Shown here piece after piece: positions 1-32,860 of a stretch of DNA of 32,860 nucleotides; positions within the stretch are counted from its first letter, which is position 1, and every line of letters begins with the position of its first letter. Below the pieces are notes generated by a model, which saw only the letters and a list, made by a program, of their open reading frames with translations, ran no database searches and was not told where the DNA came from. The stretch covers positions 1 through 32,860 of the forward strand of contig JAFGJS010000144.1 of assembly GCA_016928995.1 (NCBI GenBank), in the 5' to 3' direction. The translations under genes were made by a program, and so were the position numbers. The stretch comes from Candidatus Sumerlaeota bacterium. GTDB lineage: Bacteria; Sumerlaeota; Sumerlaeia; JAFGJS01.

Positions 1-337
1 CGCAGGTTGTGCCTTCATCGCCCCGGAAAGTGACGACCGGCAGCAGCCCCTGGCCATCGATCACCGTGCTGGTCACCACATCCTGATCCAACGGATCCGT
101 GGAGCGCAGAATGATGTCCTTGCCGTTGAACTCGATGTTTTCATAATAAACGCCCGGCTCGACGATGATCTCGTCGCCGTCCGCCGCCGCGTCGATGGCC
201 GATTGGATCGTGGTGTAATCACCACTCGCGCCGACGACTAGCGTCGAGGCGAAAGCGCGGATTCCCGGTATCGCAATAAGAAGGGCTAAAGATGTTGTGA
301 GCAAAAATCTCATTGGCTGTGCTTTGCTGATTGCCAT
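1..337 (-). CDS. Secreted right-handed beta-helix protein, N-terminal part (runs off window)
   Basis: Open reading frame from an ATG at 337 (or, equally possible, the in-frame ATG at 313) leftwards past base 1, so only about 112 codons are present. The N-terminus is a clear Sec signal peptide: from the second Met it reads MRFLLTTSLALLIAIPG, followed by a likely cut after the nearby Ala-Phe-Ala-Ser. The mature part carries DYTTIQSAIDAAADGDEI and then VEPGVYYENI, the typical first turn of pectate-lyase/pectinesterase-like beta-helix proteins found in many exported proteins. The substrate cannot be told because the helix body and any anchor domain lie outside the window. No good Shine-Dalgarno sequence precedes either start, so the exact start is unsettled. 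The family-level call is firm; enzymatic activity is not implied. Confidence 0.8.
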   Translation of the reverse strand, partial: MAISKAQPMRFLLTTSLALLIAIPGIRAFASTLVVGASGDYTTIQSAIDAAADGDEIIVEPGVYYENIEFNGKDIILRSTDPLDQDVVTSTVIDGQGLLPVVTFRGDEGTTC

Positions 338-444
338 CCATTCGACAGAGTTTTGTTTCGCCCCGTTGGGGCTCATCATTTTTTTACGATCTTCCGGGAG
401 TTTACTTCGGTCGCTCCCGGCTACGATCCGGAGAACGCTCTATC

Positions 445-518
445 GTAGGGTGGGCCTTGGCCCACCATTTTGGCCGGATTCGAATCAAGACAAGCTGGTG
501 GGCCAAGGCCCACCCTAC
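445..518. repeat. 23-bp perfect inverted repeat with 28-nt spacer
   Basis: The arm at 445-467 begins GTAGGGTGGGCC and is an exact reverse complement of the arm at 496-518. Each arm also folds on itself through TGGGCC-TT-GGCCCA. The spacer (468-495) is not repeated. The size and shape match a miniature palindromic intergenic element of the REP/MITE kind. I recall similar GGTGGGCC-rich hairpins between genes in planctomycete-like genomes, but cannot check this. Confidence 0.75.
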
Positions 519-616
519 AACCGGCCCGTAGTTTGATGGATTGGATTTAGCATGAGGGGCTGTTCGCTGCAATAGGTTATAGACATTTTTCGAATGCTTT
601 GGCGCATTGGTCAGCG

Positions 617-640
617 GGCACAGCCGAGGGCGGCTGTGCC
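617..640. repeat. 10-bp stem hairpin, GGCACAGCCG type
   Basis: Perfect stem 617-626 with 631-640 and a four-base loop (AGGG). It sits 42 nt past the stop codon of the YbbR gene, so it could help end or stabilise that transcript, but there is no T run on the minus strand after it. It resembles a dispersed intergenic repeat. Confidence 0.55.
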
Positions 641-681
641 ACATTTTTATGCAAGCGCCATTGCTCTCGTGAGATGCTATA

Positions 682-1764
682 TTAGTTCTCCGCGCCGATG
701 GGTTCGATTTCGGCGGGCTCGATGGCTTCGGGTGTGACGGTCAGCGTGACGGTGACGGCTTCGGGTTTGGCTTCGCTGAGTTTGACTGCGGCGCGGATCG
801 GCTCCGGTGTTTCATCGGCCCAGATGGCTTCCACAGCCACCTGACCGGTGAAATCCATCGTTTCATCCAGCGGCGTGCGGGGCTTGAACTTGATGTATTC
901 GCGTTTGATTTGGTTGAGCAGTCGCACGGGACCGGTGGCCAGCGCCTGGCCTTCTTCGGGCAGCGCGCTGATTTTCACTTTTTGCGAGAGCGTGCTGATG
1001 CGGATTTGAACGTTCGCGATGCGCCGTTCGCCCATTTTTTCCGCGATGGGCGCGTTGTATGACACGGCGATGCTCGCCGCGGGATCAATGTCGCGTTTAT
1101 CCGGATCGAAAAGACTCAGTCCTGGAGGAATGCTGACGTTGACTTTCCCTTTGAGTTCGCTGCTTGCGTTTGTCACCGAGATTGAATCGGTTTTCAGCGC
1201 AATTTGCCCCGTGACTGGATCGGTCCATTGCTTAAGCGCGCTGGCGCTGCCCGTAAGCCAGATTTCCGCCGGATCAAGCGCGATGCCGCCGGCGATTTCA
1301 TAGTCGGGCGCGGGTTGGCCTTGAGCTTCCGGTTGAATCACCCCGCGCGCCAATCGCCAACGCGACAGCAGGCGCACCTCGCGTGGATTTTCGATCTCGC
1401 GGACGATCACCACGTCCGGAACGCCCTTGCGTTGGATCATGCTGGGATAGACGGGATAGACGGATTCGCGGAATTCATCGACGCCGGCTTTGCGCTTGAG
1501 TCCATCCAACTCGACGCGCAACGAGAAGTTCGCTTTGTCGATCCAGCGAGCGTATGTTTTGGGATAATGCACGGCCACTCGCGCTTCCAGCGTTTCAGCC
1601 GATATTTCGATTTCCGGCATGGCTTCTTCAAAGACGATCGGTATGCGCAGATAGGAGGTCTCCACGTCGCCTTGCTTGGCGATGTACCAGATAATGAAGG
1701 CGATCGCCAGCGAGGCGATGATCATCAACGCGGAATCCGTGGCGTAGCGTTCGGACGTTTTCAT
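682..1764 (-). CDS. cdaR: YbbR-like/CdaR regulator of diadenylate cyclase
   Basis: 360 residues with one N-terminal membrane anchor (about residues 12-28) and a long extracytoplasmic part with the loose beta-rich repeats of YbbR domains. In firmicutes the YbbR protein CdaR binds and modulates the membrane diadenylate cyclase CdaA; the same role is inferred here from the gene pair. The start codon overlaps the cdaA stop as TAATG (A of ATG at 1764 is the last base of TAA), which indicates translational coupling. The C-terminus is rich in Glu, Pro and Val. YbbR domains diverge quickly, so the family call rests on anchor topology, size and position more than on sharp motifs. Confidence 0.82.
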   Translation of the reverse strand: MKTSERYATDSALMIIASLAIAFIIWYIAKQGDVETSYLRIPIVFEEAMPEIEISAETLEARVAVHYPKTYARWIDKANFSLRVELDGLKRKAGVDEFRESVYPVYPSMIQRKGVPDVVIVREIENPREVRLLSRWRLARGVIQPEAQGQPAPDYEIAGGIALDPAEIWLTGSASALKQWTDPVTGQIALKTDSISVTNASSELKGKVNVSIPPGLSLFDPDKRDIDPAASIAVSYNAPIAEKMGERRIANVQIRISTLSQKVKISALPEEGQALATGPVRLLNQIKREYIKFKPRTPLDETMDFTGQVAVEAIWADETPEPIRAAVKLSEAKPEAVTVTLTVTPEAIEPAEIEPIGAEN

Positions 1765-2582
1765 TATTCCAGTTCCTCCGACGTCACCGCCTGGTTCAGC
1801 GTGTTGCGCAGTTCATCCGGTGAGAGTCCGCGTTCCAACTGGCCGCGCGTGGCGATGGAGATGATGCCGGTCTCCTCGCTCACTATGATCACGATCGCGT
1901 CGGTCTCCTCGCTCAGGCCGACGGCGGCGCGATGCCGCGTGCCGAGGTCGCGCCCGAGGGTTGTCGTTTCGCTGAGCGGCAAAATCGCTCCGGCGGCCAC
2001 GATCCGGTCGTTGCGGATCACTGCCGCGCCGTCGTGCAGCGGCGTGCGATTGGTGAAGATCGTGCGCAGCACGGCGTCGCTCACGGTGCAGTCGAGCAGC
2101 GTGCCGGTGTCGGCGTAAACTTTCAGCGAATCGCGGCGCTCCACGGCGATCAAAGCGCCGACCTTGCGTTTGGCCATCAGCGCGGCCGCGCTGACGATCT
2201 CGTCCACATATTCAATGTTGGACGAGAAAATCGCGCGAAACAGCCGCACTTGCCCCAGTTCGATCAACGCGGATTTGAAGTCTTGCTGGAAGATCACCAC
2301 GAAGACCAAGACGATGATGATCCAGAAGCGTTCGAAGATCAATGAAAGGGCGGAAAGGTTCATCAGGCTGGCAAGGAAATAGATCATGAACGAACCGAAG
2401 ATCATGGCGACGAGGCCGCGCAAGGCCATCGGCGAGCGTGTGCGGCGAAGCAGATTCATCAAGGTGTAAAACAACGCCGCGACCAGCGCGATGTCGACTA
2501 AATCCGCCAGATGAATGCCGCGCAACGTCACCCAAAAATCACGAATCACGCCATTCGCCTTTCTTGCGGCCCATCGCCGCAT
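1764..2582 (-). CDS. cdaA: Diadenylate cyclase CdaA (membrane type)
   Basis: Makes cyclic di-AMP from two ATP, a second messenger that controls potassium and osmolyte balance and cell-wall homeostasis. The 272-residue protein has the CdaA layout: three hydrophobic helices in residues 29-98, then a DAC (DisA_N) domain with both signature motifs, DGA at 184-186 (PLHDGAAVIR) and RHR at 216-218 (GTRHRAA). Length matches the family. The sequence around the catalytic motifs is intact, so it should be active. It lies between folP (33 nt upstream) and ybbR (1-nt overlap), a common arrangement in bacteria, and is probably co-transcribed with both. Start at ATG 2582 gives a short basic cytoplasmic tail before the first helix. 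Confidence 0.95.
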   Translation of the reverse strand: MRRWAARKANGVIRDFWVTLRGIHLADLVDIALVAALFYTLMNLLRRTRSPMALRGLVAMIFGSFMIYFLASLMNLSALSLIFERFWIIIVLVFVVIFQQDFKSALIELGQVRLFRAIFSSNIEYVDEIVSAAALMAKRKVGALIAVERRDSLKVYADTGTLLDCTVSDAVLRTIFTNRTPLHDGAAVIRNDRIVAAGAILPLSETTTLGRDLGTRHRAAVGLSEETDAIVIIVSEETGIISIATRGQLERGLSPDELRNTLNQAVTSEELE

Positions 2583-2615
2583 GATTGCCGATAACTTGCA
2601 CGCTTGCCACTATTC

Positions 2616-3479
2616 CTATTCTGTGCTGGAAATCAGCAGCGCCGCCATGTCCAACGCGCGCCGGGCGGCTGCCACGTCGTGCACCCGGAAAATCGACGCG
2701 CCGCGCAGCAACGCCGCAACGTTCGCCGCGAGGGTGGCTTCCAGCCGTTGATCGACTTCCAGCCCCAGCGCCATGCCGATGAACGATTTACGCGACGCTC
2801 CGATCAGCAGGGGATAGCCGGATTCCGCAAAGACATCCGCCCGCCGGATCAGCTCCAGATTGTGCTCCAGCGTTTTGCCGAAGCCGATGCCTGGATCGAT
2901 GGCGATGCGATCTTGCGCCACTCCCGCGTCCATCGCGACCTTAGCGCGCTGCAGCAGGAAATCCAGGATTTCGCCGACCACGTCGTCATAACGCGGTTCG
3001 CGCTGCATCGTGCCGGGTTCGCCCAGCATGTGCATGATCACGCAGCCTGCCCCGGTCTCCGCTAGCAGTTCAGGCATCTTCGGATCGCGAAGGCCGTTCA
3101 CATCATTGACGATGCACGCTCCGGCGCGCAAGGCTTCCCTCGCTACCTCCGCTTTGCGCGTGTCGATGGAAATCGGCGCATCGGGGCGCGCGGCGCGCAG
3201 CCGTTCGATCACCGGAATCGTGCGCCGCAGTTCCTCCTCCGTGGAGACTCCGGCCGCGCCGGGCCGCGTCGATTCGCCGCCAATGTCAATGATATCCGCC
3301 CCTTCTTCCAGCAAGCGCAACGCTGCGTCAACGGCTTCCTGCGCGCCGTTCAAACGGCCGCCGTCGCTGAATGAATCGGGCGTGACGTTTAGAATGCCCA
3401 TCACCACCGGACGCATTTCCGGTCTGCGCCGTTCCTTGCCGGGACATTCAAACTGATGCGTTCCGCATTGCCAGATCAT
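2616..3479 (-). CDS. folP: Dihydropteroate synthase
   Basis: Condenses 6-hydroxymethyl-dihydropterin pyrophosphate with p-aminobenzoate in folate synthesis; the target of sulfonamides. 287 residues, usual length. All family signatures are present: MGILNVTPDSFSDGG (27-41), GGESTRPGA (67-75), SIDTRK (104-109), NDVNG (125-129), DPGIGFGKT (195-203), GASRKSF (227-233) and RVHDV (265-269). The N-terminal WQCGTHQF segment also fits the family, supporting ATG 3479 as the start. It lies 18 nt after the STAS gene and 33 nt before cdaA, so it looks like the second gene of a four-gene operon. Confidence 0.96.
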   Translation of the reverse strand: MIWQCGTHQFECPGKERRRPEMRPVVMGILNVTPDSFSDGGRLNGAQEAVDAALRLLEEGADIIDIGGESTRPGAAGVSTEEELRRTIPVIERLRAARPDAPISIDTRKAEVAREALRAGACIVNDVNGLRDPKMPELLAETGAGCVIMHMLGEPGTMQREPRYDDVVGEILDFLLQRAKVAMDAGVAQDRIAIDPGIGFGKTLEHNLELIRRADVFAESGYPLLIGASRKSFIGMALGLEVDQRLEATLAANVAALLRGASIFRVHDVAAARRALDMAALLISSTE

Positions 3480-3497
3480 CGCGCCGTCGCGGCATCC

Positions 3498-4028
3498 TCA
3501 GGGTATTGATTCGTATTTCGATCGCGCCGCATCGATGGAAATTGCAATCGGAATGAATTGCGTGATGCGCGCGGATTCCAGCGCGTCACGGATCACGTCA
3601 TTCACCTGCGCCAGCACGAGTTTTCCATAATGCTTGGCAAGCAGGTTTTGCAGCTGCAGCATCGTGCCGATCAGCATGCTGACGATGCCGGTCAATCTGG
3701 AGCAATCGATGATCAGGAGCTGCGGACGCAAGGCGCCGAGTTGCTGCAATTCGGCTTGCAAACTGTGGGAGGTTTGGACGTCCAGCCCCCCATTCGGCAG
3801 AATGATCAGCGTATCGAACTCCCACTTTGCCTGCAGCGTGATGAATTCGCAACGCTCCAGCATTTCCTTACGCAGCGCCATTAAAACGTCCAGCGCGGCC
3901 TTGTCCTTCGCGCTCGATTCTTTCAGCCGCACGATCGCCCAGCTCAGATTTTCCAGGTGATCCCACGGCGTCTGCGGCCGGTCATTGGGCCGCCGGTTGA
4001 AATCGAAATTCAAGGACTCCTGTTTCAT
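3498..4028 (-). CDS. STAS-domain protein with helical N-terminal extension
   Basis: 176 residues. The C-terminal half (about 70-168) follows the STAS fold seen in anti-sigma factor antagonists: a strand with FDTLIILPNGGLD, then LLIIDCSRLTGI, a helix, and KLVLAQVNDVIRDAL. At the place where antagonists carry the phosphorylated Ser of the DSSG-type motif, this protein has IVSML, so Ser117 is the only candidate and the following Gly is lost. The first 65 residues are charged and probably helical. Start ATG 4028 is preceded by GGAG at 8-nt spacing. It is the first gene of the folP-cdaA-ybbR run and divergent from the hybrid kinase at 4337, with which a partner-switch relation is possible but unproven. 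Confidence 0.7.
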   Translation of the reverse strand: MKQESLNFDFNRRPNDRPQTPWDHLENLSWAIVRLKESSAKDKAALDVLMALRKEMLERCEFITLQAKWEFDTLIILPNGGLDVQTSHSLQAELQQLGALRPQLLIIDCSRLTGIVSMLIGTMLQLQNLLAKHYGKLVLAQVNDVIRDALESARITQFIPIAISIDAARSKYESIP

Positions 4029-4336
4029 CTCAGTCGCTCCGGCGGTTCAATGGCGTCAGCCCAACCGCTCGATTGATTCATCAGATGCCGGTTTTATCCG
4101 GGAAAAAAAATAATCGTCATTCTCGCGTGCAGCCTGCTCGTTCCCGTGCCGGATCTTTGCCGTCTTTTTTTCAGACGTTTGCGATTTCCGTTTAACGTAT
4201 CTGGTTAAACCTAACTATTCCAGCAAAAAATCCCATCCCGGATGAAAATTAAAAGATATATCGATTGAAAACACGTTGACCTATCGGCCCGATTGAGACT
4301 AAAAGTTATTTAACGACGAACAAGTGTCTGGGCAAA
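4029..4336. other. Divergent intergenic region between STAS gene and hybrid kinase
   Basis: 308 nt with no gene. It must carry promoters for both directions. A TTGACC box at 4276-4281 lies 55 nt upstream of the kinase start, but I see no good -10 partner at the right spacing. An inverted repeat at 4190-4210 is listed separately. A short CGTCT/AGACG stem with a T-rich loop lies at 4161-4177. Confidence 0.5.
4190..4210. promoter_or_regulatory. Candidate operator: GTTTAAC-N7-GTTAAAC
   Basis: Perfect 7-bp inverted repeat (4190-4196 and 4204-4210) with a 7-nt spacer, 126 nt before the kinase start and 162 nt before the STAS start. Half-site centres 14 nt apart are compatible with a dimeric regulator, but no known family is recognised and chance is possible in this AT-rich stretch. 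Confidence 0.3.
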
Positions 4337-6976
4337 ATGAACATTGACGATTCACATGATAGCGCCAATGCCTCCATGCTGCTGATCGTCGACGGCAAAC
4401 CTGAAGAATCGGGACTGGCCAGTCAGATCATCAGCAAAGGCAATGCCTGCAAAGCCTACTCCGATGTCGCGCAGGGCATTGAGTGGGCGCAGCTGGAAAA
4501 ACCGGATGTCATCATCATTGACGAAAGATGCGCGCGAATGTCCGCATTGGAAGCCGGACGTCTGCTGAAAGCCAAGGTTCCGTATATTCCGCTGGTGCTT
4601 TACACGGAAGATCCCGAGTCGGATGCGACGCGCGAGTGTCTGGAGATGGGCGGCTATGAGATCGTCATCCTCAAACAGCATTCGATTTCTCTGGCGCTGG
4701 GGCAGATTGCCGCCCTGCTGCGCACTTCCAGCCAGATCAAGCAGTTGATGGAAAACAACCGTCGCCTGAACCGTTTATCCGTGCAGGATCCGCTGACGGG
4801 CTTGTTCAATCACCGGCACCTGCTGGATTGGCTGGATATTGAATTCAAGCGTTCGGACCGCAACGCGGAGCCGCTTTCCTGCATTATGATCGACATCGAT
4901 CATTTTAAAATGATCAACGATTCCTACGGCCACAAGTATGGCGATTTTGTGCTGAAGACATTTTCGCAGATCATTCAGTTCAACATCCGCAAGGTGGACA
5001 TTGTCGGGCGTTATGGCGGCGAGGAGTTTCTGGCGATTCTTCCCGCCACGGACCTGCACGGAGCGATCAATCTGGCGGAAAAGCTGCGCCGCATCATCGA
5101 GAATCATTCCTTTCGCGAGGGCATGTTCGAGACAAACCTGACAGCGAGTTTCGGCGTGGCTTCAACGAGCGACGAGCGGGTGGCCAGCGCCGATCAACTG
5201 CTGGCGATGAGCGACAAGGCGCTCTACATCAGCAAGGAATCCGGCCGCAACCGCGTCAGTTCCGTGACCGACGTCGATTCCGTTCCGGTCAGCGAGAACC
5301 GGAAAAAGACGATGATGATCGATCCGAAACGGAGAATCATCCATTGTCTGACGCAGTATCTGGACCGCTCGCAATCGATCGACTCAACTTTGCGAGCCGA
5401 TGGATTTCAGGTTTTGCAATCGTCGTCGGCGGAAACCTACATTGAGAACATCCGGCAAATCACATCGGATATTCTGCTGATCGACGCCAATCGTCAGGAA
5501 GAAGATTGGGCTATGCTGGAGAAAGTCATCCCGCAGTATTTGAAGCAGAACAACGCCACGCTGATACTGATGCATGAAGATCATGAGGCGCCCAAGCCTC
5601 TCGGTATTCTGCAGCGCACGCCGCGCTCGTTAGTCCACATCGTCCCGCTCAGCCGGACGGCGAAAGAGATCAAGACGCTGGTGAAGTTCAAGAATCTTGA
5701 GGCTGATCTGCGCGAAAGCAACATGCGGCTGAAGGCGATGCAGCGGAAGTTGATTCGAAGCGAACGGATGAAGTCGCTCGGAGAAATGTCCAATGGCGTG
5801 GCGCACGAGCTGAACAACGTGCTGAGCATCATTCTCGGGCGCGCGCAAGTGCTGAGCAAGGGCACGTCCGACGCGAAATTGCGCGAAGGGCTGGATCTCA
5901 TCGCGCAATCCGCGCTTGACGGCTCCAAAACCTTGCGCCGGATTTCCGAGTATTTCCGCATTGAAAGCCCCGGGCAGTTGGAAACGTTGCATCTCAGCCA
6001 GATTCTATCTTCCTGCCTTGAATTCTCGAAGGTGCGCTGGCGTGACGAGGCGCATCTCAAAGGCATCAATTACGACATTGTCTTCGAGGTTCCGACTGAA
6101 ATGGAGGCATGGGGAAGCGAGCCGGAGCTTTGCGAGGTTTTTACGAACATCATCTTCAATGCGCTGGACGCCATGCAGGACGGCGGCGTGCTGAGCATCA
6201 TCGCCCGGACGATCGGCGAAGAGCATCGCGTCACGATTCGCGACACGGGCAGCGGCATGTCCGAGGAAGTCAAGAGCCGCATTTATGATCCTTTCTTCAC
6301 CACGAAAGACGAGAAGGGGAGCGGCCTGGGAATGAATGTCGTGCAGAACATCGTCTCGCGCCATCGCGGCCGCATCGAAGTCGAAAGTGAGGAAGGGCTT
6401 GGCTCCGAATTTCACATTTACCTGCCGAAATATACTGGCCAGGTTATGGAACTCCCCAGCATCATCAGCGCTGCTCCGCCTGAGCCGGTTGAGCGAAGGA
6501 GATTCGAACCCCCGAAACGGACGACCGCTGAACCGGCGGCCGCTGAAATGGCGGTTGTTGAACCGGCGACTGCGGCGAAGCCTGACAAGGGCGAATCGTT
6601 GCACGTCCTGATCGTCGATGACGAAGAGGCGATCTTGCAGGTCTTTTATGACATCCTGGCCGATTCGAATTATGACGTCGATACGGCCAACAGCGGCGCC
6701 GATGCGCTGAAACTGCTGGATGAAAACACCTATCAGGTGATCATCACCGACCTGGGCATGCCTGAAGTTTCAGGTTGGGACGTGGCGCGGCACGCCAAGG
6801 AGACGCATCCGCGATGCAAGGTGGTGCTTGCCTCGGGTTGGGGCGACAACTACAAGAAATCCTCGTTGCAAAACAAAGGGATCGACCATATTCTGCCCAA
6901 GCCTGTCGGCATTCAGGCGCTGCTGTCCATGATGGATACGATCGAGAAGCAACTTGCCGATGATCAGGGCGAATAG
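4337..6976 (+). CDS. Hybrid signalling protein: REC, GGDEF, REC-like, histidine kinase, REC
   Basis: 879 residues with no membrane segment, so a cytoplasmic sensor. Domain order: an N-terminal receiver (about 14-128) with Asp62 as likely acceptor, Thr90 and Lys113; a diguanylate cyclase domain (about 148-310) with active-site GGEEF at 227-231, metal-binding Asp186 and Asp188, and an intact inhibitory I-site RKVD at 218-221; a degenerate receiver-like domain (about 332-450); a coiled linker; HisKA with the phospho-His490 in GVAHELNN; HATPase_c with N-box Asn604/Asn608, DTGSG at 636-640 and GSGLGM at 661-666; a Pro/Ala-rich linker (710-750); and a canonical receiver with Asp761/762, Asp805, Ser833 and Lys855. 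Both c-di-GMP synthesis and His-Asp phosphotransfer therefore look active in one chain, an unusual pairing. No strong Shine-Dalgarno sequence precedes the ATG. Confidence 0.9.
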   Translation: MNIDDSHDSANASMLLIVDGKPEESGLASQIISKGNACKAYSDVAQGIEWAQLEKPDVIIIDERCARMSALEAGRLLKAKVPYIPLVLYTEDPESDATRECLEMGGYEIVILKQHSISLALGQIAALLRTSSQIKQLMENNRRLNRLSVQDPLTGLFNHRHLLDWLDIEFKRSDRNAEPLSCIMIDIDHFKMINDSYGHKYGDFVLKTFSQIIQFNIRKVDIVGRYGGEEFLAILPATDLHGAINLAEKLRRIIENHSFREGMFETNLTASFGVASTSDERVASADQLLAMSDKALYISKESGRNRVSSVTDVDSVPVSENRKKTMMIDPKRRIIHCLTQYLDRSQSIDSTLRADGFQVLQSSSAETYIENIRQITSDILLIDANRQEEDWAMLEKVIPQYLKQNNATLILMHEDHEAPKPLGILQRTPRSLVHIVPLSRTAKEIKTLVKFKNLEADLRESNMRLKAMQRKLIRSERMKSLGEMSNGVAHELNNVLSIILGRAQVLSKGTSDAKLREGLDLIAQSALDGSKTLRRISEYFRIESPGQLETLHLSQILSSCLEFSKVRWRDEAHLKGINYDIVFEVPTEMEAWGSEPELCEVFTNIIFNALDAMQDGGVLSIIARTIGEEHRVTIRDTGSGMSEEVKSRIYDPFFTTKDEKGSGLGMNVVQNIVSRHRGRIEVESEEGLGSEFHIYLPKYTGQVMELPSIISAAPPEPVERRRFEPPKRTTAEPAAAEMAVVEPATAAKPDKGESLHVLIVDDEEAILQVFYDILADSNYDVDTANSGADALKLLDENTYQVIITDLGMPEVSGWDVARHAKETHPRCKVVLASGWGDNYKKSSLQNKGIDHILPKPVGIQALLSMMDTIEKQLADDQGE

Positions 6977-7127
6977 CAGCCGGAGCAGGGATGAGGATGG
7001 CGCCGTCACGGCTGATGCATCCCGCGCTGAAGGAAATCCGGTCATCTTTCAATCGCGAACAACCGATATAGTGATCAGAACAGGCATGCTCCGCTTACGA
7101 ATGGATGCGAGGTTTTACGCTGGAATC

Positions 7128-7712
7128 ATGATACGGCGAACTGCGGCATTTTTGATGCTTATGGCCATGTTGACGCCGGCGATAGGCGAGCCGGATGCGG
7201 CGACGAGCGTCACGCTGGAAACGATCTCCACGCAGGCGCCGTCGGAAACGTTGATTCTTGACCTGGGGACGACGGAGCCGTTTGCCATCGATACTATCAG
7301 CGCGATCCTGCATGATCCTCCGCTGATTACGCCAACATCGCCTGTTTTAACGGTCACGTCCGGCACGGCCACGTCGGACTCGCTCAGCATGCCGGGCGAC
7401 GGCGAAACCAGCGGATCGCATCAGCGTTTTATCTCGCTGTTGCCTCCGCCATTTCCGCCGCCGATGAATGATGATCTACTCACCTCCTTCAGCGCGATCA
7501 TCGACGGCAAGGTGCTAATCAACCAGGCCACTGAAGAGGAACTGCAAAAGGTTTTGTTCATCGACGCGGAACGCGCCCGGGCCATCGTGCAGTATCGAGC
7601 GGTGATCGGCGAATTCCGCAAAGCCGAGGATCTGGAGAAAGTCTTCGGCATCGACGAACAGCTCAGCAGTGTGCTCGTGCCGAAGATACTTTTTGAACCT
7701 CCGCCGCGATAA
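7128..7712 (+). CDS. Secreted ComEA-like helix-hairpin-helix protein
   Basis: From ATG 7128 the protein is 194 residues: signal peptide (MIRRTAAFLMLMAMLTPAIG), a Thr/Ser/Pro-rich middle that includes a run of prolines, and at about 130-188 a helix-hairpin-helix domain with INQATEEELQ, AIVQYR and GEFRKAEDLEKVFGID. This closely follows the ComEA DNA-uptake domain, in which conserved glycines of the first hairpin (normally G-I-G) are here FID. ComEA binds double-stranded DNA in the periplasm during natural transformation. In-frame starts exist at 7086 and 7101 and the frame is open back to 6954, but only 7128 or 7101 gives a neat signal peptide and the upstream codons look non-coding. It lies between the hybrid kinase and the DnaE-like gene. 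Confidence 0.72.
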   Translation: MIRRTAAFLMLMAMLTPAIGEPDAATSVTLETISTQAPSETLILDLGTTEPFAIDTISAILHDPPLITPTSPVLTVTSGTATSDSLSMPGDGETSGSHQRFISLLPPPFPPPMNDDLLTSFSAIIDGKVLINQATEEELQKVLFIDAERARAIVQYRAVIGEFRKAEDLEKVFGIDEQLSSVLVPKILFEPPPR

Positions 7713-7849
7713 TAGCATCATCCTCATTCATATTCTTTATGCCCCGCCGCTCAGAATTCGATTGATTCACAACGCGCGATAGCCTAATCTGCGCCATGTG
7801 CCGGCTTGCCAGGTGAGCCGCGCTCACTCTCTCCGAACGGCGTCTTATT

Positions 7850-10800
7850 GTGCCCGAAACGAATTTCGTTCATCTGCGCGCGCACAGTCATTACAGCATC
7901 GGCAAAGCTTTGCCGTCGCAGGAGGAGCTTGTCCAGCGCGCCGTGGAATTGCAGCTGCCGGCCCTGGCCTTGACGGATGAGAATTCGCTGGCCGGCGCGA
8001 TGCAGTTCACCCGCCTTTGTCTGGATCAGGGGATTCAGCCGATCCTTGGCGCAGACCTGAGCGTGCTTCCTTTTCGCGGCGGCGAGGATGACGGCCGCAC
8101 GTATAAAATGACCTTGCTGGTCGAGTCGGAATTGGGCTTCCGCAACCTGACGCGACTGGTCTCCCGCGCGACGCATTCACCGACGGTTCAGCAACCGCTG
8201 GGCGTGCCGTTCGATGTCCTGCGCGAGAATTCATCCGGGTTGATCTGCCTGATCGGCGGCGAAGGCAGCGAGTTCTTCAAACTTCTGCGCGAAAAAGAAG
8301 TGGACGTGACGGTGCAATACCTCAATGTCCTGGCGGAGATTTTTCCGCAGGAGAGTCTTTTCTTCGAACTGCAGTATCACCTGGATCATGATGTCCGCAT
8401 CTTGAACGAATGCGCGGTGGAACTGGCCGAGTTCCTCGAGATTCCGCTCGCGGCCACGCAAGACATCCGCTATCTGGACCGTCAGGACGAGCTGGCGCGG
8501 ATGTTCCTGCAACGCACGGCGCCGCCGCCGATCCTCAGCGAGCATCGCTGGCAGGATCGCACCAGCTATCACTTCGCCTCGCCGGAAGAGCTGCGCGCGC
8601 ATTTTTCCAGCCGTCCGCAGGCTATCGATTCCACGCGCCGCATCGCCAAGCGCTGTCAGTTCACGCTCAGCCAGCGCAAGAAGGCCGGACCGACGCCGGA
8701 CTTTGAGCGTGGCGCGGACAGCGATTCGTTTCTCTGGAACGTCGCCTTTGAAAGGGCGATGGAGCGCTTCACGGAACTCGATGATTCGATCAAGGGGCGC
8801 TTGAATGAGGAATTCGAGGTGATCAAGCGCGCCGGCCTGTCGAGTTATATCCTGCTGCTGCGGGAGATCGCCCAGTACCTCGATGATGCTCACATCTCGC
8901 GCGGCGTCGGCCAGGGCCATCTGGTCACCAGCCTGATCGCATACGTGCTGGGACTCACGCAGATCAACCCGTTAGAGCACAGCTTGCGCTTCAGCCGCGA
9001 TTACCTGCTGGATGATAATTCACCGATCCTGGCGATTGAGGTTTCCGCGTTGAACGTGGAGGCTCTGCTGCGTCATATCCGGGAGGAATACGGCGACAAG
9101 CACGTCTGTTTCGCCGGCGAATATCAGCCGTGGGATCGCAAGACCTTGATCCAAAAAATCTGCCGTTGGGCCGGCGCCAGTCAGCGCCGCACAGACGCGC
9201 TTTCGGAACATGCCGGACGGATTCCCAAAAAGGATCTCGAAGCGGAGTGGAAGGATTTATTCAAGGACGGCGGCAACATTTCGATCACCAAGCCGGAGGT
9301 GATTCACTATATCTTCGGCCGGCTTTACCGCGCTCCCGTTTCGCTCAAAGTGCGCACGAGCGAGCTGTTCATCTCCAGCGAAAACCTCGACCCGATTGTG
9401 CCGCGTACCTTCAGCGCCAGCAGCAAGGTCGGCGTTTCGCAGATGCCCTCTGATGACTGCAAGGCGCTTGGGCTGCCCCGGCTGCACATCCTGACCAATC
9501 ACTCGCTGGAAATTCTCGACCGGTCCTCGGAGTGGGTGCGACGCGAGTCGAACGAGCATTTCGATTTGAACAACATTCCCAGCGACGACGCGGCCGCGTT
9601 CGAGATGCTGAGCCAGGGCCGCACCGTCGGCATCCTCACGCTGGACACGCCGACCATGTCCATGCTGCTGCGCCAGCAAAAGCCGCGCAGCCTGCGCCAG
9701 CTGATCAAGATCAAGTCGATGGATCCAGCGCCGCGCCAATTAGTCAAGTCGTCCTACGAATTGATGGCGGACATCCCGAACTGCCTGCTCGCGTATCGCT
9801 GCGCGTATATCAAGGCGAATTATCCGGCGTCGTTTTTCACCGCGTTGCTCGATCTGGCCAGCCGTCATATCAAAACGCTGCAGGCGGCGATTCACGAGCT
9901 GCCGGTTTTTGGCGTGCGGCTCGAGCCGGTGAACATCAACCTCAGCGCGTTTCATTTTCAGCAGAGCGACAACCGCATTCAGGCCGGGCTGTGCGTAGTG
10001 AAGCAGCTCGGCGAGAAGGCGGCCGAGGAAATCATGACCGTGCGCAAGAGCGGACCGTTCAGCGGATTGCTCGATCTCTGCCGCCGCACGGATCCGCGTT
10101 TGATCAAGCAGCCGGTGATCGTCAATCTGATCAAGTCCGGCGCGCTCGATTGCTTCGGGCTGCATCGCTCGCAGCTGCTGGAGATGCTGCCGCAGGCGCT
10201 GAAGATGACGCGCAGTGAACGCGCGACGCAAGATGAGGACGATGCGACTCCGAGTCTGTTCGACCTGCCCGTGGAGGAAGAGCCGAAGAACGAGGCGGAT
10301 CTGGCCGCGCCGATCGAGGAACTGCCCGGACCGGAACTCGTGCGCAATGAAATCCAGGCGGCGGGGTATATGCTCACCGAGCCCGTGATCGAACCCTGGC
10401 GCGAGCTGCTGATCAGCAGCCACATCGCCTGGCCGCCGCGCATGGAACCACGGCTCGTGGGGCAGGACGTGTATTTCTGCGGCATGCTGGATGCAATGGC
10501 CGAGGAGTTTCCCGAAGTCGAGGAGAACGCCGTGGCGCTGGCCAGTTTCCAAGGCGAGCTTGCGCTGTTGGCGCAGCGCTTTGTCGAAACCGCGCGGCGC
10601 GTGATGGAAAAGCAAATCCCGGTGTTGATCGGCGGCCGCGTGATCCAGAAAAACGGCGTGCTTTTTCTCAAGGCGCACTGCCTCTATGAACTGGCCATGA
10701 TGCAGAAACGCGTCGAGCAGATCAAACGCATCCGCATTGATCTGGCCGGTGAAAACCGCCATACGCTTAATAGCATTTGGAGCGTGTTGCACCGTTTCAA

Positions 10801-11026
10801 GGGCGAGACAGCGGTTGAGATCGAAAACTGCGGCGCGCGCTTTGCCGGCTGGACGATCAAGAAGATCGAAAAGCATAAAGTGCTGTTCACGCCGCCGTTG
10901 TATTTCGAACTGGGCAAGATCCTGCCGCGCGAGAACATCACCCTGTTCGACGAAAACGACGAGCCGCAGCCCTATCAATTCATGCCGCCCGCCCATGGCG
11001 CGATTGAACCCGATGAATCCGCCTGA
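7850..11026 (+). CDS. DnaE-like protein, predicted catalytically dead Pol III alpha homologue
   Basis: 1058 residues against about 1160 for E. coli DnaE. The order is that of Pol III alpha: PHP domain (FVHLRAHSHYS at 6-16, ALTDENSLAG at 40-49), palm, fingers remnant, helix-hairpin-helix region (AGLCVVKQLGEKAAEEI, 712-728) and IKSGALDCFG (761-770), then a degenerate OB-type C-terminus. The catalytic residues are lost: where alpha has PDxDxDF this protein has PILAIEV (392-398); the GRGS-type motif reads GVGQGH (352-357); and the third aspartate motif (F-D-F-L-G) reads RLHIL (544-548). The segment of roughly 110-120 residues with the YQEQ and RRAMGKK motifs is absent between about 622 and 640. 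PSLFDLP at 801-807 recalls a clamp-binding motif. The start is GTG 7850, the only start codon after the in-frame stop at 7814. It is intact, so a maintained non-polymerase role is inferred. Confidence 0.82.
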   Translation: MPETNFVHLRAHSHYSIGKALPSQEELVQRAVELQLPALALTDENSLAGAMQFTRLCLDQGIQPILGADLSVLPFRGGEDDGRTYKMTLLVESELGFRNLTRLVSRATHSPTVQQPLGVPFDVLRENSSGLICLIGGEGSEFFKLLREKEVDVTVQYLNVLAEIFPQESLFFELQYHLDHDVRILNECAVELAEFLEIPLAATQDIRYLDRQDELARMFLQRTAPPPILSEHRWQDRTSYHFASPEELRAHFSSRPQAIDSTRRIAKRCQFTLSQRKKAGPTPDFERGADSDSFLWNVAFERAMERFTELDDSIKGRLNEEFEVIKRAGLSSYILLLREIAQYLDDAHISRGVGQGHLVTSLIAYVLGLTQINPLEHSLRFSRDYLLDDNSPILAIEVSALNVEALLRHIREEYGDKHVCFAGEYQPWDRKTLIQKICRWAGASQRRTDALSEHAGRIPKKDLEAEWKDLFKDGGNISITKPEVIHYIFGRLYRAPVSLKVRTSELFISSENLDPIVPRTFSASSKVGVSQMPSDDCKALGLPRLHILTNHSLEILDRSSEWVRRESNEHFDLNNIPSDDAAAFEMLSQGRTVGILTLDTPTMSMLLRQQKPRSLRQLIKIKSMDPAPRQLVKSSYELMADIPNCLLAYRCAYIKANYPASFFTALLDLASRHIKTLQAAIHELPVFGVRLEPVNINLSAFHFQQSDNRIQAGLCVVKQLGEKAAEEIMTVRKSGPFSGLLDLCRRTDPRLIKQPVIVNLIKSGALDCFGLHRSQLLEMLPQALKMTRSERATQDEDDATPSLFDLPVEEEPKNEADLAAPIEELPGPELVRNEIQAAGYMLTEPVIEPWRELLISSHIAWPPRMEPRLVGQDVYFCGMLDAMAEEFPEVEENAVALASFQGELALLAQRFVETARRVMEKQIPVLIGGRVIQKNGVLFLKAHCLYELAMMQKRVEQIKRIRIDLAGENRHTLNSIWSVLHRFKGETAVEIENCGARFAGWTIKKIEKHKVLFTPPLYFELGKILPRENITLFDENDEPQPYQFMPPAHGAIEPDESA

Positions 11027-11073
11027 TTTTCATCTTTGTTGCAGCGTCACACTTTCTCTTGCTCATGCCGCGG

Positions 11074-11098
11074 CCTTGCCTTATGGTGACCGGCAAGG
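11074..11098. repeat. Short inverted repeat before the response regulator
   Basis: CCTTGCC at 11074-11080 and GGCAAGG at 11092-11098 with an 11-nt spacer, in the 105-nt gap between the DnaE-like gene and the sigma-54 activator. No T run follows, so it is not a good terminator. It could be an operator or chance. Confidence 0.25.
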
Positions 11099-11131
11099 TT
11101 GTCGTCAAGAATCATCGGAGCTGCTTGTCGT

Positions 11132-12487
11132 ATGGACTCGAAAGTCAAAGTGATGGTCGTCGAAGACGAGAAGAACGCCCGCGAAGGCATGGGCTGGTTT
11201 CTGGAGAGCCTGGGGTACGAGCCGATCCTCGTGGCGGAGGCGGAGAGCGCGCTGAAGATCCTCGGCGACGCTGTCGTGGACGTGCTGCTCACCGATCTCA
11301 AGATGCCTGGCATGGACGGCATGCAGCTGCTCGAGCGCGTGCAGGAGGGCTGGCCCGAACTGCCCACGATTATGATCACCGCGCACGGCACGGTGGAGAC
11401 GGCGGTGCGCGCGATGCAGCTCGGCGCGGCCGATTATCTCAACAAACCGGTGATGCTCGACGAGCTGCGCGTGAAGATCGAGAAGGCGCTGAAGAGCCGC
11501 TCGATGGAGCGCGAGAACATCGAACTGCGCGAGCGCGTAGAGAAAAACTTCGGTTTTGAAAACATCATCGGCCAGAGTCCGGCGATGCAGGAGGTTTTCG
11601 GCGTGGTGCGGCAGGCGGCGAACTCGCGCGCCAGCATCCTGATCACCGGCGAAAGCGGCACGGGCAAGGAGCTCATCGCGGGCGCGCTTCATCAGCATTC
11701 GCCGCGCAAGAGCAAGCCGTTCGTCAAGGTCAATTGCGGCGCGCTGTCCGAGACGCTGCTGGAGAGCGAACTCTTCGGACATGAGAAGGGCGCCTTCACG
11801 CACGCTGTAGCTCAGCGCGCCGGGCGCTTCGAACTGGCTGACGGCGGATCGATCCTGCTCGACGAGATCGGCGAGACGCAGCCGGAGTTTCAGGTCAAGC
11901 TGCTGCGCGTACTGCAGGAAGGGGAGTTCGAGCGCGTCGGCGGGCAGGACACGATCAAGACCGACGTGCGCATCATCGCCGCGACGAATCAGGATTTGGA
12001 GCGGCTGGTCAAGGACAGGAAATTCCGCGAGGATTTATACTACCGACTCAACGTAGTGCGGATTCACCTGCCGCCGTTGCGCGAACGGCAGGAGGATGTC
12101 GCGCTGCTGGTCAATCATTTCGTGCAGGAACTCTGTGCGGAGAACGGCAAGGAGCCGCTGGGCGTTTCGCCCAAGGCCATGGCGCTGTTGCAGAACTACG
12201 ACTGGCCGGGGAACGTGCGCGAGCTGCGCAATGTGATCGAGGCGGCGGTGGTGATGTCATCCGGCCGCGAGCTCACGCCGCAGAGCCTGCCCGAGCGTAT
12301 GCGTCAGGAGGCCGGCGCCAGCCCTTATGTGCGCCTTCGTCTTGGCACGACGCTGCGCGACACTGAACGCGAATTGATCCGCGCCACTCTGGCCGCGAAT
12401 AAAGGCAACCGCGCCAAAACCGCCCGCACCCTCGACATCGGCCGCAAAACCCTTTATCGTAAGATCGAAGAATACGGTTTGGAATAG
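11132..12487 (+). CDS. NtrC-family sigma-54-dependent response regulator
   Basis: 451 residues: receiver domain (Asp55 acceptor, Glu11/Asp12, Thr83, Lys105), AAA+ domain with Walker A GESGTGKE (173-180), Walker B in GGSILLDEIGE, sensor-type RREDLYYRLNV-like segment (here FREDLYYRLNV), and a C-terminal Fis-type helix-turn-helix (NKGNRAKTARTLDIGRKTLY). It should activate RNA polymerase carrying sigma-54 after phosphorylation. The sigma-54 contact loop, normally GAFTGA, reads GAFTHA (220-225). ATG 11132 gives a standard receiver N-terminus; the frame is open up to a TTG at 11099 but that extension lacks family support. No dedicated histidine kinase is adjacent; the hybrid kinase at 4337, three genes upstream on the same strand, is a possible partner. 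Confidence 0.92.
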   Translation: MDSKVKVMVVEDEKNAREGMGWFLESLGYEPILVAEAESALKILGDAVVDVLLTDLKMPGMDGMQLLERVQEGWPELPTIMITAHGTVETAVRAMQLGAADYLNKPVMLDELRVKIEKALKSRSMERENIELRERVEKNFGFENIIGQSPAMQEVFGVVRQAANSRASILITGESGTGKELIAGALHQHSPRKSKPFVKVNCGALSETLLESELFGHEKGAFTHAVAQRAGRFELADGGSILLDEIGETQPEFQVKLLRVLQEGEFERVGGQDTIKTDVRIIAATNQDLERLVKDRKFREDLYYRLNVVRIHLPPLRERQEDVALLVNHFVQELCAENGKEPLGVSPKAMALLQNYDWPGNVRELRNVIEAAVVMSSGRELTPQSLPERMRQEAGASPYVRLRLGTTLRDTERELIRATLAANKGNRAKTARTLDIGRKTLYRKIEEYGLE

Positions 12488-12651
12488 CCAAGCCACGATG
12501 ATATGTTTAACGTCTGAAGTGCGAATGTAACTATTATTCATTTCGATCAAGTCGAATCATATTGATAAGATCTTGTTGAATCATGGGATTATGTGGAACG
12601 CCTACATAGTCAATCGAGCGTCGATCGTATCGTTTAAGGCTGGTAGTCACG

Positions 12652-13395
12652 ATGGAAATGTATCCTAAGATATCTTATAAATTATGTGATATTTTGGTGT
12701 TTTTCTCGACCGTGCTTTATCTTGTTATTATTGCGTTTTGTTGGAATTGGCATCCCATACAATATGATAATCCGCCTAAAGCGTTTCTTAATGGAATTTT
12801 TTTTCTACCATATTGCAATGGTATATTGATATTATACAGATCGGGTGATTTGCTTATACGGGTAAAAGAAAATATCATACATGGACATCGATTGAGTCGT
12901 AGCCAATTCATAAAGGATATTGTGTTTTCTTTTTTTCCAGTAATTATTTTGAGTCCTCTATTTATCATTTATCATTTTATCTATCCATACGGTGCGCAAG
13001 GAGAATTAGGCTTAATCGGGATCACAGAACACAAGGCCATTTTATATTTTGCTTCCGGTATAATATCGTTACTATACTCGATTTCACTATTGGGAAAGTT
13101 CTTTGAGATTGCGCTAACAAATGATATTCATATGTTTGATGTTTTGAATGAGAACTTGGTGCAGGCCTTATTGACTCCTTTATGGCCGTTATTTCCATTA
13201 TTTATAGTGATGCTGATGTCATTCGGAAATCCAGGCTTTGGTTATCGGGATTTGTATTTTTTCGATATACCATTTTTGCTATTTTTTTTAATTGTAATAT
13301 TCCGTCTGTTAAAAAATTGGTCTCGATGCATTAGAATATTAAAAAAGTATCGTGCGTTATCCGAGGATGCTGACAATTGTAATCATACACTGTGA
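12652..13395 (+). CDS. Orphan membrane protein, six predicted helices, AT-rich gene
   Basis: 247 residues of unknown function with hydrophobic segments near residues 14-34, 46-60, 90-110, 128-146, 175-195 and 203-222, and basic loops between them. I do not recognise the family. Base use differs sharply from its neighbours: in 12661-12720 only 17 of 60 bases are G or C, and the codons are A/T-ending throughout, which suggests recent acquisition or relaxed selection. The ORF is long for such AT-rich DNA and the helices are well formed, so it is probably a real gene. No clear ribosome-binding site precedes ATG 12652. Size and helix number recall the membrane protein at 27174, but no shared motif is clear. 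Confidence 0.65.
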   Translation: MEMYPKISYKLCDILVFFSTVLYLVIIAFCWNWHPIQYDNPPKAFLNGIFFLPYCNGILILYRSGDLLIRVKENIIHGHRLSRSQFIKDIVFSFFPVIILSPLFIIYHFIYPYGAQGELGLIGITEHKAILYFASGIISLLYSISLLGKFFEIALTNDIHMFDVLNENLVQALLTPLWPLFPLFIVMLMSFGNPGFGYRDLYFFDIPFLLFFLIVIFRLLKNWSRCIRILKKYRALSEDADNCNHTL

Positions 13396-13454
13396 TGAAA
13401 CGATTTTAACCCATGCCCGATTCTTTGCAAACGATTGGGAAATGCACCGGTGTT

Positions 13455-15077
13455 TTATTCGTGCGAATACGCATCATCGTCAACGGCTTGCCAATTTGGT
13501 TTGTCCGCAGCTGTTTTGCCCGCCGTGCTTTGCCATGCTGGTTTGCTGGTCGCGCCTCCTTGCGAGGCGGATTGGCCGGATAGGACGGCTTGCACGAGTT
13601 CGTCTTCCGGCACGGTGACAGGGCCGGTGATCAATTCAGGCACGTTGTAGGTCTTGAGATAGGCGTCGTAAAAAGCCGGGTCTTTCTGCGGCAGGATGAA
13701 CGGCTTGTGCTCGCGTCCCTCGGCGTCGATGTAGCTGAAAAACGGCCGGGCCAGCAGTTCATTTTCGCGCTTGCTGCTGAAGACGATCCAGCGCGAGTTG
13801 CTCGACCAGCAGTGCCACGAATCGGTCTTGTCGCTGTTGCACTCCAGCCGCCGATGCTTGCCGCTTTCCAGGTCCATCATGTATAAATCGCAACTCGCCT
13901 GATTGATCGGAAAGCCGCCGTAGTCCGACATGCAGAAAAGCAGGAAACGGCCGTCCGGCGAAGTTCTGGGTTCGAGGATGGTCTTGTGGGTTTCCGCCGC
14001 CGTAAGGAGCTTTTCCGGCTGGCCCCATGTGTTGTATTCCACGTCGTATGGTACGCGCATCAGGTCGAATTTGATTCTCATGATGTCCACTGGATCCGGC
14101 ATTTCATCCGGGTTCCAAAATGCCTGGGCGCTGCAATAGTAGAGGGCTTTGCCATCGGCCGACCAGCAGGGGAAGGTCTCCAGATGGTCGGTGGTCGTAA
14201 GGTCTGGCGAGGAGGAAGTCGCGCCAGTTTTGCCGTCGGCGATGGCCACATTGGACCAGATGTCGTAGACGTCCCGGATCTCCGGTCCGCATGAGCGGAA
14301 GTATTGTCGCGGTTTGCCGTACGCGAAGGCGACAGACAAGCCATCCCGGCGCCAGGAGAGGTAGCCGGGCGGTCCCGGAACGAGCTCCGATTTGGTCTGT
14401 AACCGGGCCGCATGGCCGTCGCGCGCGACGATCATCCCTGAAGTGGCTTTGATGTTGATCGGACCCGGCCGGACGTGAAACGAAAAACAGTCGGGGTTGT
14501 TGTCCCTGAAGCTGTGGCAATTGATGCAACCGCCGAACGTGTCATTGGTCACGATCGGCGATTCGTCGTAGTTCTCCAGGTTCCGCTGGTAGATCCCGAT
14601 CTTGCGGTAGAAGTTGCCCACGGGTCCCAGCAGTCTATAGGCCAGATGCGAATCGATTGTTTCCTGGGCGACGGTGTTTTCGATTTTTTCAAAATGGGTC
14701 CAGCGTCCATCCTGCGTCTTGACATAGATGTCCAACCCGATCTTGCCGCCGCGATTGGCCTGAAGCAATTCGCGCCACGGTTCCTCTGGTATGACGACGG
14801 TAGGATTGCGCGAGGCAATGAGGATATCCTCGCCTTGATCGCCGTGAATCCGTGTGCGGTATTCAATTCCTGGCTCTTCCACGATGAAGTTCAGCGGGGC
14901 GATATTCGGCGGAATGACGGTCGCGTTGTAGTCGGGACGTATATGTGGAAGGCGGCCAGGTTCGGAACATTCTTCCGGCAACGTTCGGCTGGTTGGCCGG
15001 CACCCGGCGGCAATGAGCAACGCCAGCGTGGCCGCCGCCGTCATCGTGAAAACCAGTTTTCGGCTTCGTTTACTCAT
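13455..15077 (-). CDS. PD40/TolB-like lipoprotein with a CxxCH haem-type motif
   Basis: 540 residues. The N-terminus is a signal peptide ending in LIAAGC, with Cys26 the likely lipidated residue. A single CxxCH motif (CINCH, 184-188) followed by SFRDNNPD is the covalent haem c site of a mono-haem cytochrome, or a lookalike, within a segment seen in TolB-like proteins of Bacteroidota and PVC genomes. The second half has PD40 beta-propeller repeats: LSWRRDGLSVAFA, CWSADGKALYYC, RTSPDGRFLLF and CWSSNSRWIVFSS. The C-terminal 40 residues are low complexity. Start ATG 15077 overlaps the end of the upstream membrane-protein gene by 8 nt and has GGAG at 6-nt spacing inside it, so the two are coupled and probably work together at the cell envelope. 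Substrate unknown. Confidence 0.82.
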   Translation of the reverse strand: MSKRSRKLVFTMTAAATLALLIAAGCRPTSRTLPEECSEPGRLPHIRPDYNATVIPPNIAPLNFIVEEPGIEYRTRIHGDQGEDILIASRNPTVVIPEEPWRELLQANRGGKIGLDIYVKTQDGRWTHFEKIENTVAQETIDSHLAYRLLGPVGNFYRKIGIYQRNLENYDESPIVTNDTFGGCINCHSFRDNNPDCFSFHVRPGPINIKATSGMIVARDGHAARLQTKSELVPGPPGYLSWRRDGLSVAFAYGKPRQYFRSCGPEIRDVYDIWSNVAIADGKTGATSSSPDLTTTDHLETFPCWSADGKALYYCSAQAFWNPDEMPDPVDIMRIKFDLMRVPYDVEYNTWGQPEKLLTAAETHKTILEPRTSPDGRFLLFCMSDYGGFPINQASCDLYMMDLESGKHRRLECNSDKTDSWHCWSSNSRWIVFSSKRENELLARPFFSYIDAEGREHKPFILPQKDPAFYDAYLKTYNVPELITGPVTVPEDELVQAVLSGQSASQGGATSKPAWQSTAGKTAADKPNWQAVDDDAYSHE

Positions 15078-17109
15078 TCATTTCTCCTAAATGCAGCCAA
15101 TAATAATACGGGAAATAGCTGCCTTCCAGCTGGCGCGCCATGGCGGCTCCCACTTCCTTGCTGGGTGTGCTTTGTTTCTTCAGAAACGCCTCGTAGCGTA
15201 GATATTTATTGAATGTCGTCTCGCTGATCTTCCGGCCGCGGAAAAAGACTCCCGATTGGTTGTTCACAAGCTCCTCGGGATGTTTCGACGCGTAAATGAT
15301 CGCCGCTTCTTCGTAAAGCGTTGGAATCCCCGGATAGGAAAAGTTATCCAGCACGAAAAACAATTCGACCACGCCGTCCACATTGCCGGCTATCAGGCAC
15401 TGCGCCATCAGGTATTCATAGGCCATTTTATTATGGTCATTTTGCCTCAGCTGACTCAGCAGGATGGCGGAGAAATTAATTCCGAACCTGTCGTCGGATG
15501 AGTATTTGCCCGTTTGATGCAGGTCATCTTTCGTGATCATCAGCCGGCGGATTTGCTGAATTTCCTCGTCATCGCTCAGGTCCGGATCCTTGGCGAGGCG
15601 TTCCAGGTATGCTTGCGCCCAGCTGCGCCAGACAAGGTCATCTCGCAATACGTTAAGGTACGTTTTCGCGGCGGATGGCTGGCCTTTGATCATCTTCACA
15701 AACGCCATGCGCTTATACGCCCCGCCGGTGGGCCATTTCTCCATGAATTCGATCAGTATATGTTCGGCCTCGTTGACGCGCCCCAATTCCAGGTACACGT
15801 CGCATGGTTTGTTGATCATTTGATTGGGTAGCCGCAGATAATTGATCAATGTCCAATTCTTGACGGATTGAGGGAAGAATAACATCTCATAAGGCAGACG
15901 CCCCGTGTGATACATCGCGAGATTGACATTATGATTCGCCTCAAGGGAGTTCTTGAATACCGGCCTGGGCAGCTCCCTGGCTTTTTTAAGCACATCCTCC
16001 CACATTTGATGATCGGTGCAGTAGTTGATTTCCAACAGCAACTTCTTGTTTCGATCCAACGTGTAAAATCCCGCCGCCGCCGCCGCTGCCAATATCAGGA
16101 GCGTCGATGCCGTCCAGCGAAACCATCCGAATCGATTTGCCGGTGCAATGGACTGTTCCGCGTCATTACGGGCCGCTTTTTTACGCTTTTTGTTTTTAGC
16201 CTCTTTCCGCGAGACTTTTTTGCCGAAGGTTCCACGAAGCTTTTGCCAGAATGTTCTGGCTGCATTACCGGCGGTCTCTCGATAAATGACAAACAGCATG
16301 CATGCGGGAAAGTAGCCATAAAGGAGCGCTAACTGCCAGACCGGAGGATAATTGAGCTTCGTTTCGAGAACTGGCGGCTGGAAATTCCGGGTAAACAGAT
16401 CGAATCGGATGAGGACTGCGTCAAGGCCGAATTTCACGGCGATGCCAATCAGCAGCATCAATGCTCCAGGCAGCCGCCGTTTTTCGGCCAGCGCTTCATG
16501 GATCACGCAGCATGCCGCAAAACAATAGTAATTGAATGCTCCCGTAAGGTGGTATACGACGATTGAAAGCGCGGTAAACAACGGCAGGCGCAGCCAGATT
16601 CGTGGCGATGGGATCCGAACCCAGCCGTTGGCGGCGGTCATGGCCAAGGCCAATCCGGCGCTTAACGACGTGTGGAAAAAATAGTAATCGTTATGCATCC
16701 CCACAAGAATGATGCCGGGAATGATCCACGTGCCGCCGATGTCCGCGCGGCCCGATGCGTTCATCAAGCCGATTGTTGAAACAAGCAGGAGCCATACGGC
16801 TGCGGCAAGCGCAAGCGCGCCCGGCCAGCCGAAGTAGCACAACTGCACCAGCAGGCTGTCCACCCACAGCAGCAATGTGCCGGGCCGGCCCGTGAAGTCC
16901 GTAAAAAAACGAAGGTTCCACAGGAAAAGACTCTCGCGCGCCTGGAAAATCATGCGCACGTCCAGTATGGCATAGAGGTATAAGGCAAAAAGGGCCACGA
17001 ATAAAAGGACACGAGGACGAAAGACAATGGCGCCTATTGTGCGTACGGATTGAAGTAAACGGCAGTGTTTTTTTGTTTGGGATGGCTGGCCTGAATTGAC
17101 AAATACCAT
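15070..17109 (-). CDS. DUF6057-like polytopic membrane protein with C-terminal helical-repeat domain
   Basis: 679 residues from ATG 17109, which is preceded by GGGAG at 17120-17124 with 10-nt spacing; the longer TTG start at 17169 adds 20 residues with no support. The first half is membrane-embedded, with about nine hydrophobic segments between residues 33 and 280, a very basic cytoplasmic loop (KKVSRKEAKNKKRKK) near 298-312, and a last helix at about 334-350. The second half (from about 352) is soluble and rich in paired helices like TPR proteins, with NLAMYHTGRLPYEMLFFPQ-type wording typical of the DUF6057 family. The family is found beside PD40/CINCH proteins, as here. Function is unknown. 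Confidence 0.78.
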   Translation of the reverse strand: MVFVNSGQPSQTKKHCRLLQSVRTIGAIVFRPRVLLFVALFALYLYAILDVRMIFQARESLFLWNLRFFTDFTGRPGTLLLWVDSLLVQLCYFGWPGALALAAAVWLLLVSTIGLMNASGRADIGGTWIIPGIILVGMHNDYYFFHTSLSAGLALAMTAANGWVRIPSPRIWLRLPLFTALSIVVYHLTGAFNYYCFAACCVIHEALAEKRRLPGALMLLIGIAVKFGLDAVLIRFDLFTRNFQPPVLETKLNYPPVWQLALLYGYFPACMLFVIYRETAGNAARTFWQKLRGTFGKKVSRKEAKNKKRKKAARNDAEQSIAPANRFGWFRWTASTLLILAAAAAAGFYTLDRNKKLLLEINYCTDHQMWEDVLKKARELPRPVFKNSLEANHNVNLAMYHTGRLPYEMLFFPQSVKNWTLINYLRLPNQMINKPCDVYLELGRVNEAEHILIEFMEKWPTGGAYKRMAFVKMIKGQPSAAKTYLNVLRDDLVWRSWAQAYLERLAKDPDLSDDEEIQQIRRLMITKDDLHQTGKYSSDDRFGINFSAILLSQLRQNDHNKMAYEYLMAQCLIAGNVDGVVELFFVLDNFSYPGIPTLYEEAAIIYASKHPEELVNNQSGVFFRGRKISETTFNKYLRYEAFLKKQSTPSKEVGAAMARQLEGSYFPYYYWLHLGEMNE

Positions 17110-17258
17110 TTTACTTATTCTCCCAATCCCAAAGCCCCTTCGCGGCAAATTCCGATCAAAATATTGCAATCAAGTTGTCGATGAGATTTGCACAAAACTC
17201 CAAAAAAGGCAATAAAAACGTGCGACTAGGAAAGATCAAGAAGATAATTCCCTGCGAC

Positions 17259-20200
17259 TTAAGGGGACGTGGTGGGCGAATCCTCTTTTTCTGCGCCGGG
17301 GAGGAGTTTTCTGGGATCGGTGACATGTATTATTTCTTGCAGCGGTTTGGCGCTTTGCTCGAGCTGCGTTTCGCTCGATTGGAAAAGCTGCAGCAGGGGA
17401 TTCACCATCATTCCCGCGCCGCCCATGACGGAATCCAGCGCTTCGCCGGTGGCGGTGCCTTCGGTGAAGGGCAGTCTAAGCGAAACCTGGGGATGCGTCG
17501 TGGTTCCGGCGACATGGAACCGCGCCCATTTCAGTTCGCCGACCGTGTTTGCGATGAAGTTGATCAGCGGCAGGTTATGGCCGGGAAGCAGCAAGCCGAC
17601 GCCAAGATTGAGATCGAGCGAATGGTCGAAGCCGCATGAGCCGCTGGCGTCGATGAGCAGCGCGGCGGCGTTGAACTGGGTGTCGTATAGTTTCACTCTT
17701 TTTTGTTCGACTTCGAAGCGGCCATTGACGGAGGCGAAGCGGATGTCCTCCAGCACGGGAATCGCTTTTTCCAGTTCGCGCATGGCTTTGAAGATCACGT
17801 TGCCGATGAATTGGCTATCCTTGATGTTGAAGTGACCTGCGCCGCGAACGGATTCCGGCTCCATGAAACGCCCTCGCAGAGTCGACATGATGTCGAGGCG
17901 TCCGCGTGTTTGATCGTTTTTCTTTTTCAGATCAGTCAGGAACGGGCCAAGATCAAGGTCGTCTCCGATGAACTTCATTTCGAATTGGGCGTGTTCATCC
18001 TGCGGGATGCGGAAGTGGGACCAGTATTGCGCGGAGCCGCTGTAGCCCTTCACCCGGCAGCGGTCGATCCAGCACTCGCTGTCATCGTTCTGGCGTCCGA
18101 TCACGGTGACGCGCGCTACGCCATCATCGCCGTGGAGCTGATCCAGCGTCCATGAGTCTCCGTGAATCAAGATCTCGATTTCAACCTGACGATCCTCTTC
18201 GGACGGAAGCTCGCCGGTCAGGGCTGGATAGGCTTCGATCCAACTTTGCGGCACATCGAAAGAATCATGGAAACTGTAACCCGAGCGAGGCGGATTGGGG
18301 CGCCAGTTGCGGATCCAATCCTCGATGGCGACTTTCGGCGCTTTGCATGCGAAGCGCATGCGCGGCAAGTCGCCTTGGCGGATGAGTATCTCTCCGGAAA
18401 CCACGGTGTCTTTGCTCGCGCCGATGTCGCCGGTTGCGTTGTTGAAGAAAAGCCGTGTGTTGTCCACTTCCAGGCGGCCGCTGATGTTCTGGATCGGCAC
18501 GGGCAGGATGCCGTGGGTGAAAACGCCGTCCGTCACATCCAGTCCGCCGGTGAGCCTCCAGTCGTAGGCTGGCGGGCCTTGTTCGACGAGGTGGGAAAGC
18601 TCCTGCACGATTTGCTTGAGGCTGCGCAGATTGATGGACGGAGCGGACTCCGCCGATCCGCGTTGCGTCAGAGTGAGCCGCAATTCTCCCTTGGCGCGGC
18701 CGGCGGTGTCGAATTGCTGAAAAATGACGGGCATGGCTTGCAGCCCGGCCGCGTCGCCGTCGATGCCGATGCGGAAGTCGCACTTCTCGCTGGCCGCGTC
18801 TCCATTGATCGTGATGTTGATGCCGGCCAGTTCTAACGCCAGCTCGCGGACATGGATGCTGGCGCCGTCCAATTCGACGCGGCCGGACATGCCGCGGATC
18901 GGCTGGGTGATCCATTTAATCGGCGGATTGAATTCGAATTCGCGGAATTCGAGGTATGAGCTCGCTTGCCATTGCGAAGGCATCAGGACCGGTCCAGAGA
19001 CTTCCGCCCAGAGCGAGGCTTGCCCCTGCGGATGGAAATATTTCAGATCCTGAATCGAGCGTAGAAGCGGCGCGTCAAGCACCTCTGGAACTTGCAGACG
19101 CAATTCGGATTTCAGCGCGATTTGAGGCTCTTGCCAGAAAAAATCCTTGCCTTGCACTGCGCCGGTGACGCGAAGTTCCACGCCCTGTTGGCTGCCGGTG
19201 AGCTCCTGGATCGTCAAGCGATCGGTTTCGAATTTCAGCGCACCGTGTAAGCCCTCGATTGGCGCCGGCAGCCGGGAATGCTCCAGGCGTCCGTTCTTCA
19301 GCGTCAGATTCACATCCGAAATCCATTGAATGTCTGAGGGATTGGGATGATCCGGCCATTGCGCCTCGATATAGCCTTGCACATCGATTTGGCCGTCCGC
19401 GGTGATCTCGGGCATGGCCGGCGCGCCATTGGCTTGTTGTTGTCTGGCGTAATTGCGCGCTTCTTCCATGAGTTGATGGACGGGCGCGCCGCCGGTGAAA
19501 TCCAGCCGCATTTTGCCGGCCATCGCCTTATAGAGCGTGGCGTCTCCGGTCAACGTGGCCTGAACCGATCCTTCGCCATAGGCGCCGCGCAAGTTTTCCG
19601 TGCGAAAGCGTCCTTCATCGAACTGGAGCGAACCGGAGATGCCGGTGACTGGCCGGGGAAGCATGGGCGCTCGCGCTTCGATGCCGTTGAATTCCAGGGA
19701 TCCGGCGCCGGCGATGACATCGGCATTCGCCGGGCGATGGATCGTGCAGTTAAGCGCGGCATACCCGCCCGGTTCGAAGACCGCCTGTGCTTTGTCTCCG
19801 GTCTGGGGCGCGAGCAGACCGGCGATCTGGGGATTGGCGTGGTTTGTGCGAGCCTGCATGGTCAATTGAAAAGCGCCATCGTCGCCGATGTTCAGCGCGC
19901 CGGAAGAGGCCAGATCGGTCTCCAGTGAACGGTATGTCATGCCGCTCCATGCGAAATTTTTTTGCGCCGGCATGATACGCAGCCGCCCTTCGAACTGCGG
20001 CTCGTTTTCCATTAAGTGGTAATGCGTTGCCGTCGCTTCCATTTCAAAGCGCTTGGCGCGCATGCTGGCGTCGAAGATGATGTCGTTTTGCTCTAGCCCA
20101 AAGCGGCCGTTGATCGACGCGGCGGTCGTTTCTGTTTGAAATCCGTGCTGCCCGCGTACATAGATCGGCAGACTGACGCGGTCGAAATCCAGTTGGAAGG

Positions 20201-20906
20201 CGCCGGGCCGTAATCCAGGCTGCAAATCCCATTTGCCGCGTACGGCTTGTTGATTCAACCTTCCATGCCAGACGAGCTGAGCCGCTCCGCCAGGCTCCGG
20301 GTTGAGCGTCGCGTGCAGTTTTTCGATGTTGGCGATGCCGGAGAGCGCGCCTGTTTCCAGCGCCTCGCCGATATGCAAGGCGGCTGAGGCTTCGCTGAGC
20401 ATGACCGTTGGCAATGGACTCTTGCTCTGTGTTTGCGACTGTTGCCGGGATTGCTGCACATTCAGCACTTCGCGTGTGAATTGATCGAGCGGAGGACTCA
20501 TCCGGAAGCCGTCGCTGGTGAGCGCGAGAATGATGCGCGAGGGACGATACAGCTGAACTTGATCGACATTGACGGACCATTGTCCGTTTTGGCGGTTGAT
20601 CGTGAAGTCCGCTTCGGCGCGGTCGAATTGAAGCGTGTGCGGTTGTTGCGCGTTCTGTTGGTCTGGAGACAACGATGCGCGCAGGCCATGCAGAACGCAG
20701 ACCTTGCGGCTGAGCTGGATTGAGCCGTGATTGAATTGCAGATTCAGGCCGGTTTGTTCACGCGCGGTTTGGCGGATGATGTCTTTCCAGGGAGAAAGGC
20801 TCAATGGGCAAAACCAGATGACAGCCGTCAGGAGCGCGCTGAATTGGATCAATCCCAGCAGCGCGGTAAATACAGCTAAAGAAATTTTTTTTCGCTTGGA
20901 AAGCAT
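17259..20906 (-). CDS. AsmA-like envelope protein
   Basis: 1215 residues from ATG 20906, with a basic N-terminus (MLSKRKK) and one membrane helix (about 9-32), then a very long extracytoplasmic part made of repeating beta-strand units. The end carries the AsmA C-terminal signature: LRGRFMEPESVRGAGHFNIKD, FNAAALLIDASGSCGF, then LPLINFIANTVGELKWARFHVAGTTTHP. AsmA/YhdP/TamB-type proteins form hydrophobic grooves that are thought to carry phospholipids across the periplasm, so this supports a cell with an outer membrane. An ATG at 20957 is in frame and would overlap ispD by 43 nt; 20906 lies 8 nt after the ispD stop and gives a normal signal anchor. Probably co-transcribed with ispD. Confidence 0.83.
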   Translation of the reverse strand: MLSKRKKISLAVFTALLGLIQFSALLTAVIWFCPLSLSPWKDIIRQTAREQTGLNLQFNHGSIQLSRKVCVLHGLRASLSPDQQNAQQPHTLQFDRAEADFTINRQNGQWSVNVDQVQLYRPSRIILALTSDGFRMSPPLDQFTREVLNVQQSRQQSQTQSKSPLPTVMLSEASAALHIGEALETGALSGIANIEKLHATLNPEPGGAAQLVWHGRLNQQAVRGKWDLQPGLRPGAFQLDFDRVSLPIYVRGQHGFQTETTAASINGRFGLEQNDIIFDASMRAKRFEMEATATHYHLMENEPQFEGRLRIMPAQKNFAWSGMTYRSLETDLASSGALNIGDDGAFQLTMQARTNHANPQIAGLLAPQTGDKAQAVFEPGGYAALNCTIHRPANADVIAGAGSLEFNGIEARAPMLPRPVTGISGSLQFDEGRFRTENLRGAYGEGSVQATLTGDATLYKAMAGKMRLDFTGGAPVHQLMEEARNYARQQQANGAPAMPEITADGQIDVQGYIEAQWPDHPNPSDIQWISDVNLTLKNGRLEHSRLPAPIEGLHGALKFETDRLTIQELTGSQQGVELRVTGAVQGKDFFWQEPQIALKSELRLQVPEVLDAPLLRSIQDLKYFHPQGQASLWAEVSGPVLMPSQWQASSYLEFREFEFNPPIKWITQPIRGMSGRVELDGASIHVRELALELAGINITINGDAASEKCDFRIGIDGDAAGLQAMPVIFQQFDTAGRAKGELRLTLTQRGSAESAPSINLRSLKQIVQELSHLVEQGPPAYDWRLTGGLDVTDGVFTHGILPVPIQNISGRLEVDNTRLFFNNATGDIGASKDTVVSGEILIRQGDLPRMRFACKAPKVAIEDWIRNWRPNPPRSGYSFHDSFDVPQSWIEAYPALTGELPSEEDRQVEIEILIHGDSWTLDQLHGDDGVARVTVIGRQNDDSECWIDRCRVKGYSGSAQYWSHFRIPQDEHAQFEMKFIGDDLDLGPFLTDLKKKNDQTRGRLDIMSTLRGRFMEPESVRGAGHFNIKDSQFIGNVIFKAMRELEKAIPVLEDIRFASVNGRFEVEQKRVKLYDTQFNAAALLIDASGSCGFDHSLDLNLGVGLLLPGHNLPLINFIANTVGELKWARFHVAGTTTHPQVSLRLPFTEGTATGEALDSVMGGAGMMVNPLLQLFQSSETQLEQSAKPLQEIIHVTDPRKLLPGAEKEDSPTTSP

Positions 20907-20914
20907 CTCGTTGT

Positions 20915-21643
20915 TCAATCCGCTCCGGCGTTGATCGGGCTTTGCCGTAGCAGCCATTCCGCGTACTGCAAGTCGTGCCGGGTGGTGATTTTAAGGTTGT
21001 CCGCGTTGGATTCCACGATGCGCACGCGCCGCCCGTCGAGTTCCAGCGCCTGGGATTCGTCGGTTATGGCAATGCCGCTGTTGCGCGCGTGTTCGAGCGC
21101 CGCGAGCAGCCAGTCGCGCCTGGCCGCCTGCGGCGTTTGCGCACGCCAGATGCGCGAACGATCGAGCGTCTGCGTAATGACGCCGCCGCTTTCCGGATCA
21201 GAGTCTTCGCCGTCCGTTTGTTTCAACGTGTCGGAGCAGGGCGCGGCCAGGATCGCGGCGCCGTGGCGTTCCGCGCATTGAAGCGCCGTTTCGATTTGCT
21301 GCGTCGGCGTAAGCGGCCGAACAGCGTCGTGCACCACGATCAGCGGAGTGTCCGACTCAACAGCCATCAGGCCGTTCCATACCGAATCTTGCCGCTTTGC
21401 GCCTCCAGCGACGGCGCGCAGGGATTTTTTCAAACCCGACACATCCACCTGCTCGCGCCAGCGGTTGAGCCAGCATTCTGGCAGCACGAGCACGATTTCC
21501 ACAACGCGCTCGAGGGCGTCAAAGCGTTCCAGGCTATGCAGCAGCACCGGTTTGCCCGCCAGCGACAGGAACTGCTTGGGTAGCTCTGATCCGAACCGCT
21601 GGCCTTGGCCTCCGGCTACGATAATGACGGCCGCTGGCATCAT
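20915..21643 (-). CDS. ispD: 2-C-methyl-D-erythritol 4-phosphate cytidylyltransferase
   Basis: Transfers CMP from CTP to methylerythritol phosphate in the non-mevalonate isoprenoid pathway. 242 residues with the full family pattern: AGGQGQRFG (10-18), LPKQF (21-25), GGAKRQDSVWNGL (80-92), VVHDAVRP (103-110), SRIWRAQTPQ (163-172), TDESQALE (194-201) and ESNADNLKIT (211-220). The nucleotide- and substrate-contact residues Arg16, Lys23, Asp106 and Lys218 are all in place. AGGAT lies about 10 nt before the start. It has a slightly long loop at 143-156 rich in Asp, Glu and Gly. The AsmA-like gene follows. Confidence 0.95.
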   Translation of the reverse strand: MMPAAVIIVAGGQGQRFGSELPKQFLSLAGKPVLLHSLERFDALERVVEIVLVLPECWLNRWREQVDVSGLKKSLRAVAGGAKRQDSVWNGLMAVESDTPLIVVHDAVRPLTPTQQIETALQCAERHGAAILAAPCSDTLKQTDGEDSDPESGGVITQTLDRSRIWRAQTPQAARRDWLLAALEHARNSGIAITDESQALELDGRRVRIVESNADNLKITTRHDLQYAEWLLRQSPINAGAD

Positions 21644-22057
21644 AAAAATGCATCCTGTTCATATTTGAGGCTTGGTTTGTCGCGTCTCGATTCATTGTCT
21701 TCAACAAGCATAGCTAGCGGAATAATGAACCAAAAGTCAAATAAACAGTTATGCTGTGATTGAGGCTGCTAACAGGATTTGATGTATAAGCGATTGTGAT
21801 TTCCGAATCGCTATCACAATCTGGATCGGTATCGAAAAACTATGATCCATTTGGATCGATAGCGATTACGATCCCGATCCCGATAACGATTTAGAGATCA
21901 TGAGCGTTAGAACGATTTTACGGTCAGGATTGATTGGGAAAGATTTATCTTGCTTTTTGGGCAAATCCGGGAAAAATGCGAACAGTATGCATTGCATGAT
22001 ATGATACGGGCGTCCGCGCCTCTATCGGCGCTGTTGATACTTTGCGGAGGTTTCACC
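21644..22057. other. Intergenic region with CGAT hexamer arrays
   Basis: 414 nt between the divergent ispD and glycoside hydrolase genes with no coding potential that I trust. Besides the two hexamer arrays listed separately, 21661-21780 is AT-rich and must contain the ispD promoter. The frame of the hydrolase is open from a TTG at 21950, but the Shine-Dalgarno sequence at 22046 places the start at 22058, so 21950-22057 is probably leader. Confidence 0.55.
21791..21892. repeat. Opposed arrays of 6-nt CGATNN repeats
   Basis: CGAT occurs at 21857, 21863, 21869, 21875, 21881 and 21887, six copies at exact 6-nt spacing. In the other orientation ATC begins at 21807, 21813, 21819, 21825 and 21831, again every 6 nt, three of them full ATCG. 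The outer part also forms a perfect 9-bp inverted repeat, GATTGTGAT (21792-21800) and ATCACAATC (21813-21821). The strict period with free bases at two positions is not simple polymer slippage of one unit. Confidence 0.8.
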
Positions 22058-22060
22058 GTG
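22046..22060 (+). promoter_or_regulatory. Shine-Dalgarno site deciding a GTG start
   Basis: GGAGG at 22046-22050, then 7 nt, then GTG at 22058-22060, in frame with the hydrolase. It is far better than anything before the upstream TTG (21950) or the following ATG (22070), and gives a protein that begins with a clean signal peptide. Confidence 0.75.
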
Positions 22061-23839
22061 AACCTGACAATGTTCCGAGCGAAACGTGATTCATTGAATG
22101 TGATTTTGACTCTGGCGGCGGCGGGTATGGTCTATCTGCTGATGTGCCCTTTCGCGACAGCCGGCGTCAACAACATCAGTAAAGTTCAATTTCCGCGCAC
22201 AGCGCTGGTCAAGGGCGCCTGTCTGGAGTTTGAAAATCCGAACTACGTAATGGAGCGCATCGCGAGTTACGATCTGCTGCTGGGCGCCAGCCTGTATCCT
22301 GAGTACTGGCTGGGTAATGAACAGCGGATGAAGGCGTTCAACACGCAAGCCCAGAAGGTCTATATGAACAATGAAAATACGGCGATCATGGCGTTTCTGT
22401 TTTTTCCATACAAGGTTTGGGGCGTGGATCCTCAAGCGCCGCCGGATATTTGGTTGCGCGATATGGAGGGTAACGCGATCTCCGGCGAGCCAGGGACATA
22501 CTATTTGAATTATGCAAAAGCATCCGCGGTGGATTACATCATCAAGACGCAAGTGCAGTATATCAAGGATGCGCATTGGTTTGAAGGGGTGTATCTGGAT
22601 CGTTTCGCCCTGAAATGCTCCCTTCCTCGCGATGTGAAGGTGGATGTGAATGGCGACGGCAAGGCCGATTCGAAAGCCGAACTGGACGCGATCTGGAACA
22701 AGGCCGCCGCGAGGCTGATCGATGAACTGCGCACGGCGCTGGGCGACGAGGCGCTGATTTGCGTCGATACGAAGGAGATGCTGCCGGAAGCGATGCGGCA
22801 AAAGATTAACGGCATTGTGTATCATGGGAGTTTCGATCCGCAGATGCTGGCCAGCGACATGGAGGATCGGATCGCTGAGATCAACGACCTGACGAAAGGC
22901 TTCAAGGAGCCTAATGTGCATGTCGTCGTGCAATCCGCGAGCGATGATCTGATCGAAAGCGTTGTGGATCTTCCCTGGCAGGAGCTGATCTACGGCAAGC
23001 GCCAGCAATGGCTGGTTCGCGCGGAGAGCGATTTTCCGCGAGTGAAAATCGGCCTGGCGGCGTCGCTGCTGACGGGCACGTATTACGCCTACGAGCTCGG
23101 CCGCAAATGGCCTGGCGAGATTTGGTGGTTCGATGAATACAATTCTCCGCTTGGATTGCCGCTGAGCGATCCGGTTCAGATCGAAGGCGGTATTTTTCAA
23201 CGGGTTTTCCAGGGCGGACGCATCCTGGTGAACACTACGGCGGAAAAATATGAGATCGCGCTGGATATGCCGCATCATGACATGACAATCCACACAGAGG
23301 GCAAGTGGTTCATCATCGAACCGAGCGATATGAAGATTCTGTCGAGCAAACTGCGCGAGGCTCGCGAGTTTAAATTCCTCGAACTGCCGCGAGAGGACAT
23401 CTCTTTGTATACTAAGGAAGCCACATATCCCTGGCGTCCGCTGCCGCCGGGCGTGCAGTCGATCACCGTCGGTTCGATGCGCGACGGCACTCGCGATGGC
23501 ACGGTGAAACTTTATGACGGCAGCATTGAAGATCCCAGTTTATGGGTGAGCGACATCGGCATGCCGCAGAGCGTGAATATTGAATTTGAGCATCCAACCT
23601 TTATCAAGCAGCTGATCGTTTATCCGGCTGGATCGAAGATCCGTCATCAGATTTACGAGTATCAAGTGAAAGTGCATCGCGGCGGCGAGGTTTGGGAGGA
23701 TGTCGCATCCGAAGAAAACAACGAAGCGACCGATAAAATTGTGGTGCCGGTCAACCGTGACAACATCAGGCGCTTGGTCTTTCGCGCCAGCAAGACCGGC
23801 GACAACAGGCTGTATCTCCGGGAGCTTAAATGGGAATAG
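22058..23839 (+). CDS. Secreted GHL15-like putative glycoside hydrolase with discoidin-type C-terminus
   Basis: 593 residues from GTG 22058. Signal peptide: basic RAKR, then a hydrophobic stretch (13-31) and a likely cut after ATA (33-35). Residues about 50-400 read as a TIM barrel like the putative glycosidases of the GHL15 group: SYDLLLGASLYPEYW, TAIMAFLFFPYK, then EGVYLDRFALK with Asp181 at the end of a strand, the usual place of a catalytic acid, and AALIDELRTALGDEALICVDTK-like strands. An EF-hand-like calcium loop DVNGDGKADS lies at 196-205, inside the barrel. The last 140 residues resemble an F5/8 (discoidin) carbohydrate-binding domain, ending RLYLRELKW. It ends in a strong terminator, so it is likely transcribed alone. 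Sugar specificity is unknown. Confidence 0.72.
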   Translation: MNLTMFRAKRDSLNVILTLAAAGMVYLLMCPFATAGVNNISKVQFPRTALVKGACLEFENPNYVMERIASYDLLLGASLYPEYWLGNEQRMKAFNTQAQKVYMNNENTAIMAFLFFPYKVWGVDPQAPPDIWLRDMEGNAISGEPGTYYLNYAKASAVDYIIKTQVQYIKDAHWFEGVYLDRFALKCSLPRDVKVDVNGDGKADSKAELDAIWNKAAARLIDELRTALGDEALICVDTKEMLPEAMRQKINGIVYHGSFDPQMLASDMEDRIAEINDLTKGFKEPNVHVVVQSASDDLIESVVDLPWQELIYGKRQQWLVRAESDFPRVKIGLAASLLTGTYYAYELGRKWPGEIWWFDEYNSPLGLPLSDPVQIEGGIFQRVFQGGRILVNTTAEKYEIALDMPHHDMTIHTEGKWFIIEPSDMKILSSKLREAREFKFLELPREDISLYTKEATYPWRPLPPGVQSITVGSMRDGTRDGTVKLYDGSIEDPSLWVSDIGMPQSVNIEFEHPTFIKQLIVYPAGSKIRHQIYEYQVKVHRGGEVWEDVASEENNEATDKIVVPVNRDNIRRLVFRASKTGDNRLYLRELKWE

Positions 23840-23867
23840 CGCCCCGCTGGAATTTGCATCAAGCGAC

Positions 23868-23900
23868 AAGGATGAGCGCGAATCGCCGCTCATCCTTTTT
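23868..23900 (+). terminator. Intrinsic terminator after the glycoside hydrolase
   Basis: 11-bp perfect stem AAGGATGAGCG (23868-23878) with CGCTCATCCTT (23887-23897), an 8-nt loop, and a T run to 23900 that overlaps the last stem bases. It lies 29 nt past the stop codon and 42 nt before the glycosyltransferase start. Confidence 0.85.
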
Positions 23901-23941
23901 CATTGTAGACCTGAAACCGGGAATGCTAGATTTCGCATAGG

Positions 23942-25093
23942 ATGTTGATCGGATACGACATATCTTCGGCGTTGCCGCCGCGGACGGGGATTGGGAATTA
24001 TTCGCTCTGTCTGGCGCGGGAACTGGCGCGGCTGATCGGACGAGAAGACCGCGACGACCGGCTGCTGCTATGGTTCAATTCGCTGCGCCGTAATTTACCG
24101 GACGAAGATTTTCCGGATGGCGCGCGATGCATCCGGCGGCGCGGACGCATCCCCGGCCCTTGGCTGCTGTCGGCTTGGCAGGCGCTGGAATGGCCGCCGC
24201 TCGAATCGCTGATCGGGCAAGTGGATCTTTTTCATGCTCCAGCCACCTACATCCCGCCGCAACGATCCGGGGCGCGGGTGACGACGGTGCACGACTTGTG
24301 GTTCTACGAGCAGCCGGAGCATTGCGACCGCTGGGGCGGGCGGTACCTGGCGAAGCGGTTGCGCAAAGCCGCAGGATGGATGGATGCGATCATTAGCGTG
24401 TCGGAGTACACCGCGCGAGAAACGCGTGAGCGGCTGGGGATTCCATCGGAGCGCGTGCACGTGGCGCACCCGGGAGTGGACGCTCGATTCCGCCCTGTGG
24501 CGCTGGATGGAGCGCGGCGGCATCCGGCGCTGGCGGGATTGCCGGAGACCTATCTGCTGAGCGTCTCGACAATGGAGCCGCGCAAGAATTTCCCCGGTCT
24601 GCTGGAGGCGTACGCGCGCCTGCTGGCGGATGAGCCAGGCGCCCCGGCGCTTGTGCTGACCGGATTGCGTCCGGCTGCTGGCGCGTTTTCAGCGGAGCAG
24701 ACTCAGCGTTTGAGCCAGCCGCCGTTGCAGGGCCGTGTGTTTTTCACGGGATATCTGCCGGATGATGCGCTGCCGGCGTTGTATTCGCGCGCGACGCTGT
24801 TTGTCATGCCGTCGTTTTGCGAAGGCTTCGGACTGCCGTTGCTTGAGGCGATGGCCTGCGGCGCGCCCGTCGCCTGTTCGCAAGGCTCGGCGCTGGACGA
24901 ATCGGGAGGGGCGGCGGCGTGGCGTTTTGATCCCAATGATCCGGATTCCATCGCCGCGACGTTGCTCGATGCGTTGCGCGATTCGGCGGCTCTACACGCG
25001 CGCGCGGAGGAGGGCAAGCGGCACGCGGCGAAATTTTCCTGGGAACAATGCGCGCAAAAAACACTCAAAGTATATCGCAGCGTCGTTTCGTGA
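23942..25093 (+). CDS. Family 4 glycosyltransferase (GT-B fold)
   Basis: 383 residues. The N-terminal half starts MLIGYDISSALPPRTGIGNY, as in GT4 enzymes that bind an acceptor near a Gly-rich loop. TTVHDLWFY (114-122) and ISVSEYTARE (151-160) are typical of the first domain. The C-terminal donor domain has STMEPRKN (209-216), the glycine/arginine pocket, and the EX7E motif in CEGFGLPLLEAMACG with Glu294 and Glu302. It moves a sugar from an NDP-sugar to an unknown acceptor, probably in surface polysaccharide assembly. Only 13 nt separate its stop from the next gene's TTG start, so the two are co-transcribed. No further sugar genes are near, so the pathway cannot be named. Confidence 0.9.
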   Translation: MLIGYDISSALPPRTGIGNYSLCLARELARLIGREDRDDRLLLWFNSLRRNLPDEDFPDGARCIRRRGRIPGPWLLSAWQALEWPPLESLIGQVDLFHAPATYIPPQRSGARVTTVHDLWFYEQPEHCDRWGGRYLAKRLRKAAGWMDAIISVSEYTARETRERLGIPSERVHVAHPGVDARFRPVALDGARRHPALAGLPETYLLSVSTMEPRKNFPGLLEAYARLLADEPGAPALVLTGLRPAAGAFSAEQTQRLSQPPLQGRVFFTGYLPDDALPALYSRATLFVMPSFCEGFGLPLLEAMACGAPVACSQGSALDESGGAAAWRFDPNDPDSIAATLLDALRDSAALHARAEEGKRHAAKFSWEQCAQKTLKVYRSVVS

Positions 25094-25106
25094 AAGGAAT
25101 CGCGTT

Positions 25107-27185
25107 TTGACTCACCTATGGCTCCATCGATGTCTGCCGCTTTTATTGGCGGCGTTCCTGGCGCAACCGCAGGCTCTTTATGCGCAGACCGCGAGTCCGA
25201 CAGCGGAGACTTCCGGCACGGCGAAGCAAGCCGCCGGATCCGCCACGAAGCCGTTACGGCTGAACGGCGTGTTGAATCTTCTGCACCCGGACACCAGCAC
25301 GCTGGTCTATTGGCCGGATCCAGTGAATTTCCGTCAGCAATATAACGCACGCGTAATCAGCGGCGCGCGAAAACTGCCGGGCGTCGAGGAATTCATACGT
25401 CGCGCACGTTGGCCGGCGCTCGTTTTATCCGCGGATTTTTTTCCGGATTTGCCGGTTGAATTATTGACGTGCCTTCCGCGAACGGCGTTGGCCGGATGTA
25501 TCCCGGATGAACATGGCGGCTATGCGTGGTACGCGGTGTTTCAGATCGCGGCGGAACAGAAAGAATACAGCAAGTGCATCACGGATCTTTTCGAACCGCA
25601 TCCGCCGGGCTCCAAGGACGTCGCGGAATGGTGCGGCGCGCAGGAGCCGGATTGGCTGCTGCTCAGCCAGGATCAAAACGCGCTGAGCGTGTTGCGCGTG
25701 CTGGGCGCCTTTCCCCGTACGGAACGCGCGCCCTCCGCGGCCGCGCTTGCCGCGCGTGAGATGCAGATTCACGATTGGATTTACGCCGCCTGGCATCAAA
25801 TGCAGGGCGCAACGCAATCCGCCGATGCGTTCGTTGGCTGGAAGGCGCATGGCGAGTTCGCCTCGCGCGGCATCCAGCATGAACTGGAATGGATTGAATC
25901 GCCGGATCGTCCGCTGAGCGGGTTGCTGGAAGACGGTGAAGGTTTTTCTGTCTTCGATTACATGCCACCGGAGCCGTTGTTTGCCGGAGCGGTTCGCTTC
26001 AGTTCCGCGCAAAGCGCATACCGGCATTTGATGTCCGGCGGCGCGCCGTTAGAGCGATGGGCGCGGCCGGCGGCGGATTACATCCTGGAATTGGAGCGGA
26101 TCACGAAAATCCGCCTGGAGAACCGGGTGATCCGGCGTCTGGATGGCGAGTGGGGCTTTTTTGTTTTGCCCGGTCCGCAACGGGACAGCACGTGGACGTT
26201 GCTGGCGAAGGTGAAAAATCCGCCGGAATTGCTGTTGGAACTGCCCAGCCTGGCCCGGCGGTTTTCCAATGCGAAGGACTATAGCCTGGAAGGGCTGAAC
26301 GTGCAGCAATTTCAGTATGGGCGGCTCACGCTGCATCTGGCGGTTGCCGGCGACTATCTGGCGCTGAGCAATTTCCGCGAGGGGATCGACGCGGTTTGGA
26401 ACACGATGCGCGGCAAGGAGAATTTTTCCAATTCACCGGCGTTGAAGCAGGCCATGAGCCGCAAGCAGCCGGGAGGCGCGGCGTATGCGTTTTATCAGAC
26501 CGAGGCGATTTTAGCGCATGCGGCGGCGCAAACGAGCGACGTGGCGTTGCATTACTTCGGACCGTCGCGCGGATGGGATATTTCGCCGGAGCAGCGAGCG
26601 CCGGATGGAAAGATTTCCGTCCGCGCGGAGGACGTTTACAGCAGTTTCAGCCTGATCGGCGTGGCGCGATTAGATCTGACGGAAAAGGGCATGCATGCGG
26701 AGGTGTATTCCTCCACGGGCCTGACGCCGCTGGGGGCCGCTGGTTTGTCCTTGATTCGGGAACTTTTTGTGACGCGCTATATCGCGCGGGCGCGCCGGAT
26801 GCCGGAGCGGCTCGAGGCGCTGAACCAAGCCGTACAGCAGTTTTTTGCGAAGAACGGCAGGCCGCCCTCCTTTCGTCTCCAGGACGGGCGCTATGAACTC
26901 TATCCCATGCAGCAACTGCCGGTTCCGGCGCGCCGTTGGATCGATCCATTTTCGCTGAATGGCCGGAATTTTGTTTATTATGCGCAGGGCGACCGGTGGA
27001 TCATCGCGAGCGACGGACCGGATTTCGATGTGGACGTTCGTTTGCCGGATGATTTCAATCCCGGTCGCAACGGCGAGCGCCTGCTGGACGACGGCGAGAC
27101 CAAGCGCTACGCCCCTTCGCGCGGCCTCTTCAGCGACGGCGATATCTATATCCTCGGCCAGTTTGAAAAGAAATCATCCCCCTGA
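25107..27185 (+). CDS. Secreted protein of unknown function with pseudopilin-like C-terminus
   Basis: The frame is open from 24735, but the first 124 codons overlap the glycosyltransferase out of frame. The start is taken as TTG 25107, with AGGA at 25095-25098 and 8-nt spacing; it gives a perfect signal peptide (MTHLWLHRCLPLLLAAFLAQ) cut near ALYAQ. Of 692 residues, the first 550 recall DUF3352-type exported proteins (LLHPDTSTLVYW near the start, later WTLLAKVKNPPELL and LALSNFREGIDAVW), a tentative match. From about 561 the sequence changes to a GspG-like tail: LNQAVQQFFAKNGRPPSF, DPFSLNGRNFVYY, WIIASDGPDFDVD, and GLFSDGDIYILG close to the end, as in calcium-binding pseudopilins. No prepilin peptidase site is present. 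It overlaps the next, convergent gene by 12 nt. Confidence 0.68.
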   Translation: MTHLWLHRCLPLLLAAFLAQPQALYAQTASPTAETSGTAKQAAGSATKPLRLNGVLNLLHPDTSTLVYWPDPVNFRQQYNARVISGARKLPGVEEFIRRARWPALVLSADFFPDLPVELLTCLPRTALAGCIPDEHGGYAWYAVFQIAAEQKEYSKCITDLFEPHPPGSKDVAEWCGAQEPDWLLLSQDQNALSVLRVLGAFPRTERAPSAAALAAREMQIHDWIYAAWHQMQGATQSADAFVGWKAHGEFASRGIQHELEWIESPDRPLSGLLEDGEGFSVFDYMPPEPLFAGAVRFSSAQSAYRHLMSGGAPLERWARPAADYILELERITKIRLENRVIRRLDGEWGFFVLPGPQRDSTWTLLAKVKNPPELLLELPSLARRFSNAKDYSLEGLNVQQFQYGRLTLHLAVAGDYLALSNFREGIDAVWNTMRGKENFSNSPALKQAMSRKQPGGAAYAFYQTEAILAHAAAQTSDVALHYFGPSRGWDISPEQRAPDGKISVRAEDVYSSFSLIGVARLDLTEKGMHAEVYSSTGLTPLGAAGLSLIRELFVTRYIARARRMPERLEALNQAVQQFFAKNGRPPSFRLQDGRYELYPMQQLPVPARRWIDPFSLNGRNFVYYAQGDRWIIASDGPDFDVDVRLPDDFNPGRNGERLLDDGETKRYAPSRGLFSDGDIYILGQFEKKSSP

Positions 27186-27884
27186 TGATTCCGGCGGTTC
27201 AAAACGGAAGAAATCTTGGCAGGCTTTTTTCCATTGATAGAGTAAAACGAGGATAGCTGCTGAAAACGATGGAAGAGACCATGCTCCTAATACGAACAAG
27301 GCGCCTTCTTCATCGATGTTTGAAATGCCAAATATAGCAGGCACGATGATAAGCAGATAAGCGCCGATCGACACACCAATGGCGCTTACGGTGTAAAGAC
27401 AGAGAAACCACAGATGGCGTCCGCTGTCTCCCTGAAAGACGCACAGTCGGCGTTGATACGCCAGTAATCCGGCGGCAGCAAAGAGATGCGAGCCAACGCC
27501 CAGGGCATTCAAGACCAAAAGCCACAAAACCATCTGGTTTACACCCCATGCCATTTTCAGAAAGGCGCTGTTCATCAAAATGAAAAGCGGCAACCATGCA
27601 GACAACAATCCGTTGAATACTGGCCTTAATTGTCGTTCGATGACATTTTTGGATTCGAGCAAGATCAGCGCCATTTGTTCGCGCTGGTCGCGCTGAGTCA
27701 AGCGTTGAATGACGGGCGTCATGCGAAAGACGCTCCAGAGCACAAATCCCACTGGCCAAAACAGATAGAGCAGTATAAATCCTTCTTCATATAAATCCTG
27801 CAGGATGATCGCGAAGCCCCCAAGAGCAATCGCCAGTGGAACAGCGCAAAGATCGATCCACCAGCGGCGGAGGAAACGGAGCAT
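27174..27884 (-). CDS. Six-helix membrane protein of unknown function
   Basis: 236 residues from ATG 27884 (TTG 27887 would add one). Basic N-terminus (MLRFLRRWW), helices near 11-28, 36-53, 90-110, 115-135, 160-180 and 195-215, and a conserved-looking cytoplasmic segment RDQREQMALILLESKN between helices 2 and 3. That segment and the layout recall permeases of ABC-2 type, but no ATP-binding partner is near and the match is weak. The start follows the phosphodiesterase stop (TGATTGATG), suggesting coupling. The end overlaps the convergent secreted-protein gene by 12 nt. Confidence 0.72.
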   Translation of the reverse strand: MLRFLRRWWIDLCAVPLAIALGGFAIILQDLYEEGFILLYLFWPVGFVLWSVFRMTPVIQRLTQRDQREQMALILLESKNVIERQLRPVFNGLLSAWLPLFILMNSAFLKMAWGVNQMVLWLLVLNALGVGSHLFAAAGLLAYQRRLCVFQGDSGRHLWFLCLYTVSAIGVSIGAYLLIIVPAIFGISNIDEEGALFVLGAWSLPSFSAAILVLLYQWKKACQDFFRFEPPESSGG

Positions 27885-27887
27885 CAA

Positions 27888-28391
27888 TCAATCCGTCCAA
27901 TCGAGGCTTTTGAAACGGATGTCGAAGAGGTCGGTTTCGTCGTCCCATTCGAGCAGGGCGATGGATGCGATGTGCCCGGTGCGCGGAGGACAGCAGGCGC
28001 CGGGATTGATCAGGATCACACCGTTATGCACGTCATAATAAGGATGGTGGGTGTGGCCGGTGATGATGAGGCGGCAGTCGCTTTCAGCGAAAGCCTGTAG
28101 CAGTTCGTCATTGCGCTTGTAGCGATCGAAAGGGAAGAGATGACCGTGGGTCAAGCCGGCGAAGCCGAAAGCCAGATCGGCGACTTGCAGTTTCGGCAAT
28201 TTCGAAGTGGGCACGTCGCAGTTTCCGGCCACGGCGTAGAGTGGAGCGATCTCCTCCAGTTCAGAGAGGATGCGGCGTTCGCCGATGTCTCCGGCGTGCA
28301 GGATCGCCTGGCATCCGCGGAAATACTCCGGGATGTAATCGTGGAGCTGGCCGTGCGTGTCGCTGAGGATGCCGTAATGGTGCTTTCCCAT
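27888..28391 (-). CDS. YfcE/MJ0936-type metallophosphoesterase
   Basis: 167 residues, the usual length of this calcineurin-like phosphodiesterase group. All metal-binding motifs are intact: SDTHG (10-14), HAGDIG (32-37), GNCD (56-59), THGH (81-84) and GHTHHP (112-117). Members cleave phosphodiesters such as bis-p-nitrophenyl phosphate in vitro; some act on 2',3'-cyclic nucleotides or other small diesters, and the natural substrate here is unknown. The gene lies 51 nt after the zinc-ribbon gene and directly before the membrane protein, so the three form a likely operon. Confidence 0.93.
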   Translation of the reverse strand: MGKHHYGILSDTHGQLHDYIPEYFRGCQAILHAGDIGERRILSELEEIAPLYAVAGNCDVPTSKLPKLQVADLAFGFAGLTHGHLFPFDRYKRNDELLQAFAESDCRLIITGHTHHPYYDVHNGVILINPGACCPPRTGHIASIALLEWDDETDLFDIRFKSLDWTD

Positions 28392-28442
28392 CAGAATGCG
28401 GGCCTGTGCACTGGGATATCGATCCGCCCGCTCAGCGGGAGG

Positions 28443-28778
28443 TCAGTTGGTTTTGACCGTGCCGCAACGGTCGCACTTGATGCGTCCGTTCAGCGGCGCG
28501 CCGCAGCCCGAGCAAAAATCTTCGTCGTTGTCCATCTCCCAGCTGTCGCCCATCGCAGCGCTGGAAACCACCTTGTAGCGCAGTTTCCCGACGCCTGTGG
28601 TGTAGCCTGAACTGCGGTGCTTGATGAATTCGTGGTAATGATATTCCATTAAGTACGCCGTCAGGTGGACGATATACTTCGGAAAATGGGGATCGTTGCG
28701 GAACAATCGAGTGTTGTACTCGATGATCTCCTCGATCTCCTCGCGCGTCATCTGTTCTTTGGGTTTCGAAATGCCCAT
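28443..28778 (-). CDS. Small protein with C-terminal zinc ribbon
   Basis: 111 residues from ATG 28778, chosen because AGGA (28784-28787) sits 5 nt before it; the frame is open to an ATG at 28814, whose 12 extra codons are rich in Ala and Arg and lack a ribosome site. Residues 5-30 are acidic and helical (MTREEIEEIIEYNTRLF), followed by a Tyr/His-rich stretch (YIVHLTAYLMEYHYHEF), and the end has four cysteines in CxxC-x9-CxxC spacing (Cys89, 92, 102, 105), a rubredoxin-like zinc knuckle. I do not recognise the family. A regulatory or scaffold role is possible but not shown. Confidence 0.75.
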   Translation of the reverse strand: MGISKPKEQMTREEIEEIIEYNTRLFRNDPHFPKYIVHLTAYLMEYHYHEFIKHRSSGYTTGVGKLRYKVVSSAAMGDSWEMDNDEDFCSGCGAPLNGRIKCDRCGTVKTN

Positions 28779-29164
28779 GTTTATCCTGCCGGCGGCTTTG
28801 CGAGCCGCTCCCATGCGCTTGTTAATTATAAATTGTATGCGCCCTTGGAGCCGCTGTCAATTTTATAAACTGCGGTTTTAGCGTCATCGGCGGAGCTGGC
28901 GGTTGGAAGGCGAGAGGCGTTTTTGATTTTACAAGGCGCCTCCTTGCCGGGAAGGCGCCTTGGGCCATGTGCTGCCTGAGCCCCGCACGGCAGTTGGGAC
29001 TCGCTATTCAAGACGCGCATCACGCGCTTGGGTTAGTAGAAAAACTTGATGTATCCAATATATCGATTGAAGACATTGCGCATGGCTTGACTTCTTCACG
29101 AAAACTTTTCACGATCAATGCTGTCCAATCAATAAGGCGCTTCTATTACAGAGACGATAGCACT
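28779..29164. other. Divergent intergenic region with a GC-rich hairpin
   Basis: 386 nt between the zinc-ribbon gene and the membrane-protein gene. A 9-bp perfect stem lies at 28932-28962. A TTGACT box at 29087-29092 has a poor -10 (CACGAT, 29110-29115) at 17-nt spacing, 49 nt before the preferred start at 29165. The frame of that gene is open here from an ATG at 28967, so part of this region could be coding. Confidence 0.45.
28932..28962. repeat. 9-bp inverted repeat CAAGGCGCC/GGCGCCTTG
   Basis: Arms 28932-28940 and 28954-28962 with a 13-nt loop. No T run follows on either strand, so it is not a standard terminator. It ends 4 nt before the upstream candidate start (ATG 28967) of the plus-strand gene and could hide that start in RNA. 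Confidence 0.5.
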
Positions 29165-30007
29165 ATGTCGAGCGAAATTCATAATATAGTACAGGATTTA
29201 AAGGGTGTTCGTGAATTGGAGGATTCGCCGCTGAGCACAGAGCTGATGCGCATAGAACGTGGTTTGAAGAATATTCCTGAGCATATTCCGTTGCGCTGGG
29301 ATTTGAAGCAGAGCCGAAAGGATTTGCATTGTCTTTCGAAAGTGCTGAAATGGGAAGTTCAGTTCCCTGAACTCTCGCTCTCCATTATGCGCAGCACGCC
29401 TCCTCAGTCGCTGACTGCATATTATGTGTTGCGGCGTTTATGCATGAAGATTTTGATCAAGAAAAATCGTAAGCAGCCGTTTGACTTCGATTTTGATATT
29501 CATCATCCACTGTTTGAGGAACTCTCCGGACAGAGCAGAATGAAACTGCATTCTATGTATATTGTTTTAGGCGCAATTTCATATCTATCTTTTATTGGCG
29601 GAATGATCTTGTTTTTTTACATGTTTCATCACGGCGTTGATCATCTGGCGTTACACATTTTTTTGATCGCTCTCTTGATCTATGGCCCCTATCTCGTCAT
29701 TTATTTTCCCAGTCGTCCTTTTATTCGGCGGATTGAGAGCCGTGTGAAGCGGCGCGCATCTTTCAAAGCATTTGAAATCTGGCGCGATGCGGCGCCGTAT
29801 GAGCATCGTGACGAAGGGGATTTTGCGCTGGCGCTGGTGCGATTTGCAGAGGCGCGTTTTGCGGGGATGCGCCGGAGTGATTATCTGAAGGAGCGTCTGA
29901 AGAATGCGAATGTGAAGTTGTTTTTGGATTGCCTGGATGATCAGCAGCGTCAGCAAGTATCGGAACGCCTAAGGATATGGGCGCAGGAGCAGGAAGCCGT
30001 TGATTGA
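29165..30007 (+). CDS. Hypothetical protein with central pair of membrane helices
   Basis: 280 residues from ATG 29165; the frame is open from ATG 28967, which would add 66 residues of unclear coding quality, so the start is undecided. Neither start has a good ribosome site. The N-terminal 130 residues are charged and helical, with many Arg, Lys and Asp and LRWDLKQSRKDLHCLSKVLKWE. Two hydrophobic helices (MYIVLGAISYLSFIGGMILFF and the next) lie near residues 127-147 and 157-175, followed by a basic and then acidic helical tail that ends in QEQEAVD. The mixed layout suggests a membrane-bound protein with both ends in the cytoplasm. I do not recognise a family. Confidence 0.6.
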   Translation: MSSEIHNIVQDLKGVRELEDSPLSTELMRIERGLKNIPEHIPLRWDLKQSRKDLHCLSKVLKWEVQFPELSLSIMRSTPPQSLTAYYVLRRLCMKILIKKNRKQPFDFDFDIHHPLFEELSGQSRMKLHSMYIVLGAISYLSFIGGMILFFYMFHHGVDHLALHIFLIALLIYGPYLVIYFPSRPFIRRIESRVKRRASFKAFEIWRDAAPYEHRDEGDFALALVRFAEARFAGMRRSDYLKERLKNANVKLFLDCLDDQQRQQVSERLRIWAQEQEAVD

Positions 30008-30132
30008 CAGATTATCTCCCACGAATAGACTGTGCGAGAATCGCGTAAAGCGAGTTTTGGGCTTGCCAGCGGGATTTTCGTCGGCGATATTCAGGGCGTT
30101 TTGCGCGGTTTGTGGGAAATGGCGCGCTTCCT

Positions 30133-30218
30133 TTGGACTGCGCAAGCCATGCTTGCGCCTTTTCGGCGAGCGTACGGAAATCCACAGACAGGGCGGCGGC
30201 ATGGCCGCCGCAGTCCAA
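30133..30218. repeat. Three-stem intergenic repeat
   Basis: An outer 9-bp stem TTGGACTGC (30133-30141) with GCAGTCCAA (30210-30218) encloses two hairpins: GCGCAAGC-CAT-GCTTGCGC (30140-30158) and GCGGCGGC-ATG-GCCGCCGC (30193-30211). The bases at the junction are shared, so the stems compete or pack as a cruciform. It lies in the 292-nt gap before the phosphofructokinase gene, where no gene is seen. The wording recalls dispersed repeats in PVC genomes, from memory only. Confidence 0.7.
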
Positions 30219-30287
30219 GGCGCAGCGAACTGCGCAATACAAATCATATCGAGCCATAATGAGATGAAACATCGATAAAAACAAGAT

Positions 30288-30302
30288 GGAGGCAGTGCAA
30301 TG
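30288..30302 (+). promoter_or_regulatory. Strong Shine-Dalgarno site of the phosphofructokinase
   Basis: GGAGG at 30288-30292, 7 nt before ATG 30300. It is one of the best ribosome sites in the window and fixes the start of a probably well-expressed central-metabolism gene. Confidence 0.8.
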
Positions 30303-31505
30303 GCGGAAAAACTGATCGGCAATGCGATCATCGGTCAGTCGGGCGGACCGACTTGCGTGATCAACCAGAGCCTGGTGGGCGTGGTTGAAGAGGCGCAGAA
30401 ACACGCGGAAATCAAGAACATCCTTGGCGCGCGGCACGGCGTGCAGGGCATGTTCAAGGAAGATTTCATTCAACTCAAGAGCGCCGATCCGGCGGAACTG
30501 GAGGCGGTGGCAATTACGCCGTCGGCCGGACTGGGCAGCGTGCGGCATAAAGTCAACGCCGACGATTGCGGGCGGCTGTTCGAGATTTTCAAGAAGAACG
30601 AAATCCGCTACATGTTCTACATCGGCGGCAACGATTCGGCCGAGACGGCGCACATCGTCAACGGCTTGGCGCGCGAGGCGGGCTACGAGTTCCGCATTTT
30701 CCACGTTCCGAAAACCATCGACAATGACCTGAGGGAAACCGATCACTGCCCGGGCTATGGCAGCGCGGCGAAGTTCGTGGCGCTGGCCTTGATGGGCGAC
30801 AACCTGGACAACCGTTCAATCCCCGGCATCAAGATCGACATCGTCATGGGGCGGCATGCCGGCTTCCTGACGGCCGCGGCGGCGCTGGGCCGCAAGTATG
30901 AGGACGATGGTCCGCACCTGGTTTATCTGCCCGAGCGTCCCTTCAGTCTGGAGCAGTTCGCGACGGACGTCGAGCGCGTGTATAAAAAGCTCGGCCGTTG
31001 CGTCGTGGCGGTTTCCGAAGGCATCGCGGACGAGAACCATGAGCCGATTGCGAAAAAGTTCATCAACGAAGTCGATTCACATGGCAACGTGCAACTCAGC
31101 GGCAGCGGCGCGCTGGGCGATCATCTGGCGGCGTTCGTGAAGAAGTCGCTGGGCGAGAAGACGCGCGTGCGCGCCGACACCTTCGGCTACCTGCAGCGCT
31201 GCTTTCCCGGCTGCGTGAGCGAAGTGGACGCGGCCGAGGCGCGCGAAGTGGGCCGCAAGGCCGTGGATTACGCGATGAAGGGCAATATCGACGGCAGCGT
31301 GATCATCAACCGCCTCAGCGAGCCGGGCAAGGGCGAGCATTACATGTCCGAAGCCTCGCTGACCGAGCTGGAGAACGTGGCGAAATACACCAAATCCATG
31401 CCGGACGAATTCATCAACGCCGAAGGCAACAATGTGACTCAGGCTTATATCGACTACGCCCTGCCGCTGCTCGGAAAAATCCCGCAGATCGGCCGGTTGT
31501 ATTAA
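30300..31505 (+). CDS. pfp: Pyrophosphate-dependent 6-phosphofructokinase
   Basis: Interconverts fructose 6-phosphate and fructose 1,6-bisphosphate, using PPi in place of ATP, which makes the step reversible and saves ATP in fermenting cells. 401 residues with the PFK core: IGQSGGPTCVINQS (11-24), IGGNDSAET (108-116), PKTIDND (137-143) and MGRHAGFL (183-190). Two residues point to PPi: Asp112 in GGND, where ATP enzymes have Gly, and Lys138 in PKTIDND, where they have Gly. The reported biochemical rule for these positions is well established, but activity is not tested here. A hairpin terminator follows 45 nt after the stop, so it is monocistronic. Confidence 0.94.
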   Translation: MAEKLIGNAIIGQSGGPTCVINQSLVGVVEEAQKHAEIKNILGARHGVQGMFKEDFIQLKSADPAELEAVAITPSAGLGSVRHKVNADDCGRLFEIFKKNEIRYMFYIGGNDSAETAHIVNGLAREAGYEFRIFHVPKTIDNDLRETDHCPGYGSAAKFVALALMGDNLDNRSIPGIKIDIVMGRHAGFLTAAAALGRKYEDDGPHLVYLPERPFSLEQFATDVERVYKKLGRCVVAVSEGIADENHEPIAKKFINEVDSHGNVQLSGSGALGDHLAAFVKKSLGEKTRVRADTFGYLQRCFPGCVSEVDAAEAREVGRKAVDYAMKGNIDGSVIINRLSEPGKGEHYMSEASLTELENVAKYTKSMPDEFINAEGNNVTQAYIDYALPLLGKIPQIGRLY

Positions 31506-31550
31506 TCGCCGGGCGCAAATCGATAGAATTCGCGGCGTCGAAAGTCAAAA

Positions 31551-31576
31551 CAGCCGTCCCGAAAAAGGGGCGGCTG
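31551..31576. terminator. Bidirectional hairpin terminator
   Basis: Ten-pair stem CAGCCGTCCC (31551-31560) with GGGGCGGCTG (31567-31576), one G-T pair, loop GAAAAA. Plus strand follows with CTCTGTATTT; minus strand follows with TTTTGACTTT. It lies between the convergent phosphofructokinase and FGE-like genes and probably ends both. Confidence 0.75.
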
Positions 31577-31603
31577 CTCTGTATTTAGATAAGATTCCGA
31601 AGA

Positions 31604-32785
31604 CTAGCGAGGAACACGAACAACACGAAAGCCGCGGTCGTTGCTTTTGTTTAAGGGTTTGTTCCGGTTCCGGGAGCATGACCTGCAGCCCGATGGACTA
31701 GTGTGCCACGAACCGCCCCTCAACACCATCCACGAAGAAGATGACATATTCTCCGGATTATTCCGTGGACTCTTCGCATAATATCCATCGTCGTAAAAAT
31801 CCGCGCACCATTCATCTACGTTGCCGTGCATGTCGTACAGCCCGAAAGCGTTCGCACGCTTCTGCCCCACCGGGTGCGTTTTGTCGCCGGAGTTGGAATT
31901 GTACCAAGCATAATCATCCAGTCCCGCTGGATCATTGCCAAAACAATACCGCCATCCGCAACCCGCCCGGCAGGCGTATTCCCACTGCGCCTCAGTCGGC
32001 AGCGCGAAGGTATCTCCCGCGTGCTGCGATAACTTTTCGCAGAACAACGACGTCACGACGTCCCAACTGACATTCTCCACGGGATTTTGCGCACCCTTGA
32101 AGTGCGAAGGATTGCTTCCCATGATCCGCTCGTATTGTTCCTGCGTCACTTCATACTTGCCCATCCAGAAGCCATCCAGTTCCACTGTGTGCTTGAAATC
32201 CTCTGCTGCATACATAAAGCCCAATGAGGAAGGTTCAGAACGGCCCATCTGGAATGTGCCGTCGGGAATCCAGATCATCTCCAGTTGAACTCCATTTCCA
32301 AGATCAACGGTGTAATTCTTACTGGGGTCCATCTTGCCAACCACGTTGATGGGAGCCAGCTCAAGCGCCATGGAAGGGATGACAGTGGTCAGCAGGCCGT
32401 CTTGAGAGCCTTGATGCAATCTGATGACGATCTTGCTGACATAGGAGTTGTCTTTTTCAACTTTGACCAATTCAATCGATAAGTAATATAGTTTGTCGGA
32501 TTTGCCAACTTTGCCCAGCGCTATGTGGTCTGCTTGGATCGCCTTGCCGACTTTCATCGCGCATGATGCATCTTCGCAGTTCATGTATTCCTGGAATTGC
32601 TTCTCGCCGATCCGATCCTTGATGCTGGCGCGCGTCATCAGTTTGAAGTTCTTTTGCACCGCGAGAGCGTCCTCCAGTTTGGCCGTGATCAGATCCGCCT
32701 CATCCAGTGAGATGTCATGAACCGCCTTGAAATTCAGCACAGCGATTTTTGGGTAATATTCTTCTTTTATATGACCCGGATTCAA
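31604..32785 (-). CDS. TolB/CsgG-like plus FGE-like (sulfatase-modifying type) protein, start disrupted
   Basis: 393 residues in the open frame, read from TTG 32785, which lacks a ribosome site. Residues 12-115 match the CsgG/FlgO-like N-terminus of many exported proteins (PKIAVLNFKA, then NCEDASC at 69-75 and ADHIALGKVGK). Residues 165-393 are an FGE-like domain: MIWIPDGTFQMG, YEVTQEQYERIMG, PTEAQWEYACRAG, AFGLYDMHGNVDEWCADFY, LRGGSW and NDRGFRVVR. Active formylglycine-generating enzymes use a Cys pair after the RGGS motif; here that stretch reads HTSPSGCRSCSRNR, with no cysteine at the first position, so sulfatase activation is unlikely. No signal peptide is seen. A well-placed ATG at 32837 is out of frame by one base because of a G8 tract, described separately. 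Confidence 0.8.
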   Translation of the reverse strand: MNPGHIKEEYYPKIAVLNFKAVHDISLDEADLITAKLEDALAVQKNFKLMTRASIKDRIGEKQFQEYMNCEDASCAMKVGKAIQADHIALGKVGKSDKLYYLSIELVKVEKDNSYVSKIVIRLHQGSQDGLLTTVIPSMALELAPINVVGKMDPSKNYTVDLGNGVQLEMIWIPDGTFQMGRSEPSSLGFMYAAEDFKHTVELDGFWMGKYEVTQEQYERIMGSNPSHFKGAQNPVENVSWDVVTSLFCEKLSQHAGDTFALPTEAQWEYACRAGCGWRYCFGNDPAGLDDYAWYNSNSGDKTHPVGQKRANAFGLYDMHGNVDEWCADFYDDGYYAKSPRNNPENMSSSSWMVLRGGSWHTSPSGCRSCSRNRNKPLNKSNDRGFRVVRVPR

Positions 32786-32795
32786 CTTCCAAGTG

Positions 32796-32847
32796 CCCCC
32801 CCCACGGGGTGGTTGACAAAGCAGTGAGTTGAGGCATCCTCGCTCCT
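32796..32847 (-). promoter_or_regulatory. Displaced start: Shine-Dalgarno, ATG and a G8 tract
   Basis: On the minus strand AGGAG (32843-32847) is 5 nt before ATG 32837, an ideal start. After 11 codons the frame meets eight G (C8 at 32796-32803 on the plus strand). With eight G the ATG frame soon stops; with seven G it runs straight into the FGE-like gene. This points to an assembly error, slippage or a phase-variable switch. Confidence 0.5.
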
Positions 32848-32860
32848 GCGATAATCAATC

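Follow-up and report, generated by a model that had tools for sequence, protein, structure and literature searches.

The gene and its surroundings

The window, that is, the whole stretch of 32,860 nucleotides analysed here, is one contig (C33; JAFGJS010000144.1) of a Candidatus Sumerlaeota genome of 4.5 Mb in 161 contigs. An open reading frame on its forward strand, at 7850–11026, begins with GTG and runs for 1058 codons without an internal stop; its product is a C-family (DnaE) homologue by both sequence and fold, a paralogue of the α subunit of DNA polymerase III, and is referred to here as pseudo-DnaE. Pfam models for PHP, DNA_pol3_alpha, a shortened finger domain and HHH_6 match the frame in the order found in DnaE (E 3e-11 to 6e-29), which bears out the stop-free DnaE-like frame described in an earlier sequence-only reading of this DNA. 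The finger model is matched over the first 72 of its 166 positions. PRK05673 matches with an E-value of 5e-134, yet falls under the cut-off of that model, and TIGR00594 scores 413 bits, short of its cut-off of 434. The α subunits of T. aquaticus and E. coli can be aligned to the protein in stretches, interrupted at about residue 630.

The domains follow one another on the forward strand. The PHP domain (residues 5–270; 7862–8659) was assigned from PF02811, a nine-residue comparison and structural matches to PHP chains, and the palm/thumb region (residues 295–548; 8732–9493) from PF07733 and from hhalign against the canonical DnaEs of the class (probability 100). A tandem HhH domain is retained at residues 688–776 (9911–10177; PF14579; hhalign against canonical DnaE, probability 100). 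It is followed by the peptide TPSLFD (residues 800–805; 10247–10264), which resembles a clamp motif and lies in a disordered linker, and by an OB domain (residues 857–950; 10418–10699) supported by structural alignments to OB folds. The C-terminal domain (CTD; approximately residues 958–1040; 10721–10969) is of the τ-binding DnaE1 type: the hhalign alignment reaches the canonical C-terminus, and the T. aquaticus structure 3e0d aligns as far as residue 1044 of the model. Over the OB and CTD together, hhalign against canonical class DnaE gives a probability of 97.3 (E 1.8e-11).

The earlier reading had placed the gene in a run with a ComEA-like protein and two regulators. The ComEA-like protein, whose C-terminal part matches HHH_3, is indeed encoded just upstream (6954–7712, forward strand), but is not conserved there in relatives, and across the 36 neighbourhoods compared pseudo-dnaE has no neighbour that more than its close relatives share. 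The NtrC-type and hybrid regulators and the ComEA-like protein were thus rejected as operon partners and, because they are not conserved, carry no weight in what follows. In one subgroup a gene resembling those for peptidyl-prolyl isomerases, named from its sequence, lies directly 3′ of pseudo-dnaE. Elsewhere in the window, an open frame of 247 amino acids 3′ of the NtrC-type regulator (12652–13395, forward strand) has no Pfam match, and genes for YbbR-like, DisA_N/CdaA and dihydropteroate-synthase (Pterin_bind) proteins stand in a row on the reverse strand (682–3479), a common arrangement for the c-di-AMP cyclase. Searched at the DNA level, the region gave matches mainly to the NtrC-type gene. 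A defence system and a phage family were also considered and rejected: PADLOC gave no match, and the PHROG matches were mostly to DNA polymerase families.

Loss of the catalytic features

Alignment with the α subunits of T. aquaticus and E. coli places GVGQGH (residues 352–357; 8903–8920) at the GRGS motif, PILAIEV (residues 392–398; 9023–9043) at PDxDxDF, and RLHIL (residues 544–548; 9479–9493) at the motif of the third catalytic aspartate. The columns of E. coli D401, D403 and D555, together with that of D405, were used as the reference; pseudo-DnaE carries I393, A395 and H546 at the three catalytic columns and E397 at the D405 column, and aspartate occupies all four in the 19 canonical DnaEs of the class that were compared (19/19). 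After residue 630 (9737–9742), hhalign and the orthologue alignment show that a block of 100 residues is absent as one piece; it corresponds to residues 710–809 in the canonical DnaE frame of this genome, where YQEQVM and RKAMGKK are found. The three motif losses and the gap near residue 630 that had been read from the letters alone are therefore borne out by the alignments and by hhalign.

Each of the 30 orthologues compared has likewise lost both PDxDxDF and the finger block, and this recurrence of identical losses shows that they are due neither to chance nor to an assembly error. It had been asked whether alignment would place the active-site acids elsewhere; none of the 26 orthologues tabulated has acidic residues at all three catalytic columns. 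Judged from its sequence, pseudo-DnaE cannot make DNA, because it has neither the metal-binding aspartates nor the finger block for the incoming nucleotide. The metal site of the PHP domain reads RHKEDKGDR in the window protein, against HHDHEHCDH, so that the pattern of an active PHP exonuclease, HHDHEH(C/H)DH, is absent from it. Almost every member of the family has a broken site, although two (L004 and L012) retain eight of the nine ligands. PHP exonuclease activity should consequently be absent in most members.

Retained fold and docking parts

The AlphaFold model of pseudo-DnaE (pLDDT 86.7, pTM 0.83) has Pol III α chains as its nearest solved structures: 2hpi (Z 36.8 over 841 residues, rmsd 9.2), 2hqa (Z 36.5 over 755 residues, rmsd 5.2) and 3e0d (Z 31.9 over 876 residues, model residues 4–1044). 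The model thus predicts with confidence that an α-like fold is retained. The PHP fold is kept despite the RHKEDKGDR metal site; a metal-poor PHP domain with a structural role has a precedent in E. coli α (PMC3666897).

Mean identities within the pseudo-DnaE family were compared, domain by domain, with those within the canonical DnaEs of the same genomes. They fall from 0.68 in canonical DnaE to 0.33 in the family for the N-terminal palm, and from 0.55 to 0.22 for the thumb and palm. The HhH domain is the best kept in the family (0.44, against 0.53 in canonical DnaE), and the two sets are similar in the OB domain (0.26 against 0.28) and in the CTD (0.27 against 0.21). The drop in the palm, together with the parity in the OB and CTD, indicates weaker constraint on the catalytic core but not on the C-terminal docking end. 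The CTD is a feature of DnaE1 and DnaE3, with τ as its binding partner in DnaE1, and no DnaE2 has it (PMC3919608).

The clamp motif of α lies between the HhH and OB domains, at residues 920–924 in E. coli (PMC4703070). At the corresponding place in pseudo-DnaE, within a linker that is disordered in the AlphaFold model (pLDDT <50), F804 varies little across the family alignment (entropy 0.35 bits, against approximately 3 bits in its flanks), and the peptide is of an LF(D/G) type with variants such as SLFD, TLFD and QFFG. When scored as a clamp motif (Q at position 1, LF at positions 4–5), most members have LF or FF but only a minority have Q; the window protein reads TPSLF, with Thr at position 1. 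Since the glutamine is missing in most members, clamp binding may be weak. The earlier suggestion of a clamp-, DNA- or repair-associated scaffold nevertheless gains support from this conserved peptide for its clamp part.

Distribution, ancestry and selection

A profile of 30 sequences was searched against 39 genomes of the class (Sumerlaeia, BRC1) and approximately 347 others. Essentially full-length pseudo-DnaE is encoded in 35 of the 39 Sumerlaeia genomes. In the remaining four, one genome (G023), and probably another (G011), has fragments at contig ends, and the other two (G033 and G035) are 66% and 75% complete. The protein was found in none of the approximately 347 genomes outside the class, which comprise the phylum's other-class genome and the other phyla sampled; the best matches there are DnaEs that align only over profile positions 3–622, with scores no higher than 488 bits, whereas family members score 730 bits or more. 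Public contigs were also scanned, with a profile built from a subset of seven family sequences. Most of the 75 non-class loci have an intact PDxDxDF by pattern, and when the ten least clear were aligned the motif proved intact in all except L166.

The L166 locus, from a Candidatus Riflebacteria genome with two further C-family genes, encodes a DnaE-like frame of 821 residues (L166:2923–5385, forward strand; JADFXM010000058.1). It reads SNMYFDF for PDxDxDF, LLKLDL at the third-Asp motif and RKELGRKN for RKAMGKK, and retains YQEQ; it is possibly an independent, younger dead DnaE.

The pseudo-DnaE orthologues form a single clade (SH-aLRT 100), separate from the DnaE1 clade of the class (100) and from the active DnaE2-like copies. 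Across 17 genomes, their distances mirror those of canonical dnaE (r 0.78; none of 2000 permutations as high) at approximately twice the length. The single clade and the mirrored distances fit one origin before the radiation of the class, followed by vertical descent. In an AU test on a 26-row alignment, union of pseudo-DnaE with the canonical DnaE1 of the class was not rejected (p 0.142), and the family stands on a long separate branch; the class's own DnaE1 is a candidate ancestor.

In three close pairs, Nei–Gojobori dN/dS was 0.115, 0.108 and 0.093 for pseudo-dnaE, and canonical dnaE gave 0.098, 0.096 and 0.061, respectively; the values of two pairs are rough because dS is near or above 1. 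One further pair gave 0.43 (canonical 0.28), and another was saturated. By these sequence comparisons, pseudo-dnaE is shown to be old, vertically inherited and under purifying selection. The proposal that it is a maintained pseudo-polymerase is thus strongly supported by the intact orthologues across the class, by the low dN/dS of close pairs and by the lack of a full acid set; frame-breaking orthologues had been named as a check, and open full-length frames were found in nearly all genomes of the class.

Other C-family and Y-family genes

Another check named earlier was for a complete dnaE elsewhere in the genome. One is present on contig C108, with GPGRGS, PDFDIDF, YQEQ and RKAMGKK all in place. 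The genome search found no third C-family gene, although one might be missed at an assembly completeness of 92%. A minority of the class genomes have DnaE2-like copies, and none was found in that of the window. In two genomes of one genus (L201 and L202, in G009 and G016), the DnaE2-like gene lies in two separate frames and may be split or broken. One genome alone (G029, contig C132, approximately 8374–16320; L035 and L197) has Y-family and active DnaE2-like genes adjoining pseudo-dnaE in a convergent arrangement.

Possible roles of pseudo-DnaE

In sum, pseudo-DnaE is a catalytically dead paralogue of the α subunit of replicative Pol III, specific to the class and probably of DnaE1 type, and its function is most likely structural, within the machinery of replication or repair. 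More specifically, we give about an even chance to a non-catalytic accessory α that works beside the active DnaE1. Such a protein would dock on the sliding clamp and/or on τ of the clamp loader through the LF(D/G) peptide and the OB, CTD and HhH domains, and the docked dead α would organise or regulate the replisome. It might assist in polymerase exchange, occupy an extra α position, or protect or hand off the primer end, a role that can be likened to that of the dead half of eukaryotic Pol ε in its own replisome. The retention of the HhH domain, the peptide, the OB domain and the τ-type CTD argues for docking, and docking on τ in particular is favoured by the long DnaX open frames in most genomes of the class (mostly 580–790 codons), which have room for a τ-like extension. 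Against the accessory α stand the lack of a conserved neighbour gene, the loss of the clamp-motif glutamine in most members, the poor conservation of the CTD even in real DnaEs, and the differences in the C-termini of τ between lineages (PMC4703070).

The main rival, which we regard as unlikely, is a translesion adaptor similar to ImuB, in which the dead DnaE would sit on the clamp at lesions and recruit or regulate a Y-family or DnaE2-like polymerase. ImuB itself is a precedent for a dead polymerase that serves as a clamp adaptor (PMC3919608), Y-family genes are present in 36 of the 39 class genomes, and the neighbourhood in G029 brings candidate partners next to pseudo-dnaE. However, that arrangement is convergent and unique, so no conserved cassette exists; DnaE2-like copies are confined to a minority of the class genomes and were not found in that of the window; and pseudo-DnaE keeps the CTD, which DnaE2 does not have. 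Slightly less probable still is a DNA-binding scaffold away from the replisome, which would act in repair, recombination or DNA uptake through the HhH and OB domains. The high conservation of the HhH domain and the ComEA-like HhH protein encoded just upstream would suit such a scaffold, but this neighbour is not conserved, and a scaffold of this kind would not be expected to retain a clamp-motif-like peptide and a CTD.

A PHP nuclease that has lost its polymerase function would have a model in bacterial PolX, where some proteins have an inactivated polymerase site but retain the PHP site (PMC12926913), and the nearly complete metal sites of L004 and L012 agree with it; the site is lost in most members, however, including the window protein, so that we rejected a nuclease as the function of the whole family and consider this reading very improbable. 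In favour of a polymerase that is still active, with an unusual catalytic site, glutamate is common at the D405 column and at least one of the three catalytic columns is acidic in 13 of the 26 orthologues. This reading is hardly credible, however, since all three columns are acidic in none of the 26 and every orthologue compared lacks the finger block. A decaying pseudogene, to which the doubled evolutionary rate and the dN/dS of 0.43 in a more distant pair might point, is equally hard to credit and is already refuted by the intact frames across the class, alongside dN/dS values of about 0.1 in close pairs and a confident fold.

The accessory α thus remains our preferred reading. Its extension to the whole class, namely that Sumerlaeia run their replisome with a dedicated non-catalytic α-like subunit as a C-family counterpart of the dead half of Pol ε, is plausible, at somewhat less than even chances.

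Relation to known systems

Pseudo-DnaE shares with the DnaE1-type α subunits of T. aquaticus (2hpi, 3e0d) and E. coli (5fku, 2hnh) the domain order PHP–palm–fingers–HhH–OB–CTD (Z approximately 32–37), with a clamp motif, or in pseudo-DnaE a peptide resembling one, between HhH and OB, and differs from them in the absence of the catalytic aspartates, GRGS and the finger block of approximately 100 residues. ImuB resembles it in being a polymerase homologue that is dead yet retains a clamp-type peptide, but it belongs to a different polymerase family, and pseudo-dnaE forms no conserved cassette with an active partner. The C-terminal half of Pol2 in Pol ε, too, is a non-catalytic module that descends from a polymerase of replicative type and that selection has retained (PMC7308368, PMC6265327); it is, however, a eukaryotic B-family module fused to an active half, and its role has been shown, whereas that of pseudo-DnaE is one that we infer. 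Bacterial PolX with an inactivated polymerase site is a further case of a PHP-bearing homologue that has lost its polymerase function (PMC12926913), but it keeps the PHP exonuclease site that is broken in nearly all pseudo-DnaEs.

Dead polymerases are therefore already known in other families, and what would be new is a dead case in the C family. A 2013 survey of this family found the catalytic aspartates absolutely conserved, having admitted only proteins whose active site was intact (PMC3919608); a dead α could thus not appear in it. The accessible part of the 2026 survey of complete genomes describes inactive PHP and exonuclease domains, PolX and PolY, and in that part mentions neither a dead C-family group nor Sumerlaeota (PMC12926913). 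No description of a dead DnaE was found in the literature searched, which takes in few subscription papers, so that an earlier description is possible; the one study found there that pairs 'Sumerlaeota' with 'DnaE' concerns glacial microbial habitats. Because pseudo-dnaE genes resemble DnaE closely, they can pass as a second DNA polymerase III α and go unnoticed.

A dead replicase paralogue kept by selection throughout a class shows that pseudoenzymes can arise from the replicative polymerases of bacteria as well, as has occurred in the B and Y families. It also offers a natural separation-of-function variant for the non-synthetic work of α, i.e., docking on the clamp and clamp loader, polymerase exchange and the occupancy of more than two α positions.
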